Source: Chromatiales bacterium (GTDB lineage: Bacteria > Pseudomonadota > Gammaproteobacteria > JAGRGH01). From it: a stretch of DNA of 64,000 nucleotides. The translations under genes and the position numbers were made by a program. A model generated the notes under the pieces. That model had not been told where the DNA came from. It was given only the letters and a program-made list of their open reading frames with translations, and did not search any database. Of this stretch, positions 1 to 64,000 are shown piece by piece; the stretch's first letter is position 1; every line of letters starts with the position of its first letter. The stretch covers positions 1 through 64,000 of the forward strand of contig JAGRGH010000057.1 in assembly GCA_020445605.1 (NCBI GenBank). The letters run 5' to 3'.

Positions 1-76
1 AGGCGTCGCGATTGTTGCCGCGCTGGATGATGTGCATGGGTACGCCGGGGAGGGTGATCCGAGGCCTTCTTGGCAT
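1..76 (-). CDS. REP-associated tyrosine transposase (Y1/RAYT family), N-terminal fragment cut by window edge
   Basis: Only the first 25 codons lie in the window; the gene runs off the left edge. They begin MPRRPRITLPGVPMHIIQRG and continue N-N-R-D-A, which is the characteristic opening of the Y1/IS200-like transposases associated with REP repeats (the H-I-x-Q-R-G-N-N motif precedes the catalytic HUH pair, which is outside the window). These proteins act on REP-type palindromes. The upstream DNA carries three short repeated words (145–197), in keeping with such a locus. The start is the ATG at 76. Family assignment rests on this short but distinctive N-terminus. Confidence 0.75.
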   Translation of the reverse strand, partial: MPRRPRITLPGVPMHIIQRGNNRDA

Positions 77-144
77 GATCGTTCAGTCCGTTGATTGTGG
101 AGTTTCAGGGTATCAGGGCTGGCTTCCCGCGGAAAACCGTGGTC

Positions 145-197
145 TGTCCCCTATGAAACCTTGTCCCCTATGAAACCTAAACGCTCCCTATGAAACG
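145..197. repeat. Three spaced copies of a tcccctatgaaac word next to the RAYT gene
   Basis: The word tcccctatgaaac occurs at 147–159 and 164–176, and a one-mismatch copy ctccctatgaaac at 184–196 (steps of 17 and 20 bases). The first two copies also share flanking tg and c. The position, between the transposase start and the end of the next gene, suggests a REP-like cluster belonging to the transposase, but no clear hairpin is visible in these words. Confidence 0.6.
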
Positions 198-208
198 CTG
201 ACAGCCCG

Positions 209-1510
209 TCAACGAACCAATTCGGCGACAATGTTCATCGCCGGGAACAGGCGCGCGAGCGCGGTGCGTTCCCAGCGCCGCATGTGGCCCACATCCGCAT
301 TGACCCAGCGCGCGACGCGGCGCACCAGCCAGCGGCCCGATTCAAATGTCAGGCGCAGTTCACGAATCGCTGCGAATCTGAAGTCGAAGTAGTAGTCGCG
401 CCCGACGTCACCAGCGAAGAACCCGAAGGTCTCGATCGAAAACAGGCGACGATGGGTCGGATCGGCATAGGCGCACCAGCACGAGAAATGCGGCACCTGC
501 GCATGCAGCGTCCCGCCGGGCTTCAGTACGCGGTGAATCTCGGCGAGCAATTCCGGATACCGGTCGAGGTGTTCGAGGATATCGATGCACAGCACCTCGT
601 CGATGCTCGCATCGGCAAACGGCAGCCGCCCCCGGGCCAGGTCGAGCTGTACGTCCACCTGCGGCAATGGCGCTATATCGACATTCCAGTAACCAAACCG
701 CGGGTCCGTCCCGCAACCCAGATGCAGCCGTGATGGCGCGCGGTACAGTTCGCCGCCACGCGAGACCAGTCGCAGGGTGCGCGCGTGCAGCTCGCGGCGC
801 TGCGAGTCGAATCCGTCCTCGCGCTTGTGAATCGCCTCGGCACTGCGGTAGCTGTGGCAGAACAAGTTGTCGTGCCAGCGGGCCTCGGGACGCATGTCCC
901 CGGCGAGACTCAGCAGCACATCCTCGCCGTTGCGAAGTTCGCCAAGATCAATGCCGAGCCGACCGGCAATCGCAATGCAGCGATCGAGCTGCGCGCGCGT
1001 GAAACAGAACACGCCCCAGAGCGTGTCGACCGGCCCGGTTCCGACCCAGCGCTCACCCGTTTCCAGAAAGCGCCCGCCACGGATTCCGGCCGGCGCACCG
1101 GGACGCGCAAGCAGACGTTCGACGAGTTCATAGATCGCCGCGGTCGACAGAAACACGTCGTCGTCAAACGACAGATAGAACTCGGCCGGGTGCTCCGCGC
1201 AGCGCAACCAGCGCACACCGACGCCAAAACGGCGCGGCTCATTGATCGCGACGATGCGTGGATCGTCATACGGGATGAACGCACGGACATCGATGGCCGT
1301 GTTCGAATTCGAGATTACGATGCGCTCGACGAACGGACAGGCGAGCGGCGCGCGCAGCAGGTGCGGCAGGTTCTGCGGACGCGTGTAGACCGGGATGACG
1401 ACCGTGATTTTTGCCGCAGGCAACGGCCGGTCCGACAACGCAACAGCGTGCCCGCGCAGAAACCTTGCACGCCGCAGCCGGTAGGCCCACGAGCCGCCTG
1501 AGTTCTTCAT
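209..1510 (-). CDS. Bifunctional glycosyltransferase–SAM-dependent methyltransferase
   Basis: A 433-residue protein with two domains. Residues roughly 30–250 form a GT-A type glycosyltransferase (KITVVIPVY start, later SFDDDVF supplying the DxD metal site). Residues roughly 265–430 form a class I methyltransferase with the SAM loop HLGCGTD, an acidic post-motif, and IDILEHL followed by RVLKPGGTL. It probably acts on a cell-surface glycan; the substrate is unknown. I chose the ATG at 1510 (MKNSGG). The frame is open back to 1657, but that would overlap the upstream gene and adds no recognisable sequence. It lies 121 bases downstream of the large oxidoreductase on the same strand, so cotranscription is possible. 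Confidence 0.7.
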   Translation of the reverse strand: MKNSGGSWAYRLRRARFLRGHAVALSDRPLPAAKITVVIPVYTRPQNLPHLLRAPLACPFVERIVISNSNTAIDVRAFIPYDDPRIVAINEPRRFGVGVRWLRCAEHPAEFYLSFDDDVFLSTAAIYELVERLLARPGAPAGIRGGRFLETGERWVGTGPVDTLWGVFCFTRAQLDRCIAIAGRLGIDLGELRNGEDVLLSLAGDMRPEARWHDNLFCHSYRSAEAIHKREDGFDSQRRELHARTLRLVSRGGELYRAPSRLHLGCGTDPRFGYWNVDIAPLPQVDVQLDLARGRLPFADASIDEVLCIDILEHLDRYPELLAEIHRVLKPGGTLHAQVPHFSCWCAYADPTHRRLFSIETFGFFAGDVGRDYYFDFRFAAIRELRLTFESGRWLVRRVARWVNADVGHMRRWERTALARLFPAMNIVAELVR

Positions 1511-1631
1511 TCTGGAATCGCCATGGGAGAGCCTGGCGGCATTCGACCGGTCCGGTGAATTCGCCACGCCTTTGACCAGGTTGATTGTTTCACCCACCGA
1601 CAAGCATCCGCTATCACCGAAACGATCCGGC

Positions 1632-4600
1632 TCAGGGCGTCTCGCGGCCGTGGTCAAGAAGGTGGCGCACCCACAAATTCGTCAGGTGTTCGGAAAGACG
1701 GTTTTGCGCCTGACGCGCGGCGAGATTGTCCAGATCGATCCACTCCAGCGGCTGATCCTGCATGGCGCAGGCAAACACCGCGCGCGTGCGTTCACCGGTC
1801 TCCGGATCGATCTGCCATTGCAGGCACTGGCCGCACACCCCCTTGAGCATGCACTGCATGGGCGTTCCGACGGTACCGGTGATCGCCACATCCGGCGCGA
1901 AATGCGCGCGCAATTCCGAATGCCAGCGCCCCTGCAGGGCCGCGAGCAGCCCCGTAGAACCCATCACGTATACCTGTTCGATGCTGCCCGGCTTCCATTC
2001 GGCGCCAAACTCACCGGCGGCCGCGCGTTCGAGCAGCGCAATCACGTCGCCCTCGATCACGGAACGGTCGCCCGCACGCGCGTTTTCGATCGCCTCGCCG
2101 CGCGCGCAGGCCCACAGGATGCGATCGGCGGCCTGTTCGAGTTCCGCGCGCGCATAGCACTGCTCGCGCGAGCCATAGGCCGCGATGTAGTGCACGCGAT
2201 TGCCGGCCGCGCGCAGCGCGGGGCCCAGGTCCAGCATCACGGCCGCGCCCCAGGCGCCGGCGATCACCAGCACGTCGCGGTCGCGCGGCAGGTGTGCCGG
2301 CGCGCCGGTCGGCCCCATCAGCACGACGGGTTCGTCGGCTTGCAGGCGCGCGGCGATTTCCGCATTCGCACCGCCGCGCAACAGCATGAGCCGAACCATG
2401 TCGCCGTCGACCCCGGCGCCGCTGACGGTCTGCACCGGAATCTGCACGCGCGTACCGTGCACGACCGGTGCCGCGTGTTCGTAGGTCTGGAGCCGGAAGA
2501 ACTGCCCCGGTCGAAAGTTCGCCGCGGCCTGCGGCGCACGCACATGCAATTCAATCACACCCGGATCGCCCGTCAGCACGCGCGCCACCCGCGCGACGAG
2601 CCGCTCGCTCATGCGCGCATAAAATGCCCTGAGCTCACTTGCCTCGCCGTGACCATCGACGACCGGTGCACAATCCGCTATGGCCTTCAGTACATATGGA
2701 TAGCTGCGTTGCGCGGAGGCGATCGCCTTGACCACGGAGCCGTGAAATACCGGGTGCGTATCACCGATGAACGTGACCGTGTGCCCGTTCGATGAATACG
2801 AGGTGAACGGGCCGAACTCGCGCGCCTTCGCATGCGCGGCGACATCCACCGGCTGTAGCTGGTCGTGATGACACACGTGCGGCAAAAAATGCCGGCCATC
2901 GAGCTGGAAGGTGCCGCGGTGCTCGGTCTCGTAGACGGTGTTCGGCGACGCACCGGCCGCGATCAGGACCGCCCGGGCCGGCAGCCGCAGCTCGCTCCAC
3001 TTCTCCAGCCAGCGACCGTCCTCGGCACGTTCGCGGCGACGGAACACCACGGCCTCGACATGCTCGTGCTGATCGAGTTCGGCACGCAGCGGTTCCAGTG
3101 CTTCGGCGTAGTAGATGCCCTCTTCGAGCGCTCGCACGACCTCTTCATGATTGCGCAGATACGCGGGCGACTCGTTGAGACTGCGTCGATACGCAATCGT
3201 GACCCCGCCCCACCCGCGCAGCAGTGGCAGGAAATCGGGCGCGATGCCGGCCTGTTCCGCCTGCGCACGCACCGCGCGGACGGCACGCCCATGCGCGAGG
3301 AACTCGTCGAGCACGCCGTTGTTTTCGGCATCGAGCCGGGCGCGCGCCGCCGATTCCCCGATCGAATCAACCAGGCGTTCGTAGCGCGTGAGCGTCTTTT
3401 CGACCTGCACGACGTAGTAGGCCTGCACCTCGGTCGCGGCATCCACGGCGGTGAGTCCGCCGCCGATCACCACCGCCGGCAGGCGAACCTGAAGGTTGGC
3501 AATCGAATCGCGCTTCGCCGCACCCGTGAGCTGAAGCGCCATCAGAAAGTCATTCGCCTGACGCATGCCGCGCGCGAGCGAATGGCCCATCGGGATGACC
3601 TTCGGCAGCCCCGCACCGGTCGCGATGCAGACGTGATCAAAACCCTCGCGCCAGGCATCGTCGAGCGTCAGCGTGCCGCCGAGCCGCACACCGCCGAACG
3701 CCTGAAACGTCGCGCGGCGTGCGAGCGCGAGATGGATCAGTTTCAGGAAATTCTTGTCCCAGCGCACGGTGATGCCGTATTCGGCGACACCGCCGAAGCC
3801 CGACATGACACGAGATTCCAGCGGCTCTTCGAGCATCGCGTAATCGCGCACCGGCGCATCGAGCAACTCGCGCGGCAATGGTTCGAGCTTCAGCCCGTCG
3901 ATGCCGACGACGGCGCAGCCCTCCATGCTCAGGTGATGCGCCATCGTGAAACCCGCCGGCCCCAGCCCCGCGATCAGCACCTTTGTGCCGTTATAGGACC
4001 GCATGCACGGCTGCGTCGCGCGCAGCGGATTGAATCGCGCCAGCAGATCGTAGAGTTCCACACCCCATGGCAGTGCAAGCACGTCGGTCAGCACGCGCGT
4101 CTCGATCTGCGGGATGTCGACCGGCTGCTGCTTCTGGTAGATGCAGGCCTTCATGCAATCGTTGCAGATCCGATGGCCCGTTGCCGGCAGCATCGGATTG
4201 TCGATCATCGCGACCGCGAGCGCGGCGATGGCATGACCGTCGCGCTTGAGCAGGTGCATCTCGGAGATCTTCTCGCCGAGCGGACACCCCGTCAGCACCT
4301 CGCCGAGCGGATTGACCTTGAGCCCGAGTTCGGGCGCGCCCTTCTTTTCGGGAAAACCCTTCGAGCAGAAGTCGCCGTCGTGATCGTGACAGAACACGCA
4401 GTAGTTGACCTCGGCCTGCACGTTGCGCCGATCCATGCGCGGATCGGTCAATGCAAAGCCGTCGCGCGGGCGATGGTTCACGGACGGTCCCTGGCGACGA
4501 CGCAGTTCGTCACCGGGCACCGGCTCCAGCGCGACCAGCTGCGCGTGATCCACGCGTTGCGGACTACGGAAGCTGCGCCAGCCGGCCACCGCGGCCTGGC

Positions 4601-5123
4601 CGGCCGGGTCGCGCTGGGCAAGCACGCACCAGTGCAACAACGTTGAAGCTTCGGGGCTGCTCGCATCCAGTCCCATCGCATACTGCGCAATGGCATGTTC
4701 GCGATCGCTGCCTTCGAGACCGGCATCGGCCAGCAGGCGGTCGAGCGCGGCGTCCAGCGCGGCAAAGTCCCCGGCGATCGGTTCGCGAAACCGCCGCACG
4801 CGTTTGGCGATCCATTCGCGACGAAACGCGTCGATGACGTTTTGGGCGACGGTCGTCGCGCGCAGGGCCGCGAGTTCGGCCTCGATACCGAAGCCCTGCG
4901 CGAGGAACCGTTCCAGATGCGGCGCGACCGCGACCAGCAGCCCGGACAGCGCCTCGGGTTCGAACGTCTCGCCGGCGCGCAGCGCGGCCAGTCGCGCCGC
5001 GAGTTCCGGCTCGGCGGCGACAAGGCGTTCGCGAAACAGCGCGTCCAGACGCGCAAGCCCCGCCGGGCCCTGCAGGTCCGCCCAGCTCAGGCCGTCAAAA
5101 CGCAGCTTCAGGGTCGGCGACAT
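1632..5123 (-). CDS. Giant FAD/NAD(P) oxidoreductase: GltD-like core fused to PyrK-like flavin/2Fe-2S module
   Basis: A 1163-residue protein. The first ~235 residues are helical and not recognised. Two Cys clusters follow (VNYCVFCHDHDGDFCSKGF and GHRICNDCMKACIY), as in the Fe-S domain of glutamate-synthase small-subunit-type enzymes. Next come two dinucleotide-binding regions (VLIAGLGPAGFTMAHHL; AVVIGGGLTAVDAATE). The last ~300 residues resemble the ferredoxin-reductase fold of PyrK (FRPGQFFRLQTYEH), ending in a Cys group C1091, C1097, C1100 and C1119 (MQCMLKGVCGQC, then FAC) that resembles the PyrK 2Fe-2S site. It is likely cytoplasmic and moves electrons between NAD(P)H, flavins and an unknown acceptor. 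A YqhA-type gene lies just upstream on the same strand. Confidence 0.75.
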   Translation of the reverse strand: MSPTLKLRFDGLSWADLQGPAGLARLDALFRERLVAAEPELAARLAALRAGETFEPEALSGLLVAVAPHLERFLAQGFGIEAELAALRATTVAQNVIDAFRREWIAKRVRRFREPIAGDFAALDAALDRLLADAGLEGSDREHAIAQYAMGLDASSPEASTLLHWCVLAQRDPAGQAAVAGWRSFRSPQRVDHAQLVALEPVPGDELRRRQGPSVNHRPRDGFALTDPRMDRRNVQAEVNYCVFCHDHDGDFCSKGFPEKKGAPELGLKVNPLGEVLTGCPLGEKISEMHLLKRDGHAIAALAVAMIDNPMLPATGHRICNDCMKACIYQKQQPVDIPQIETRVLTDVLALPWGVELYDLLARFNPLRATQPCMRSYNGTKVLIAGLGPAGFTMAHHLSMEGCAVVGIDGLKLEPLPRELLDAPVRDYAMLEEPLESRVMSGFGGVAEYGITVRWDKNFLKLIHLALARRATFQAFGGVRLGGTLTLDDAWREGFDHVCIATGAGLPKVIPMGHSLARGMRQANDFLMALQLTGAAKRDSIANLQVRLPAVVIGGGLTAVDAATEVQAYYVVQVEKTLTRYERLVDSIGESAARARLDAENNGVLDEFLAHGRAVRAVRAQAEQAGIAPDFLPLLRGWGGVTIAYRRSLNESPAYLRNHEEVVRALEEGIYYAEALEPLRAELDQHEHVEAVVFRRRERAEDGRWLEKWSELRLPARAVLIAAGASPNTVYETEHRGTFQLDGRHFLPHVCHHDQLQPVDVAAHAKAREFGPFTSYSSNGHTVTFIGDTHPVFHGSVVKAIASAQRSYPYVLKAIADCAPVVDGHGEASELRAFYARMSERLVARVARVLTGDPGVIELHVRAPQAAANFRPGQFFRLQTYEHAAPVVHGTRVQIPVQTVSGAGVDGDMVRLMLLRGGANAEIAARLQADEPVVLMGPTGAPAHLPRDRDVLVIAGAWGAAVMLDLGPALRAAGNRVHYIAAYGSREQCYARAELEQAADRILWACARGEAIENARAGDRSVIEGDVIALLERAAAGEFGAEWKPGSIEQVYVMGSTGLLAALQGRWHSELRAHFAPDVAITGTVGTPMQCMLKGVCGQCLQWQIDPETGERTRAVFACAMQDQPLEWIDLDNLAARQAQNRLSEHLTNLWVRHLLDHGRETP

Positions 5124-5156
5124 GGCTTGGACCGGCCGGTGGCCGGCCGCTGGCGG

Positions 5157-5669
5157 TCAGTGTTCGCGATGCGAGGAAAACGAAATCCGGTCGAGCACGC
5201 CCATCAGCACGGCCGAGACCACGAAGGTCAGGTGGATGATCACATACCACATGAGCTTTTCGGCATCGATCTGCTGGGCGTTCATGAACATGCGCAGCAG
5301 ATGGATCGACGAAATCGCGACGATGGAGGCGGCGACCTTGAGCTTCAGCGTGCCGGCGTCGAGCTTGCCCAGCCAGTCGAGCTTCTCGGCGCCCTCCTCG
5401 ACATCGATCCGCGAGACGAAGTTCTCGTAGCCCGAGAACATCACCATGACCACGAGGCTCGCGACCAGCGCCATGTCGATCAGCGACAGGATCGTCAGCA
5501 CCATGTCGGCCTCGGCCATCACGACGACGTGCGAGAGCACGTGCCAGACCTCCTGGAAAAATTTGATCGCCAGCGCGACCAGCGCCAGCGACAGCGCTAG
5601 ATAGACCGGCGCAAGAATCCAGCGGCTTGCGAACAGGGCGCGTTCGATCAGTCGTTCCAGCGTGAGCAT
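5157..5669 (-). CDS. YqhA/UPF0114 family inner-membrane protein
   Basis: A 170-residue integral membrane protein with about four hydrophobic segments ([64 protein letters not shown]). [12 protein letters not shown], and the alternation of these helices, match the YqhA/TIGR00645 family, whose role is not established. The start is the ATG at 5669 ([13 protein letters not shown]); the reading frame extends a further 13 codons upstream without membrane character. It is 33 bases upstream of the giant oxidoreductase and transcribed the same way, so the two may form an operon. Confidence 0.85.
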
Positions 5670-5788
5670 GGCGGTCCCGGGCGGAAAATCGGCCGCCGAT
5701 GGTAGCAAAAGCCGTGGCCGGGGCGTTTGAACCGGCGACCCGCTGCCCCCATCATCGGCAGCAGACCCGCACCCGCCACGGCCAGGCC

Positions 5789-6760
5789 ATGCAGTTCAAA
5801 GACTATTACGACACGCTCGGCGTCAAACGCTCCGCAACGGCGGACGAGATCAAGCGCGCCTACCGCAAACTCGCCCGCAAGTACCACCCGGACGTCTCCA
5901 AGGAGCCGGACGCCGAGGCCCGCTTCAAGGAGGTCAACGAGGCCCACGAGGTGCTCAAGGACCCGGAAAAACGCGCCGCCTACGACCAGCTCGGCGCGAA
6001 CTGGAAGGCCGGGCAGGACTTCCGCCCGCCGCCGGACTGGGATACCGGCTTCGAGTTCCGCGGCGGCGGCTTCACGGACGCCGACGCGCGCGGTTTCAGC
6101 GACTTCTTCGAGCAGCTGTTCGGCCAGCGCGGCGGCTTTGCCGGCGGCGGTGTTCACCGCGGCGCCGGCCGTGGCGGCATGCGCGTGGCCGGCGAGGATC
6201 ACCACGCCCGCACCCAGATTGCGCTCGAGGACGCCTACGCGGGCGCGACCCGCTCGCTGAGCCTGCGCCTGCCCGAGGTCGACGGCGGCGGCCACGTCGT
6301 CAGCCGGGCCCGCACGCTGAACGTGCGCATTCCCAAGGGCGTGACCGAAGGCCAGCGCATCCGCCTGCAGGGCCAGGGCGGCCCGGGCATCGGCGGGGCG
6401 CCCAGTGGTGATCTGTATCTGGAGATCCAGTTCGCCCCGCACCCGCTGTTCACGGCCGAGGGCCGGGACGTTCATCTGACCCTGCCCATCGCGCCCTGGG
6501 AGGCCGCACTCGGCGCGCAGGTGCCGGTGCCCACACTGGGTTCGACGCTGACCGTCGCCGTGCCGACCGGCGCGCGCAGCGGCCAGAAGCTGCGGCTGAA
6601 GGGCCGCGGCCTGCCCGGCAACCCGGCCGGCGATCAGTACGTGACGCTGCAGATCAACGCCCCGCCCGCGCAGAGCGACGCGCTCAGGGACGCCTACGCA
6701 AAACTCAGGGAGGCCGCCGATGGCTTCGACCCGCGCGCGGGGCTCGGAGGTCGGTCGTGA
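5789..6760 (+). CDS. cbpA: Curved DNA-binding protein CbpA, DnaJ-class co-chaperone
   Basis: A 323-residue type II J-protein. The J domain occupies residues 1–70 with the DnaK-activating HPD in KYHPDVSKE. It has a G/F-rich linker (roughly 75–135) and two beta-sandwich substrate-binding domains ([32 protein letters not shown]). The DnaJ zinc finger is absent, as expected for CbpA. It stimulates DnaK and binds curved DNA. The ATG at 5789 ([12 protein letters not shown]) is the conserved start. It overlaps cbpM by four bases (GTGA), so the two are translationally coupled. Confidence 0.93.
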
Positions 6761-7083
6761 GCGCGCGACGGGTGATCGAGGCCGTGCTGATCGACGAACG
6801 CGGCGTATTCACGCTGAGTGAACTGTGCGTGCTGTGCAACGCGTCCGGTGAAGCCGTCTGCGCGCTGGTCGACGAAGGCGTGCTGCAACCGCGCGGCGCA
6901 AACCCGCGGCGCTGGAAATTCGACGCCCAGGATGCGCGTCGGGCATTGACGGCGTTGCGACTGGCACGCGATCTGGGCATCAACACGCCGGGCGCCGGCC
7001 TGGCCGTGGAACTGCTCGATGAACTCGACCGCCTGCACCAGCGCGTGCGCGTGCTCGAACGACTGCTGGCGCCGGAGCGATAG
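6757..7083 (+). CDS. cbpM: CbpA modulator protein CbpM
   Basis: A 108-residue protein starting with GTG inside the last codons of cbpA (GTGA overlap). It has a MerR-like helix-turn-helix ([28 protein letters not shown]), then an R-R-W-x-F segment and a C-terminal helix rich in Leu and Arg. CbpM proteins bind the J domain of CbpA and inhibit its co-chaperone and DNA-binding activities. Gene order and length agree with the family. Confidence 0.9.
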
Positions 7084-7179
7084 GGAATTCAGTGGGGTGC
7101 AATACGCAATACGCAATGCACCGATCAAGTTGCGCCCACTCGGCGCAATGCCCTTCGGGTAACGCGCCCCGCGGACCTG

Positions 7180-7527
7180 CTAGACCGAAAACGATGAGCC
7201 GCAGCCGCAGGTGGTCTTGGCGTTGGGATTGCGCACGACGAACTGCGAGCCGGTGAGGTTATTGACGAAATCGACCACGGCGCCTTCGAGATACGGCAGG
7301 CTCATCGGATCGATCACCAGCGTCACGCCGTCGGTCTCGATGGAGAAGTCGCCATCCTGCGGGCCGTCGGCAAATTCAAAGCCGTACTGGAAACCCGAAC
7401 ATCCACCGCCCTGCACATAGACGCGCAGCATGGGATCGGCGCGACCCTCCGCTTCAACGATCTGACGCACCTTCGCGGCGGCGCTGGCGGTGAAGGTCAG
7501 CTGCGGATCGTAGACTGCGGTCGACAT
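7180..7527 (-). CDS. erpA: Iron-sulfur cluster insertion protein ErpA
   Basis: A 115-residue A-type Fe-S carrier. The three conserved cysteines are in [13 protein letters not shown] and in the C-terminal [11 protein letters not shown]. Such proteins deliver 2Fe-2S or 4Fe-4S clusters to apoenzymes in the cytoplasm. The ATG at 7527 ([12 protein letters not shown]) is the natural start; the upstream 22 codons of open frame have no family resemblance. It follows bactofilin, DUF6776 and argC on the same strand, a common gammaproteobacterial order. Confidence 0.95.
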
Positions 7528-7647
7528 TGGATGGGCTTCCGTAAAGGCTTCAGGTGCAACGGCGCGTGGCCGGACCCGGCAAACTGGGGCCACGGGCGCC
7601 GGGATTCAAGCCCGCGACCAACGAGACACCCCGAGCGCTGCGCGGCA

Positions 7648-8097
7648 TCAGCTGGTCGACTCCGTGGTGCCGCCCCGCCCGGCCTTGGTCTTTTTCTCGG
7701 TGTCGTCGTAGCCGAGCCGGCGCTGGGTCATGTCGGCCGAGTGCAGAAGGTTGCCGTTGACGGTCGCACCCAGGGCCATTTCCAGAAACTGGTAGTGGAG
7801 GTTGCCGTTGACGCTGGCGTGCTCGGCGAGTTCGACCCGCTGACTGGCGTAGACGTCGCCGTTGATCGTGCCATCCAGGATCAGGTTCGGCACGCGCACT
7901 TCGCCGGTCACCGTGCCCTTCGCACTGACGGTGAGTGCCGAGCCCGTGTCATCGTCCAGCTCGACGGCGATGTTGCCCTGCACGGCACCGTCGACATGCA
8001 GACCACCGGAAAAACTGATGTCGCCGACGATCTTGGTGCTGTCGCCGATGACCGTGTTCACGCGCGGCGCCTTGAAGCGGCTGACCTTTCTTTTCAT
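7648..8097 (-). CDS. Bactofilin (polymer-forming cytoskeletal protein)
   Basis: A 149-residue protein with the bactofilin beta-helix core: repeated short strands with G-x-I/V pattern (STKIVGDISFSGGLHVDGAVQGNI, then GTVTGEVRVPNLILDGTINGDVYASQRVELAEHASVNGNL). Bactofilins polymerise without nucleotide and help organise the envelope or cell shape. The ATG at 8097 has a good ribosome site (ggggag) about 9 bases upstream. The basic N-terminus and charged C-terminal tail are the usual disordered ends. Confidence 0.93.
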   Translation of the reverse strand: MKRKVSRFKAPRVNTVIGDSTKIVGDISFSGGLHVDGAVQGNIAVELDDDTGSALTVSAKGTVTGEVRVPNLILDGTINGDVYASQRVELAEHASVNGNLHYQFLEMALGATVNGNLLHSADMTQRRLGYDDTEKKTKAGRGGTTESTS

Positions 8098-8126
8098 CAC
8101 AGCAATCTCCCCGAATGGACAATGGC

Positions 8127-8858
8127 CTACGAAGTTACGACCCAATCATACGATCGACGTGAGGGCTTCTGATCCTTGCCCTTCGGTTCTATATCGAGTT
8201 CAAGATTATCAGGCACGAAGCCCGCCGGCAGCCGAACGATACCCTGAAGCTCCTGAAAATTGCGGAACTTGAAGCTCAGCTCGGCGCCGCGATCGGCAGT
8301 GACCTCGTCGAGCTCCACCCGTTCGATCACCCCGTCGCGAACACCGGACAGGCCCACGCGCACGGTGCCGGAAACCACGCCCGTGGACTTCAGTGCGCGC
8401 GTGAGCGTAAAGCGGAAACGGAACTCGTCGTCGCCGTCACCCGAAAACAGGCTGAAATTCTTCACATCGATCGTGCCACCGCTGCCGTCGGTGGAGACCA
8501 CGCTGCGCAGGAACGTGACCTCCTTCTCCAGCCGCAACCGATCTTCCTGCAATTCCTTGATCCTTTCGCGCAGCGCCCCCTCGGCCACGGTGTCGATCTG
8601 CGCGCCACGCTCGATCAGCGCCAGCTTCGAAACAAGCTCGGCATTGCGCCGTTCGAGCCGGTCGATCTCATCCTCGACATCGCCGAGCTCCGCACTCGCG
8701 CGGGCGCTGAAGTAGCCCGCGCGCTCACGACCGAGATCGAACATCATCCAGCCAAAGTAACCGACCGCGACGACCATCAGACCAAGTGCGATCAGCCACA
8801 TCGCGCGGCTCGGACCCTGAACGATCCGCGGGCCGCGCGACGGGTTCAGGCGGGCCAT
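8127..8858 (-). CDS. DUF6776 family membrane-anchored coiled-coil protein
   Basis: A 243-residue protein. A single N-terminal membrane segment (MWLIALGLMVVAVGYFGWMMF, about residues 20–40) is followed by a coiled coil (roughly 55–120, EDEIDRLERRNAELVSKL...). A beta-rich periplasmic domain ends the protein (FRFRFTLTRALKSTGVVSGT...). It matches DUF6776, commonly encoded between argC and bactofilin in gammaproteobacteria; its function is unknown. It sits 9 bases after argC and 29 before bactofilin, so it is probably in one operon with them and may anchor the bactofilin scaffold (inference). Confidence 0.85.
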   Translation of the reverse strand: MARLNPSRGPRIVQGPSRAMWLIALGLMVVAVGYFGWMMFDLGRERAGYFSARASAELGDVEDEIDRLERRNAELVSKLALIERGAQIDTVAEGALRERIKELQEDRLRLEKEVTFLRSVVSTDGSGGTIDVKNFSLFSGDGDDEFRFRFTLTRALKSTGVVSGTVRVGLSGVRDGVIERVELDEVTADRGAELSFKFRNFQELQGIVRLPAGFVPDNLELDIEPKGKDQKPSRRSYDWVVTS

Positions 8859-8867
8859 CGCGAAGCC

Positions 8868-9908
8868 TCAGGGCACCAGTGCCGGGGCGTTGAGCGCCAT
8901 GCGCTCGTCGAGCCCGAACATCAGGTTCATGTTCTGCACCGCCTGCCCGGCGGCGCCCTTGGTCAGGTTGTCGATGACCGAGAGCACGACGACCGTATCG
9001 CCACCCTGCGGACGATGCACGGCGATCCGGCAGGTGTTCGCGCCGCGCACCGAGCGCGTGTCCGGGTGCGCACCGGCCGGCAGCACGTCGACGAACGGCT
9101 CGTCCGCATAGCGACGCGCGAACAGCGCCTGCAGGTCCACGTCCTGATCGGCGAGCCGCGCATACAGGGTCGCGTGAATGCCGCGGATCATCGGCGTCAG
9201 GTGCGGCACGAAGGTGAGCCCGATCGCACCGCCCGTCGCGGCCGCGAGACCCTGGCGAATCTCCGGCCAGTGCCGGTGCCCGGGCACGGCGTAGGCCTTG
9301 AAACTGTCGCCGGCCTCGGCAAGCAGGATGCCGACCTCGGCCTTGCGCCCGGCGCCGGACACGCCGGACTTGCAGTCGGCGATCAGCCCGTCGCGCTCGA
9401 CCGCGCCGGCTTCGAGCAGCGGCAGCAGACCGAGTTGCACGGCGGTCGGATAGCAGCCGGGGTTCGCGACGATGCGCGCCTTGCGGATCGCCGCGCGATT
9501 GACCTCGGGCAGGCCATAGACGGCGTCGTCGAGCAGCCCAGGGCAGGCGTGGTCCATGCCATACCACTGTTTCCAGAGATCCGGATCTTTCAGCCGGAAG
9601 TCGGCCGCCAGATCGATGACCCGCGCGCCGCCGGCGACCAGATCCGGCGCCATACCCATCGCCGTGCCGTTCGGTGTCGCGAAGAACACCACGTCCAGCG
9701 CGCGCAGCGCAGTGACGTCAGGCTCGGTGAACGCGAGGTCCAGATGCCCGCGCAGGCTCGGAAACATCTCGGCCACGGGCCGGCCGGCCTCGCCGCGCGA
9801 AGTGATGGTCTCGATGCGCACGTTCGGATGCTGCACCAGCAGGCGCAGCAGTTCGACGCCGGTGTAACCGGTACCGCCGACCACGCCAACCCGGATTCGC
9901 TGCGTCAT
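8868..9908 (-). CDS. argC: N-acetyl-gamma-glutamyl-phosphate reductase ArgC
   Basis: A 346-residue enzyme reducing N-acetylglutamyl phosphate to the semialdehyde with NADPH, the third step of arginine synthesis. Visible are the N-terminal nucleotide-binding loop ([18 protein letters not shown]), the catalytic cysteine in [10 protein letters not shown], and the HRHWPEI segment. The ATG at 9908 (MTQRIRV) fits the family; the frame continues open far upstream but without homology. It heads a minus-strand group with DUF6776, bactofilin and erpA and is divergent from the chloride-channel gene. Confidence 0.96.
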
Positions 9909-10095
9909 GAGCTGAGCCTTTTCGCGCCAGAACAGAGGGACCGGAAATGATACGGACCACACACGGGCCGCGAAAGCCGCGGGGAAAACGCTGAACACTT
10001 CGGAGTTTCCCGCGGCACAGGGATGAGCCGCCGTTCGCCCGACCCGGGCACACTGGTGCAGAATCCCGTCACCCCGGCCACGAGCAACCCGCGCC

Positions 10096-11859
10096 ATGAC
10101 CGCCCCGCAGAACCCTTCCGGCCGCTGGCGCCGCTGGCTCGAGGCCCGGCAGCAGGCGTTCGCCGGGGTGGACGGCCTGCCGTCGCTGGCGGGTCTGGGC
10201 CTGCTGGTCGGGCTGCTGGCCGGGGCGGTCATCGTCGGATTCCGGCACGCGATCGACGCCGCCCAGACGCTGACCATCGGCACCCCGGACCGCTTCGAAC
10301 TGCTGCCACCCCTCGCACGGCTCGGGCTGGCCATGGCCGGCGGACTCGCGATCGGGCTGGTCCTGCTGCGATTGCCCGCCGCGCTGCGCGCGGGCGGTGT
10401 CGTGCATGTCATCGAACGGCTCGACCGACATCAGGGCCGACTGCCGTTCGGCAACGCCGTCGCGCATTTTCTGCTCGTGGTGCTGGCGACCGCGACCGGC
10501 CAGTCGGTCGGCCGCGAGGGCCCGGGCGTGCACCTGGGCGCGGCGGTTGCTGGCAGCGCCGGCGGGCACCTGGGTCTGCCGAACCACAGCCTGCGCACAC
10601 TGGTCGGCTGCGGCGTGGCGGCGGCGATCGCGGCCTCGTTCAACACCCCGCTGGCCGGGGTCGTGTTCGCGATGGAGGTCGTGCTGATGGAGTACACCAT
10701 CGCCGGCTTCGCGCCCGTGATCCTCGCGGCCGTGTCGGCCACCGCCATCTCGCAGCTCGCCTTCGGCGACGCACCGGCGTTCGGCGGGCCGATGACCGCG
10801 CTGGGTTCGCTCGGCGAACTGCCGATCGTGCTCGCGCTCGGCATCGGCTGCGGACTGCTTGCGGCGGCGTTCACGTTTCTGACCAGACACATCACCCGCG
10901 TCTCCGACCCGTGGCCGATCTGGCTGCGCCCGGCGCTGGCCGGGTTGATCGTCGGCCTGATCGCGCTGGCCGTGCCCGAGGTCATGGGCCTTGGCTACGA
11001 CTCGGTCGGCGCGGCCCTGGCCGGGGAACTCGCCGTCGCGACGATGCTGGCGATCGTGGTCGCAAAGCTGGTCGCCACGGCCGCCTGCATCGGTCTGGCC
11101 ATGCCGGGCGGGCTGATCGGTCCGTCGCTCGTGATCGGCGCCGCGGCCGGCGGTGCGGTCGGCCTGCTGGTCGCGCAGGCGCAGCCCGATGCCGCGGTGA
11201 ACCCGGCGTTCTATGCGCTGGTCGGACTCGGCGCGATGATGGCGGCCACACTACAGGCCCCGCTGGCGGCACTGACGGCCATGCTCGAACTCACGGCGAA
11301 TCCGCACATCATCCTGCCCGGGATGCTGGCCGTGATCTCAGCCGGGCTGGTCTCGCAGGAATGGTTCGGACAACGTTCAGTGTTTCGCGAGCTGCTGCGT
11401 GCACGCGGCATGGACCTGCGCGATGACGCGCTGACCCTGGCGCTGCGTCGCGTGGGAGTGGCGCGGCAGATGGATCGCGCGGTTGTGACGCTCGATACGC
11501 AGATTTCCGCGGACACCGCGCACAAAGCGCTGGCGAACAAACCGAACTGGGTGCTGGTGCGCGCTATGTCGGGCGACGCATCAACGATCGCTGCGCTGAT
11601 GCCCGCGGCCGATCTGGCGCGTGCGCTCGCTGCGCTCGCTGCGCTCGAAGCCGACGACGATTCGCCGATTGATCTCGCAAAGATCCCGGCGAACCGGCTG
11701 GATGTCGTTTCCGTGCCGTACCGTGCGAGCCAGTTCGAGGCGCTGGAAGCCATCGAACGCGCCAACGCGGATGCGGCCTGGATCGCCGCGCCGCACGCCG
11801 CCGAGCAGCCGCGCGGTGTGCTCACCCGCGCTGCGATCCTCAGAAGCTACGCCGATTGA
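10096..11859 (+). CDS. ClC family chloride channel/transporter
   Basis: A 587-residue membrane protein with about ten or more hydrophobic helices. Three ClC signature regions are visible: [15 protein letters not shown] (with the gating glutamate of GREGP), [21 protein letters not shown] and [20 protein letters not shown] cytoplasmic C-terminal tail of ~150 residues follows and resembles a degenerate CBS region. It moves chloride, possibly in exchange for protons. Whether it is a channel or an exchanger cannot be decided from the sequence alone. It is a single gene, divergent from argC. Confidence 0.92.
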
Positions 11860-11892
11860 TTTGCGGAACGATAGCGCAATACCTTACGAAGT

Positions 11893-12049
11893 GTAGGGTG
11901 CGCACCGCGCACCGTTGACGCGCCTTGGAATCCCCATGGTGCGCAATGCGCACCCTACGCGCGCCGAGGTTTGCGTTCCGTGTAGGGTGCGTATCACGCA
12001 CCGTTGTGGCGGTTGATGCGCCGACGACGGTGCGCGGTGCGCACCCTGC
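11893..12049. repeat. Two adjacent palindromic gtagggtgcgcac intergenic repeats
   Basis: Two imperfect palindromic units lie between the chloride-channel and TRAP-permease genes. Unit one (11893–11958) opens gtagggtgcgcac and closes with its complement gtgcgcaatgcgcaccctac. Unit two (11982–12049) opens gtagggtgcgtatcacgcac and closes ggtgcgcggtgcgcaccctgc. Each could fold into a long hairpin. This looks like a dispersed REP/BIME-type element; it could also separate transcription of the two convergent genes. Confidence 0.8.
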
Positions 12050-12053
12050 ATGA

Positions 12054-13331
12054 CTAGAACATCACCTCAACGAGCGCGAGGCTGAACCACGGCACGTAGG
12101 TGATCACCAGCAGGGCCGCGATCAGCACGAACATCCACGGCAGCGCGGCACGCGTGACCGCACCCAGACTCATGCCCGCCAGCCCGGCGGCGACGTAGAG
12201 GTTCAGCCCCACAGGCGGGGTGATCATGCCGACCTCCATGTTCGTCGTCATGATGATGCCGAGGTGGATCGGGTCGATGCCGAGCGACACGGCGATCGGG
12301 TGAAACAGCGGCGCGAGAATCAGCAGGATTGCCGACGGCTCCATGAAGTCGCCGGCGAACCACAGGATGACGTTCACCATCAGCAGGAAGGTCCACGGCG
12401 ACAGGTCCTGGTCGATGATCTTCTGCGCGAGGTGCTGCGGCACCTGCTCCTCGGTCAGCACATGCGCAAAGATGATCGCGCAGGCGATGATGAACATCAG
12501 CATGGAGGTCATCTTCGCCGCGCCGAGCATCACGCGCGGCACGTCGCGAAAGCCCATGTCGCGATGCACGAACAGCGCGATGATTGCCGAATACACGGCG
12601 GCGACCGCTGCGGCTTCCGTCGGCGTGAATACACCGCCGTAGATGCCGCCAACGATGATGAAGATCAGCAGCAGGCCCCAGAATGCGCGCCCGAACGAGC
12701 GGACCAGATGTCCCCAGCCCTGCCACGGTTCGCGCGGCATGTTCGTGCGCCGCGCGTAGATGTAGGTCGTCACGAGCAGGAACGTGCCCATGAGGATGCC
12801 CGGCAGAATGCCGGCGATGAACATCTTGCCGACGGATTCCTCGACTGCATCGGCATAGACGATCATCGGAATCGACGGCGGAATCAGGATGCCGAGCGAA
12901 CCGGCCGTGGCGACGACGCCCACGGCGAAGCGCTTGTCGTAACCGGCACCGACCATACCCGGAATCATGATCGAACCGATCGCGACGACGGTCGCCGGCG
13001 AAGAGCCGGAAATCGCGGCGAAGAACATGCACGAGACGACCGTCGCCATCGCCAGCCCGCCGGTCATCCAACCGACCATGGCCTTGGCAAAGTCGATCAG
13101 GCGCGCGGATACGCCGCCGACGGTCAGGAAGTGCGAGGACAGCACGAAGAACGGGATCGACAGAAGCGTCGTGTGCTCCATGGTGTCGAACAGCTTCTGC
13201 GCAACCACGGCGGGCGGACTGTCGGTCGAACTCGCGATGAAGGCGAGGCTGGAAAATCCGAGGCTGATCGCGATCGGCACACCGAGCAGCAGCAGCAGGA
13301 TCAACCCGCCGAACAGCAGCGCGACGCTCAT
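12054..13331 (-). CDS. dctM: TRAP transporter large permease (DctM family)
   Basis: A 425-residue protein with about 12 membrane helices, the ion-coupled translocating subunit of a tripartite TRAP transporter. Family features include the N-terminal GGLILLLLLGVPIAISLGFSS, the AAISGSSPATVVAIGSIMIPGM loop and the C-terminal EVGMITPPVGLNLYVAAGL. It overlaps dctQ by four bases (ATGA), so the two are coupled. With the DctP homologue it imports an organic acid, probably a C4-dicarboxylate or similar; the substrate is not determined by this sequence. Confidence 0.94.
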   Translation of the reverse strand: MSVALLFGGLILLLLLGVPIAISLGFSSLAFIASSTDSPPAVVAQKLFDTMEHTTLLSIPFFVLSSHFLTVGGVSARLIDFAKAMVGWMTGGLAMATVVSCMFFAAISGSSPATVVAIGSIMIPGMVGAGYDKRFAVGVVATAGSLGILIPPSIPMIVYADAVEESVGKMFIAGILPGILMGTFLLVTTYIYARRTNMPREPWQGWGHLVRSFGRAFWGLLLIFIIVGGIYGGVFTPTEAAAVAAVYSAIIALFVHRDMGFRDVPRVMLGAAKMTSMLMFIIACAIIFAHVLTEEQVPQHLAQKIIDQDLSPWTFLLMVNVILWFAGDFMEPSAILLILAPLFHPIAVSLGIDPIHLGIIMTTNMEVGMITPPVGLNLYVAAGLAGMSLGAVTRAALPWMFVLIAALLVITYVPWFSLALVEVMF

Positions 13332-13855
13332 TCGGTCGGCTCCGGTTCGCGATCGCGCACGGCGTCGTGCTCGGACTGCCCGACGTGCAGGCGTTCACCG
13401 CGCCAGATCTTCACGCCAATCTGCACCAGACGGTAGGTCATCAGCGCCATGCCGATCGGAATGGCGAGATACGGAATCCACTGCGGGATCTCCAGGTTCA
13501 GCGTCAGGTCGCCCCAGCGCCGCACCTTCATCGTGTACTGGATCGCAAGCCACAGCACCGGGATTGCAAAGCCGAGACTGATCGCCAACGCGACGAGCCC
13601 CAGCCAACGCTGAACCTCACGCGAAAAACGGATCGTCAGAACATCGATGCCGAGATGCACACCCGCTTTCACACCGTGCGCGGCACCGATCAGCACGACC
13701 CAGGCGAAGATGTACTGCACGGCCTCGAGCACCCAGGTAAACCCGGTGTCGAACACGTAGCGCAGCACGACGTTGGTGAACAGCAGCAGCGTCGCCACGG
13801 CGAAGCCCACCGTGATGACCCACTGCTCGAAGATCGTGAGAATCCGATCGATCAT
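13328..13855 (-). CDS. dctQ: TRAP transporter small permease (DctQ family)
   Basis: A 175-residue protein with four membrane helices (VITVGFAVATLLLFTNVVLRY; EAVQYIFAWVVLIGAAHGV; LGLVALAISLGFAIPVLWL; IPYLAIPIGMALMTYRLVQI). The helix pattern and the FDTGFTWVLEAVQYIF loop are typical of DctQ. The C-terminal ~30 residues are charged and cytoplasmic. It lies between dctP (68 bases upstream) and dctM (overlap), giving the usual P-Q-M order in the direction of transcription. Confidence 0.92.
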   Translation of the reverse strand: MIDRILTIFEQWVITVGFAVATLLLFTNVVLRYVFDTGFTWVLEAVQYIFAWVVLIGAAHGVKAGVHLGIDVLTIRFSREVQRWLGLVALAISLGFAIPVLWLAIQYTMKVRRWGDLTLNLEIPQWIPYLAIPIGMALMTYRLVQIGVKIWRGERLHVGQSEHDAVRDREPEPTE

Positions 13856-13923
13856 GACTGTGGCCTGATCTTGCGGCCACGCGGGCCGGCGTCAGTTGCG
13901 CCGACCCGCGCGAACGCAGGCGA

Positions 13924-14925
13924 TCAGTTGCCCAGCAGGGCGTGGATTTCCTTCAGGAGATCAGCGCCGATCTCGTCACGGAATTTGTCTTCCACGCTCG
14001 CCGTTATTGCACGCCACTTCGCGATCTCCGCCGGGGTCAGGTCGACGATCTTCGCGTACCCGGCCGCGGCGACCTTGTTGCGCTCTTCAGTGTCGGCTTC
14101 GGCAGCGGCCTTGCGGTTGACCTCGGTCGCCTCTCTGAGAATGGCGGCGACCTGCTTGCGCAGATCAGCCGGCATGCCGTTCCAGAATTCCGTGCTGACC
14201 ACGACCAGGTAGCCGAGGTAGCCGTGGTTGGTGACCGAGATGTAGTCCTGAACTTCGTGGAATTTCTTCGAGTAGACGTTCGCCCAGGCGTTTTCCTGGC
14301 CGTCGACGACGCCCTGGCCGAGCGCCGTGTAGACCTCCTTGAACGGCAGCTCCTGCGGAGTGCCGCCGAGCGCCTCGACCATCGCGGAGTGCACGTCGGA
14401 GGTCTGGATGCGGAATTTCTTGCCCTTGAAGTCGCCGGGCGGATCGCGCAGCGGCTTGTCGCCGCGAATCGAGAACACCTTCATGCCGTTGTCCCAGAAC
14501 GCCAGGCCCTTGACCCCCTTGTCCTCCATCGGCGCGACCATCTTGTCGGCGAGTTCGCTGTCGGCCAGCTTGTGCACGTCGGCAAGCGAGCCGAACAGGA
14601 ACGGCAGGTCGAACGCCTGAAGGCGGTTCGAGAACTTCACAAATTTTGACAGGCTCGGTGCGGCCATGATGCCGGTCTTGCCCTCGGACAGGCGCATCGC
14701 CTCCATGACCTTGTTGTCGTCATAGAGCTGGGAATTCGGGAACACCTCGACCCGCACCTTGCCGGCCAGGCGCTTGTTGACCTGTTCGGCAAAATATTCG
14801 GCCGCAACGCCCTTCGGAGTCTGCGGCGAGACGACGTGCGAGAACTTGATGACATATTCGGCCTGCGCGGCGCCGGCGGCGAAAAGGCCGGCTGCGGCAA
14901 CCGCGAGCAAGGTGCTGGTACGCAT
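13924..14925 (-). CDS. dctP: TRAP transporter periplasmic substrate-binding protein (DctP family)
   Basis: A 333-residue exported protein. The signal peptide is residues 1–22 (TLLAVAAAGLFAAGAAQA, cleaved before EYVIKFSH). The mature part has the DctP features: HVVSPQTPKG near the N-terminus, GDFKGKKFRIQTSDVH with the arginine that usually clamps the substrate carboxylate, and VVDGQENAWANVYSKKFHEVQDY. It hands the substrate to DctQM. The ATG at 14925 gives a proper signal peptide; the extra open frame upstream does not. Confidence 0.93.
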   Translation of the reverse strand: MRTSTLLAVAAAGLFAAGAAQAEYVIKFSHVVSPQTPKGVAAEYFAEQVNKRLAGKVRVEVFPNSQLYDDNKVMEAMRLSEGKTGIMAAPSLSKFVKFSNRLQAFDLPFLFGSLADVHKLADSELADKMVAPMEDKGVKGLAFWDNGMKVFSIRGDKPLRDPPGDFKGKKFRIQTSDVHSAMVEALGGTPQELPFKEVYTALGQGVVDGQENAWANVYSKKFHEVQDYISVTNHGYLGYLVVVSTEFWNGMPADLRKQVAAILREATEVNRKAAAEADTEERNKVAAAGYAKIVDLTPAEIAKWRAITASVEDKFRDEIGADLLKEIHALLGN

Positions 14926-15071
14926 GGGGAACTCCGGATGGTGGTGGTCACTCCGGCGCGCGACTGCTTCTTTGGCAATCGCTGCGCCAGACATGACTTA
15001 TAGCCGATCACGGCGCGAAGGGAAAGCCGGCCGTTGGTACACTGAATGCCCTTGCGCCTGGGGATCGGATT

Positions 15072-15734
15072 GTGGAAACCGTACAACTCATCGCGCTGAC
15101 GCTGGGCGTCGGCTGGGCGTCGGGCATCAACCTGTATGCTGCGGTGTTCATGCTCGGGCTGCTCGGCAACGGCGGCTACATCGAGCTGCCGCCGGGGCTG
15201 GAGCCGGTCATGAACCCGCTGGTCATGGCGGCCGCCGGGTTCATGTACCTCGTCGAGTTCTTCGCGGACAAGACCCCGGGCGTGGACACCGCCTGGGACA
15301 CCCTGCACACCTTCATCCGGATTCCGGCCGGCGCGATCCTCGCGGCCGGCGCGCTCGGCGGCGAGAGCCAGGCGCTGGAACTCGTCGGCTACCTGGTCGG
15401 CGGCAGCGCGGCGGCGGCAAGCCACCTGACCAAGGCCGGCTCGCGCGTGCTGATCAACACCTCGCCGGAGCCGGTCACGAACTGGGTGGCCTCGATCACC
15501 GAGGACATCGCGGTCATCGGCGGACTGTGGACCGCACTGAACCACCCGTGGGTGTTCATCGTGCTGTTCATCCTGTTCGTGCTGCTGCTGATCTGGCTGC
15601 TGCCGAAGCTCTGGCGCGGCATCCTCGCGCTGTTCCGGCGTATCGCGGGCTGGTTCGGCTCGAAACCGGCCGCGCCGGCGGACGAGGCCACGCCCGGCGA
15701 CACCCCTATCAAACACCACGACGGGAAGACCTGA
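15072..15734 (+). CDS. DUF4126 family membrane protein
   Basis: A 220-residue protein starting with GTG at 15072 (METVQLIALTLGVGWASGINLYAAVFMLG). About five hydrophobic helices include a FIVLFILFVLLLIWLLPKLWR segment near the end. The motif ASGINLYA and the FFADKTPGVDTAWDTLHTFIR segment are typical of DUF4126, whose function is unknown. It is two bases upstream of hemJ and so almost certainly cotranscribed with it. Confidence 0.88.
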   Translation: METVQLIALTLGVGWASGINLYAAVFMLGLLGNGGYIELPPGLEPVMNPLVMAAAGFMYLVEFFADKTPGVDTAWDTLHTFIRIPAGAILAAGALGGESQALELVGYLVGGSAAAASHLTKAGSRVLINTSPEPVTNWVASITEDIAVIGGLWTALNHPWVFIVLFILFVLLLIWLLPKLWRGILALFRRIAGWFGSKPAAPADEATPGDTPIKHHDGKT

Positions 15735-15736
15735 AC

Positions 15737-16159
15737 ATGTGGCTGAAGGCATGGCATCTGATCTTCATGGTGACCTGGTTCGCCGGGCTGTTCTATCTGC
15801 CACGGCTGTTTGTCTATCACGCCATGGCCGACGACGCGCCCGGCATCGCGCGCTTCAAGGTCATGGAGCGCAAGCTCTACTACGGCATCATGACCCCGGG
15901 CATGGTGCTGACCGTTGCGCTGGGCGTCTGGATGCTGATCGACTACGCTTGGGCGGCGTTCAGCGCGCAGGGCTGGCTGCACGTGAAGCTCGCGCTGATC
16001 GCGCTGCTGGTGGCCTACCACCTGTATTGCGGCAAGCTGGTGACCGACTTCAAGCACGATCGCAACACCCGCAGCCACGTGTTCTACCGCTGGTTCAACG
16101 AGGCCCCCGTACTGGCACTGATCGCGATCGTCCTGCTCGCGGTGCTAAAGCCGTTCTGA
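15737..16159 (+). CDS. hemJ: Protoporphyrinogen IX oxidase HemJ
   Basis: A 140-residue, four-helix membrane protein beginning MWLKAWHLIFMVTWFAGLFYLP. The conserved histidine of KAWHLIF and the following WFAGLFYLPRLFVYH are the HemJ signature; a conserved lysine lies in HVKLALI. HemJ oxidises protoporphyrinogen IX to protoporphyrin IX in heme synthesis in bacteria lacking HemG and HemY. It follows the DUF4126 gene with a two-base gap, and yggX starts 72 bases downstream. Confidence 0.92.
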   Translation: MWLKAWHLIFMVTWFAGLFYLPRLFVYHAMADDAPGIARFKVMERKLYYGIMTPGMVLTVALGVWMLIDYAWAAFSAQGWLHVKLALIALLVAYHLYCGKLVTDFKHDRNTRSHVFYRWFNEAPVLALIAIVLLAVLKPF

Positions 16160-16231
16160 CCGACCGCGGCGCCCCAGGGTCCCGTGTGGGATAATGGTCG
16201 GCCAATTCCCGCCACTTTGCGGTATCCAACG

Positions 16232-16504
16232 ATGTCCCGAATGGTTCAATGCGCCGTGCTCAAGCGCGAGGCCGAAGGCCTGAGCGCCCCGCCGCACCCC
16301 GGCGAACTGGGCGTGCGAATCTTTGAAAACGTCTCGCGCGACGGCTGGCGCCAGTGGCTGGACCGGCTCGCGATGATCATCAACGAGACCGGCCTGAACA
16401 CCGCGGACCCGCGCGCGATGCCGGTGATCGAGGATCACATGCGCGGCTTTCTGTTCGGCGAGGGACAGGCCGGCCAGGCCCCGCAAGGGTTCCGGCGCAA
16501 ATAG
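16232..16504 (+). CDS. yggX: Fe(2+)-trafficking / oxidative damage protection protein YggX
   Basis: A 90-residue protein. The start MSRMVQCAVLKREAEGL carries the single conserved cysteine, followed by PPHPGELGVRIFENVS, WLDRLAMIINE and the C-terminal EDHMRGFLFGEG. YggX protects Fe-S enzymes from oxidation and may handle ferrous iron in the cytoplasm. I used the ATG at 16232; a further 16 codons upstream are open but are not family sequence. A tataat-like gataat lies at about 16190. Its stop overlaps the beginning of prmC. Confidence 0.95.
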   Translation: MSRMVQCAVLKREAEGLSAPPHPGELGVRIFENVSRDGWRQWLDRLAMIINETGLNTADPRAMPVIEDHMRGFLFGEGQAGQAPQGFRRK

Positions 16505-17349
16505 ACCGCTGCGCGCCCACGGATCTCCGCGCCGCGCTGACGGCCGCGAAGGCGGCGCTGGCCGGTCTGGAATCCGGCGCGCTGGATGCCGAACTGCTGC
16601 TCGCGCACCTGCTGGGTGTGTCGCGCTCGCATCTTTACGCCTGGCCCGACCGTCCACTCACCCCGGAAACCGCTGAGCGCTACGCGCAGCTGGTGACGCG
16701 CCGCGCCGCCGGCGAACCGCTGGCCTACCTGACCGGCGGGCGCGAGTTCTGGTCGCTTGCGTTCCGCACCACGCCCGACGTGCTCGTGCCCCGGCCCGAG
16801 ACCGAGACGCTGGTCGCCGCGGCCCTGTCGCGCATCGCGCCGGGTCGGCCCTGCCGCGTGGCCGATCTGGGCACCGGCAGCGGCGCCATCGCCGCGGCCA
16901 TCGCGATGGAACGCCCCCTCGCCACCATCGTTGCCACCGACCAGAGCGCCGCCGCGCTGGAGATCGCCCGCGAGAACTTCGAGCGGCTCGGACTCACCGC
17001 CCGAATCGAGACCCGTGCCGGTGACTGGTACGCGGCACTCGTCGGTGAACGCCTCGACTGCATCGTCAGCAATCCGCCATACATCGCCGAAGGTGATGCG
17101 CACCTCGGCGGCGACGGCGTGCGCTTCGAGCCACGCAACGCACTGGTTTCCGGGCCGGACGGTCTGGATGCGATTCGCACACTGGTCGCCGGTGCGCGCC
17201 AACACCTGCGCGATGGCGGCTGGCTCATCATGGAACACGGCGCCGACCAGGGCGCGGCGGTACGCGCGCTGCTGAGCGGAGCCGGTTTTCTGTCGATCGC
17301 CACCGAACCCGATGCGGCCGGCCGCGAGCGAATCACCGCAGCGCACTAG
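16501..17349 (+). CDS. prmC: Peptide chain release factor N5-glutamine methyltransferase PrmC, start codon unclear
   Basis: About 282 residues if begun at 16501. It methylates the GGQ glutamine of release factors. The N-terminal helical domain (DAELLLAHLLGVSRSHLYAWP) is followed by the methyltransferase fold with VADLGTGSGAIAAAIA and the catalytic SNPPYIAEGD. No ATG, GTG or TTG exists in frame between the GTG at 16354, which would overlap yggX by 151 bases, and codon 42 of this domain. Candidate unusual starts are ATA at 16501 (ATAG overlap with the yggX stop), ACG at 16519 and CTG at 16537. By alignment of length with E. coli PrmC the true start should lie in this stretch. Confidence 0.85.
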   Translation: MDRCAPTDLRAALTAAKAALAGLESGALDAELLLAHLLGVSRSHLYAWPDRPLTPETAERYAQLVTRRAAGEPLAYLTGGREFWSLAFRTTPDVLVPRPETETLVAAALSRIAPGRPCRVADLGTGSGAIAAAIAMERPLATIVATDQSAAALEIARENFERLGLTARIETRAGDWYAALVGERLDCIVSNPPYIAEGDAHLGGDGVRFEPRNALVSGPDGLDAIRTLVAGARQHLRDGGWLIMEHGADQGAAVRALLSGAGFLSIATEPDAAGRERITAAH

Positions 17350-17385
17350 ATTTCGTGCGCTCGACCCAGCAGCGGATTCTCCCGA

Positions 17386-17412
17386 GCGACGAAACTTGAC
17401 TCGTTTCGTCGC
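17386..17412 (+). terminator. Stem-loop after prmC
   Basis: A perfect 10-base inverted repeat, gcgacgaaac / gtttcgtcgc, with a seven-base loop lies 36 bases after the prmC stop. No run of T follows, so it may be a weak or factor-assisted terminator. Confidence 0.5.
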
Positions 17413-17509
17413 GCCTGTCGGCTAATGTCGCGGGGGTTTTCGCAGGAACCCGGAAGCGGACCATCTCCAACCCACTGATCGCAGCGATCAATTCCCAAGC
17501 ACCTACAGA

Positions 17510-17524
17510 TGGCACAACATATGC
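17510..17524 (+). promoter_or_regulatory. Putative sigma-54 promoter of the choice-of-anchor P gene
   Basis: The 15-mer tggcacaacatatgc matches the RpoN consensus TGGCACG-N4-TTGC with the invariant GG and GC at the correct 10-base separation. It ends 58 bases before the start codon of the exported protein at 17582. Two comparable sites precede the other two exosortase-tail genes nearby. Confidence 0.6.
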
Positions 17525-17581
17525 CTGCTCAACGATAGGGTATAGGCAATGTCCGCCGGTTGCGGACAGGGGAAAGGGAAA

Positions 17582-18868
17582 ATGGACGGCATACGCAACG
17601 CAATTGCATCGCTGCTCGTGTGCGCGACGCTCACGGCAGGACCGGTCGCCCGGGCACACGAGAGTAGCGGCTCGGCCTTCGGCGAACAGGTCAATCTGGC
17701 GATCTCACCGCTGGTGGGCGCTACAGTGAACGTGTCTAGCGGCCCGCTTCCCGCGGTTTCAGGTTCCACTCCGCCGGCCTTCATCGATTTGGATAGTGCC
17801 GCCAGCGTGGCGGTCAACGCCACGGTCACGAATGCGGGACTGCCGTTCGCGGTCGGCGTTTTGAACACCGGCCTTCTGACCGTTTCGACCCAGGGCACCG
17901 ACGGCCCGTCCGCGCAGTCCGGCGCCATGGTCAACAATCTCGATCTCGATCTGCTCTCGGCCGCAACCGTCACCACGCTGCTCGCCATGAATGCCACCAC
18001 GGTCAGCACTTTGGCCTCGGTTACCGGGAGTTGCGGCGCGGGCGGACTCACGGCGAGCGGCTCCACGACGCTCGAGGACGCCACGGTAGCCGGCACCCTC
18101 GCCGATCAGGCAAGCGTGACGGGAAGCGTTCTGGCCTCACCGCCGCCAAACTACGTCCTGCTATACGTCAACCTCGGCGCCGCAGGCCGCCTGCGCGTCA
18201 CCCTGAACGAACAAATGGTAGGCGGCAACGGCATCTCCGGCGCGCAGATCACCGTGAACGCGATTCATGTCGAAGCAGTGGGGCCGCTGCTGTCGTCGAT
18301 CCTCGGCTTCTCCGGCAATGTGATCATAGCGAGTTCCACGGCCCAGGCGAGCTGCGCCGAGGCCGATCTTTCCGTGACGGTGACGGATGCACCCGATCCT
18401 GTCGAACTCGGGCAAGTGCTGACCTACACCCTGAATGTTTCCAACGACGGGCCGGATGATGCGGGTGACGTCGAGGTGACGGGCACGCTGCCGCCCGAGG
18501 TGACGCTCCTCAGCATCGCACCGGATCAGGGAACCTGCGCACAGGTATCCGACACGGTGCAGTGCTCCTTCGGCACGCTGGCCAGCGGTGCGACCCGTCA
18601 GATCCGTATCCGGGTGGCTCCCCAGCAGGCCGGCCCGATTCAGAAAACCGCAAGCGTGAGCGGTGATGTGTTCGATCCGAATCCGGACAACAATCAGGAC
18701 ACTGAGGCCAGTCTAGTGACGGAGCCCGTGCCTGGACCACAGTCCGATGATCCCGTGCTGGACCCACAGGCCGACCCCGTTGAATCCATACCCATGCTGG
18801 GCCTTCCCGCTCTGCTGCTGCTGATGTCGTTGCTGACGCTGGCGGCGCGGGCACGCATGCGCGACTGA
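17582..18868 (+). CDS. Choice-of-anchor P / DUF11 surface protein with IPTL-CTERM-like tail
   Basis: A 428-residue exported protein. Residues 1–26 are a signal peptide (AIASLLVCATLTAGPVARA). Residues ~30–260 match the choice-of-anchor P pattern (FGEQVNL, ISPLVGATVNVSSGPLPAV, LLTVSTQG, NNLDLDLL). Residues ~262–370 are a DUF11 domain (DLSVTVTDAPDPVELGQVLTY...NVSNDGPDDAGDV). A Pro-rich linker leads to IPMLGLPALLLLMSLLTLAAR plus a basic end: the motif–hydrophobic helix–Arg layout of exosortase sorting tails. The protein is probably processed and surface-anchored. The ATG at 17582 has a purine-rich ribosome site (aggggaaaggg). A sigma-54 site lies upstream. Confidence 0.78.
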   Translation: MDGIRNAIASLLVCATLTAGPVARAHESSGSAFGEQVNLAISPLVGATVNVSSGPLPAVSGSTPPAFIDLDSAASVAVNATVTNAGLPFAVGVLNTGLLTVSTQGTDGPSAQSGAMVNNLDLDLLSAATVTTLLAMNATTVSTLASVTGSCGAGGLTASGSTTLEDATVAGTLADQASVTGSVLASPPPNYVLLYVNLGAAGRLRVTLNEQMVGGNGISGAQITVNAIHVEAVGPLLSSILGFSGNVIIASSTAQASCAEADLSVTVTDAPDPVELGQVLTYTLNVSNDGPDDAGDVEVTGTLPPEVTLLSIAPDQGTCAQVSDTVQCSFGTLASGATRQIRIRVAPQQAGPIQKTASVSGDVFDPNPDNNQDTEASLVTEPVPGPQSDDPVLDPQADPVESIPMLGLPALLLLMSLLTLAARARMRD

Positions 18869-18897
18869 CGTACCTCGCGCCACGGCTCGCGCCGCCG

Positions 18898-18924
18898 CCG
18901 GGCCGGTTCGCGCAACCGGCCCGG
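18898..18924 (+). terminator. Strong GC stem-loop between the DUF11 gene and the radical SAM gene
   Basis: A perfect 11-base inverted repeat, ccgggccggtt / aaccggcccgg, with loop cgcgc. It lies 29 bases after one stop and ends 15 bases before the radical SAM start. No T-run follows. It may end upstream transcription or structure the leader of the next mRNA; a cataat box follows at 18928. Confidence 0.5.
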
Positions 18925-18939
18925 TGTCATAATGTGCGT

Positions 18940-20343
18940 ATGAATCTCAACGTTGCCCTTGCGAAACCGGTCGCGAGTCCGATCGTTCTGATCAGTCCGT
19001 ACGAACTCGGTCGTCAACCGTTTGCGCTGGCCGAGCCCGCCGCGCAGTTGCGCGCAGCCGGACATGGGGTGCGCTGCATCGACCTTTCGCAGCAGTCGCT
19101 CGATGCGGAACAGTTCGCGAACGCGCGCGTCGTCGCGATCTATCTCGGCATGCATACCGCCACCCGCATCGCCCTGGAGGCGCTCGACAAACTGCACGGC
19201 TTCGCGCCGGATGCCACATTCGCCGCCTACGGTCTGTATGCGCCGGTCAACGCCGCGATGCTGCGCGAACGTGGCATCGCGCATGTGTTCGGCGCGGAGT
19301 GCGAAAACGATCTGCTGCAGCTTGCCGCGCAGGTCCTCGGCGGCACGCCGCCGCGCTCGCGCACTCGCGTGGAGTTCATGGTGCCGGACCGCAGCGACCT
19401 GCCCGCACTGTCGCGCTACGCGCAGTTGCAGCTGCCGGACGGCGAGTCGCGCACCGTCGGCTTCGTCGAGGCCTCGCGCGGCTGCAAGCACAAGTGCCGG
19501 CACTGTCCGGTTGTGCCGGTCTATCACGGCCGCTTTCGCGCCGTGCCCGCCGAGATCGTGCTCGCCGACATCCGCCAGCAGGTCGCGGCCGGCGCCCGGC
19601 ACATTTCATTCGGCGATCCGGATTTCCTGAACGGCCCCACGCATGCCGCGCGCATCATCGAACGCATGCACGCGCAGTATCCGCAGCTGACCTGGGATGC
19701 GGTCGTGAAGGTGCAGCACCTGATCGACCATGCGGATCTGCTGCCGCATTTCGCTCTGCGCGGCTGCCTGTTTCTGACCTCGGCGGTGGAGTCGCTCGAC
19801 GATGCCGTGCTCAGGCGCCTGGAGAAGAATCACACGCGCGAGGATTTCGAGCACGCCGTAGGGCTGATGCGCAACGCCGGCATCGGGCTCGCACCGACCT
19901 TCATCCCGTTCACGCCATGGACGTCGATCGACGACTACCTCGATCTGCTGGATACGCTGGTTCGGCTCGAACTCGTGCATGCCGTGCCGCCCGTGCAGCT
20001 CAGCATCCGGCTGCTGATCCCCGCAGGCTCGTACCTGCTCGAACTGCCGGGCTTTCGCGATCAGCTCGACGGGTTCGATGCCAATGCGCTCGGCTACCAG
20101 TGGCGCCATGCCGACCCGCGCATCGACGCGCTGCAGCGTGAGATCCAGGACTGGATCGCCCGCGCGGAACAAGGCAATGTCGAACGTACAAAAATCTTCG
20201 CGGGTATCTGGCGCCGCGCGCACGATGCCGCCGGACGCGCGGCGCCGGCCCTGCCCGAACAGCTGGGCAAGGCGATTCCGGCGATGAGCGAACCCTGGTA
20301 TTGCTGCGCGGAGCCGACCGAACAGCAGCTTGCGTCAATCTGA
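18940..20343 (+). CDS. CCAEP-tail (CUAEP family) B12-binding-like radical SAM protein
   Basis: A 467-residue protein. The N-terminal ~140 residues look like a cobalamin-binding-type Rossmann domain (SPIVLISPYELGRQPFALAEPA...GAECENDLLQL). The radical SAM cluster motif CKHKCRHC is C182, C186 and C189, followed by a TIM-barrel region with ISFGDPDFLN. The protein ends EPWYCCAEPTEQQ near the C-terminus. This matches the CUAEP/CCAEP-tail radical SAM family, in which the first tail cysteine is selenocysteine in some members; here it is Cys (455). The reaction is unknown. The ATG at 18940 was chosen; a GTG six bases earlier is possible. It overlaps the ATP-grasp gene by 14 bases, so they form one functional unit. 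Confidence 0.85.
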   Translation: MNLNVALAKPVASPIVLISPYELGRQPFALAEPAAQLRAAGHGVRCIDLSQQSLDAEQFANARVVAIYLGMHTATRIALEALDKLHGFAPDATFAAYGLYAPVNAAMLRERGIAHVFGAECENDLLQLAAQVLGGTPPRSRTRVEFMVPDRSDLPALSRYAQLQLPDGESRTVGFVEASRGCKHKCRHCPVVPVYHGRFRAVPAEIVLADIRQQVAAGARHISFGDPDFLNGPTHAARIIERMHAQYPQLTWDAVVKVQHLIDHADLLPHFALRGCLFLTSAVESLDDAVLRRLEKNHTREDFEHAVGLMRNAGIGLAPTFIPFTPWTSIDDYLDLLDTLVRLELVHAVPPVQLSIRLLIPAGSYLLELPGFRDQLDGFDANALGYQWRHADPRIDALQREIQDWIARAEQGNVERTKIFAGIWRRAHDAAGRAAPALPEQLGKAIPAMSEPWYCCAEPTEQQLASI

Positions 20344-21601
20344 ACCAACCTTGTACGACTCCCCGCGCGTGGTGCTCGTCGCGCCGCGCTACAGCTACCG
20401 CCTGCCGGCCTATCTCGCGGCCTGCGAAACAACTGGCATCCGCGCACTGATCGCATCAGAAGGCGAACTGGCGCTGTCGGCGCGCTGGCCCGGCGTGCGA
20501 TGCCCGTTCGACCGACCGGATGCGGCCGCGCAGATCATCCATGCCGCACTCGGCCCGGCGGGTGCACAGGCGGTTGTCGCGACGGACGACTCCGCGACCG
20601 AGATCGCCGCACATCTGGCAGCGGCGCTTTCTCTGCCGCACAACCCGCCTGCGGCGATGCATGCGAGTCGCCGGAAAGACCGTGCACGCGCAGTCCTTGC
20701 AAGCCATGGCCTTGCCGTGCCCGATCACCGTGTCGTGCAGCTCCGCAGACCGGTCGCCCCGCAATGCGCAGAGGCGGGCTGGCCGGTCGTGATCAAGCCG
20801 CTTGCGATGGCCGGCAGTCGCGGCGTGATTCGCGCGGACGACGCGGCATCGCTTGAAGCCGCCGCCACCCGCGTTGCACGGATCGTTGCCGAATCAGGCG
20901 ACGAATACGAACGCGAACACGCGCTGGTCGAAGCCTTCGTCGACGGGCCGGAATTCGCACTCGAAGCGGTCCTGCGCGACGGCGAGATCGAAGTGCTGGC
21001 GATCTTCGACAAGCCCGAGCCCATGAACGGGCCATACTTCGAGGAGACCTATTACATTTCACCGGCGCGCATTGATGCAGTGACGCGTCGGGCGCTGATC
21101 GATTCCACCCGCGCGGCCTGTGCTGCGTACGGATTGCGACACGGCCCGGTGCACGCGGAACTGCGGATGCACGATGGACGCGCATGGATCATGGAAGTCG
21201 CGGCGCGCACCATCGGTGGCGACTGCGCCCGGCTGGTCGAACACGCCACGGGGCGAACGCTCGAATCGATCGTCATCGGCAACGCGCTGGGGCTCGAACA
21301 CACGCTGCCCGAGATGACCGGGGCCGCCGGCGTGTTGATGCTGCCGATCCCCGCCGCCGGCATGCTGCGCCGGGTCGAGGGCCTTCTGAACGCACAGGCG
21401 GTCGACGGCGTAAATGAGGTCAGAATCGCGATCCAGCCCGGCAACCTCGTCACGCCGCTGCCCGAGGGTTCAAGTTACCTCGGCTTTGTCTTCGCGACCG
21501 GAGCCGACGCGGATCGCGTCGAGCGCGCGCTGCGCCACGCGCACGCGCAACTGAAGTTCGTGATCGCCCCGCTGTTGCCCGCGGGACTATCGGTCTTTTA
21601 G
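20330..21601 (+). CDS. ATP-grasp domain protein paired with the CCAEP radical SAM enzyme
   Basis: A 423-residue protein with an ATP-grasp fold. It has a pre-ATP-grasp N-terminal domain, then a lysine-containing strand PVVIKPLAMAGSRGVIRAD, EAFVDGPEFALEAVL, and the metal-binding end HAELRMHDGRAWIMEVAART. Such enzymes make acyl-phosphate intermediates and join a carboxylate to an amine, thiol or other nucleophile. The start is uncertain: TTG at 20330 overlaps the upstream gene by 14 bases, and another TTG follows at 20351. With the radical SAM partner it may form or process a modified peptide or small molecule; the substrate is unknown. Confidence 0.8.
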   Translation: MRQSEPTLYDSPRVVLVAPRYSYRLPAYLAACETTGIRALIASEGELALSARWPGVRCPFDRPDAAAQIIHAALGPAGAQAVVATDDSATEIAAHLAAALSLPHNPPAAMHASRRKDRARAVLASHGLAVPDHRVVQLRRPVAPQCAEAGWPVVIKPLAMAGSRGVIRADDAASLEAAATRVARIVAESGDEYEREHALVEAFVDGPEFALEAVLRDGEIEVLAIFDKPEPMNGPYFEETYYISPARIDAVTRRALIDSTRAACAAYGLRHGPVHAELRMHDGRAWIMEVAARTIGGDCARLVEHATGRTLESIVIGNALGLEHTLPEMTGAAGVLMLPIPAAGMLRRVEGLLNAQAVDGVNEVRIAIQPGNLVTPLPEGSSYLGFVFATGADADRVERALRHAHAQLKFVIAPLLPAGLSVF

Positions 21602-21670
21602 CTAGACTGCAAGCGCTCTCGGCGGCTCAACGCCAGTCCCGCCTTGCGACGGCTGAAACGACCGACTAGC

Positions 21671-21840
21671 CTTAACAGGTTGTTGAAAAAGGCCCATCCA
21701 TGGCCTTTTCAACGTCGCAACCGAAAAGCGCGGTTTTCGGTTGCTCACGAAAATCAGGCACTTGCGTGTTCGATTTTGGGCGAGACGTCCCTGTCTCGCG
21801 CTACCAGGCCGTTGAAGAGAGAATTTCAACAGCCTGTTAA
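21671..21840. repeat. Dispersed palindromic element, copy A (170 bp, MITE-like)
   Basis: Terminal inverted repeats ttaacaggttgttgaaa and tttcaacagcctgttaa (17 bases, one mismatch). An inner hairpin at 21716–21743 has arms gcaaccgaaaa / ttttcggttgc. Compared with copies at 44808–44919 and 59858–59964 it carries about 60 extra bases between the hairpin and the right end, including the inverted repeat gcgagac/gtctcgc. It lies between the ATP-grasp gene and an exported operon. Confidence 0.88.
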
Positions 21841-21877
21841 CTGCGCATGCCCGCGACGCTCACGAGGAACTCGCGCG

Positions 21878-23104
21878 ATGACCCGACGACATTCCGTGGC
21901 GGCCTTCGTCGCACTGTTACCGGCGATGTATGCCGGGCTGACCTTCGCGCAGCTCGATACGGGGCCGGCGGGCGACGCGCCGTTCCGGGCGCTGCCACCG
22001 CCGCGCGGCACCGACGGCGAACCGGCGCTGGCGACCATCCTGCAGGGTCGCTGGGGCGACTCGAGCGGAAAGGATTACTCGGTCTCGAACGGCGCGTTCA
22101 GCCGGGATGGCTACCGAAGCCTGCAAATCACCTGCGAACGGAAAACCGACGTCGAGAGCATCACACCTCTCTACACGTGCTCGGGCGAGTGGTACAACCG
22201 CAAGGGCGAGGTGAAAGGCAACTATCTCGGCACGTTGTACTGGGAGGGCAGCCGTCAGCGCTGGTACCTGGAAGGCACCTACAACGACTACTCGAGCCCG
22301 CAGGGCCGTTACGGCTGGAACCTGTCGCCCTTTGAGACCGCTCCGGCATCGATCCCGGCGCTCTACAGAAAGCCACTGGCGGAAACCATTGGTCCGGTCG
22401 ATTCCGATGCGCTGGGCATCCTGACCGGGCACTGGGGCAGTTCGTCGGGCAAGGAATACGACGTGACCCGTGGCTATTTCGTTCGCGACCAGCGGGTCGC
22501 TGCACGACTGACCTGTCGACGTCAGCCGGCGGACGACTCGGCAACGCCGTCGTTCGAATGCGGTGGTGATCTGCATAACGTCAAGGGCGAGGTCGTCAAC
22601 GGCTACACGGGAAAGCTGTACTGGCAGAAGAACCAGAAACGCTGGTACATCGAAGGAAAGTACAACTATCCCGCTGATGCTGCCCGGTGGTATGGACTGA
22701 ACTTCGCACAGATCACCGGTGCGGATGGAGCGCCGCCGTCGCCGCAGGCGGCTGGAGGCGCGCCGCCGGCAGCCGCCGATACTTACACGCCAAACCGCGC
22801 AGGAAACACGCCCGACAGCGGAAGTGATTCAAATTCGGTCCCGATCGACGAAATCGTCACGAGCAGCGACGGCGCAGCGCTCAGGGGTTGTCTGAAGTCA
22901 GCACACGCCGCATTCACGCAAAACGGGCTCAAGGTCGATGCACGCTCGCATACCTCGCTGATCGGGCACGATGCGAATCACACCGTTCGGGTTCGCTGTC
23001 CGACCAGCGAATCGAACCCGACCACCAGCGTCACGGTCATTGCCACGGGCGACAACGACCCGACTGCCCTGCGCGACCGGATCGTGGGAGCGCTGCAACC
23101 ATGA
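21878..23104 (+). CDS. Exported protein of unknown function with an internally duplicated ~95-residue domain
   Basis: A 408-residue protein. Residues 1–24 form a signal peptide (AAFVALLPAMYAGLTFAQ). Two related repeats follow: GRWGDSSGKDYSVSNGAF...TCSGEWYNRKGEVKGNY...RWYLEGTYN, and GHWGSSSGKEYDVTRGYF...ECGGDLHNVKGEVVNGY...RWYIEGKYN. Each holds two cysteines that probably pair in the periplasm. A Pro/Ala linker joins these to a C-terminal domain with two cysteines (GCLKSAHAAF...VRVRCPTSE). I do not recognise the family. The open frame extends into the repeat upstream; the ATG at 21878 gives the signal peptide. It overlaps the next gene by four bases (ATGA). Confidence 0.7.
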   Translation: MTRRHSVAAFVALLPAMYAGLTFAQLDTGPAGDAPFRALPPPRGTDGEPALATILQGRWGDSSGKDYSVSNGAFSRDGYRSLQITCERKTDVESITPLYTCSGEWYNRKGEVKGNYLGTLYWEGSRQRWYLEGTYNDYSSPQGRYGWNLSPFETAPASIPALYRKPLAETIGPVDSDALGILTGHWGSSSGKEYDVTRGYFVRDQRVAARLTCRRQPADDSATPSFECGGDLHNVKGEVVNGYTGKLYWQKNQKRWYIEGKYNYPADAARWYGLNFAQITGADGAPPSPQAAGGAPPAAADTYTPNRAGNTPDSGSDSNSVPIDEIVTSSDGAALRGCLKSAHAAFTQNGLKVDARSHTSLIGHDANHTVRVRCPTSESNPTTSVTVIATGDNDPTALRDRIVGALQP

Positions 23105-24741
23105 ATACGAAACAAGCTCAGGGCTTGCCGCCGGCCATTGTTGCGATCGCACTGGCTGCGATCGGTCTGTTTTTTGCACCGGCCACGCACGCGTGGCTAC
23201 CCGATCCGCAATGCACGAACCTGACCAGCGAAACCAATACGGACTTTCCGGAGAAGATCTCGTGCAGCGACCTGAATGACGACAAGCTCATCAAGGACGC
23301 CGCGAAGGATCTGGCCGACGCCTGCATCCTGTCGTTTCTGGAAAAGATTCATGGCCAGGTCGATGTCCTGTCCGCGCTGGTGGCCGATCTGATCTATGTG
23401 CCGGAAGACGTCACGGTGAAGCGCGTTGCGACCACGTTCATGTCGTCGAAGACCTCGATCAGCGGCATCCTGAACACCGCAAAATCGCTGGCAACCGGTG
23501 GCGCTGACTATCTGGGCAGCTGCGCGAAGAAGGCGGTCATGGCGAATCTCGCCCGGAATTTCGAGACCTTCAAGTCCTACCAGACGGCAAAGAAATCCTC
23601 GGACGCGATTTACAAGAACCTGTCCGAGATCACCAAGGTCTCCGGGGTTCAACAGGGCGTGACGATCACGATCGACACCAACAAGAAGATTCATCAGCTC
23701 CAGAGTCAGATCACCCAGTACTCGAGCCACCTGCAGGCGCTGGAGCGCGACTGGAAGACGATTCGCAACAGCTTCCTGGGCGAGCGGGTCGCCGACGAGC
23801 TCGAACTCAAGGACAGCACGGCCGCCGTGGAGCAGGCGCTGGGCGTAGTCGCCGACATCGGGGCAGTGGATTCCGCGGGCGGCTGCATCATCGACGCGGT
23901 CGACGGCCTGATCCAGAACGCGCAGCAAACGCTCGCCCAGCACCGCGGATTCGTACTCGAGCGACGTCAGCACTATTCAAAGGCCGTGGAGTGTATTCGC
24001 GAAGGCCAGTATCCGGCACCGTCGGTCAGCGACTGGGAACGCAGCCGGTTCCGGGAACTGCGCGGCCGCTTTGAAGAGGCCGAATCAGGGCTCCGTGCCT
24101 ATTTCGCGACCAGCGACGCGAAATGCGATCAGCTCACCAACCAGGTCGCGCAGGTGCGGGCGCGCGGCACGGCGCTCGAAAGCAATCTGAATCGGGCGTT
24201 GTCCGCGGCGACGAACTGCGACCGGGCCGCGGCAACTCGCGAGCTGGACGAGGTTCGCGCCGCCATGGACGCCAGCAAGTGTCTGGCGACCAGCGCGTTC
24301 GGCAGTCGCTACTATGCGACGCTGGCACAGGCGCGTGATCAACTGAATGCCTGCGCCGGAGTCGCAACGGACAAAACTCCGGACATCAACGTGGGTCCTG
24401 CCGGCCAGACCTTCGAACCGAATCGGTATTACAAGTACGTCATTTACAAGGAGGCCTACGGAACCTGGCACTGGAACAACTACAAGTGCCTGATCAAGAA
24501 CTACGAGGTCATTCAGGAAACACCGACGACCATCCACGACAAGGTCAAGCAACTGACCGAACGCTGGAACACGGAGAACGAAAAGTGCAAGGCCAAGGGC
24601 TGCGAGCGCAGCGCGGGCTTTTCGCGAATCTGGCGACCTGAGCGCTGGTCGCTGACGCTCGAACGCGGGCCGCTGGAGTCCTACCCGACGGATGTCCCGG
24701 GAAACAGCATCAAGGAATGCACCGGAACGATGACCAACTAG
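23101..24741 (+). CDS. Exported coiled-coil protein of unknown function, partner of the duplicated-domain protein
   Basis: A 546-residue protein with signal peptide (AIVAIALAAIGLFFAPATHA, then WLPDPQCTN). The mature region is mostly helical with coiled-coil stretches (roughly 200–260 and 330–430: ITQYSSHLQALERDWKTIRN; VAQVRARGTALESNLNRAL) and about a dozen cysteines. The last ~110 residues are aromatic-rich (NRYYKYVIYKEAYGTWHWNN). No known family is evident. The start ATG overlaps the previous stop, so the two exported proteins are made together and may form a complex (inference). Confidence 0.68.
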   Translation: MNTKQAQGLPPAIVAIALAAIGLFFAPATHAWLPDPQCTNLTSETNTDFPEKISCSDLNDDKLIKDAAKDLADACILSFLEKIHGQVDVLSALVADLIYVPEDVTVKRVATTFMSSKTSISGILNTAKSLATGGADYLGSCAKKAVMANLARNFETFKSYQTAKKSSDAIYKNLSEITKVSGVQQGVTITIDTNKKIHQLQSQITQYSSHLQALERDWKTIRNSFLGERVADELELKDSTAAVEQALGVVADIGAVDSAGGCIIDAVDGLIQNAQQTLAQHRGFVLERRQHYSKAVECIREGQYPAPSVSDWERSRFRELRGRFEEAESGLRAYFATSDAKCDQLTNQVAQVRARGTALESNLNRALSAATNCDRAAATRELDEVRAAMDASKCLATSAFGSRYYATLAQARDQLNACAGVATDKTPDINVGPAGQTFEPNRYYKYVIYKEAYGTWHWNNYKCLIKNYEVIQETPTTIHDKVKQLTERWNTENEKCKAKGCERSAGFSRIWRPERWSLTLERGPLESYPTDVPGNSIKECTGTMTN

Positions 24742-24906
24742 GGCCTGTTCGCACTACGCGTGACTCCGGCCCCGTCTGGCGACACCGATGGCGGCGGGTT
24801 GGCCCCAGACCGGGCGGCCCACAAGCTGTCGAGTTTTTTTACACCCCGATCGATCTACGCCTTGGCCGCTCACACAACTCATTGATTGATATCAAGGGTC
24901 GTGGCA
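24742..24906. other. Non-coding stretch with half of a REP-like arm
   Basis: No gene is apparent. The sequence tagggcctgttcgcac directly at and after the stop codon (from 24739) resembles the left arm of the perfect hairpin at 59775–59819, but its right arm is missing here. A t-run (agttttttt, about 24833) may help terminate the upstream operon. Confidence 0.4.
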
Positions 24907-24921
24907 TGGCGTGAATCTTGC
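24907..24921 (+). promoter_or_regulatory. Putative sigma-54 promoter of the first PEP-CTERM-like gene
   Basis: The 15-mer tggcgtgaatcttgc fits TGGCACG-N4-TTGC (13 of 15 positions compatible, both invariant dinucleotides present), followed by ttt. It ends 83 bases before the start at 25004, nearly the same spacing as at the paralogous gene downstream. Confidence 0.68.
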
Positions 24922-25003
24922 TTTCCGATGGTAGAGAGCGATTTCCGGGTCCGGCGCCGCCATCTAAAGTCGCGCGCCGTTCCCACCAACCGGACGATCA
25001 AAG

Positions 25004-25783
25004 ATGCATGACGATTCCGCCGAAAACCCGCCGTTCGCCTACCTGCTCGACCGCGGGCGTCGCGCCCTGCATGCGCTGGCGGTCCTGCTGGCACTGGGCT
25101 TCGGAAATCCCGCCACGGCCGCGCCAATGCTGTTCGACGTGGACATCTCGCTGGATTTCCCCGCGCTGACTTTCATCGATGCGCCGTATACGTTCGACCG
25201 CATCCACGGCACGATGACTGCGGATCCGTTGACGATACCAAGCACCAACGTCGTCGACTGCTTCGGCGACGGAGCAAATCCCTGCGAGGTCTCCAGCATG
25301 TCGCTGGTCATGTCGCTCGGTGGCGCACCGGTCGGCACCATGGAGCTTGCGATCGCCAACACGCTCGACGCGATCTTCATTGGCACCTTCGTCGGCGGCG
25401 GCGGCCCGGTGCCGATTCTGCTGGAAGTAAACAACCTAGTTTACGAGATCGGCCCGATGGGCGACTGCACGGCTGGTCCGGATCAGCTCTGTTTTCTCGG
25501 CGACTGGACATTCAGCGGCCCTGGCGGCCCGTTTCTGTTCTTCGCGCACTTCTCCAGCGCGCCCGGGGATTCGGCGCCATTGACGTACTGGGAAACCAAC
25601 GGCGCGTCCAACTGTGAGGCAGGACTTCAGGAGCAGGTCCCGCCCGGACAGGTCCCCCCGGCCCAATCGGTTGGCTGCGGCACCTTCGACGTGAATGTCC
25701 ATGTACCAGCCCCGGCACCGCTCGCGCTGTTCGGCGTCGGCCTGCTGGCGCTGGTCGTGGCACCAAAACGCCGCGCGACCTGA
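25004..25783 (+). CDS. PEP-CTERM-like exported protein, paralogue 1
   Basis: A 259-residue protein. A signal peptide ends near residue 40 (RRALHALAVLLALGFGNPATAA). The mature part is beta-rich with few charges and includes YTFDRIHGTMTADPLTIPS, VDCFGDG and CEVSSMSL. The C-terminal tail VPAPAPLALFGVGLLALVV plus APKRRAT has the motif–hydrophobic–basic layout of PEP-CTERM signals, with VPAP in place of VPEP. It is probably cut by an exosortase at the inner membrane and released or anchored outside. It is a paralogue of the protein ending at 26878. A sigma-54 promoter lies upstream. Confidence 0.78.
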   Translation: MHDDSAENPPFAYLLDRGRRALHALAVLLALGFGNPATAAPMLFDVDISLDFPALTFIDAPYTFDRIHGTMTADPLTIPSTNVVDCFGDGANPCEVSSMSLVMSLGGAPVGTMELAIANTLDAIFIGTFVGGGGPVPILLEVNNLVYEIGPMGDCTAGPDQLCFLGDWTFSGPGGPFLFFAHFSSAPGDSAPLTYWETNGASNCEAGLQEQVPPGQVPPAQSVGCGTFDVNVHVPAPAPLALFGVGLLALVVAPKRRAT

Positions 25784-26012
25784 GAGCGCAGCATCCAGCT
25801 TGCATCCGCGGCGGTCAGCCGACCGCCGCACGGACCTTACCCCCCGGAAACCGGCGTCAGGACCGGGCCTCACCCCGCCAACCGCTTCGCATCTGTCTGG
25901 CATCTCCCGGTACGAAGGCCCGCGCGCCGGAGGTAAAGCCGGATTTACAGTGCCGTCGCTGTGCAAAAGCGGTTCGTCGCCAAGCCGTTGATCTTGTTGA
26001 CCGCGCGTCTGT
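25784..26012. other. Intergenic region without visible gene
   Basis: About 230 bases between the two PEP-CTERM-like genes. It holds a short inverted pair, gcggtcagccgaccgc (about 25810–25825), perhaps a terminator stem. Nothing else was recognised before the sigma-54 site at 26013. Confidence 0.4.
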
Positions 26013-26027
26013 TGGCACAGATCGTGC
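26013..26027 (+). promoter_or_regulatory. Putative sigma-54 promoter of the second PEP-CTERM-like gene
   Basis: The 15-mer tggcacagatcgtgc, followed by ttt, fits the RpoN consensus with a perfect -24 half (TGGCAC) and the invariant GC at -12. The following ctttccga is also found after the promoter at 24907, indicating that the two regulatory regions share ancestry. Confidence 0.7.
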
Positions 26028-26113
26028 TTTCCGAAATGGCAGAATCAATAATCGCACCCGTGTGTCATACGGGTCAGTCGCGGCGAACGCCGGCTGGAGT
26101 TCTCAACCATGAA

Positions 26114-26878
26114 TTGCAACTTCGGGGCGCCAGCGATGCGCGCCCTTTTCCGCATGCTAAAAAAAACGGACGCCGTGCACTGCGGCCCCTGCTGGGACTG
26201 ATCGCACTGGGCGCTGGGCAACACGTCTACGGCGCAGTGATGCCGTTTGAACTGGACGTGATGTTCAACACCCCGAAAACCATCATCGTCTTCGACCCCT
26301 ACACCATCGACCGGATCACCGGCACGCTCAGCGCCGATCCGACAATCGGTCCAGTGTTGCCGTCCACGGTGGAGTGTTTCGGCGACGGAAGCATCTGCGA
26401 GGTCGCCAGCATGTCGCTGGCCTTTTTCAACGCCGGCAGTCAGGTGGCGATCGCCGACCTCGTGCTGATGTCCGCTGGCGGCCCGACGGCCGTTTTTTCC
26501 GGCACCTGGACCGGTAGCGGGATGCCCGAAGCAATCACACTCAACCTCGGCGATCTGTACTACGACATTGATGGCATGGGGTGTTCGCCCGCTGCCGACT
26601 CGTTGTGCGATGGCGCAAATTGGGTGTTTTCCTGGGCCGGCCCGTTCTTGGACTTCACCTACATCGCGAGCGGCGTACCTGGACCTGTGGTTGTCAATAC
26701 CGCCTACACACCGCAGTTGCCAGAAAGTTCCTGTGAAGGCGATGCAATGTTTCCCTGCGGCTCGTTTGACATCGACGTGGCTAGCGCCCCCGCCGCGGCC
26801 CCGACACCGACCCCGATCGCCCTGTTCGGCATCGGCCTGCTGGCGCTGGTTGCTGCACCAAAGCGCCGCAGGGCCTGA
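26114..26878 (+). CDS. PEP-CTERM-like exported protein, paralogue 2, with unusual start region
   Basis: About 254 residues from a TTG at 26114. The sequence aligns with paralogue 1 throughout: GRRALRPLLGLIALGAG signal, YTIDRITGTLSADPTIGP, ECFGDGSICEVASMSL, and the tail APTPTPIALFGIGLLALVA plus APKRRRA. The frame has no ATG close to the signal peptide. A better-placed ATG at 26109, with ggag nine bases upstream and 82 bases from the promoter, is in another frame. That frame enters the signal peptide only by a -1 shift at the run of eight A (26159–26166). So either TTG initiates or slippage restores the frame. Role: probable exosortase-processed surface protein. Confidence 0.72.
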   Translation: MQLRGASDARPFPHAKKNGRRALRPLLGLIALGAGQHVYGAVMPFELDVMFNTPKTIIVFDPYTIDRITGTLSADPTIGPVLPSTVECFGDGSICEVASMSLAFFNAGSQVAIADLVLMSAGGPTAVFSGTWTGSGMPEAITLNLGDLYYDIDGMGCSPAADSLCDGANWVFSWAGPFLDFTYIASGVPGPVVVNTAYTPQLPESSCEGDAMFPCGSFDIDVASAPAAAPTPTPIALFGIGLLALVAAPKRRRA

Positions 26879-26978
26879 TCCGATCTGTTCTTGAGTGCGG
26901 CGGTCGCCCGACCGCCGCAACGCCGAAATTCCACCTGAGTGGAATTCGCCCTGCGCGGGCGCGATTTCCACGGTCGGC

Positions 26979-27710
26979 CTACAACACCTCGGCGTACAGC
27001 TTGCGCATTGCGTCCCACGAGGCTTTGTCCGCAGCTTCATTGTGGCCGACGGGTATCCCAAAACGCTTGCCACGCTCCGTTGCCGCAGGCACCGCGAAGC
27101 CGTGCATGGCATCGGGGTAGACGATGACCTCGTAGTCGGCGCCGGCGGCGTCCATCTCGGCACGAAACGCCTCGACGTCGCCCGCCGAAACCATCGCATC
27201 CGCCGCGCCGTGGCAAACGAGAATCCGTGCCTTGACCGAACCGGGCGCCGGCCGGTGAAACGAACCGAGCGCGCCATGGAAACTCGCCACGGCCTTCAGT
27301 GGCAGACCGATGCGCGCCATGTGCAGGGCCATTGCGCCGCCGAAGCAATAACCCATCGCCGCGGTTCGGTCGGCATCCACCAACGGCATGGCCCGCAGGG
27401 TCTCGAAACCCGCGCGCAGCCGGCGTGTGCCGGTTTCCATGTCATCGAGCACGCCCTGCATCAGGCCAGCGGCGCCAGCCACGTCAGCCGCCGTCCGGCC
27501 GTCGCCGAACATGTCGATCACGAACGCGACGTAGCCGAGCGCCGCGATCTGACGGGCGCGCTCGCGAATCTCGTCGTCCACACCCCACCATTCGTGGATC
27601 AGGATGACCCCCGGGCGCGGTCCCTGAATCGCCGCATCGTGGGCCACAAAGCCGACATGGCGCGCGGCGCCGACGGTGTACTCGTGGTCGGAAGTCTGGA
27701 TGTTCTGCAT
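26979..27710 (-). CDS. Dienelactone hydrolase family protein
   Basis: A 243-residue alpha/beta hydrolase. It has the catalytic cysteine in GYCFGG, the aspartate in CHGAADAMV and the histidine in DAMHGFAVP. The glutamate of VILIHEWWGVDDEIRERA matches the activating Glu of dienelactone hydrolases. It hydrolyses lactones or esters, with cytoplasmic location expected as there is no signal peptide. The natural substrate is uncertain because this family is broad. It is a single gene, convergent with the PEP-CTERM-like gene and divergent from the ACP operon. Confidence 0.9.
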   Translation of the reverse strand: MQNIQTSDHEYTVGAARHVGFVAHDAAIQGPRPGVILIHEWWGVDDEIRERARQIAALGYVAFVIDMFGDGRTAADVAGAAGLMQGVLDDMETGTRRLRAGFETLRAMPLVDADRTAAMGYCFGGAMALHMARIGLPLKAVASFHGALGSFHRPAPGSVKARILVCHGAADAMVSAGDVEAFRAEMDAAGADYEVIVYPDAMHGFAVPAATERGKRFGIPVGHNEAADKASWDAMRKLYAEVL

Positions 27711-27972
27711 GGGGCCTCCCGCAGGAATGCTGGTTGAACGATTCGCCGCGGCCCGCGCCCGCAGGCGAACCGGGCTGCCGTGGCCGGGAACCTTACTCGA
27801 AATTCCCTGCCACTGCGTCGGAAATTCCCCGCACGGGAACGGAATACGCCAAGGACGTTACCGCGGCTTGCGCCGCAGGTTCCGGCGCACGCTGACGCTG
27901 GTGTAGCATCGCGCTGCCAGCGCTGAACGGCGAACCGGCCTCTGCGGCCTTGACCGAGAACAACACAAGAAC

Positions 27973-28227
27973 ATGAACAAGCCGGAAGTCGTCACCGAAC
28001 TCATGCAGTTTTTCGCCGCCGAGTTTCCCGAGCCGGACGAGGCGCTCACCGAGGACACCAACCTGCTGCAGGGCTGGTTCATGGACTCGCTGGCGATCGT
28101 GACCACGACGCTGTTCATCGAAGAACATTTCGGCGTGCCGCTGTCGCGCGCCGACATCAACGGCGACAACTTCCAGAACGTATCGACCCTGGCGGACCTC
28201 GTACTCCGCAAACTGCCGGGCGAGTAG
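27973..28227 (+). CDS. Acyl/aminoacyl carrier protein (DltC-like)
   Basis: An 84-residue four-helix carrier protein. The phosphopantetheine site is Ser39 in GWFMDSLAIVTT. The pattern L-x-D-S-L, the acidic surface and the length match carrier proteins such as DltC. It would carry an amino acid or acyl group as a thioester made by the adenylating enzyme two genes downstream. It is 14 bases upstream of the MBOAT-like gene and is the first gene of the operon. Confidence 0.86.
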   Translation: MNKPEVVTELMQFFAAEFPEPDEALTEDTNLLQGWFMDSLAIVTTTLFIEEHFGVPLSRADINGDNFQNVSTLADLVLRKLPGE

Positions 28228-28241
28228 CAGGATCTTCCGCC

Positions 28242-29951
28242 ATGGCTGTGTTGCTCACGACCACGGTCACCGACGAGCTGCGCCAGAAGCACGACACGCA
28301 CCGCGCGGGCGTCGTCGCGGCCGTGCTCGGCGTGCTGCTTGTGTACATGTATCTGTTCACCTATGCCTACGAGTTGGTCGGCCTGCCGGCCCCGAAGGCG
28401 GTGGCCGAGGCCGTGGGCATGGATGTACGGCATGTGTTCGACGATGACGGCAATGTCGACTCGAACGTGGAGATTTCCGACACACAGCGCTACGAGACCA
28501 ACGACGACGAACGCCTCGTCTTTCTGCTGACCCTGGTCTGCGCGTTCCTGTCCGCGTATTTCCTGCCGCTCGGGCTCAAGCAGGCCTCGCTCGTGGTCTG
28601 GGCCTCACTGGCCATTGCGCTGCTGTTTGGCGTGCCGGCCGCACTCATGCTGCTCGCCGCGCACGTGACCGTATTCCTGACGCTGCATCCGCGCGCGGAC
28701 GGCGCCTATCTCTGGGGTGCCGCGCCGGGATTGCTGGTCGCCGCCGGGCTGGCCGCCACCGGCGACCCACCGTCGCCGCTGGTCGTGCTGCTGCCAGCGA
28801 TCAGTGCGGCTGCGTACCAGCATGTCTGGCTGCCGATCCTCGCGCAGCCGCGCGCCGGCGCCGTGCTGCGCACGATCGTCATGCAGGCGGCGCTGATCAC
28901 GGTCTGTATCGGTGCGATCGCCGAGGGCTTCACGGACGAGGAATGGAAGCTGCCGGTTGGCATCCTGTTCTTCTTCTGGCAGTGGGAACGCCTGCTGATG
29001 TATCACGCCGACTGGAAGGATGGCACGATCCCCGAGGACATCACGCTGTGGCGCTACCTACCCGTGTTCGTCACGCCCGCGGCCATTCCGAACATCGGCA
29101 TGCGCGTGGCGATCGGTCAGGGCTATTCGTACATCGACCGCACGTTCCTGTGCGAAGACAAGAACCGCATCGTCGCCGCCGGCATCAAGCTGCTGCTGAT
29201 CGCCATGGCCTATCTGATTCTGGGCCACTGGGCGCGCTGGGCACTCGTCGACCTGTTCGAAGGTTTCGGCATCGAAGTCTACAACGCGCGTATCACGGAG
29301 ATGATCAAGGCGTTTCACGCCGGCGAACCGGTCAGCACGGCCTCGGTGCTGACGACGACGCTGCTCGATCTGGTGCGCTGGGTGATGGTCTATGCGTCGG
29401 TCGCGCATTTCAAGGTCGGCGTATGGCGCATATGTGGCTACAGGGTCGATCCGAGCTTCGACAAACCCTGGATGGCGACGAACCTCGTGACCTTCTGGGC
29501 GCGGTTCACATTCCACTACCGCGAGTTCCTCGGGCGCATCTTTTACTACCCGGTCTTCTTCCGGTATTTCCGCAAACATCGGCTGCTGAGGATCGTCGTC
29601 GCGACGCTCGCCGCAGTCACGGTCGGCAACCTGATCTGGGGTCACATGGTCGAGCGCTTCTACTACGCCGGTATCGAGGCGCAGCAGTTCGCGCACACCT
29701 TCGCGACCTGGCCGTATTTCGTGCTGCTCGGTCTCGGCATCGGTTTGACCGAGGTCTATCTGGTCAAGAAAAAGCGCAAGCGCAAACCCTGGACACCCGG
29801 CGCCGGACTCGTCGGCGATGTCATCGCAACCTATTGCACGCTCCAGTTCTACGCGCTGATCCACATCTTCATCGTCAGTCGCGGCGCGTCTGACAACGCG
29901 GAGCTGTTCCGCCTGTTCCTGACGGCGTTCGGGATCCACATCCCTGCGTGA
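28242..29951 (+). CDS. MBOAT-like multi-span membrane acyltransferase (DltB-like)
   Basis: A 569-residue protein with about 12 hydrophobic helices and no signal peptide. The segment NLVTFWARFTFHYREFLGRI corresponds to the conserved FWRRWH region of MBOAT/DltB proteins, and the histidine in YALIHIFIVSRG may be the catalytic one. A large hydrophilic N-terminal loop (residues ~55–90, DDDGNVDSNVEISDTQ) is unusual. Such enzymes transfer an acyl or D-alanyl group from a carrier protein across the membrane. It lies between the carrier and the adenylation genes (gaps 14 and 19 bases). The MBOAT assignment is by motif and context, not by strong identity. Confidence 0.68.
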   Translation: MAVLLTTTVTDELRQKHDTHRAGVVAAVLGVLLVYMYLFTYAYELVGLPAPKAVAEAVGMDVRHVFDDDGNVDSNVEISDTQRYETNDDERLVFLLTLVCAFLSAYFLPLGLKQASLVVWASLAIALLFGVPAALMLLAAHVTVFLTLHPRADGAYLWGAAPGLLVAAGLAATGDPPSPLVVLLPAISAAAYQHVWLPILAQPRAGAVLRTIVMQAALITVCIGAIAEGFTDEEWKLPVGILFFFWQWERLLMYHADWKDGTIPEDITLWRYLPVFVTPAAIPNIGMRVAIGQGYSYIDRTFLCEDKNRIVAAGIKLLLIAMAYLILGHWARWALVDLFEGFGIEVYNARITEMIKAFHAGEPVSTASVLTTTLLDLVRWVMVYASVAHFKVGVWRICGYRVDPSFDKPWMATNLVTFWARFTFHYREFLGRIFYYPVFFRYFRKHRLLRIVVATLAAVTVGNLIWGHMVERFYYAGIEAQQFAHTFATWPYFVLLGLGIGLTEVYLVKKKRKRKPWTPGAGLVGDVIATYCTLQFYALIHIFIVSRGASDNAELFRLFLTAFGIHIPA

Positions 29952-29970
29952 TGGACTGAATCCGGACCCC

Positions 29971-31500
29971 ATGCAGAAACTGGCGATCGAATACCTGCGG
30001 ACCACCGTCGCCCGCCTGCCGGACAAGACCGCGCTCGTGGACGACTCCGGCGAGATCACGTTCGGCGCGCTGTGGCATCGGGCCCTGCACGCGGCGCGTG
30101 ACATCGCCGATCGTGTGGGCCGAAACGGCCTGCCGGTCGCGGTCGAGATCGAGAAATCCATCGACGCGATCGTCGCGATCGTCGCGATCCAGCTTTCCGG
30201 AAACCTCTACGTTCCGTTCGACCCGAACAGTCCACCGGAACGCCGCGAGCGCATGCTCCAGACACTCGGATCGCCCGCGACGATTCGCGTCAACATCGGC
30301 GCGCTGGAACTGGATGGACAGATCATCGGCGGCAGAGCAACCGGTGCGGATACCTCCAACGCGGAGATTGAAGCCGCATTGTTCGACGGGCTCGTCGCGC
30401 GCAAGAACATCGACCCGCTGTATGTGATCTTCACCTCCGGCACGACCGGCACGCCGAAGGGCGTGACAATCTCCAACGCCGCGGTCATCGATTACATCGA
30501 CTGGGTCCGGCACACCTACGCCGTGGACGAGTCCGAGATCATCGCAAACCAGGCGCCGCTGTATTTCGACAACTCCGTCCTGGATATTTATCTGTGCTTT
30601 GCCTGCGGCGCCACGCTGCATCTGCTGGCCGCGTCGCGCTTCATGTTCCCGGACGACGTCGTCAGCTACCTGGCCGCGAACAAGATCAGCCTGATCTTTT
30701 TCGTGCCGTCGCTGCTGTCGAACTTCGCGGCCGTCAACGCACTTCAGGAACACGATCTCGGCGCGCTGCGCAAGGTGCTGTTCGCCGGCGAACCGATGCC
30801 GCTTTCGACCCTGCGCTATCTGCGCGAGCGGCTGCCCCAGGCGCTGCTGTCGAACCTGTACGGGCCCACGGAAATCACCGTCGATGCGATCTACTGGACC
30901 TTCGGGACCGAGATCGAAACGCTCACGGAAGTGCCGCTGGGCAAGGCCTGCGAGAACAAGACGATCATCTTTCTCGATGAACACGGTGCGCCGGTGACCG
31001 AACCCGACGCCGTAGCCGAGATCTGTGTGGCGGGTGTCGGCGTCGCGCTGGGCTACTGGAACAACCCGGAACGCACCGCCGAGGTCTTCATCCAGAACCC
31101 CGAACACTCGCGCTACGCCGAGCGCATCTATCGCACCGGTGATCTCGGCTATGTCTCATCGCGCGACGGGCTGATCTACATGACCGGCCGCAAGGACGGC
31201 CAGTTCAAACACCGCGGCTATCGCATCGAGCCCGGCGAGATCGAGAGCGCGCTATCGGCGCTTGGCGAGGTCACGCAGAGCTGCGTGATCTACGACGCGG
31301 ACCATCGGGAGATCGTCGCGTTCTACACGCCCGCGGAACCCGGAAAGGAACTCAGGGGCGCCCACAAACTGCTGGCCGGACGGCTGCCGGCCTACATGAT
31401 CCCGCGGCGTTTCGTGGCCGTTGCCCGCATGCCCGTCACGCCCAACGGCAAGGTGGACCGCAAGGCACTCTGGGCGGGGTATAAGAAGCCGGGAGGCTGA
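29971..31500 (+). CDS. Amino acid adenylation enzyme (DltA-like)
   Basis: A 509-residue ANL-family enzyme. Visible core motifs are YVIFTSGTTGTPKG (151–164), NLYGPTE (295–301), YRTGDLGY and the catalytic lysine in NGKVDRKAL near the end. The stretch NQAPLYFDNSVLDIY resembles DltA. Asp200 corresponds to the residue that binds the amino group of the substrate, so an alpha-amino acid is likely; the following Asn differs from the usual D-alanine pocket. It activates its substrate with ATP and loads the carrier encoded by the first gene. It is the last gene of the operon; no dltD-like gene follows. Confidence 0.83.
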   Translation: MQKLAIEYLRTTVARLPDKTALVDDSGEITFGALWHRALHAARDIADRVGRNGLPVAVEIEKSIDAIVAIVAIQLSGNLYVPFDPNSPPERRERMLQTLGSPATIRVNIGALELDGQIIGGRATGADTSNAEIEAALFDGLVARKNIDPLYVIFTSGTTGTPKGVTISNAAVIDYIDWVRHTYAVDESEIIANQAPLYFDNSVLDIYLCFACGATLHLLAASRFMFPDDVVSYLAANKISLIFFVPSLLSNFAAVNALQEHDLGALRKVLFAGEPMPLSTLRYLRERLPQALLSNLYGPTEITVDAIYWTFGTEIETLTEVPLGKACENKTIIFLDEHGAPVTEPDAVAEICVAGVGVALGYWNNPERTAEVFIQNPEHSRYAERIYRTGDLGYVSSRDGLIYMTGRKDGQFKHRGYRIEPGEIESALSALGEVTQSCVIYDADHREIVAFYTPAEPGKELRGAHKLLAGRLPAYMIPRRFVAVARMPVTPNGKVDRKALWAGYKKPGG

Positions 31501-31522
31501 GAGTCTTGCAAGCGCCGGGGCG

Positions 31523-33814
31523 CTATGGAAGCGGCGCCGGCTCGAAGTCCGCGATACCGAAGTTCTGCTGCTGCTGTGACCACTCCAGCGTGGTCGTCTC
31601 GCCGGGTTGCGGGAAATCGTCGACCGTCACGGTCTTCTGGGCACCGAGCAGAAAGTCCGTCCCGTAAGTGGCGACGGTGAAGTTCGAAACCGATTCCACA
31701 ACGCCATCGCGATAGATGCGAAGTTCGTGGGCGCCGTCTCCCGCCTCGTTCCAATTCACGAGTGCGGCATAGCCGTTCAGCGTGTCCCAGCAGACGGCTT
31801 CGGTATCCGTACGTTTCAGATGATGTGCGAGCGGTTCTATCGGGCCGTCGTCGATCTGGTAGTCCAGCGTATCCGCATTACAGCTCCAGCCGCGCAGCAC
31901 GTCGATGCCGCTGACGGTGGCGCCATCCCGCGGGCTCTCATGGAAGAAACCTTCGGGTATCGGCCCGTTGCCGTCGGACTCGAACGCTTCGATGTCCGTG
32001 TGCGCACCGACGATACGGGGAAAACCCGCGCCGCGCTGGTCGTAGGGTTCAGCCGGATTGGTCAGCACCGCATCCAGCGCGGGGCTGTTGCCGGCCAATG
32101 CGCGCGTGGGCACACACATCTGCATGCCGGGCGCACCGGCCGGACGTTCGCAGCCATTGTCGGCAAGCGGGCCGAGCATGGGTTCGTCAGTAAAAATGTT
32201 GCCGTTGCCTTCGCCACCGAACTCCGCGGCGGAATCGCCAAGAAGACTTCCAGTCACCCCCGTCGAAGGCAACGGGGTTGACGTCCCGGTCATATCAAAG
32301 TTGCCACGCGCCGACGTGTTCGCAGCCAGAATTGTACTTTGCACAACGAAGCTATCGAGCGCTTCGACCGTGAGCCCCCCTCCACCGCGAGAAGCCGAGT
32401 TGTGGGAAATCGTGCTGCTTACGATCTCGACCACTCCAGATGCATAGATACCGCCGGCGAGCGCCCTCGCGCCCACCGCATCATTCGCAGCGATCGTGGC
32501 GTTCGACACCACGACCGAATCATCGGAGAAAACACCGCCGCCTCTCGCACTGCGACCATTGCTCTCATTGTTCACGATCGCGCTGTTCGATATGGCGCAG
32601 GATCTGCAATAAACACCGCCGCCATTTGCCCACTCGTAGGTTGCACGGTTTCCGGTCACCACGCTGTTTTCAAGACTGACAGTGGACGCATAGACTCCAC
32701 CGCCGTGCCCAGAAGACAGATTGTCGCGCAGAGCGCTATCCACAATTTCCGCATTCGTTGCTGAAACACCTCCGCCCGCACTGGCGAGGGTGTTTCCGGA
32801 AACGGTGCTTCGCTCCAGGGTCAGGCCCGCAGCCGATACGCCACCGCCCGCGTTGCTCGAAATCACACTGTCGACAATATGGGCTTGCTGCCCACGCACA
32901 CCCCGCCCGATGTTGTGCGAAACAGTTACGCGATCTAGCCCCAGATCACCGGTCGAATAGACTCCGCCGATGCCGAGGCTCGCGCGATTGTTGCTGATGT
33001 CGCTGTCGGTTATGTGCGCGGAACCCGCATAAATTCCGCCGCCACCATAGGAACCCCCACTGGATGGGCTCCCGGTGATTTCGTTTCCAGTAACCTCGGA
33101 ACGCAGCATCTCAAGGCTGGTCGCTCGCAGGCCGCCGCCTGTAGTCGAAGCACGATTGTTAGTGAACATGCTGTCGGCTACTGTGACCTGCCCGCCGTAG
33201 GCACCGCCCGCGCTACCGCCCGTATTGCCCGACAGATCACTACGCGTTATCTCCAGCCTGCCCTTCACATAGATTCCGCCACCGAGGGAATTCGCTCTGG
33301 AATTGAGGATCTGACAATTCACCAGGGTGAGATCACCACACGCAGCGACCGCCCCACCGTAACCGTTGTACGCACCGCCCAGATGCTCTATACAGGTCCA
33401 GGATGGAAACTCGCCGAGGGGGAGCGTGTTTCCGTCTCTGAGAATCAGGTTTTCCAGTGTCAGGTGCGGCTGCGGATAATTGTTGACGAAACCTTGCAGA
33501 AAAATTCGGGACGCATTGTTCGCGGTGATTTCCTGTCGCCCCGGCGGCCCAACAATCGCCAAGTCTTCCGTGATCAGGATATGTCCGGATGTCAGAACGA
33601 TTGAACCCAGCCCCGGAGAAAAGCGGATCTCGTTGCCACCCCCGTTACCCACGGCCTCGGCAATCACCGCTCGCAGGCTGCCGGGCCCGGAATCCGCGTT
33701 GCTGGTGACGTTGAAGATGGCCGCTGCGGCGAACGGACTTCCAAACGCGGCAAATGCCAATGCAGCAAGCACCGCGGTGCCGCATCCGCATGGAAGCGCA
33801 TAGCGGCCGCTCAT
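31523..33814 (-). CDS. Exported right-handed beta-helix protein with C-terminal GWSC module
   Basis: About 763 residues from the ATG at 33814, which follows a ggggga ribosome site. The signal peptide ends near AAFGSPFAAAA. The mature start IFNVTSNADSGPGSLRAVIAEA is typical of choice-of-anchor/polymorphic outer-membrane-like beta-helix proteins. Many short repeats follow, of the form S-x-I/V-S-x-N plus GGG-V/I-Y (GGGIYVKG, GGGVYAST, GGGVYCRS, GGGVFSDD). The last ~135 residues (ESPRDGATVSGIDVLRGWSC...NWNEAGDGAHELRIYRDG...LEWSQQQQNF) form a module shared with the gene upstream. Alternative starts at 33904 (four-base overlap) and 33853 exist. Probably surface-exposed. Confidence 0.75.
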   Translation of the reverse strand: MSGRYALPCGCGTAVLAALAFAAFGSPFAAAAIFNVTSNADSGPGSLRAVIAEAVGNGGGNEIRFSPGLGSIVLTSGHILITEDLAIVGPPGRQEITANNASRIFLQGFVNNYPQPHLTLENLILRDGNTLPLGEFPSWTCIEHLGGAYNGYGGAVAACGDLTLVNCQILNSRANSLGGGIYVKGRLEITRSDLSGNTGGSAGGAYGGQVTVADSMFTNNRASTTGGGLRATSLEMLRSEVTGNEITGSPSSGGSYGGGGIYAGSAHITDSDISNNRASLGIGGVYSTGDLGLDRVTVSHNIGRGVRGQQAHIVDSVISSNAGGGVSAAGLTLERSTVSGNTLASAGGGVSATNAEIVDSALRDNLSSGHGGGVYASTVSLENSVVTGNRATYEWANGGGVYCRSCAISNSAIVNNESNGRSARGGGVFSDDSVVVSNATIAANDAVGARALAGGIYASGVVEIVSSTISHNSASRGGGGLTVEALDSFVVQSTILAANTSARGNFDMTGTSTPLPSTGVTGSLLGDSAAEFGGEGNGNIFTDEPMLGPLADNGCERPAGAPGMQMCVPTRALAGNSPALDAVLTNPAEPYDQRGAGFPRIVGAHTDIEAFESDGNGPIPEGFFHESPRDGATVSGIDVLRGWSCNADTLDYQIDDGPIEPLAHHLKRTDTEAVCWDTLNGYAALVNWNEAGDGAHELRIYRDGVVESVSNFTVATYGTDFLLGAQKTVTVDDFPQPGETTTLEWSQQQQNFGIADFEPAPLP

Positions 33815-33900
33815 CACTACGCGTCCCCCACGTACGAGCCGAGAGCACAGCATGCGATCCCTTCGTACAATATGGCCTGCCAGCGTCGCGCCCTGGGCGG

Positions 33901-34887
33901 TCATGGCGTTACGCCCCCGGTGCCGGGTTGAAAATGTTTCAGGAGGAACCTCTGCTGTGGCGGCGACCATTCCAGCGTTGCCGCATCGCCGATCTCCGGG
34001 AAGTCGTGGACTGTGATCGAACGCTCAACGTCTGTTACGAAACTGGTCCCAGGCGAAACCACGATGAAGCGCTCGATCGCGACCGCGCCAGATCCGCGAT
34101 AGATACGCAGGTTGTGGATGCCCGTGGAATATTCGTTCCAGTTCACGATACCCGCATATCCATTGTCGACGTCGCCACAGTCATTAAGGGTATCCGGGCG
34201 ATTGAGCTTCGCGGCCAGCGGGATGAGCGGTCCGGAATCGACCTGGTAGGAAAACGCGTCGCCGTCGCATGACCAGCCCCGCAACACGTTGACACCGCTC
34301 ACGGTCTCGTTGGCGCGCGGCGTTTCGTGGTTCATCGTGCCCGGCAACTCCCCCTGCACGGTGAGGCTGGTCTCGAAGGCCAGCACGTGCTCGAGGCTCG
34401 CGCTGTCGATGTCGAACACCCGGAACTGATAATCGCCAGGCGGAAGCGGTTGCACAATGTGCGTTTGCGGCCCTGGCTGTGGAAGGAAAAAGCCTCCAGG
34501 GGTCAGCCACAGGCGCGGGTCTACAAGATTGACCACCGGCCCGTCCACGTCCACCTCCAGACCGTGGTAGACGACGTCCCCGGGATAACAAATACTCGTC
34601 AGAGTTAAAACGATCTCGTCCGAGTTGTCGGGCGTCGGATCGAGAAGCAAACTGACAAAGGGGTGCCACTCGCAATCGGCATTCGCGTTGCTCAGACACA
34701 GACTGGCGAGCAGGAACGCCAACGCCCGCGGCACCGCCGTTGTGTGCGCGCGCCTGCCGAGAGGGGCTATGAGATAGCCGGTACGAGCCGCGCCGGACGG
34801 TGACTGCGGTCGCGAGGACTGGACAGGCAGGCCGCACACCGCATGCGCGGATGGCCGCCCAAATGGCAGAAACGCTGAATCCTTCAT
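33901..34887 (-). CDS. Exported protein with the same C-terminal GWSC module
   Basis: Up to 328 residues. The hydrophobic signal (RALAFLLASLCLSNANADC) lies at about 54–72 when read from the ATG at 34887; a GTG at 34734 would give a more normal signal peptide, so the start is uncertain. The N-terminal mature half is a beta-rich domain with an Ig-like look (YHGLEVDVDGPVVNLVDPR). Residues from ~188 on match the C-terminus of the beta-helix protein: ETPRANETVSGVNVLRGWSC, NWNEYSTGIHNLRIYRGSG, VHDFPEIGD, LEWSPPQQRF. Its stop overlaps a possible start of the next gene, so the two are probably co-expressed. Confidence 0.65.
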   Translation of the reverse strand: MKDSAFLPFGRPSAHAVCGLPVQSSRPQSPSGAARTGYLIAPLGRRAHTTAVPRALAFLLASLCLSNANADCEWHPFVSLLLDPTPDNSDEIVLTLTSICYPGDVVYHGLEVDVDGPVVNLVDPRLWLTPGGFFLPQPGPQTHIVQPLPPGDYQFRVFDIDSASLEHVLAFETSLTVQGELPGTMNHETPRANETVSGVNVLRGWSCDGDAFSYQVDSGPLIPLAAKLNRPDTLNDCGDVDNGYAGIVNWNEYSTGIHNLRIYRGSGAVAIERFIVVSPGTSFVTDVERSITVHDFPEIGDAATLEWSPPQQRFLLKHFQPGTGGVTP

Positions 34888-35083
34888 CCGAACCCCACCC
34901 TGGTACCTGTCGTGCGCAAGCGTTGACGCACGGTCCCAAACCTAGCTCCATGCGCTGGTTCCCGTCAAGGCATTCGATACGCTGAGCGGCGGTGGGCCAG
35001 AGCGCTCCCGGCACGAACCGCCCGCCGCGACCGGTGCGCTCGCCTGGAACGGCGCACCGGTCGCTGCGAACGCGATCGTCAGG

Positions 35084-35677
35084 TCAGTTCTTGCGGGTGT
35101 CGAAATGCTCGGAGTAGCGGGCGATGTAGTCGTCGCTCGCCAGCGGCACGTGGCAGCCGCGGCACTTGCTGAAGTCCGAGGTGGCGGGCGTGGTGCCATC
35201 GGCCTGGTAGGCGGAATACACCCAGTCGCCGGTGGCGACCGTGCCGGCCCGCAGCGCCTGGCCCCAGCCCGCGCCCTTGGCCATCACGAAGACCTTGTCG
35301 AGCTTGTCCTTGACCAGCCGCCCCTCGGCGTCACGCTGGAGATTTCCCGAGCCATCCTTGCGCGCGGTGTAGATCTCCATGACGGAAACGGTTCCGGACG
35401 GAAACGCCTCGCCACGCTTCGCTTTAAGACCCGTGTCGTTGATATAGATCTCGCGGACCTGCCCAGCCTTGTCCTTGTCGACCGTCGGCACGAATTTCGG
35501 CCAGCCGGCGTAGCCGGTGGGCACGGTGATTTCGCCGTCTGCCTTGGCGCTTTCGCCCGAGGATTTGCTCGTCAGGGTATTGCAGCCCGCGCCCGCCAGC
35601 AGCAGCGCCGCCGCGGCAACGGCACCCGTCGCTAACCGGCCCCGTCCAGTCGTGGTGTTGTCCATCGGTGTCTCCAT
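35084..35677 (-). CDS. Cytochrome P460 family lipoprotein
   Basis: A 197-residue protein with a lipoprotein signal (AALLLAGAGC, lipobox cysteine at ~32). The mature part has the P460 beta-sheet pattern (VSVMEIYTARKDGSG...KVFVMAKGAGWG...GDWVYSAYQADG) and one c-type heme site CRGCH near the C-terminus. Members include hydroxylamine-oxidising P460 enzymes and NO-binding cytochromes c'-beta; which applies here cannot be told without the heme cross-linking lysine being assigned. Inverted repeats (cgtatcc/ggatacg, 35691–35708) lie just upstream. Confidence 0.87.
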   Translation of the reverse strand: METPMDNTTTGRGRLATGAVAAAALLLAGAGCNTLTSKSSGESAKADGEITVPTGYAGWPKFVPTVDKDKAGQVREIYINDTGLKAKRGEAFPSGTVSVMEIYTARKDGSGNLQRDAEGRLVKDKLDKVFVMAKGAGWGQALRAGTVATGDWVYSAYQADGTTPATSDFSKCRGCHVPLASDDYIARYSEHFDTRKN

Positions 35678-35810
35678 GGTTCGAATCTGACGTATCCACG
35701 CGGATACGTACGCCTATACGTCGGCGGGTCGCATACGGATGCACGCGGCGGACAAATTCGACGCGAATGGGCCCCGAACGGCGGAAAAGGCAGAGCGAGC
35801 GGTCGCGCGA

Positions 35811-36296
35811 CTAGCGATCCCGCGCCGGCGAGATGACGTCGATCGGGCGGCGGTCCTTGCCGTCGAAGGCCGGCGAAAACACCACGAAGGCCAGCGCCGG
35901 CCCGGCGCCGACGTTTTCGGCCCAGTGGAACACCCCGCGCGGGATGAATGCGCTGTCGCCGGGGCGCAGCGCGACATCACGGTCGGCCAGATGCAGCACG
36001 GTGTCGCCGCGAATGGCGACGACGGTCAGATCGTGGCGGTCGTGCGCATGCGGAGACTCCCGCGTGGCGAGCCGGATCAGGTGGGCGCTGGCGGCCTCGG
36101 TGCGATGCAGCTCGCGAAGGGCAATGGGGGCGGCAAGCTGCGCGGCGCTCCAGTCGTCGAGCCGGACGTCGTCCGGCGCCACCGTCACCGTGGGGCCGGG
36201 ATCGCCCCCCGCGTGCGCGGCGCCAGAAAAAAACGCCAGCGCCACAACGAAGTACATCGCGCTGCACCGCGCGGGCTTGGTCCTGCTCATCGCCAT
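35811..36296 (-). CDS. Periplasmic cupin-domain protein
   Basis: A 161-residue protein. The signal peptide ends after FFSGAAHA. The cupin core has the metal-type ligands in RESPHAHDRHDLTVVAIRG and a second motif GDSAFIPRGVFHWAENVG. Small cupins bind metals or small ligands; no enzyme activity can be assigned. It is a single gene on the minus strand between the P460 gene and a terminator. Confidence 0.82.
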   Translation of the reverse strand: MAMSRTKPARCSAMYFVVALAFFSGAAHAGGDPGPTVTVAPDDVRLDDWSAAQLAAPIALRELHRTEAASAHLIRLATRESPHAHDRHDLTVVAIRGDTVLHLADRDVALRPGDSAFIPRGVFHWAENVGAGPALAFVVFSPAFDGKDRRPIDVISPARDR

Positions 36297-36300
36297 CCTC

Positions 36301-36346
36301 CAAAAACAAAAACCCGCGGCCAGGCCAAACAGCCCCGACCGCGGGT
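36301..36346 (-). terminator. Rho-independent terminator of the membrane-protein gene
   Basis: Read on the minus strand, arms acccgcgg and ccgcgggt (36339–36346 and 36312–36319) form a stem, followed by a T-rich run (complement of caaaaacaaaaa at 36301–36312). It lies 47 bases after the stop of the gene at 36393. Confidence 0.8.
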
Positions 36347-36392
36347 CCGGTTCGCACTCCGCGGCGCAGGGCGCCGCGGAGGAGCTGCGGGC

Positions 36393-36842
36393 TTAGCCCG
36401 CCGGCGTGCCGGCGACCATCGCGCCACCGCCGAGCACGGCGGCCAGGACGAGGCCGATGACGATGCTGATCGCGACGATCACGAGCGCGACGATCACGCC
36501 CTGACCGAAGCCGACCGGCTGGCCGGACTGGCCGATGAGCTTGTTGCCGTAGTACCACCCACCGAACAGGATGCCGATCACCCAGCTGGCGATGTTCGGG
36601 ATCGAGAACGTCGAACCCTGGGCGTCCATCCCCATCACCAGGCCGATGATCATGCCGATCACCGCGGTCACGAGATAGACGACGAAGGTCAGGCCGTAGG
36701 CCTTGCCGTAGGACAGCTTCGTCTTGACGATGATCTTGTTGGCGAGCATCAAAAAGAGCGCGCCGATCAAGCTTCCGATTGCGACCGCAACGACGAGAAT
36801 TACGAGCGCAATTGCAATTCCAATGATTCCGGCTGATTCCAT
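36393..36842 (-). CDS. Small integral membrane protein of unknown function
   Basis: A 149-residue protein with four clear membrane helices: IIGIAIALVILVVAVAIGSL; KAYGLTFVVYLVTAVIGMII; SWVIGILFGGWYYG; VIVALVIVAISIVIGLVLAA. Small residues dominate and there are few charges. No known family was recognised. A good intrinsic terminator follows, so it is probably transcribed alone. The DNA around its start is less GC-rich than the surroundings. Confidence 0.75.
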   Translation of the reverse strand: MESAGIIGIAIALVILVVAVAIGSLIGALFLMLANKIIVKTKLSYGKAYGLTFVVYLVTAVIGMIIGLVMGMDAQGSTFSIPNIASWVIGILFGGWYYGNKLIGQSGQPVGFGQGVIVALVIVAISIVIGLVLAAVLGGGAMVAGTPAG

Positions 36843-36987
36843 GATTTTCTCCAGACGTTATTGAGTTGGTTTCCGCAGGCGGCGTGCCCAGACACCGACC
36901 GACGAGCCACGGCATCCAGGCCCGAGACACCCCGTGCGTCGGGCCATTATGCGCGCCCCGCGACCCGGCGCGCGACCTTGCGAGCGA

Positions 36988-37779
36988 TCAACGTCCCGGC
37001 CGCACGACCCGACCCGCGACCAGCACGCCGACGGCGACGGTCACGATCAGCAGCGTCGCGAGCGCGTTGATCTGCGGCGACACGCCCAGCCGGACGCTGG
37101 AATACACGACCATCGGCAGGGTCGAACTGCCCGGCCCGGAGGTGAAGCTCGCGACCACCAGATCATCGAACGACAGCGTGAACGCCAGCAGCCAGCCGGC
37201 CGCGAGCGCCGGCCAGAGCAGGGGCACGGTCACGCCCCAGAACGTCCGCCACGGCGGCGCGCCGAGATCGGCGGCGGCCTCCTCCAGCGCGGGGTCCATG
37301 CGTACGACGCGTGCCTGCACCACCACGGCCACATAGGCCACCGCAAAGCTCGCATGCGCGATGCCGACCGTCAGCACACCGCGCCCGGACGGCCAGCCGA
37401 CGACAGACTCCAGCGCGACGAACAGCAGCAGCGAAGACAGCCCGAGGATCACATCCGGCATCACCAGCGGCGCGCTGGTGAACAGCACCAGCAGGCCACG
37501 GCCGCGAAACCGCCGATACCGCGCCAGCGCGAGTCCCGCGAGACCGCCAAGTACGGTCGCGACCGTGGCCGCGAGCGCCGCGACCTTGACGCTGATCCAC
37601 GCCGCGCCCAGCAGCTGATCGTTTTCCAGCAGCGCGCCGTACCACTGCGTCGAGAAACCGCTCCAGACCGTCACCAGACGCGACTCGTTGAACGAATACG
37701 CCACCAGCAGCGCGATCGGCAGGTACAGAAACACGAAGCCGAACACCAGCAGGCCGAACACCACCGCGCCGCGTCGCAT
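36988..37779 (-). CDS. potI: Spermidine/putrescine ABC transporter permease PotI/PotC type
   Basis: A 263-residue permease with six membrane helices and the EAA loop EEAAADLGAPPWRTFWGVTVP, which contacts the ATPase. The features FNESRLVTVWSGFSTQWY and SFDDLVVASFTSGPGSSTLP are typical of PotC/PotI. It is the last gene of potF-A-H-I and overlaps potH by four bases (ATGA). Together they import a polyamine such as putrescine. Confidence 0.93.
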   Translation of the reverse strand: MRRGAVVFGLLVFGFVFLYLPIALLVAYSFNESRLVTVWSGFSTQWYGALLENDQLLGAAWISVKVAALAATVATVLGGLAGLALARYRRFRGRGLLVLFTSAPLVMPDVILGLSSLLLFVALESVVGWPSGRGVLTVGIAHASFAVAYVAVVVQARVVRMDPALEEAAADLGAPPWRTFWGVTVPLLWPALAAGWLLAFTLSFDDLVVASFTSGPGSSTLPMVVYSSVRLGVSPQINALATLLIVTVAVGVLVAGRVVRPGR

Positions 37780-38669
37780 CAGGCCGCGCCCTCGTCACGC
37801 GCGCGCACGCGCTCGAAGATCAGCACCGGAACGGCCAGCGCCAGCAGCAGCGCGACGGCCACGGCCGAGGCCATCGGCCAGTCGCGGTTGGAGAAGAACT
37901 CCGTCCACAGCACCTTGCCGATCATCAGCGTATCGGGGCCGCCGAGCAGGTCCGGGATCACGAACTCGCCGACCGCCGGCACGAACACCAGCAGCGCGCC
38001 GGCGATGATGCCGGGCATCGCGAGTGGAACCGTCACGCGCCAGAAAACGGCGGTCGGACCGGCACCCAGGTCAGCCGCGGCCTCGCCGAGCGAGCGGTCC
38101 ATGCGTGCCAGCACGGCATACACCGGCAGCACCATGAACGGCAGATACGCGTAGACCATGCCGAGCACGACGGCGAAGTTGGTGTGCAGCAGTTCCAGCG
38201 GCTCGTCGATCAGCCCGAGCCAGATGAGGAATTCGTTCGCGAAGCCGTTGGGCTTGAGGATGCCGATCCACGCGTAGACACGGATCAGAAAACTCGTCCA
38301 GAACGGCAGGATCACCGCAAGCAGCAAGGCAAACCGCAGCCGCGGCGCGGCGCGCACGATGCCGAGCGCCATCGGCACGCCAATCAGGATGCAGCCGAGC
38401 GTCGCGAATGCGGCGAGCCCCAGGGCACTGAGCCAGGCGTCGAGGTACAGGCCGTCCTGCCACAGCAGCGCGTAGTTCGCGCCGTACAGGTCGAGTGAGT
38501 GGGTGCCGTCGGCGGCGGTCGATACAAGCGGCGAGTACGGCGGCTGTCCGAAGCGCGATTCCGACACGCTGATGCGCAGGATCATCGCCAGCGGTGCACC
38601 GAAGAACACCGCCATCCAGACCAGCGGGGCGGCGGCCAGCCAGCCGGGACGCGGGCCGGCGGCCCTCAC
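37779..38669 (-). CDS. potH: Spermidine/putrescine ABC transporter permease PotH/PotB type
   Basis: A 296-residue permease starting at a GTG at 38669 (GTGA overlap with the potA stop). It has six helices and the EAA loop GEAAADLGAGPTAVFWRVTVP. The periplasmic stretch YGANYALLWQDGLYLDAW and PFWTSFLIRVYAWIGILKPNG match PotH/PotB. The frame is open further upstream but only as the shadow of potA. Confidence 0.93.
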   Translation of the reverse strand: MRAAGPRPGWLAAAPLVWMAVFFGAPLAMILRISVSESRFGQPPYSPLVSTAADGTHSLDLYGANYALLWQDGLYLDAWLSALGLAAFATLGCILIGVPMALGIVRAAPRLRFALLLAVILPFWTSFLIRVYAWIGILKPNGFANEFLIWLGLIDEPLELLHTNFAVVLGMVYAYLPFMVLPVYAVLARMDRSLGEAAADLGAGPTAVFWRVTVPLAMPGIIAGALLVFVPAVGEFVIPDLLGGPDTLMIGKVLWTEFFSNRDWPMASAVAVALLLALAVPVLIFERVRARDEGAA

Positions 38670-39775
38670 CGGGTCAGCACCCGCCCGTCGTGAATATGCC
38701 AGCCGATCCAGAGCGCCTCGCCGCGCCGCGGCAGTCCGCCCGCGGCGACGCCCGCATTCGTGCGCTGGGCGAGTACGCGCTGCCCGCCGGCGAGGTCCAG
38801 GTGCAGGATCGAGACATCGCCGAGATACTGGACCTCCGCGAGCTCGCCGTGCGCGCGGTTCGCGAGGTCCACCGGCTCCGCCTCGCTGACCAGCATGCGT
38901 TCCGGGCGCACGACCACGCTGACGGCGCTGCCGGCGGCAACGCTGTCGTCGACCGGCGCCCGCACGGAACGCGCGAAGCCGTCGCACTGGATCTCGGCGA
39001 CCCCCTTCGACTGCGCCAGCACGCGGCCATCGAAACGATTGCTGCTGCCGACAAAGCCCGCGACCAACCGGTTCGCGGGCCGTTCATAGACTTCCTCGGG
39101 CGGGGCGACCTGCCACAGCTGACCTTCCGCCATCACGCCGACCCGGCCGGCGAGCGTGAGCGCCTCGTCCTGATCGTGGGTGACCATGATGAAGGTCATG
39201 TCCAGCCGGCGCTGGATCGCGGCAAGCTCGAAGCGCGTGTGCTCGCGCAGCCGGCGGTCGAGCGCGGCCAACGGTTCGTCGAGCAGCAGCAGTTTCGGTC
39301 GCGGCGCCAGCGCGCGCGCCAGTGCCACACGCTGGCGCTGACCACCGGAGAGCTGATCGGGACGGCGCCGGCCGAATTCCGCCATGTGCACGAGTTCGAG
39401 CATCTCGTCGACGCGTGTGCGGATCTGCGCGCGCTCCATGCCGCGCTGGCGCAGGCCGAACGCGATGTTGTCCGCCACACTCAGATGCGGAAACAGCGCA
39501 TAGGACTGGAACATCGTATGCACCGGCCGGCGGTGGGCCGGCAGGTCCGTGACATCCTGCCCGCCGATGCGGATGCGGCCGGATTCCGGCCGCTCCAGCC
39601 CCGCGAGCAGACGCAGCAGTGTGGTCTTGCCGCTGCCGGAGGCGCCGAGCAGGGCGAAGAACTCGCCCTGCCCGATGTTCAGGGATACCGAATCGAGCGC
39701 CAGCGTCGATCCATAACGCTTGGTGACCGACTCGATTTCGACCAGCGGCGCGGATACGCCGCCGCCATCGCTCAA
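38666..39775 (-). CDS. potA: Spermidine/putrescine ABC transporter ATPase PotA/PotG type
   Basis: About 369 residues. Walker A GASGSGKTT, signature LSGGQRQRVALARAL, Walker B LLLLDEPLAALD and the switch histidine in MVTHDQDEAL are all present. A C-terminal TOBE-like domain (GEALWIGWHIHDGRVL) follows. I chose the TTG at 39775, which gives a four-base TTGA overlap with potF like the other junctions of this operon; a GTG at 39799 is the alternative. It powers polyamine uptake. Confidence 0.92.
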   Translation of the reverse strand: MSDGGGVSAPLVEIESVTKRYGSTLALDSVSLNIGQGEFFALLGASGSGKTTLLRLLAGLERPESGRIRIGGQDVTDLPAHRRPVHTMFQSYALFPHLSVADNIAFGLRQRGMERAQIRTRVDEMLELVHMAEFGRRRPDQLSGGQRQRVALARALAPRPKLLLLDEPLAALDRRLREHTRFELAAIQRRLDMTFIMVTHDQDEALTLAGRVGVMAEGQLWQVAPPEEVYERPANRLVAGFVGSSNRFDGRVLAQSKGVAEIQCDGFARSVRAPVDDSVAAGSAVSVVVRPERMLVSEAEPVDLANRAHGELAEVQYLGDVSILHLDLAGGQRVLAQRTNAGVAAGGLPRRGEALWIGWHIHDGRVLTR

Positions 39776-40869
39776 CGTCCGGCCTTGATGCGGGTCCACA
39801 CCCGCGAGCGCGTGCGTTGCTGGGCGCCGCTCTGTTCGGCCGGCGAATGCAGCTTCGCGCGCACCTCCGCGGGCGGATAGACGCTGGGATCGTCACGCAC
39901 CTCGGCCGAAACGAATTCCAGTGCCGCGGCATTCGCGCTCGGGTAGACCACCTCGTCGGTGATCCGCGCAATGACCTTCGGGCGCATCAGGAAATCGATG
40001 AACCGGTGCGCATTGTCCGGATGCGGCGCATCGGCCGGGATTGCCATCACGTCATTGGCGAGCAACGCGCCCTGGGCGGGCACCAGATAGCGAATCTCGT
40101 TGCCGTTGTTGGCCTCGACGGCACGATCGCGGGCCTGCAGGATGTCGCCGGAATAGCCGTGCGCGATGCACAGATCGCCATTGGCGAGATCGTTGATGTA
40201 CTGCGAGGAATGGAAATAGCGGATGTTCTTGCGCACGGCCGCGAATGTCTTCTCGGCGACACCCATGTCCGCGCTGGTGCTGGAATCCGGGTTCTTGCCG
40301 GCATAAAACAGCGCACCGGCCAGCCCCTCGGTCGAGTCATCCAGCACACTGATGCCGCATGCGCCGAGCTTAGACGAAACCGCGGGATCGAAGATCAGCC
40401 CCCAGCCCATCGGCATCGGCGTGTCGCCAAGTGCCGCCTTGACCTTCGCGACGTTATAGCCGAGGCCCGTGGAACTCCACATGTACGGCACCAGGTGCGC
40501 ATTGCCCGGGTCGATGCCCGAGAGCTGCTTCATGATGTTCGCGTCGAGGTTGGCGTACTGCGTGAACTTCGACTTGTCGAGGGCGCGGTAGAGCTTCGCC
40601 TGCAGATGGCGGGCGGCAAACGGCCGGTCGGTCGGGAACACCACGTCATAGCCGCTGTTGCCGGCAAGCAGCTTGGCCTCGAGGATCTCGTTGCTGTCGT
40701 AGACGTCGTACACGACCTTGATGCCAGTCTCCGCGGAGAACTCCTCGAGCACGTCGGTCGCGATGTAATCGCTCCAGTTGAAGACGTTCAGAACGGGCTC
40801 TTCCGCGGCCCGCAGCGGTGCCGCCGCAAACAACGCGACGGCAATGAGGCAACCACGCAGCGATTTCAT
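39772..40869 (-). CDS. potF: Periplasmic polyamine-binding protein PotF/PotD type
   Basis: A 365-residue protein with a signal peptide (KSLRGCLIAVALFAAAPLRA). The mature start VLNVFNWSDYIATDVLEEF carries the NWSDY motif of polyamine-binding proteins. VFPTDRPFAARHLQAKLYRAL and CIAHGYSGDILQARDRA are further family segments. It delivers putrescine or spermidine to PotAHI. The ATG at 40869 (MKSLRG) is preferred over a longer open frame. First gene of the operon. Confidence 0.93.
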   Translation of the reverse strand: MKSLRGCLIAVALFAAAPLRAAEEPVLNVFNWSDYIATDVLEEFSAETGIKVVYDVYDSNEILEAKLLAGNSGYDVVFPTDRPFAARHLQAKLYRALDKSKFTQYANLDANIMKQLSGIDPGNAHLVPYMWSSTGLGYNVAKVKAALGDTPMPMGWGLIFDPAVSSKLGACGISVLDDSTEGLAGALFYAGKNPDSSTSADMGVAEKTFAAVRKNIRYFHSSQYINDLANGDLCIAHGYSGDILQARDRAVEANNGNEIRYLVPAQGALLANDVMAIPADAPHPDNAHRFIDFLMRPKVIARITDEVVYPSANAAALEFVSAEVRDDPSVYPPAEVRAKLHSPAEQSGAQQRTRSRVWTRIKAGR

Positions 40870-41003
40870 GAATCGACGACCTCTGAGAAAAGGGAATCCC
40901 GGGACTCGCGCCATGCCGACCGCCCGAGGGAAGGGGCAGCAATCCAGACAGCGCGCGGGGGAAGGTCGAACAACCGTCCCGCGCGGCAAATCATACGCCG
41001 CAG

Positions 41004-41498
41004 TCAGCCGCCCTGCGCGCGAATCCGGCGCAGGATGGCGGCGACCAGGTCGCGCTCCATCTCGCGGCGCACAAAGGTCTCTTCCTCGGCGCGGCCGACG
41101 ACCTGGGTCTCGTCGTAAAGCTGTTCGCGGACGACCTGGAGTTCCTGCGACTCGATCAGCGTCCCGCCGGCGGCGGACCGCAGATCGAAACGGGCGGACA
41201 GGGTCAGCTCGCGCTCGCGCACCCGCCCGTCGGCACCGACCGAGAGCGTGCGCCGCTCGAAGCGTGAATTCAGCAGCCGCAGCGCGGAACCCGAGCCGTC
41301 GTCGACGACCCGCGCCCCGGCCGCCTCGAGCTGACGGCGCAGGCCCTGGACGAGCGGGTCGAAGGCATCGCCGACGACCGCGACCGTGCCGAGCGAGGCC
41401 GGCAGGGGCTCGTCACCGCGCAGGTGAAAACCGCAGCCTGCGAGCAGAAACAGGCCGGCCAAGATCGTCGCTGAGGCAATCCGCTTGGAAAAACGCAT
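41004..41498 (-). CDS. lptE: LPS-assembly lipoprotein LptE
   Basis: A 164-residue outer-membrane lipoprotein. The lipobox is FLLAGCGFHLRGD, with the typical C-G-F-H-L-R-G start of LptE. It sits inside LptD and helps place lipopolysaccharide in the outer leaflet. It lies 11 bases after leuS, the standard order. The usual next gene, holA, is not there; the polyamine operon follows. Confidence 0.93.
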   Translation of the reverse strand: MRFSKRIASATILAGLFLLAGCGFHLRGDEPLPASLGTVAVVGDAFDPLVQGLRRQLEAAGARVVDDGSGSALRLLNSRFERRTLSVGADGRVRERELTLSARFDLRSAAGGTLIESQELQVVREQLYDETQVVGRAEEETFVRREMERDLVAAILRRIRAQGG

Positions 41499-41509
41499 CG
41501 GGCTACCCG

Positions 41510-44101
41510 TCAGTCCGAAACCACGAGATTGACCAGTTTGCCCGGAACGACCACGGCTTTGCGAATCGAGCGGCCCGCGGTGAAGCGGCGTACGTCCGGA
41601 TGCGCCCGGGCGATGGCCTCGAGTTCGGACTGGTCGGCGTCCGACGGGGCCTCGGTCTCGCCGCGCTTCTTGCCGTTGACCATCAGCACGATCCGCTTCG
41701 TGTCGCGCACCAGGGCGCGCGGATCGACCTCCGGCCAGCCGGCATCCAGCACCTCGTCGCCGTAGCCGAGTTCGCGCCACAGCTCGTGTGCAACGTGCGG
41801 CGCGATCGGCGCCAGCAGGCGCAGCACGACGCCCATGCCCTCGACCAGGGTCGCCTCGTCGGCGGGTTGGTCGCCGAGTTTGTAGAGCGTGTTGACGATG
41901 GTCATGCAGGTCGACACGACCGTGTTGAACTGGTTGCGCTCGTAGTCGAAGTTCGCCTTTTTCAGCGCGCTGTGAATCTCGAAGCGCGCATCGGCATTGG
42001 CGCCGTTCGCCGCCGCAGGCCGGCCGTAGAACGCCGTGCGACGCTCGGCGGCCAGCGCCCACAGGCGTTTCAGAAACCGGTGCGCACCCTCGACGCCGGC
42101 ATCGCTCCACTCCAGCGTCTGCTCCGGCGGCGCGGTGAACATCATGTACAGGCGCACGGTATCGGCGCCGTAGCGCTCGACCAGCGACTGCGGATCGATG
42201 CCGTTGCGCTTGGATTTCGACATGGTGCCGATGCCGTCGTAATCGACCGGCCGGCCGTCGGCCTTGCTGGTCGCGGCGGTGACGTTGCCGGCCGCATCGC
42301 GCGTGAGTTCGACCTCGTCCGGCGCGAAATACACCACGCCGCCCTTCTCGGTGCGACGCTTGAAGATGTGGTTGAGCACCATGCCCTGGGTCAGCAGGCG
42401 CACAAACGGCTCGTCGTATTCGACCAGCCCGGTGTCGCGCATGACGCGGCTCCAGAAGCGCGAATACAGCAGGTGCAGGATCGCGTGTTCGATGCCGCCG
42501 ATGTACTGGTCGACCGGCATCCAATACCGGGCGCCGGCGTCCACGGGCGCGGCGTCCGCCTTCGGGCTGCAATAGCGCGCGTAGTACCAGGACGAATCCA
42601 CGAAGGTGTCCATGGTGTCGGTCTCGCGCCGTGCCGGCGCGCCGCACTTCGGGCATTCGGTGTTGATGAAGTCCTCGCGCGTGCGCAGCGGATTGCCGCT
42701 GCCGTCAGGCACGCAGTCCTCGGGCAGCACGACCGGCAGCTCGCTGCCCGGCACCGGCACCACGCCGCAGGTCTCGCAGTGCACCAGCGGGATCGGGCAA
42801 CCCCAGTAACGCTGCCGCGAGATGCCCCAGTCACGCAGCCGGTACTGCCGCTGTCGGTCGCCGAGACCGTGACCGGCGAGGCTCGCCGCGATGGCATCGA
42901 CGGCGGCTGCGTAATCGAGCCCGTCGTACGCGCCGGAGTTCACGCAGCGACCGCGCGTCTTGTCCGCGTACCAGTCCTGCCAGGCCTCGGTCGAGAACGT
43001 CTCGCCGTCCACCGCGATGACCTGCTGGATCGGCAGGCCATAGCGCTGCGCGAAATGAAAGTCGCGCTCGTCGTGCGCGGGCACGGCCATGACCGCCCCT
43101 TCGCCGTAACCCATGAGCACGTAGTTACCGACCCACACGGGAACCTCGGCACCGGTCAGCGGATGGGTCACGGAGATGCCCGTGGGCATGCCCTTTTTCT
43201 CGATCGTCGCGAGATCGGCCTCCATGACTGAACCGTGCCGGCACTCGGCGATGAAGGCGGCGAGTTGCGGATTGTCGCGCGCCGCGCGCTCGGCGAGCGG
43301 GTGTTCGGCCGCGACCGCGCAGAAGGTCACGCCCATGATGGTGTCGGCGCGGGTCGTGAACACCCACAGCTGGCCGGGCTCGCCATCCAGCTCATAGGGG
43401 AACGCGAAGCGCACGCCCTCGCTGCGGCCGATCCAGTTCGCCTGCATCGCGCGCACGCGCTCGGGCCATTCCGGCAGCTGCTCGAGCCCGTCGAGCAGTT
43501 CGTCCGCATAGCGCGTGATCGCGAGGTAGTACATCGGGATCTCGCGCTTTTCGACCGGCGCGCCGGTGCGCCAGCCGCGGCCGTCGATGACCTGCTCGTT
43601 CGCGAGCACGGTCTGGTCGACCGGGTCCCAGTTCACGACACCGGTCTTCTGATAGGCGATGCCGCTTTCGAGCATGCGCAGGAACAGCCACTGGTTCCAG
43701 TGATAGTAGTCGGGCTGGCAGGTCGCGAGTTCGCGCGACCAGTCGATGCCGAAACCGAGCGCGCGCAACTGGCCGCGCATGTAGTCGATGTTGTCCCAGG
43801 TCCATTTCGCGGGCGGCACGCCGTTGGCGATGGCGGCGTTTTCGGCCGGCAGCCCGAAGGCATCCCAGCCCATCGGCTGCAGGACGTTCTTGCCGAGCAT
43901 GCGCTGGCGGCGCGTGATCACGTCGCCAATGGTGTAGTTGCGCACATGGCCCATGTGCAGCCGTCCGCTCGGGTACGGGAACATGGACAGGCAGTAGAAC
44001 TTCTCCCGGTCCGGGTCCTCGCTGGCGCGGAAGCGGCCCTGTTCATCCCAGTGACGTTGCGCATCGGCCTCGATGCGCGCGGGGTCGTAGATCGGCTCCA
44101 T
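41510..44101 (-). CDS. leuS: Leucyl-tRNA synthetase
   Basis: An 863-residue class I synthetase. The HIGH motif is in [16 protein letters not shown]. The editing domain includes [14 protein letters not shown] and PAHDERDF. A zinc-like Cys set is visible ([15 protein letters not shown]). The second catalytic loop reads TMSKSKRNG rather than KMSKSKNNG. It charges tRNA-Leu and hydrolyses wrongly charged products. The ATG at 44101 ([11 protein letters not shown]) is the conserved start. It is divergent from ybeL, as in E. coli. Confidence 0.97.
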
Positions 44102-44292
44102 GGGGGATTGTTCTGGATCGGCGCGGCGCTGAAAGGCCGCGAAGCTTACCGCAAATGACCCGCCGCCTGCCGTATCGCGCGGGCCTGAACGACCCGGCGC
44201 GAACGCCGAAATCCGCGATTTCCTTGACCCCGACGTGCGTGGCACGCGGCCGCTTGATCTATGATCGGGACCAGTCGCCCCGGGAGGTCCAC

Positions 44293-44811
44293 ATGAGCGA
44301 GAACGAACCGCAGCACCACGAGCGCATGAAACGCCTGACCGACGCCTACGAGCGCATGCTCGAACACGTCTCCAGCGCGATCGACAAGGCCGGGCACGAG
44401 ACCCTGCCCACACTCAAGCGCCTGCTGGCCGATGCGCGCGAGGCCGCGGTCGAGTTCGGCGAGATCACCCGCGAGGAGGCCGAGAAGGTCTCGCACTGGG
44501 TACACCGGGACGTGGAACACGCCGCGGAGTTCCAGCAGCGCACCGGCAACGAACTGCGCGACTGGCTGCGCTTCGACATCGAGCAGGTCGAGGCGCGGTT
44601 CATGGACTGGTTCGCGCTGGCGACCGACACCAGCCGTGTGGTGCTGGGCCAGTGGGCCGAACGCGCGAGCCACTATCACACCGGCGAGATCACCGGCCCC
44701 GGTCGACTGACCTGCGAGAACTGCGGTGCGCATGTCACGCTGCGTGCAGCCGGTCCGGTGCCGCATTGCCCGCAATGCGACGGTACGGAGTTCCAGCGCG
44801 AGGAGCCTTAG
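44293..44811 (+). CDS. ybeL: YbeL/DUF1451 family zinc-ribbon protein
   Basis: A 172-residue protein. The helical N-terminal part ([18 protein letters not shown]...) is followed by a C-terminal zinc ribbon CENCGAH...CPQCDG. YbeL proteins have this plan and no established function. The start follows a ggaggt ribosome site. Its stop codon (tag, 44809–44811) lies inside the left end of dispersed element copy B. Confidence 0.88.
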
Positions 44812-44919
44812 CAGCCTATTGAAAAAGGTCCATCCACGGCCTTATCAACGTCGCAACCGAAAAGCGCGGTTTTCGGTTGCTCACAGGCCGTTGAAAAGAG
44901 AATTTCAGCAGCCGGTCAA
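44808..44919. repeat. Dispersed palindromic element, copy B (112 bp)
   Basis: Ends ttagcagcctattgaaa and tttcagcagccggtcaa are related to the terminal repeats of copy A. The inner hairpin gcaaccgaaaa/ttttcggttgc (44853–44880) is perfect. The left end contains the stop of ybeL and the right end contains the stop of the convergent sterol-desaturase-like gene, so the element fills the whole space between them and may act as a two-way terminator. Confidence 0.87.
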
Positions 44920-45773
44920 TCCGTAGTAACGACCGCGCCGATCGGCCTTGGCGGTGCCGGTGCACGAAATCGCTCGCCACGAAACGGCATCAGCAGCATC
45001 TGGTCCAGCCGCGTGTCGCGGCGGTCGCGAAAGCGTTCCAGACCGATCTCCATGCTTTCGTGATCCTGAAACGGGCGCTGGCGCGCGGTGCCGAACAGAT
45101 GGTCGAACCAGGGAAAGTTCTGCCCATAGTTGCTGTCGGTATAGCGCCGATCACTGGAATGGTGCAGGCGGTGGAAATCCGGTGTCACGATGAAATACCG
45201 GAGCCAACGCTCGATCTTTTCCGGAATCCGCACGTTGGCGTGACTGAACAGGTCGTGCAGCACGCCGAACGCCTCGTACAGAATCAGCGCCCACAGCGGC
45301 GCGCCCAGCGCCACCACGACCGGCAGTCGCAACAGCGCCATGACCAGCACCACCAGCGGGTGCGAGCGATAGGTCAGCGTGACATCGAATTCCGTATCGC
45401 TGTGATGCACGGCATGCAACCGCCACAGCAGCGGCGAACGGTGCATCCATCGGTGATAGAGATACAGCGTCAGGTCCATCACCAGAAAGGTGACGATCAG
45501 CGAGGCAACCGCGCCGGGTTCCCACCATTGCAGCAATCCGAACTGCTGCTGGTCCACCCACCAGGCGGTGGACAGAATCAGGGCGAGTTTGACCCAGTCG
45601 GCGGCGAGAATGCTGACCAGCGTAAGGCCCAGATTATTGAGCCAGCGCCAGCCCAGCGTGGCGGTGATGTTTCGTCGGGGAACGGTGGATTCCGCCAGCG
45701 CGACCACCACGAAGCCGAACACCATGGCGGCGAGGATGATCTCGCCCTCGTGTTCCAGAAGGAACGCTTCCAC
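44916..45773 (-). CDS. Sterol desaturase / fatty acid hydroxylase family membrane protein
   Basis: A 285-residue membrane protein with about four helices. The di-iron histidine motifs are YHRWMHRS, LHAVHHSD and FHRLHHSSD, with spacing typical of the fatty acid hydroxylase superfamily. It probably hydroxylates or desaturates a lipid using O2; which lipid is unknown. It stands between lnt and leuS, where most relatives have no such gene, and its last codons are contributed by repeat copy B. Confidence 0.88.
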   Translation of the reverse strand: MEAFLLEHEGEIILAAMVFGFVVVALAESTVPRRNITATLGWRWLNNLGLTLVSILAADWVKLALILSTAWWVDQQQFGLLQWWEPGAVASLIVTFLVMDLTLYLYHRWMHRSPLLWRLHAVHHSDTEFDVTLTYRSHPLVVLVMALLRLPVVVALGAPLWALILYEAFGVLHDLFSHANVRIPEKIERWLRYFIVTPDFHRLHHSSDRRYTDSNYGQNFPWFDHLFGTARQRPFQDHESMEIGLERFRDRRDTRLDQMLLMPFRGERFRAPAPPRPIGAVVTTD

Positions 45774-45834
45774 CGGCGGGATTCGATCGAAACGGGCACG
45801 GTGACCGTTGCGGCCACCGTGCCCGGGACTTCTG

Positions 45835-46005
45835 TCAGCGCTTGCGACTCTTCAGCACGCGAGCCGCCGCGACCGCCGCAACGACCGCAAGACCGCCCAG
45901 TGCCCAGGGCGAGTCAATCGGTACCGAGGTCGGCGGCAGGCCAGCCAGGGCCGAACCAGAAACCAGTGCAGCCGCCACCGCAACAACAGACTTGAACATT
46001 TGCAT
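45835..46005 (-). CDS. 56-residue exported micro-protein ending in a sorting-type tail
   Basis: The protein is a signal peptide (MQMFKSVVAVAAALVSGSAL plus AG), about eight residues, then VPIDSPWALGGLAVVAAVAA and the basic end ARVLKSRKR. The tail resembles IPTL/PEP-CTERM signals (short motif, hydrophobic helix, Arg/Lys cluster). A ggag site lies eight bases before the ATG at 46005. Almost nothing would remain after both cleavages, so it may be a tiny exosortase substrate or a regulator. The identification as a real gene rests on the start region and tail. Confidence 0.6.
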   Translation of the reverse strand: MQMFKSVVAVAAALVSGSALAGLPPTSVPIDSPWALGGLAVVAAVAAARVLKSRKR

Positions 46006-46108
46006 GATCGATCTCCAAAAATCCTTGGGATTCCGCGCGCCGGCCATCTTGTCAGATGCTGGTTTTCGATTCAAATTCCCGATCGGCCGGACCGGCGAGC
46101 GCCCCCTG

Positions 46109-47614
46109 TCATTGGGCTGAATGCGTGCGCCGCCACGGTCGCCCGAACAGAAACGACACCAACGCGATCAGTACCGCCGGCCAGTCGCCGAACCGCACAT
46201 AGGGCGTCGCGCCGGCCCGGGGCTGGAGGTCGGCGATCAAGACATGCTCGGCGAACTGCGGCGAACGCACGCTGACACGACCGTCGGCGTCGATCACCGC
46301 ACTGATGCCGGTGTTCGTTGCGCGCAACATCCAGCGCCCGGTTTCCAGCGAGCGCATGCGGGCGATTTCCAGGTGCTGATGCGGGGCCAGGGAATCACCA
46401 AACCATGCGTCGTTGGACGCATTGAGCAGAAACCGCGCCTGCGGCAGTGCCGCGCGGGTCTCCCGCCCGAACGCATCCTCGTAGCAGATGCTCGCCGCGG
46501 CCTGGTAGCGGCCCACGTCGAGCAGGGGCGGTTCATCCGGGCCGGCGCTGAACCGCGACATCGGAATCTCCAACCAAGTCAGCAGCGGCCGCAACCATGC
46601 GTCGAACGGCAGATATTCGCCAAACGGCACGAGATGGCGTTTCGCGTAGACCTGCTCGCCGCCGCCGGCAAAACTCACCAGCGCGTTGAAATATTCGCGC
46701 CCCGGCTCATACGGCACACCCACGACCAGTGTCGTGCCCTGCCCCGCCAGTTCCGCGGCGAGCGGACGCAGCCATTCGTCGGCGACCGATTCAAAGAATG
46801 CCGGAACGGCCGTCTCCGGCCAGACCACCAGATCGGCCGCGCCGGCATCCCGGCTCAGTCGGGAATACAGCGCCAGCGTCTTCCAGCGCTGCGTCGGCAG
46901 CCACTTTTGTTCCTGCGCAATCGCGCCCTGAACCGCGGCGACCCGAAACGGCCCATCCACCGGCTGTGTCCACTGCATGCGCGCCGAGAAATGCGCGGCC
47001 GGCCACACAAGTGCCGCGCCTAAGAGCAACGTTACGTATACAACCGAGCGCTCGCGCAGTGCGCCCGCCAGCGCCGCCGCGGCAAAGGCAAGCGCGAGAC
47101 CGATCAGATACACGCCGCCGACGGGCGCCAGCCCCGCGAGACCGGCATCGACCTGCGAATAGCCAAGACTCAGCCACGGAAACCCGGTCAGCGCCCAGCC
47201 GCGCAGCCACTCGATCAGCAGCCACGCACCCGCGAAGGCGACCACGCGTGACGCGCCCGGTGCCGCGCGCGCGCCCAGCCATAGCGCAAGCGCCGGAAAC
47301 ACCGCCAACAACGCAACAAACGCCGCCGTGATCACGACTGCCAGCGGCGTGCCGACATTGCCGAACTGATCGACAGAGACCACGACCCAGGACACGCCGG
47401 CACCGAACTGGCCAAGGCCGAATCCGTAGCCGAGTGCGAAAGCGCGACGTCCGCGCGCGGACCATGCGAGCACAAACAGCGCGGCCAGGGCCGCCGGTGC
47501 AAACCAGCGCCACTCGAACGGCGCGAATGCAAGCACCGACGCGGCGCCCGAGACCGGTGCGAACGCAAACGCGAGCCAGGCGCGCCGGCGCGCGCCCGAC
47601 GCAGCCTGGTTCAT
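46109..47614 (-). CDS. lnt: Apolipoprotein N-acyltransferase Lnt
   Basis: A 501-residue inner-membrane enzyme. The N-terminal half has about six helices. The periplasmic nitrilase-like domain carries the catalytic triad: Glu in VVWPETAVPAFF, Lys in YAKRHLVPFGEYLPF and Cys in SICYEDAFG. It adds the third acyl chain to lipoproteins. It overlaps corC by four bases (ATGA), as usual in this cluster. Confidence 0.96.
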   Translation of the reverse strand: MNQAASGARRRAWLAFAFAPVSGAASVLAFAPFEWRWFAPAALAALFVLAWSARGRRAFALGYGFGLGQFGAGVSWVVVSVDQFGNVGTPLAVVITAAFVALLAVFPALALWLGARAAPGASRVVAFAGAWLLIEWLRGWALTGFPWLSLGYSQVDAGLAGLAPVGGVYLIGLALAFAAAALAGALRERSVVYVTLLLGAALVWPAAHFSARMQWTQPVDGPFRVAAVQGAIAQEQKWLPTQRWKTLALYSRLSRDAGAADLVVWPETAVPAFFESVADEWLRPLAAELAGQGTTLVVGVPYEPGREYFNALVSFAGGGEQVYAKRHLVPFGEYLPFDAWLRPLLTWLEIPMSRFSAGPDEPPLLDVGRYQAAASICYEDAFGRETRAALPQARFLLNASNDAWFGDSLAPHQHLEIARMRSLETGRWMLRATNTGISAVIDADGRVSVRSPQFAEHVLIADLQPRAGATPYVRFGDWPAVLIALVSFLFGRPWRRTHSAQ

Positions 47615-48486
47615 GCGCTGTCGCCGGGACCGGCGTCTTCGAGCGGCGGCGGTGCCTCGATACGCAGCAGGTGGATTCGGCGCGCATCGGCGCGCAGCAC
47701 CTCGATGCGGAAGCGGTCTACGGTGATCTGCTCGCCACGCTTGGGCACATGGCCCAGCTGTTTGACCACGAGTCCGCCGATGGTGTCGACCTCGTTGGCA
47801 TCGAACGCCGCATCGAAGTAATCGTTGAAATCCTCGAGCGGCGTTGCCGCCTTGACCGTGAACAGCGTCGAATCCAGTTTGAGGATGTCCGTATCCTCGT
47901 CGAAGTCGTACTCGTCCTCTATATCGCCGACGATCTGTTCGAGCACGTCTTCGATCGTGACCAGACCGGAAGCCGCGCCGAACTCATCGACCACGATCGC
48001 CATGTGATTGCGATTCGCGCGGAATTCCTTGAGCAGGACGTTCAGTCGCTTGGCCTCGGGCACGAACACGGCGGGCCTGAGGATCTGCCTCATGTCGAAG
48101 CGCTCGTTGCCGGCCGCACTGAAGCCGAGCAGGTCCTTGGCGAGCACGATGCCGACGACCCGCGCGCGATCGTCACCGAGCACCGGGAAGCGCGAATGCG
48201 CCGACTCGATCACCGCTTCAAGAATGGTTTCCAGCGGGTCGTCGCGTCCGACCGCAACGATCTGCGCGCGCGGGATCATGACATCGCGCACCTGCATCTC
48301 CGAGACATGCAGCACGCCCTCGATCATCGCGAGCGCCTCGCCGTCGATCAGCTCGCGCTCGCGCGCGCCGCGCAGGACCGTGACGAGTTCCTCGCGATCG
48401 CCAGGAATCCCGAGCAGCGCCCGGCGCAGCCGCTGATACCAGCCGGCCTTTTCGCCGGGACGCGATCCTTTGCGCATGCGGATCAT
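47611..48486 (-). CDS. corC: CorC/YbeX family CBS-domain protein
   Basis: A 291-residue protein with a CBS pair (VRDVMIPRAQIVAVGRDDP...; FVPEAKRLNVLLKEFRANRNHMAIVVDEFG), the VTIEDVLEQIVGDIEDEYD segment and a C-terminal transporter-associated domain. The N-terminal membrane domain of longer paralogues is absent. It is linked to magnesium/cobalt efflux and, by position, to lipoprotein maturation and ribosome maturation genes. Confidence 0.93.
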   Translation of the reverse strand: MIRMRKGSRPGEKAGWYQRLRRALLGIPGDREELVTVLRGARERELIDGEALAMIEGVLHVSEMQVRDVMIPRAQIVAVGRDDPLETILEAVIESAHSRFPVLGDDRARVVGIVLAKDLLGFSAAGNERFDMRQILRPAVFVPEAKRLNVLLKEFRANRNHMAIVVDEFGAASGLVTIEDVLEQIVGDIEDEYDFDEDTDILKLDSTLFTVKAATPLEDFNDYFDAAFDANEVDTIGGLVVKQLGHVPKRGEQITVDRFRIEVLRADARRIHLLRIEAPPPLEDAGPGDSA

Positions 48487-48565
48487 CCGGCGCGGGGTCG
48501 GGCGACGCCGGCCGCCGTTGCGAACTCAGCCCCGCCGGGCGGCGGGCCTATAGGGCCATCGGGAC

Positions 48566-49027
48566 TCATGCCACCTCGCGTGGCTCGTAAGGATCGGAGA
48601 AGCCTAAACCGGCCAGGATTTCCGCTTCAAGCGCCTCCATGGCCTCGGCCTCGTCGTCGCGCTCGTGGTCGAGTCCGGCCAGATGCAACGCGCCATGGAC
48701 GACCATGTGCGCCCAGTGCGCGTCGACGGGCTTGCCCTGTTCGGCCGCTTCGCGCGCGACGACCGGGGCGCAGACGACGAGATCGCCGAGCGGCGCATCC
48801 GGCCCGGAATCGGCATCGCCGAGTGGAAACGACAGCACGTTGGTCGCGTAGTCGCGCCCGCGCCAGTCGCGGTTCAGCGCCGCGCCTTCACGCTCGTTGA
48901 CGATGCGGATGGTGACTTCGCCCGGCACGTCGACACGGCGGAGCGCCGCCTGCGCCCAGGCGCGCAGCAGCGGCGCAAGCGGGATGTCGCCGCCGCGCGT
49001 GGCACGTTGTACCCAGATGCGATTCAA
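48566..49027 (-). CDS. ybeY: Endoribonuclease YbeY
   Basis: A 153-residue metal-dependent endonuclease for 16S rRNA processing. The histidine motif is [14 protein letters not shown], and [31 protein letters not shown] is the family core. I used the TTG at 49027, which overlaps the phoH stop by four bases (TTGA); the open frame further upstream lacks family sequence. Confidence 0.94.
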
Positions 49028-50040
49028 GTGTCCTGCCCGGCGTCGGGCGGGGTTGCGGATGCGCGTGCGTCCCACGCGTCGTAGGCGTCCACGATCTTCT
49101 GCACCAATGGGTGACGCACGACGTCCGACGAAGTGAAAAACGTGAACGAGATGCCAGGCACCTCGCGCAACACGCGCGTGACTTCACGCAGCCCCGAACG
49201 GCTCGCCTGTGGCAGGTCGATCTGGGTGATGTCGCCCGTCACGACGGCGGTCGAACCAAAGCCGATGCGGGTCAGGAACATCTTCATCTGCTCGGTCGTG
49301 GCGTTCTGGGCCTCATCGAGGATGATGAACGCATCGTTGAGGGTCCGTCCGCGCATGTAGGCCAGCGGCGCGATCTCGATGACATTGCGATCGATGAGTT
49401 TTGCAACACGCTCGAAGCCGAGCATTTCGTAAAGTGCGTCATACAGCGGGCGCAGGTACGGGTCGATCTTCTGCGCGAGATCGCCGGGCAGGAACCCCAG
49501 CCGTTCGCCCGCTTCGACCGCGGGACGTGTCAGCACCAGACGACGCACGCGGTCGCGCTCGAGCGCGTCCACGGCGCAGGCCACGGCGAGATAGGTCTTG
49601 CCGGTGCCGGCCGGCCCGATGCCGAAGTTCAGGTCGCCGCGCCGGATGCTCTCGACATAGGCGCGCTGCTGCGGCCCGCGCGGACGAACGACGCCGCTGC
49701 GGGTGCGGATCGTCGCGGGGTCGCCGGCCGGCGCGCGCGCGATGTCGTTCAGCCCGGATTCCTGCAGAAACAGGTGTATGCGCGCCGGCGTCAGGGGCTC
49801 GGCCCGCGCGGTCTCGTACAGCGACTTCAGCAGCTCGGCCGCGGTCGCCACGTCGGCGGGATTGCCGAGAATCGTGAAGTCGTGGCCGCGATTGTTGATC
49901 TCGACGCCCAGACGCCGTTCGATCTGGCGCAGGTGCTCATCGAGCTGCCCGCAGAGATTCGACAGCCGCTCGTTGTCCTCGGGTTCGAGCCGCAGGCGCA
50001 GCGCACGGGCCTCGCCGGCGGCGACCTCAGGCACAGGCAC
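49024..50040 (-). CDS. ybeZ: PhoH-like ATPase YbeZ
   Basis: A 338-residue protein. An N-terminal KH-like part is followed by the ATPase with Walker [36 protein letters not shown] (Walker B) and [12 protein letters not shown]. It works with YbeY in RNA processing. The GTG at 50040 overlaps the miaB end by 14 bases; a second GTG follows at 50034. Confidence 0.94.
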
Positions 50041-51379
50041 GCACGCTGGAGACCGGTCCGGCCAGGCGGCCGCGCAGGGAGTTGGGCAGGGCCTCGGTGA
50101 TGCGCACCTCGACGAATTCGCCGATCAGCGAGGGATCACCGGCGAAGTTCACGACCCGGTTGTTGCCGGTACGGCCGGCGAGCATCAGCGGGTCCTTGCG
50201 CGAAGGGCCGTCGACCAGCACCCGCTCTACGCTGCCGACCATGGCCGCACTGATGTCCGCCGCGAATGCGTCGATACGCGCCTGCAGGCGCGCGAGCCGT
50301 GCCTTCTTGACCTCGATCGGCACGTCATCGGGCAGCGCCGCGGCCGGCGTACCCGGACGCGCCGAGTAGATGAAGCTGAAGCTCTGGTCGAAACCGATCT
50401 CTTCGATCAGGGCCATGGTGGCCTCGAAATCCGCGTCGGTTTCGCCGGGAAAGCCGACGATGAAATCCGAGGAGATGCTGATCCCCGGGCGTGCTTCGCG
50501 CAGGCGCGCGATGCGCTCGCGGTAGTAGGCCGCGTCGTGGCCGCGCTTCATCGCGGCGAGCACCCGGTCCGAACCGCTCTGCACCGGCAGGTGCAGAAAG
50601 CCCACCAGGCTCTCGACCTCGGCGAACGCATCGATCAGTTCGTCGGAGAGTTCGGCCGGATGCGAGGTCGTGAAGCGAATGCGCTCGATGCCGGGAATCC
50701 GTGCGACATAGCGGATCAGCAGCGCCAGATCCGCCTGGGCGCCGTCGTCCATGGGACCCGCATAGGCGTTCACGTTCTGGCCGAGCAGGGTGACTTCGCG
50801 CACGCCCTGGCGGGCCAGCTGCGCGCATTCGGTGACGACGCTCTCGACCGGTCGCGAGACCTCCTCGCCGCGCGTGTACGGAACGACGCAGAAGGTGCAG
50901 TAGCGCGAGCAGCCTTCCATGACCGAAACGAAGGCCCGCGGACCGTCGGCACGCGGCGCCGGCAGGTGGTCGAACTTCTCGATCTCGGGAAAGCGCACGT
51001 CGATGGCCGGGCGCCGCGCCCGGCGCACGGACTCGACCAGCTCCGGCAGCCGGTGCAGCGTCTGCGGGCCGAAGACGATATCCACGTACGGTGCCCGCGC
51101 CCGCAGGGCCTCGCCCTCCTGGCTCGCCACGCAGCCGCCGACGCCGATGATCAGGGCCGGTCGCTGCTGTTTGAGCAGCTTCCAGCGGCCGAGCTGCGAG
51201 AACACCTTCTCCTGCGCCTTTTCACGAATCGAGCAGGTGTTCAGGAGCAGGATGTCGGCGTCCTCGGCACAGTCGACGCACTCCACCCCGCGCGCGCTGA
51301 CCAGCAGATCGGCCATGCGCGAGGAGTCGTATTCGTTCATCTGACAGCCGTGCGTCAGGACAAAAAGCTTGTCGGCCAT
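50027..51379 (-). CDS. miaB: tRNA-2-methylthio-N6-dimethylallyladenosine synthase MiaB
   Basis: A 450-residue radical SAM methylthiotransferase. The N-terminal domain holds auxiliary cluster cysteines ([31 protein letters not shown]). The radical SAM motif is CSRYCTFC in [18 protein letters not shown], and a TRAM domain ends the protein. It adds the methylthio group to A37 of tRNAs reading UNN codons. The ATG at 51379 ([12 protein letters not shown]) is the conserved start. First gene of the ybeZ–ybeY–corC–lnt cluster. Confidence 0.96.
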
Positions 51380-51456
51380 GGGGCGGATGCAAGGTTCGCG
51401 TGGGTCCAGTACCCTTCGATTATCCCTTTTTTGTCCCGAATCCTGCAGCACACCCC

Positions 51457-53364
51457 ATGACGACCCCCTCCAACGGCCTGCGCGAGGCGCAGACCCTGAT
51501 CCGAAACGGATCCCTCAAGACCGCACGTACCACCCTGGAAAAAACGCTCGCCCAGTCGCCTGATGACACGAGTGCGCGCCAGTTGCTGGCCGACCTGCTG
51601 GTGCGCACCGGCGCGATGCCCGAGGCGATCGGACACTATCGCGTGCTCGCCGCCCAGCATCCCGAGGATGCCGGCCTTAGGGGGAATCTCGGCAACGTGC
51701 TGCTGTTCACGGGCGCATTCGGCGAGGCGGTCGATGCCTACACCGAGGTTCTGGCGCACGCGCCCGAGCACCCGCTCGCGCTCGACGGTCTGGCCGCGGC
51801 ACACCTTGGCATGGGCGACCCGCAGAGCGCGCTGGCGTTTGGCGAGCGTGCGGTCAAGGCGTCGCCGACCCTTGCGTCGGCGCACTACAACCTGGCGAGG
51901 GCACAGATCGCGCTCGGGCGTACGGCCGAGGCCGAGGCCACCCTGCGCCGTGCCGTCGCCTGCGGCCCGGGATTCGCGGACGCCCATGTCAACCTCGGGG
52001 CGCTGCTGCTTGCGCGAGGGCAGGACGCCGAAGCCGAGGCCCGCCTGCGCGAAGCAGTGCGGATCAACCCGCGCCACGAAGGCGCGCACTACAACCTCGG
52101 CAACGTACTGCGGCGACGCCAGAAATACGACGCCGCCCTGGGCGCGTATTCAGCCGCACTGGAACTCAACCCCGCGGCTGCGCGCACGCATGCACAGATC
52201 GCCGCTGTGCTCGAGCAGATCAATCGCTCCGACGAGGCGCGCGCAAGCGCCGAAAGCGCGCTCACGCTCGATCCAGGGCAGACGTCAGCGACCCTGACAC
52301 TCGCCCGAACGCTGCGCCGGTCACCCGACACGGCCCCACGCGCCGTCGAGCTGCTGCGCGGCTGGATCAGCAATCATCCCGAGCCAAGCGCCGACGGTGG
52401 CTCGGCGCGACTGCTGCTCGCGAGTCTGCTCGACGCAGCCGGAGAAACGGACCAGGCCTGGTCGCTGATGACGGACGGCAACACCATGCTGGACCTCAAC
52501 GGCGAGCGTGATCGCGAGACCTACCGCGCCTACGTCAGCGCGTACGAACAGGCGTTCAGCGAGGAACGTCTTGCCGAGTGGCCGGACGACGACGACTATC
52601 CCGAGGCGCCGGTCTTCATCGTCGGATTCCCACGCTCGGGCACCACACTCCTCGACAGCCTGCTGCGCGGTCACCCGGCGCTGGCGGTACTGGAGGAAAC
52701 CGACCTCAAACACGCAACCGAACGGCGGCTGTGGGATCAGCCCGGCGAGTTTCCGACCAATGTCCTGTCGCTGGAGTCCAGCGAACTCGACAAGCTGCGC
52801 AGGGACTGGCTGGTTCGTGCGCGCGAACTCGCTGGTCGGCGCGACGGCATCATCGTCGACAAACTGCCACTGAATCTGGTCGCCGTACCGCTGCTCGCGA
52901 GGCTGTTTCCGCGCGCACGCTTCGTGCTGGCGCTGCGCCACCCGATGGATGCGATCCTCAGCGCGCTGATGCAGGATTTCGCGCCAAATCCGGCGATGGC
53001 CCACCTGCGTGACCTGGACACCGCCGTCGCGCTTTACGTGCAGGTCTTCAAGCTCTGGGAGCGCTATCGACGCCGACTGCCACTGCAAGTCCACGCGGTT
53101 CGATATGAGGATGTGGTGGCCGATGCCGAGCGCGAAATGCGAGCGCTGATCGCATTTCTCGATCTGGAATGGGACGACCAGGTGCTCGCGCACCGTGATC
53201 GAAAGGGCCGCGGTATCGCGACCCCGAGCTATCACCAGGTCGCGCAGCCGATCTACGACACCGCCGTGGAACGCTGGCGACGTTACCGCGACCACATCGC
53301 GGCCGAGGCCATCGAACGGATCGCGCCGGTCGCCCAGGCCTACGGCTACTCGGTCGAGCCCTGA
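51457..53364 (+). CDS. TPR-repeat sulfotransferase, tandem copy 1
   Basis: A 635-residue protein. Residues ~1–300 are about eight tetratricopeptide repeats ([30 protein letters not shown]). The sulfotransferase domain begins at ~385 with the PAPS phosphate loop [50 protein letters not shown] follows as the 3'-phosphate region. It would transfer sulfate from PAPS to a carbohydrate, peptide or other acceptor. No signal peptide is seen. It is divergent from miaB and 17 bases before a paralogue. Confidence 0.87.
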
Positions 53365-53381
53365 ACGGGCCGGGATTCTCG

Positions 53382-55295
53382 GTGGGGCTGGAATCAAAAC
53401 GCCTGCTCGAGGCCCGGACGCTCTGGCAGGACGGTCAGTTCACAGCGGCCCGCATGACGCTGGAACAGTTTCTGGTCGAGCACCCTGATGATCCGGACGG
53501 TCTGCAACTGCTTGGCGCCCAGCTGCTTGCGCTGGCGGAATACGCCGAATCCTCCCGCCGTTATGAACGCCTCGCCGCGTTGCGCCCGGACGACCCTGCA
53601 GTGCACGGCAATCTGGCCAACGCATTGCTGCTTGATGGCCGGTTCGATGATGCCGCGAGCGCCTATTCAAGAACGCTCGCGCTCGCACCCGACCACCCGC
53701 AGGCGCTGAACGGACTGGCCGAGGCCGAACTGGGCCGGAATCAGGCCGAGCGGGCGCTGGCACTCGCCCGACGCGCCTGCACGGCGGCCCCGAACCACGC
53801 GCCGTTTCAATACACGCTCGGCCGGGCGTTTGAGGCTCTGGAGCAATCCAGAAACGCCGAAGCGGCGTACCGTTCAGCGATAGGGCTGGCACCGAACCTT
53901 GCTCAGGCGCGTGTAAACCTTGCAGTTGGTCTGATGGACAGACATCAGTACCGCGAGGCCGCCGATCAGCTGATCGAAGCGGTGCGCGCAAATCCGGCGC
54001 TGGAACCGGCCCACTTCAACCTTGGACGGGCGTTGTTCTACCTGCAGCGACTGGAACCGGCGCTGGCGGCATTCGACGCCGCCCTGGACCTTGCTCCGCG
54101 TCATGCCGACACGCTGGCAATGAAAGCCACCGTTCTCGAACACCTCAACCGGCCGGATATGGCGCGTTTGGCGGCGGAACAGGCACTTGAGATCGAGCCG
54201 TCCAACGCCCAGGCAACCCTGACTCTGGCGCGCTGCCTGAAGCGTTCCGAGGACGGACTGGAACCCGCTGCGGACTTGCTTTCGACCTGGGTCGACCTGC
54301 ATCCCGACGAGACAGACGCCACAGCCGGGTCCATTCGCCTGGAACTGGCAACGATTCTTGACCGGCTTGGCGACGAACAAAATGCCTGGGCAATGGCCAG
54401 CGCGGGCAACACCATGATCGCGGATGTCACCAAGGTCCGCACCACGGAATATGCCGAACACCTTGCTGCGTATGCCCGCGCCTTCCCGCCCGAACGCCTG
54501 AGTGACTGGCCGCAGCCGGACAGCAGCGAAACCGCCAACGAACCCGTATTCATCGTCGGTTTTCCGCGCTCGGGCACCACCCTGCTCGACAACCTGTTGC
54601 GCGGCCATCCCGGGCTGACGGTGCTGGAAGAAACGGACCTTGTGGCCACCCTTGAGCAACGCCTGCGACTGCGCGCCGGCCAGTTTCCCGTCAATGTGCT
54701 CGAACTTGACCGCACCGAACTCGCAACGCTGCGGGAGCTCTGGTTCGAGCGCGCACGCGAGCATGCACGCGGCCCGATTGCCAGGGTGGTCGACAAACTA
54801 CCGCTGAACCTCGTTGCCGTGCCACTGATTGCACGCGTGTTCCCTCACGCCCGGTTCGTGCTCGTTCTGCGACATCCATTCGACGCGGTACTCAGCGGGT
54901 TTTTTCAGGATTTCGAACCAATCCCGGCCATGGCGTACTTCTTTGGAATCGAAGCCGCCGCGCAGCTGTATGAAACGGTGTTCACACTCTGGGAGCGCTA
55001 CCGGGCGCATCTGCCTCTTGCCATACACGAAATCCGTTATGAGTCACTGGTGAGCGACCCCGAGGCAACCATGCGCGAACTCATCGGATATCTCGGGCTG
55101 GACTGGGATGCGCGCATTCTCGAACACGAACAGCACAGTGGCAGAGGCATCAACACACCCAGCTACCATCAGGTCGCGCAGCCAATCTACGACCGCGCCG
55201 TGGAACGCTGGCGACGTTATCGCGAGCAGATTCCCGCCGCTGTGCTCGAGCAGCTAAGACCGTTCGCCACGCAATTCGGCTACAGCGCCGATTGA
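53382..55295 (+). CDS. TPR-repeat sulfotransferase, tandem copy 2
   Basis: A 637-residue paralogue of the preceding protein, starting with GTG at 53382. TPRs (RFDDAASAYSRTLALAPDHPQALNGLAEAELG) precede [20 protein letters not shown] and the [30 protein letters not shown] region. The C-termini also match ([23 protein letters not shown]). The two arose by duplication and may act on related acceptors. It is probably translated from the same mRNA. Confidence 0.87.
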   Translation: MGLESKRLLEARTLWQDGQFTAARMTLEQFLVEHPDDPDGLQLLGAQLLALAEYAESSRRYERLAALRPDDPAVHGNLANALLLDGRFDDAASAYSRTLALAPDHPQALNGLAEAELGRNQAERALALARRACTAAPNHAPFQYTLGRAFEALEQSRNAEAAYRSAIGLAPNLAQARVNLAVGLMDRHQYREAADQLIEAVRANPALEPAHFNLGRALFYLQRLEPALAAFDAALDLAPRHADTLAMKATVLEHLNRPDMARLAAEQALEIEPSNAQATLTLARCLKRSEDGLEPAADLLSTWVDLHPDETDATAGSIRLELATILDRLGDEQNAWAMASAGNTMIADVTKVRTTEYAEHLAAYARAFPPERLSDWPQPDSSETANEPVFIVGFPRSGTTLLDNLLRGHPGLTVLEETDLVATLEQRLRLRAGQFPVNVLELDRTELATLRELWFERAREHARGPIARVVDKLPLNLVAVPLIARVFPHARFVLVLRHPFDAVLSGFFQDFEPIPAMAYFFGIEAAAQLYETVFTLWERYRAHLPLAIHEIRYESLVSDPEATMRELIGYLGLDWDARILEHEQHSGRGINTPSYHQVAQPIYDRAVERWRRYREQIPAAVLEQLRPFATQFGYSAD

Positions 55296-55331
55296 CGCCG
55301 AGAATCGCCGGCGGTGCCCCGGGCAACCGCT

Positions 55332-56282
55332 TCACTTCAGTGTGCAGCCGAACCAGAATTCGGGCGGCTTGGCGAGAAATTCCGCGGCCGGCATGTAGTG
55401 TGAGCCGTCACAGGAAAAATTGAGCCCGACCAGGCCGTTGATGACGTTCAGCGAGGCCGAGCGCAGGTAGATCGTCGAATCCGCTTCGCGTAGATCGCGC
55501 ATGCGGTCGAACACCTGCGCCACGGTGTCGGGCGGAACGATCGCCCGCTCGTGATAGGGCCGGCGCGGATACGCCAGACAGACATCCGGTGCGAGTATTT
55601 CGTCGAGCACATGCAGGCGATAGCAGAACGGATCGTCGATCTGCCAGAGCGTTGCACGCGAGCTCGAGTAATGCAGCTTGGCGTGGAACACGCCGTGTTC
55701 GCGAATCAGCTGCGAGACCAGCGCGGAGACATCATCGATGCGCGCGTCCATGGCCGAGTACACCCGCTCCTGCTGAAACAGGTTCTTGCGGATCGCGGGG
55801 TCGCCCTTGATCTGGCGCCACTGTGGGCGCTCGACCGGCATGCGTTCAGTGGACGGCAGCGCGTGCAGGTCGAAGTCCGCACAAAGGCAGGCCACCACGC
55901 GACCGTCACGGACCACGGGCTGAATCGCGGTGATGCAGGCCCGGCGTGTGACCCGCGAAAAATACACCTCCGACAGCGACAGCGTCTGGCACCCCGCGCT
56001 CTCACGCAAGTAGGGGCGGTCCGAGAGATCCTGGCCAACGACGTCGGGGTCGATCCCGTCGGGTTCGACGTTGCCGCTGATCTGGCGCCCGCCCGGATCG
56101 ACCACATAGGCGAGCTGCGGATCCGGCAGCAACGCAAGGCCATTGGCGAGCGTGAGATCGAGCTGGATCCGATCCGCGAGCACGACGGCACAGCGGGTCG
56201 CCAGCACGCTCATCGATAGCGCGAGCTGGAGCCTCAGCTCGAGTCTCTGTTCGCTGATCTTGGCCTTTAGAGCCGTTTCCAT
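55332..56282 (-). CDS. PDC (Cache-like) sensor-domain protein
   Basis: A 316-residue protein without a clear membrane helix. Residues ~30–150 resemble a PDC/Cache ligand-binding domain (YVVDPGGRQISGNV...DLSDRPYLRES...LSEVYFSRVTRRACITAIQPVVRDGRVVACLCADFDL). The rest is not recognised and lacks HAMP, kinase or GGDEF motifs, so the output is unknown. The ATG at 56282 was chosen; a further 31 codons upstream are open. It is convergent with the sulfotransferase pair. Confidence 0.72.
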   Translation of the reverse strand: METALKAKISEQRLELRLQLALSMSVLATRCAVVLADRIQLDLTLANGLALLPDPQLAYVVDPGGRQISGNVEPDGIDPDVVGQDLSDRPYLRESAGCQTLSLSEVYFSRVTRRACITAIQPVVRDGRVVACLCADFDLHALPSTERMPVERPQWRQIKGDPAIRKNLFQQERVYSAMDARIDDVSALVSQLIREHGVFHAKLHYSSSRATLWQIDDPFCYRLHVLDEILAPDVCLAYPRRPYHERAIVPPDTVAQVFDRMRDLREADSTIYLRSASLNVINGLVGLNFSCDGSHYMPAAEFLAKPPEFWFGCTLK

Positions 56283-56568
56283 GGTCCATCCCGTATTGTG
56301 GTGGTGGTTCGTTGTTATTGCGGGTCTTCTGCAGGCAACCCGTCTCTTTTGCATACCGTCCGCTGGCATGAACACTCAGAGTACGCCGGATCCATGGCGG
56401 TTCCATGAAAAACCAAGCAATCATTGTGCCTGTTTATGACGGCCGCGTGGCGCGGTTTCGGTCCTCATCCCTGCGCCGCCGTGGTGCGATTGCCCGTGCG
56501 ACGGCCTGAATCGCACCGCACCAGCGCATACAATGCGTCGGCCTGACCGAACGGGAGCACAGTCCACC

Positions 56569-58053
56569 ATGTCGACCACTGAAGCCGCTGAAATCTACCT
56601 GGGTGCCGCCGGCACGGAGCCGCAACGCCTGCTTGCCGCCCTGGCCAACCGTCACGGTCTGATTGCCGGTGCAACGGGCACGGGCAAGACCGTGTCACTG
56701 CAGGTCCTGGCCGAAGGTTTCTCGGCGCTGGGTGTGCCGGTGTTCATGGCCGACGTGAAAGGCGATCTCGCCGGCATCAGTCAGGCCGGCAGCACACATC
56801 CAAAGCTCGAGGAGCGCGCGCGCGTGATCGGGCTCGAGGATTACCGCTACCAGTCGTTCCCGACCGTGTTCTGGGACCTCTACGGCGAACAGGGTCACCC
56901 GGTACGCACCACAGTCTCCGAAATGGGGCCGCTGCTGCTTGCGCGTCTGCTGGAGCTGAACGAAACCCAGGAAGGCGTGCTGAACATCGCGTTTCGCGTC
57001 GCCGACGACGAAGGCCTGCTGCTGCTCGACCTCAACGACCTGCGCGCAATGCTCGGCTTTCTCAGCGACCACGCCAAGGATATCCAGGTGCGCTATGGAA
57101 CCGTCGCGGCGGCCTCGGTCGGTGCAATCCAGCGACGGCTGCTGGTGCTCGAGCAACAGGGCGCCGATCACTTCTTCAGCGAACCGGCGCTGGACCTGCG
57201 TGACCTCATGCGCACGGATTTCGACGGTCGCGGCATGGTGAACGTACTCGCGGCGGACAAGCTCATGCAGTCGCCACGCCTGTACAGCACCTTCCTGCTC
57301 TGGCTGCTGTCGGAGTTGTTCGAACAACTTCCGGAGATCGGCGATCCGCCCAAGCCACGGCTGGTGTTTTTCTTCGACGAGGCACACCTGCTGTTCGACG
57401 AAGCCCCCAAGGCGCTGGTCGACAAGATCGAACAGGTCGTGCGCCTGATCCGCTCCAAGGGGGTCGGCGTGTACTTTGTCACGCAGAACCCGCTCGACGT
57501 GCCCGACTCCGTACTCGCACAGCTCGGCAACCGCGTCCAGCATGCCCTGCGCGCGTTCACCCCACGCGACCAGAAGGCCGTGCGGGCGGCCGCGCAGACG
57601 TTTCGCGCGAACCCCGCGTTCGACGCCGAGCAGGCCATCACCCAGCTGGGCGTTGGTGAGGCACTGGTGTCCACGCTCGAAAAGAAGGGTGTTCCGAGCA
57701 TCGTTCAACGCACGCTGATCCGCCCACCGTCGGGCCGGCTTGGACCGATCACGGCGGAGGAACGCTCGAAGCAGATCAAGACCGGCCCCGTCGCCGGCCG
57801 CTACGAGCGCGAGGTCGATCGCGAATCGGCCTACGAGATCCTGACCGCGCGGGCCGAGGCGGCCCGGAAGGCCGCCGCCGAGGCCGAAGCGAGGGCTCGT
57901 GAAGAGGCCGAGGAACGCAAGTCGACGGGCCGCAGCAGCAATCGCCAGGGCGTCTGGGAGACGATGGCCAAAAGTGTTGCGCGGGCCGTGGGAACCCGGC
58001 TCGGCCGCGATCTGCTGCGTGGCGTGCTGGGCTCCCTCACGCGCAAGCGCTGA
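56569..58053 (+). CDS. HerA-like/DUF853 (YjgR) ATPase
   Basis: A 494-residue protein with Walker [17 protein letters not shown], Walker [18 protein letters not shown] and the sensor [15 protein letters not shown]. These match the YjgR/DUF853 family of HerA/FtsK-type ATPases. The C-terminus is a helical Ala/Glu/Arg-rich stretch ([21 protein letters not shown]). Probably a DNA- or protein-translocating enzyme; the exact role is unknown. It is a single gene with its own terminator. Confidence 0.9.
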
Positions 58054-58195
58054 TCGTTCATTCGCAACGGTCGCGCGCGCCGGGTCATTTGTCAGGAATT
58101 GCAAATTCCCCGGCCAGACCCTTGGCCGCGGACGGGCCGGTTTCGATAATGAGTCGCGAGAACGGTTCACTGTTCTCGCAATAGCCCCCTGTTGC

Positions 58196-58247
58196 GACCC
58201 GCCCCCGGCCCCTCCCGACCCCCAAATGCCGGAGCGGGTCTTTTTTT
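58196..58247 (+). terminator. Intrinsic terminator after the HerA-like gene
   Basis: Stem arms gacccgc (58196–58202) and gcgggtc (58234–58240), with inner ccgg pairing, are followed by seven T. It sits 143 bases after the stop. Confidence 0.7.
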
Positions 58248-58680
58248 GAACGCTGATCAAGCCGTCCGGGCTTGACAGCTCTACGAAAACGAAAAAATGT
58301 CATTTTTCGTTTTCTCTCATTTTCTCCGGCTTGCTGCCGTCGAAAATGGCGGCACCTCCCTGTGCCGCGGACATTCGTGGCCCCGCCCACAATCTCGCGT
58401 AGAACACGCTGATCAATCTTTGAACGCTGATCAAGCCGTCCGGGCTTGACAGCTCTACGAAAACGAAAAAATGTCATTTTTCGTTTTCTCTCATTTTCTC
58501 CGGCTTGCTGCCGTCGAAATGGCGGCACCTCCCTGTGCCGCGGAAATCCGCGGCCCCGCCCACAATCTCGCGTAGAACATGCTGATCAATCATTGAACGC
58601 TGATCATTCCGTCGAAGGATTGCCAGCTTCACGCAGACGAAAATCGCGGTTTTTCGTTTTTCCCACCATGCCCCGCCGTC
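58245..58680. repeat. Tandem array of ~174-bp units (two full, one degenerate)
   Basis: Unit 1 is 58245–58418, unit 2 is 58419–58591, and a diverged part-unit runs from 58592 to about 58680. Each starts tgaacgctgatca and contains a nearly perfect palindrome (aaaacgaaaaaatg / catttttcgtttt), then tctcattttctccggcttgctg and a GC-rich part. No gene is apparent in either strand. The AT-rich palindrome contrasts with the GC-rich surroundings. Confidence 0.88.
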
Positions 58681-58875
58681 CACGCGCATATCTCGATAAC
58701 AATCCGACCCCGGCCCCCTTCTCCGGGAACCGTTTCCCCGGCGTGAATGCGTTGGCAATTCTCTATAGCCGCACGTCGCACGCTGCGGGACCCAAAATGT
58801 TGCGCAATCGTGGGATCAGCGGTCGCCCGTCGTGTAGCATGCTCGACCGTCAGTCAAGCAAACGTGGATGGGAGA

Positions 58876-59616
58876 ATGTCAGCGAGAAGAATCTTGAGTC
58901 CGGCCGCAGCGTTCGTGCTGGCGCTTTGTGCCCCTTCCGCCCGAGCGACGCTTTTGGACGACGGCGGATTTGACGCCGCAACTTCAGGTTCGCAGACCAG
59001 TAACAGCAACTGGGTTCTGACCACTAATTTCCCCGACACCACCAACGCCGGCGCCCAGTTTCAAACGGGTTTTGCCAACGCCAACAACACGGGCGTCGGC
59101 GGCACGCAGCCTCCCGGCACGGGCACCGGTATATGGATCAGGTCATTCGAAGGCAACCAGGGTGAAGGCGGTGATCCACTGGTCAATGCGGATATCACGC
59201 AAAGCATTCTGGCGCCGTTCACCGGAAACTACAGCCTAACCTTCGTGGTTGGGCGCGAATCCAACTTCAGCGCGGACCAATTCGGGGTGACCCTGTTCTC
59301 CAGCGGGACCGGCGGCTCGGCCAGCGTCGACCTTCGTGCGGCGGTTATTCCCGACGGCAATCTCGGTGGCGCGGCATCGGGGAACCCCGGGGGGACACTG
59401 TTCAACCTGTTTCTGTTCGGCGTCAGCGCCGGGGACACCCTGACCGTCAGTGGTTTCGTCGTCAACGGGCGGGACTCGTTGCTGGTCGGTGGCCAGTCGG
59501 CCTTTCTGGACAACTTCGAGTTGAACGGCGTAGCGACGGCTCCAGTACCCAGCGCGTTTGCGTTACTCGCGCTCGGCGGCCTGCTGCTGGGCGTGACGGC
59601 GCGCCGGCTGGTTTAG
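58876..59616 (+). CDS. PEP-CTERM-like exported protein
   Basis: A 246-residue protein. A signal peptide (SPAAAFVLALCAPSARA) precedes a beta-sandwich-like mature part rich in Gly, Asn and Ser (LLDDGGFDAATSGSQTSNSNW; GNYSLTFVVGRESNF; FLDNFELNGV), as in surface proteins with a carbohydrate-binding-like fold. The tail APVPSAFALLALGGLLLGVT plus ARRLV has the PEP-CTERM layout. It is probably an exosortase substrate. No sigma-54 site was found upstream, unlike the other three larger tail proteins. The ATG at 58876 follows a ggatgggag site. Confidence 0.75.
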   Translation: MSARRILSPAAAFVLALCAPSARATLLDDGGFDAATSGSQTSNSNWVLTTNFPDTTNAGAQFQTGFANANNTGVGGTQPPGTGTGIWIRSFEGNQGEGGDPLVNADITQSILAPFTGNYSLTFVVGRESNFSADQFGVTLFSSGTGGSASVDLRAAVIPDGNLGGAASGNPGGTLFNLFLFGVSAGDTLTVSGFVVNGRDSLLVGGQSAFLDNFELNGVATAPVPSAFALLALGGLLLGVTARRLV

Positions 59617-59774
59617 TGGCGGGGTCTTTGGCTCAGCTCAGCCAGCGGCATGCCTGCTACCTGAGAAAAGGGGCCAGGTTCGAATTTCTTTGCTCGCCCC
59701 CCAAGGTCCTGACCACACGGCGCACCGCGCCGAGTGCGAACAACGCCCCTCCGGCGCATAACATAGTGCGCACC

Positions 59775-59819
59775 TAGGGCCTGTTCACACTGCGCCAAGC
59801 GCAGCGTGAACAGGCCCTA
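59775..59819. repeat. Perfect 14-base-arm hairpin
   Basis: Arms tagggcctgttcac and gtgaacaggcccta, with inner tgcgc/gcgca pairing. A matching single arm is found from 24739. It could be a REP-type element or terminator. The 155 bases before it hold no recognisable gene. Confidence 0.75.
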
Positions 59820-59857
59820 AGACCGCGCCGGCAACCTCATCGCGCTTGCCTGCACCC

Positions 59858-59964
59858 GGCAGGTAGTTGAAAGAGGCGCATCCATCGCCTATCCAAGACG
59901 CAACCGAAAAGCGCGGTTTTCGGTGGATCACGGGCCGTTGAAAAGAGAATTTCAACAGCCTGCC
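59858..59964. repeat. Dispersed palindromic element, copy C (107 bp)
   Basis: Ends ggcaggtagttgaaa and tttcaacagcctgcc form terminal inverted repeats. The inner core caaccgaaaagcgcggtttt is conserved with copies A and B, though the right arm of the hairpin is altered (cggtggatc). It lies between the PEP-CTERM-like gene and the ferric-reductase-like gene, 48 bases upstream of the latter's start. Confidence 0.85.
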
Positions 59965-60012
59965 AGAGCTGGTAACTTGGCAGGTCCGCAAACCTGCCGT
60001 CGGAGCGGAACC

Positions 60013-61323
60013 TTGCGCGCGATCCTCCTGTGGAGCGGTGTCTATCTCGCGCTCGTGCTGGCGCCACTGGTCGCCCTGCTCGTCGGCCCGGCGCCACGGG
60101 GCGCCGGTCTTGCCTGGGATTTCGCAATGGCGCTGGGTTTCGCGGCCACCAGTGCCATGGGCCTGCAGTTTCTGCTGACCGCCCGCTTCCGGCGTGCAAG
60201 CGCACCGTTCGGAATCGACATCATTTACTACTTCCACCGCTACATGGCAGTCGTCGTGCTGACGGCGGTCGGCGGCCACTATCTCGTGATCCGCGTCATC
60301 AATCCGGAACTGCTCGACGGCACGAAGCTGACGGATGCGCCTGGATATCTGACGGCCGGGCGGATCGCGACCGTCTGTCTCGTCGCAATCGTCGTGACTT
60401 CGCTGTGGCGCAAGCGACTGCGCATCCCGTACGACGCCTGGCGTATCGCCCACACCTTGCTCGCGGTCGGCGCGTTCGTGCTGGCGATCGTGCATATCCG
60501 GGCCGCTGGACGCCACCTGAACACCCCGATGCAGCAGGTGTTGTGGGGCCTCTATTCGCTGGGCTGGTTGTACCTCGTCATCCACATCCGCGTAATCAAA
60601 CCGTGGCGCATGCACACGCGGCCCTGGCGGGTTGCCGAGGTGCGTACAGAGAGTTTGGACAGTCACACACTCGTGCTCGAACCCGTCGGTCACGCCGGCC
60701 TAAGGTTCCGACCCGGACAGTTCGCTTGGCTGACGCTCGACGCGTCGCCCTGGCGCATGCGCGAGCACCCGTTCTCGATTGCCTCGAGCGCCGAACATCC
60801 AGAACGTATCGAGTTCACGATCAAGGCGCTGGGCGACTTCACGCGCACGATCGGGCCGGACGCGCTCGGCAAGAGCGCCTGTCTCGATGGTCCCTACGGC
60901 GTGTTCAGCGTGGATCGTCATCCCGCCGCAAGTGGTTTTGTGTTCATCGCCGGCGGCGTCGGCATCGCGCCGATCATGTCGATGCTGCGCACGCTGGCGG
61001 AGCGTGGCGACACTCGGCCGATCCGGCTCGTCTATTGCAACCGGCGGGCGGACAATGTTCTGTTTCGTGACGAGATCGATGCGCTGCGCACTCGGCTCGA
61101 CCTCGAGGTCACGCATGTGATCGACGAGCCGCACCAGGCAAAAGACGCCGTGGCCGGTCCAGTCAGCGAGACCACCCTGACGGCGGCGCTTGCACCCGAG
61201 ACGCGCGCGTTCGAGCATTTTCTATGTGGGCCGAAGGCCATGAGCGGGCAGGTACAACAGGCCCTGCACCGACTTGGCGTTCCGGCAGGTCGGGTACATT
61301 TCGAACTCTTCGACATGGCCTGA
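60013..61323 (+). CDS. Ferric-reductase-like transmembrane flavoprotein
   Basis: About 436 residues from a TTG at 60013 that follows a ggag site. The N-terminal half has about six helices with paired histidines (YYFHRYMAVVVL; GGHYLVI; RIAHTLLAVGAFVLAIVHI) for two hemes. The C-terminal half is a ferredoxin-reductase module: FRPGQFAWLTL, FAD-binding REHPFSIASSAE, NAD(P) loop GGVGIAPIMSMLR and the end FLCGPKAM. It moves electrons from NAD(P)H across the membrane; the acceptor is unknown but could be the cytochrome c encoded next. The upstream reading frame comes from repeat copy C and is not counted. Confidence 0.85.
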   Translation: MRAILLWSGVYLALVLAPLVALLVGPAPRGAGLAWDFAMALGFAATSAMGLQFLLTARFRRASAPFGIDIIYYFHRYMAVVVLTAVGGHYLVIRVINPELLDGTKLTDAPGYLTAGRIATVCLVAIVVTSLWRKRLRIPYDAWRIAHTLLAVGAFVLAIVHIRAAGRHLNTPMQQVLWGLYSLGWLYLVIHIRVIKPWRMHTRPWRVAEVRTESLDSHTLVLEPVGHAGLRFRPGQFAWLTLDASPWRMREHPFSIASSAEHPERIEFTIKALGDFTRTIGPDALGKSACLDGPYGVFSVDRHPAASGFVFIAGGVGIAPIMSMLRTLAERGDTRPIRLVYCNRRADNVLFRDEIDALRTRLDLEVTHVIDEPHQAKDAVAGPVSETTLTAALAPETRAFEHFLCGPKAMSGQVQQALHRLGVPAGRVHFELFDMA

Positions 61324-61383
61324 GAATTCACGCAATGACGACTGGCACTACCGTGTACAAGATCATGACGCACCAAGCAACAC

Positions 61384-61812
61384 ATGCGTGAACGCTGGGC
61401 GATCTTGCTTGCCGCGCTGACCGCGCTCCTGATGGTGGCGATGTCGGCACTGTTCGCGCGCGTGCAGAACCCGCCGGCCGTGGCCACGCCGGCAGTGGCG
61501 CAGACACCAGGGCCAGCAGCCGCGCCAGCGCCGGACTCAGTCGTGATCGAGCGCGGACGAAGCGTGTTTCGCGAACAGGGTTGCAGCAGCTGTCATTCCG
61601 CCGCCGGCGAAGGGTTCGGCAGTTCCCTTGATGGCGTTGCCGAACGGCGGTCCGCGGCGGAACTGCGTGCCTGGATCACCGGCGACGACAGCCTGCGCGG
61701 ACAGGCTTCGGACGGGCTGCTCGCGCTCAAGCAGCGCTATCGCGGTCTTGCCGTGGAGGACCTGGACGCACTGGTCGCCTTTTTGTCAGCCTCGCGTCCG
61801 CAGCCCGACTGA
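61384..61812 (+). CDS. Small c-type cytochrome without the usual axial methionine
   Basis: A 142-residue protein. An N-terminal membrane anchor (residues ~6–24) and Pro/Ala linker precede a class I-like cytochrome domain. The heme site is CSSCH (C67, C70, H71). The helix that normally starts with the Met-Pro ligand reads LLALKQRYRGLAVEDLDALVAFL. The mature part has no methionine and no second histidine, so the sixth ligand must be something else (perhaps Lys116) or absent. It is 60 bases after the ferric-reductase-like gene, probably cotranscribed. Confidence 0.83.
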   Translation: MRERWAILLAALTALLMVAMSALFARVQNPPAVATPAVAQTPGPAAAPAPDSVVIERGRSVFREQGCSSCHSAAGEGFGSSLDGVAERRSAAELRAWITGDDSLRGQASDGLLALKQRYRGLAVEDLDALVAFLSASRPQPD

Positions 61813-61858
61813 TCGCCAAGCAGGCGCTGATGGACGCGGGTGTCTCTCCCGGTGGCGG

Positions 61859-63700
61859 TCAGCCCGGCGCGGCGTCGACCAGTTCCGTGGTCTCGTTGGC
61901 GCAGCGCACATGCCGCGCGAACCCGACGTCGTCCGGGAAGGTCTGCGCGATCACCCAGACCTGACGCAGTTCACCACTCAGTTTCGGCAGCGCCTCGAGC
62001 GCGGAACGCATGCGCGTTTCATCGAAGAACGCAAACGGCTCGTCCAGGAACGCAAACTGCGGACCGCGGATCGCGGCATCGATGAGTTCCTGGGACAGGG
62101 CGAGCCGCACCGCGAGCATGATCTGGCGCTGGGTGCCGCTGGAGACCTCGTCGAGGTTCATGAAGTCGCGTTTCTCGGTCGAGAACACGCGCACGTCGAG
62201 TCGTTCGTCGACCTGCAGGTGTTCATAACGTCCCTGCGTGAACAGCGGCAGCGAGCGCCCGACCCAGTCGCGGATGTGCGCGTTGAACTGCTTGGAGACG
62301 GTACGCGCCGCGCCACTGAGCAGGTCCACGGCGAGTTCCCGCGTACGGACCCGGGCGAGATGCTCGTTGCTGCGCCGCTGCAGGTCTTCGGCGGCCTGCT
62401 CGATGTCGCGCGCTCGGGCAAGGCGGGCCTGCTCCTCGGCGATGGCTGCATCGCAGCGTTCAACCTCGGCGGCAAACGTCGCACGATCTTCGGCGAGCGC
62501 GGCGAACAGCGCGTTGCATTCGACCGCTGCCCGATCCGGCGCGAGCGCCATGGCCCGGGCCGCGGCAAAGCGCTCGCGCGCACCGGCACGATCGTAGGCC
62601 GCGCGCCCGGTCGGCTCCTCGCCATCAGCATCATTGCCGGCGTCGCCATCGCCGGCCTGGTCCAGCCAGCCCAGCGCGGCGTCGGCCTCGTCGCAGAGCG
62701 CGGCGCCGGCTGTCGCAAAGCCCTTGGCGCGACGCGCTGCACCGTTCGCGGCCACCGCGGCGATCAGCCACAACACGGTGGCGACTCCGGCGACCGGCAG
62801 GAGGTACGGCAGGTACTGATCCCAGTTCGGGATGTTCGCGCCCAACCAGGGCCCGACCGGATCATTCGGCATGAACCGCCCCAGACCGAGAATCGCCCAG
62901 CCGGCGATCGCGATCAGCGCGGCGAGCCAGGCGAGCGCACTCCAGCGGCCCTTCGTCGCGCGCGCCGTCGCATGGCCGCGTGCGGCCTGCGGGTAGTCGG
63001 CAACGGCCTTCGAGACGCCTTCGGTGCGCGCATCGATCTCCGCGACCGCATCGGCAAACGGCTGCCGCTCGGCTTCGAGGGCGGCGAGTTGCGCCGGGTC
63101 AATGTTCAGCTCGCGCAGCGCCTCGACCATCGCCTCGCGCTCCTCGCGCGCACGGGCGATCGCATCCTGTTCCGCCGGAATGCTCGCGAAAATGGCTTCA
63201 CTGACGCGCTCGAAACTCGCCACCCCGGCCATGGCCTTCACGGCCTGCGAGTGCGGCTGCGGTGTGGTCATCTCGCGCTGGGCGAGATAGAACGATTCGA
63301 CGAACTCCGGGTAGGCAAAGCCGATCAGGTCGGCAAGCGCGGCGTCCACGACCTCCACGCCGCGGGCCATGGCGTGTTCGGGATGATCGAGATCGATGAG
63401 CTGCGCGCCGCGATTGCCCTCGTGGTCCAGATAGCGCGTGACGCGAAAACGCCCGCGTTCCGTGGCGAATTCCACGGCCGCGCTGGCGCGCGTCGCGCCC
63501 CAGCGGATGACCTTGGTGATGTCCCGGTCGCCGAGCGAGAACGTGCGTCCGAACAGCGCGAAGCAGACCGTTTCGCCGATCGTGCTCTTGCCGGACTCGT
63601 TGCGGCCGGACACCGCGATCACGCCCTGCGCGGGCAGGTCGCGCAGCGCCAGGTGGCGATACTTCAGACAGTCGTGCGACTCGATGCCCGTAATGATCAC
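61859..63700 (-). CDS. Rad50/YhaN-like ATPase with two membrane segments
   Basis: A 613-residue protein starting with GTG at 63700. The N-terminal ATPase half has Walker A GRNESGKST and FYLAQREMTTPQ. In place of a long coiled coil there are two hydrophobic segments (LAWLAALIAIAGWAILGLG; YLPYLLPVAGVATVLWLIAAV). The C-terminal half has the signature VSSGTQRQIMLAVRLALS and Walker B FAFLDEPFAFFD. This plan resembles YhaN of the YhaO/YhaN nuclease pair. The role in DNA repair is inferred. Its start overlaps the small upstream gene by four bases (GTGA). Confidence 0.83.
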   Translation of the reverse strand: MIITGIESHDCLKYRHLALRDLPAQGVIAVSGRNESGKSTIGETVCFALFGRTFSLGDRDITKVIRWGATRASAAVEFATERGRFRVTRYLDHEGNRGAQLIDLDHPEHAMARGVEVVDAALADLIGFAYPEFVESFYLAQREMTTPQPHSQAVKAMAGVASFERVSEAIFASIPAEQDAIARAREEREAMVEALRELNIDPAQLAALEAERQPFADAVAEIDARTEGVSKAVADYPQAARGHATARATKGRWSALAWLAALIAIAGWAILGLGRFMPNDPVGPWLGANIPNWDQYLPYLLPVAGVATVLWLIAAVAANGAARRAKGFATAGAALCDEADAALGWLDQAGDGDAGNDADGEEPTGRAAYDRAGARERFAAARAMALAPDRAAVECNALFAALAEDRATFAAEVERCDAAIAEEQARLARARDIEQAAEDLQRRSNEHLARVRTRELAVDLLSGAARTVSKQFNAHIRDWVGRSLPLFTQGRYEHLQVDERLDVRVFSTEKRDFMNLDEVSSGTQRQIMLAVRLALSQELIDAAIRGPQFAFLDEPFAFFDETRMRSALEALPKLSGELRQVWVIAQTFPDDVGFARHVRCANETTELVDAAPG

Positions 63701-63873
63701 AGCACGCCCTCGCCTTCGAGCCCGCCGAGCTTGTTGAGCACGAGTTCCACGGCCGCGTCGTAAAGCTGCGGGTCGAAGTCGTCGTCGGCATTCTCGCGAC
63801 GTTCGCGCTCGGCAGCGGCGTATTCGCTGAACTTCTGCGCGGACACCGCGCGCTTGGGGTCGGCCTGTGTCAT
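63697..63873 (-). CDS. 58-residue protein coupled to the Rad50/YhaN-like ATPase
   Basis: A short charged protein (MTQADPKRAVSAQKFSEYAA...DDDFDPQLYDAAVELVLNKL) with two predicted helices and no known family. Its stop overlaps the ATPase start, so production is coupled. The ATG at 63873 was chosen because it follows cattcgaatg-type purine-rich sequence (ggaggc, on the minus strand); 29 further open codons upstream have no support. Confidence 0.7.
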   Translation of the reverse strand: MTQADPKRAVSAQKFSEYAAAERERRENADDDFDPQLYDAAVELVLNKLGGLEGEGVL

Positions 63874-63927
63874 TCGAATGCCTCCTGAGCGATTCAATAC
63901 TCGCAATTCACAAGGGAAGCTCTGATC

Positions 63928-63946
63928 GATCCATCCCGGATGGATC
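63928..63946. other. Short perfect inverted repeat
   Basis: gatccatcc and ggatggatc flank a single c, with ctct/agag outside. It is probably a hairpin in the leader of, or between, the minus-strand genes. Confidence 0.5.
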
Positions 63947-63956
63947 AGAGGTTCGA

Positions 63957-64000
63957 TCAATATTTCGCCATGGCCGGATCCACGTCCCGCGCCCAGCCAT
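63957..64000 (-). CDS. Possible C-terminal end of an upstream gene
   Basis: On the minus strand the last bases read GWARDVDPAMAKY followed by TGA. This could be the tail of a gene, for example the nuclease partner expected beside a YhaN-like ATPase. Only 13 codons are visible, so this is weak. Confidence 0.25.
   Translation of the reverse strand, partial: GWARDVDPAMAKY

What the first reader, a model, noticed from the sequence alone, without database searches (positions are those of the whole stretch)
18940..21601. CCAEP-tail radical SAM enzyme overlapping an ATP-grasp gene: uncharacterised two-enzyme module
The radical SAM protein ends in CCAEP, the cysteine form of a tail that carries selenocysteine in relatives. 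The next gene, overlapping by 14 bases, is an ATP-grasp ligase. No precursor peptide gene is visible beside them. Radical SAM plus ATP-grasp pairs often make or modify peptides or small metabolites, but the chemistry of this family is not described to my knowledge. The conserved CC near the C-terminus might be catalytic or bind a cluster.
Basis: partly seen in the sequence, partly recalled or inferred. Interest (0 to 1): 0.7.

Follow-up and report, generated by a model that had tools for sequence, protein, structure and literature searches.

The report
ArsL-like radical enzyme with peptide ligase
Two neighbouring bacterial genes appear to work together: one encodes a radical enzyme whose nearest characterised relative attaches part of S-adenosylmethionine to arsenic, the other a ligase that probably joins the resulting unusual amino acid to a partner; the pair recurs in many beta- and gammaproteobacteria, and its product is unknown.

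Summary
The radical SAM enzyme (18940-20343) belongs to NCBIfam NF040546 (597 bits, cut-off 500). Its tail WYCCAEP lies eight residues from the C-terminus and is kept in 95 of 95 relatives; a Thermomicrobium homologue reads WFC-TGA-AEP (selenocysteine form). The ATP-grasp gene probably starts at 20351, 7 bases after the rSAM stop, so the 14-base overlap is doubtful.

The pairing is real. In 369 class genomes the ligase occurs in 18 of 22 with the rSAM and 47 of 347 without it. The genes came side by side about five separate times, in different orders.

[quoted passage not shown] ArsL also ends in a paired-cysteine tail (RCCLKC), and ArsL clusters in Priestia, Alicyclobacillus, Klebsiella and Pantoea carry an ATP-grasp ligase too. 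The CCAEP branch lacks arsenic-gene context.

Best reading: an ArsL-type enzyme puts an ACP group on a soft nucleophile held by the CC/CU tail, and an L-amino-acid-ligase-type enzyme forms an amide with the product. The functional link is well supported; the ACP chemistry is inferred; the nucleophile is unknown.

The parts
18940..20343 (+). CCAEP-tail radical SAM enzyme (467 aa), ArsL-related
   Evidence: NF040546 3e-179, 597 bits, above cut-off; next family NF040542 ArsL, 258 bits, below cut-off; AlphaFold2 model pLDDT 90, nearest PDB fold AprD4 6fd2
19483..19506 (+). CxxxCxxC radical SAM cluster motif (C182, C186, C189)
   Evidence: invariant in the CCAEP family and in ArsL
20296..20316 (+). 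WYCCAEP tail motif; C455 and C456 aligned with the CC of RCCLKC in ArsL; second C is Sec (TGA) in Thermomicrobium roseum
20351..21601 (+). ATP-grasp ligase of the L-amino acid ligase type (ATP-grasp_4 + LAL_C2); ORF is open from TTG 20330, likelier start TTG 20351
   Evidence: Pfam ATP-grasp_4 97 bits, LAL_C2 64 bits; PDB 3vot L-amino acid ligase BL00235, 145 bits; start judged from homologues
21152..21220 (+). conserved ligase motif HAELR...MEVAARTIGG, aligned with HTELR...IEVGARIGG of BL00235
16184..16504 (+). yggX-type Fe(2+) trafficking gene, the usual chromosomal neighbour of this ATP-grasp gene in gammaproteobacteria (context, not shown to be part of the pathway)
   Evidence: PF04362 100 bits; recurrent neighbour of the ligase gene
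15740..16159 (+). hemJ-like (UPF0093) gene, also a recurrent neighbour of the ligase gene in relatives (context)
   Evidence: recurrence seen (cluster c6)

Best explanation
A two-step pathway to an unusual amino acid and its peptide conjugate. Step 1 (inferred from homology): the radical SAM enzyme works like ArsL. It cleaves SAM so that the 3-amino-3-carboxypropyl group is transferred to a soft, thiophilic nucleophile held by the vicinal Cys-Cys (Cys-Sec in some relatives) of the C-terminal WYC[C/U]AEP tail, giving an amino acid of the form 2-amino-4-X-butanoate, a methionine/homocysteine/glutamate-like analogue. Step 2 (ligase class shown by sequence, substrate inferred): the L-amino-acid-ligase-type ATP-grasp enzyme activates a carboxylate with ATP and joins that amino acid to another amino acid or amine. 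Shown here: family assignments, tail conservation, relation to ArsL, the association between the two genes, and the presence of ATP-grasp ligases in ArsL clusters. Inferred: ACP chemistry, the role of the tail, and the order of steps. The nucleophile X is open; arsenite is possible, but the gene context does not point to it.
For: The closest family to the rSAM is ArsL, in both directions: window protein 258 bits on ArsL, ArsL proteins 336-364 bits on the CUAEP model, next family HpnR under 80 bits. Shared invariant residues include CxxxCxxC and the two tail cysteines C455/C456 aligned with RCCLKC. ArsL chemistry is from PMC8552651 and is cited as ACP-radical chemistry in PMC11048331. The ligase's best solved relative is L-amino acid ligase BL00235, with a LAL_C2 domain. 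Association: adjacent on the same strand within 200 bases in 48 loci (46 downstream of the rSAM, 2 upstream); the ligase is in 18 of 22 rSAM-positive and 47 of 347 rSAM-negative class genomes, Fisher p about 1e-11; at least 10 changes of adjacency on the rSAM tree and about 5 on the ligase tree, with different gene orders. ATP-grasp ligases sit in ArsL clusters of Priestia, Alicyclobacillus, Klebsiella and Pantoea.
Against: No activity was tested. The CCAEP branch fails the ArsL cut-off and differs from ArsL at many conserved positions (for example GDPDF against IDADF, H188, P190, tail length). No arsenic gene lies beside the CCAEP loci except one ArsM-like protein in L090, whereas all seven ArsL loci read have them. 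The ligases of the two branches are only 23-25% identical, and the window ligase is closer to BL00235, so the two partnerships may have arisen separately. The ligase occurs without the rSAM in 47 sampled genomes, so it has a role of its own or another substrate source. The Fisher test does not correct for kinship.
Confidence: 0.42

Rival explanations
1. The CCAEP enzyme is an arsenic enzyme like ArsL: it makes trivalent hydroxyarsinothricin or a close analogue from background arsenite, and the ligase makes an arsinothricin-type peptide.
For: ArsL is the nearest characterised family; paired thiols/selenols bind As(III) well (general chemistry); ArsL clusters also have ATP-grasp genes; one CCAEP locus has an ArsM-like neighbour (L090).
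Against: No ArsR, ArsQ, ArsN1, ArsM or arsenic transporter homologue beside about 95 CCAEP loci apart from that one, whereas all seven ArsL loci read have arsenic genes; conserved differences in the radical SAM core.
Confidence: 0.17
2. The tail is a swinging redox arm (as in thioredoxin reductases with a C-terminal Cys-Sec) or an H-atom donor, and the enzyme performs ordinary 5'-deoxyadenosyl-radical chemistry on a substrate made or used by the ligase.
For: C-terminal Cys-Cys/Cys-Sec pairs in flexible tails are a known redox device (general knowledge); tail confidence is lower than the core in the model (pLDDT 77-80); nearest folds are AprD4 and OxsB, which use the 5'-deoxyadenosyl radical (mechanism from general knowledge).
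Against: The closest sequence family is ArsL, with paired tail cysteines at the aligned position; AprD4 and OxsB share only 16-18% identity.
Confidence: 0.25
3. The ligase acts first and makes a dipeptide or amide that the radical SAM enzyme then modifies.
For: The ligase is more widespread than the rSAM and has its own chromosomal home beside erpA-like and yggX genes; in L091/L107 the order is erpA-like, ligase, rSAM.
Against: In most operons the rSAM comes first (46 loci), though gene order is weak evidence; ArsL acts on a free small nucleophile.
Confidence: 0.25
4. The two genes co-occur by shared ancestry and gene order only, without a common pathway.
For: 24 relatives with enough flanking sequence lack an adjacent ligase; the ligase occurs alone in many genomes.
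Against: Repeated juxtaposition in different orientations; 18 of 22 against 47 of 347 co-occurrence, often with the genes far apart.
Confidence: 0.1

Closest known systems
ArsL (NCBIfam NF040542, arsinothricin biosynthesis radical SAM protein, RCCLKC tail)
   Same: Similar length, canonical CxxxCxxC, shared core residues, vicinal cysteines in the C-terminal tail; an ATP-grasp ligase in many clusters.
   Different: The CCAEP family has a longer C-terminal region with WYC[C/U]AEP, scores below the ArsL cut-off, lacks arsenic-gene context, and has conserved core differences.
CUAEP/CCAEP-tail radical SAM (seleno)protein (NCBIfam NF040546)
   Same: Window protein is a full-length member above cut-off; Cys form of the tail.
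   Different: The family has a name but no function was found described; the partner ligase is not part of its definition as far as seen here.
L-amino acid ligase BL00235 (PDB 3vot) and relatives (BacD, DdaF)
   Same: ATP-grasp_4 plus LAL_C2 architecture, 145-bit match over residues 60-408, conserved HxELR / EVxAR motifs.
   Different: A distinct proteobacterial group with its own genomic partners; substrate unknown.
ATP-grasp ligases in RCCLKC/ArsL clusters (Priestia, Alicyclobacillus, Klebsiella, Pantoea)
   Same: Same enzyme class beside an ArsL-family radical SAM enzyme.
   Different: Only 23-25% identical to the window ligase; weak or no LAL_C2 match; the clusters carry arsenic genes such as ArsR, ArsM, aquaporin or ArsN1.
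AprD4 and OxsB (nearest solved folds)
   Same: B12-binding-like N-terminal domain plus radical SAM core; no cobalamin signature evident in the window protein.
   Different: 16-18% identity; different substrates; no matching CC tail known to me.

Membership tests
CUAEP/CCAEP-tail radical SAM (NF040546) | full-length match above the curated cut-off (500 bits) | tested here: met
   597 bits, residues 15-465
CUAEP/CCAEP-tail radical SAM (NF040546) | C[U/C]AEP tail | tested here: met
   WYCCAEP at 453-459; 95 of 95 relatives; TGA form in T. roseum
ArsL (NF040542) | match above the curated cut-off (450 bits) | tested here: not met
   258 bits
ArsL (NF040542) | RCCLKC tail at the C-terminus | tested here: not met
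   WYCCAEP instead; only the CC pair is shared
ArsL (NF040542) | arsenic gene context | tested here: not met
   no homologues of the ArsL-cluster arsenic genes beside CCAEP loci, one ArsM-like exception
ArsL (NF040542) | ACP transfer from SAM to As(III) | not testable with these tools
   needs enzyme assay
Radical SAM superfamily | CxxxCxxC and Pfam PF04055 | tested here: met
   C182/C186/C189; PF04055 44 bits
Cobalamin-dependent radical SAM | B12-binding domain above Pfam cut-off and DxHxxG motif | tested here: not met
   PF02310 17.8 bits against 32.1; no DxHxxG seen in the N-terminal domain by reading the sequence
L-amino acid ligase | ATP-grasp_4 plus LAL_C2 and match to solved LALs | tested here: met
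L-amino acid ligase | dipeptide-forming activity | not testable with these tools
   needs assay
Selenoprotein (relatives) | in-frame TGA with conserved sequence after it | tested here: met
   T. roseum WFC-TGA-AEPL; one case only
Selenoprotein (relatives) | SECIS hairpin after the TGA | tested here: inconclusive
   a hairpin lies about 20 nt after TGA but z-score is only -1.2
RiPP pathway | conserved precursor peptide gene | tested here: inconclusive
   no recurring small ORF of at least 50 aa that looks like a precursor; the recurring small genes were yggX-like and GBBH-like_N; shorter ORFs not examined

The most novel reading that the evidence does not exclude
A second branch of ArsL-type radical SAM enzymes, some with selenocysteine in the substrate-binding tail, makes a carbon-heteroatom amino acid other than an arsenical (for example on selenium, sulfur, phosphorus or another metalloid) and couples it to an amino acid with a dedicated ligase, as part of the ordinary metabolism of many beta- and gammaproteobacteria, several of them sulfur or iron oxidisers by name.
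Probability: 0.3. Interest if true: 0.85.

Novelty: new variant of a known kind. Interest (0 to 1): 0.6.

Why it matters
ArsL is described as an unusual radical SAM enzyme because it moves the ACP group of SAM to arsenic. A large sister family with a paired thiol or thiol/selenol tail, tied to an amino acid ligase and found without arsenic genes, would extend that chemistry to another element or acceptor and predicts an undescribed amino acid and conjugate in common environmental bacteria. It also gives a testable role for a selenocysteine whose function is unknown, and it draws attention to ATP-grasp ligases in ArsL clusters that may make arsinothricin peptides, by analogy with phosphinothricin tripeptides (general knowledge).

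Tried and rejected
Cluster-binding role for the CC tail: not favoured, the cluster ligands are the canonical CxxxCxxC. Cobalamin dependence: below cut-off, motif not seen. RiPP pathway: no recurring precursor gene. Universal third gene: none; yggX, an erpA-like gene, hemJ and a GBBH-like_N gene recur only within lineages and read as chromosomal neighbourhood. Viral copies: no relatives in viral contigs by protein; four hits to a Sec-form DNA pattern encode no relative. Literature: no open paper names CUAEP, CCAEP or RCCLKC in this sense or links ArsL with ATP-grasp; the selenoproteome review does not mention the family by these names. The paper on ArsL enzymology cited in PMC11048331 is not held. 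Measuring the distance from tail to cluster in the model was not possible because coordinates are not returned. My early note of 19 of 22 ligase-positive rSAM genomes was a miscount; it is 18 of 22.

Full report
WHAT IS THERE. The window holds an intact radical SAM gene at 18940-20343 (467 aa) with CxxxCxxC at C182/C186/C189 and the tail WYCCAEP at residues 453-459, followed by TEQQLASI. NCBIfam assigns it to NF040546, 'CUAEP/CCAEP-tail radical SAM (seleno)protein', 597 bits against a cut-off of 500. The next gene is an ATP-grasp ligase ending at 21601.

THE TAIL. The class-genome members found by profile search carry WYCCAEP wherever the C-terminus was read; with the named genomes the count is 95 of 95 W[YF]CC[AS]EP. 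The 80 named loci were fetched with WYCCAEP as one of two patterns, so only the first set is unbiased. A Thermomicrobium roseum homologue (764 bits on NF040546) reads SESWFC-TGA-AEPL in frame, the selenocysteine form; a hairpin follows the TGA but is not significant against shuffles (z = -1.2). The window's genome has no selD above cut-off, in keeping with the cysteine form.

The second-best family is ArsL (258 bits), far ahead of any other family (40 bits or less), and ArsL proteins give 336-364 bits on the CUAEP model while other families stay below 80. A tree puts ArsL and the CUAEP/CCAEP enzymes on opposite sides of a fully supported branch. Invariant residues shared by 95 CCAEP and 6 ArsL proteins include CxxxCxxC and the two vicinal tail cysteines; ArsL ends in RCCLKC. 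ArsL is reported to move the 3-amino-3-carboxypropyl group of SAM to arsenite (PMC8552651; cited as ACP chemistry in PMC11048331). From memory, and not checked here, later work on ArsL assigns arsenite binding to RCCLKC.

THE PAIRING. By tblastn on 102 loci, the ligase lies on the same strand within 200 bases in 48 (46 downstream, 2 upstream), and further off or on the other strand in 6 more. In a sample of 369 class genomes the ligase (E < 1e-50) is in 18 of 22 with the rSAM and 47 of 347 without it (Fisher odds ratio 29, p = 1e-11); the test ignores kinship, but 13 of 14 rSAM-positive families also contain the ligase. On the ligase tree, nearness to the rSAM needs five changes, and the arrangements include rSAM-ligase, ligase-rSAM and convergent; on the rSAM tree adjacency needs ten changes. 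These counts include possible losses. In gammaproteobacteria the ligase often has a home between an erpA-like Fe-S carrier gene and yggX, near hemJ; the window keeps hemJ and yggX 3-5 kb upstream. The simplest reading is that the ligase locus is older and the rSAM gene repeatedly moved next to it. This is the strongest evidence that the two act together.

THE LIGASE. ATP-grasp_4 plus LAL_C2; best solved relative L-amino acid ligase BL00235 (3vot, 145 bits). This class joins an amino acid carboxylate to an amine using ATP (general knowledge of the family).

ATP-GRASP IN ARSL CLUSTERS. Of seven ArsL/RCCLKC records read, six (two Priestia, Alicyclobacillus, Klebsiella, two Pantoea) carry an ATP-grasp gene in the cluster and one (Pseudomonas amygdali) does not. 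The two compared are 23-25% identical to the window's, so this is the same kind of partner, perhaps recruited separately. All seven loci hold arsenic genes; CCAEP loci do not, apart from one ArsM-like protein in L090.

STRUCTURE. AlphaFold2: mean pLDDT 90, tail 77-80. Nearest solved folds: AprD4 and OxsB, TM 0.66-0.67; B12-like N-terminal domain without Pfam-level support for cobalamin.

MECHANISM. Most likely: ACP transfer to a soft nucleophile held by the CC/CU tail, then amide formation by the ligase. My step-wise estimates: functional link 0.85; ligase forms an amide with an amino acid 0.8; ACP transfer 0.5; tail binds the acceptor 0.5; acceptor is arsenite 0.2. Rivals are a redox or H-donor tail with ordinary deoxyadenosyl chemistry, or the ligase acting first.

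NOVELTY. The rSAM family is named in NCBIfam, but no description of its function was found in the open literature searched. The ArsL relation, the repeated juxtaposition with a ligase, and the ATP-grasp genes in ArsL clusters make it a new variant of a known kind.

Noticed in passing
21672-21840: A 169-base element with imperfect terminal inverted repeats (TTAACAGG...CCTGTTAA) just downstream of the ligase gene; about 39 further copies at roughly 89-94% identity elsewhere in the genome (only 40 of 114 candidates were scored), MITE-like.
   Followed up: partly
L146, L148, L181, L182, L183, L184: ArsL/RCCLKC clusters on plasmids of Priestia, Alicyclobacillus, Klebsiella and Pantoea include an ATP-grasp ligase and a GTP-binding protein gene, usually with an aquaporin or MIP channel gene; the ligase may make arsinothricin peptides.
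   Followed up: partly
L145:8369-8371: The T. roseum CUAEP protein is annotated as ending at a TGA that is probably selenocysteine; the reading frame continues AEPLEDPSGPVASQVRMVDQPLR.
   Followed up: partly
17549-18868; 25004-25783; 25961-26878: A DUF11 protein with a hydrophobic/basic C-terminal end, and two tandem paralogous secreted-looking proteins with C-termini of the form ...ALFGxGLLALVxAPKRR, which look like protein-sorting tails.
   Followed up: no
L093, L108: MAG records titled 'Bordetella parapertussis' carry CCAEP loci like those of environmental betaproteobacteria; the titles may be mislabelled.
   Followed up: no
L164:6528-6932 and other gammaproteobacterial loci: Conserved chromosomal block erpA-like (Fe-S_biosyn) - ATP-grasp ligase - yggX - hemJ in genomes with and without the radical SAM gene; the ligase's role without the rSAM is unexplained.
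   Followed up: partly
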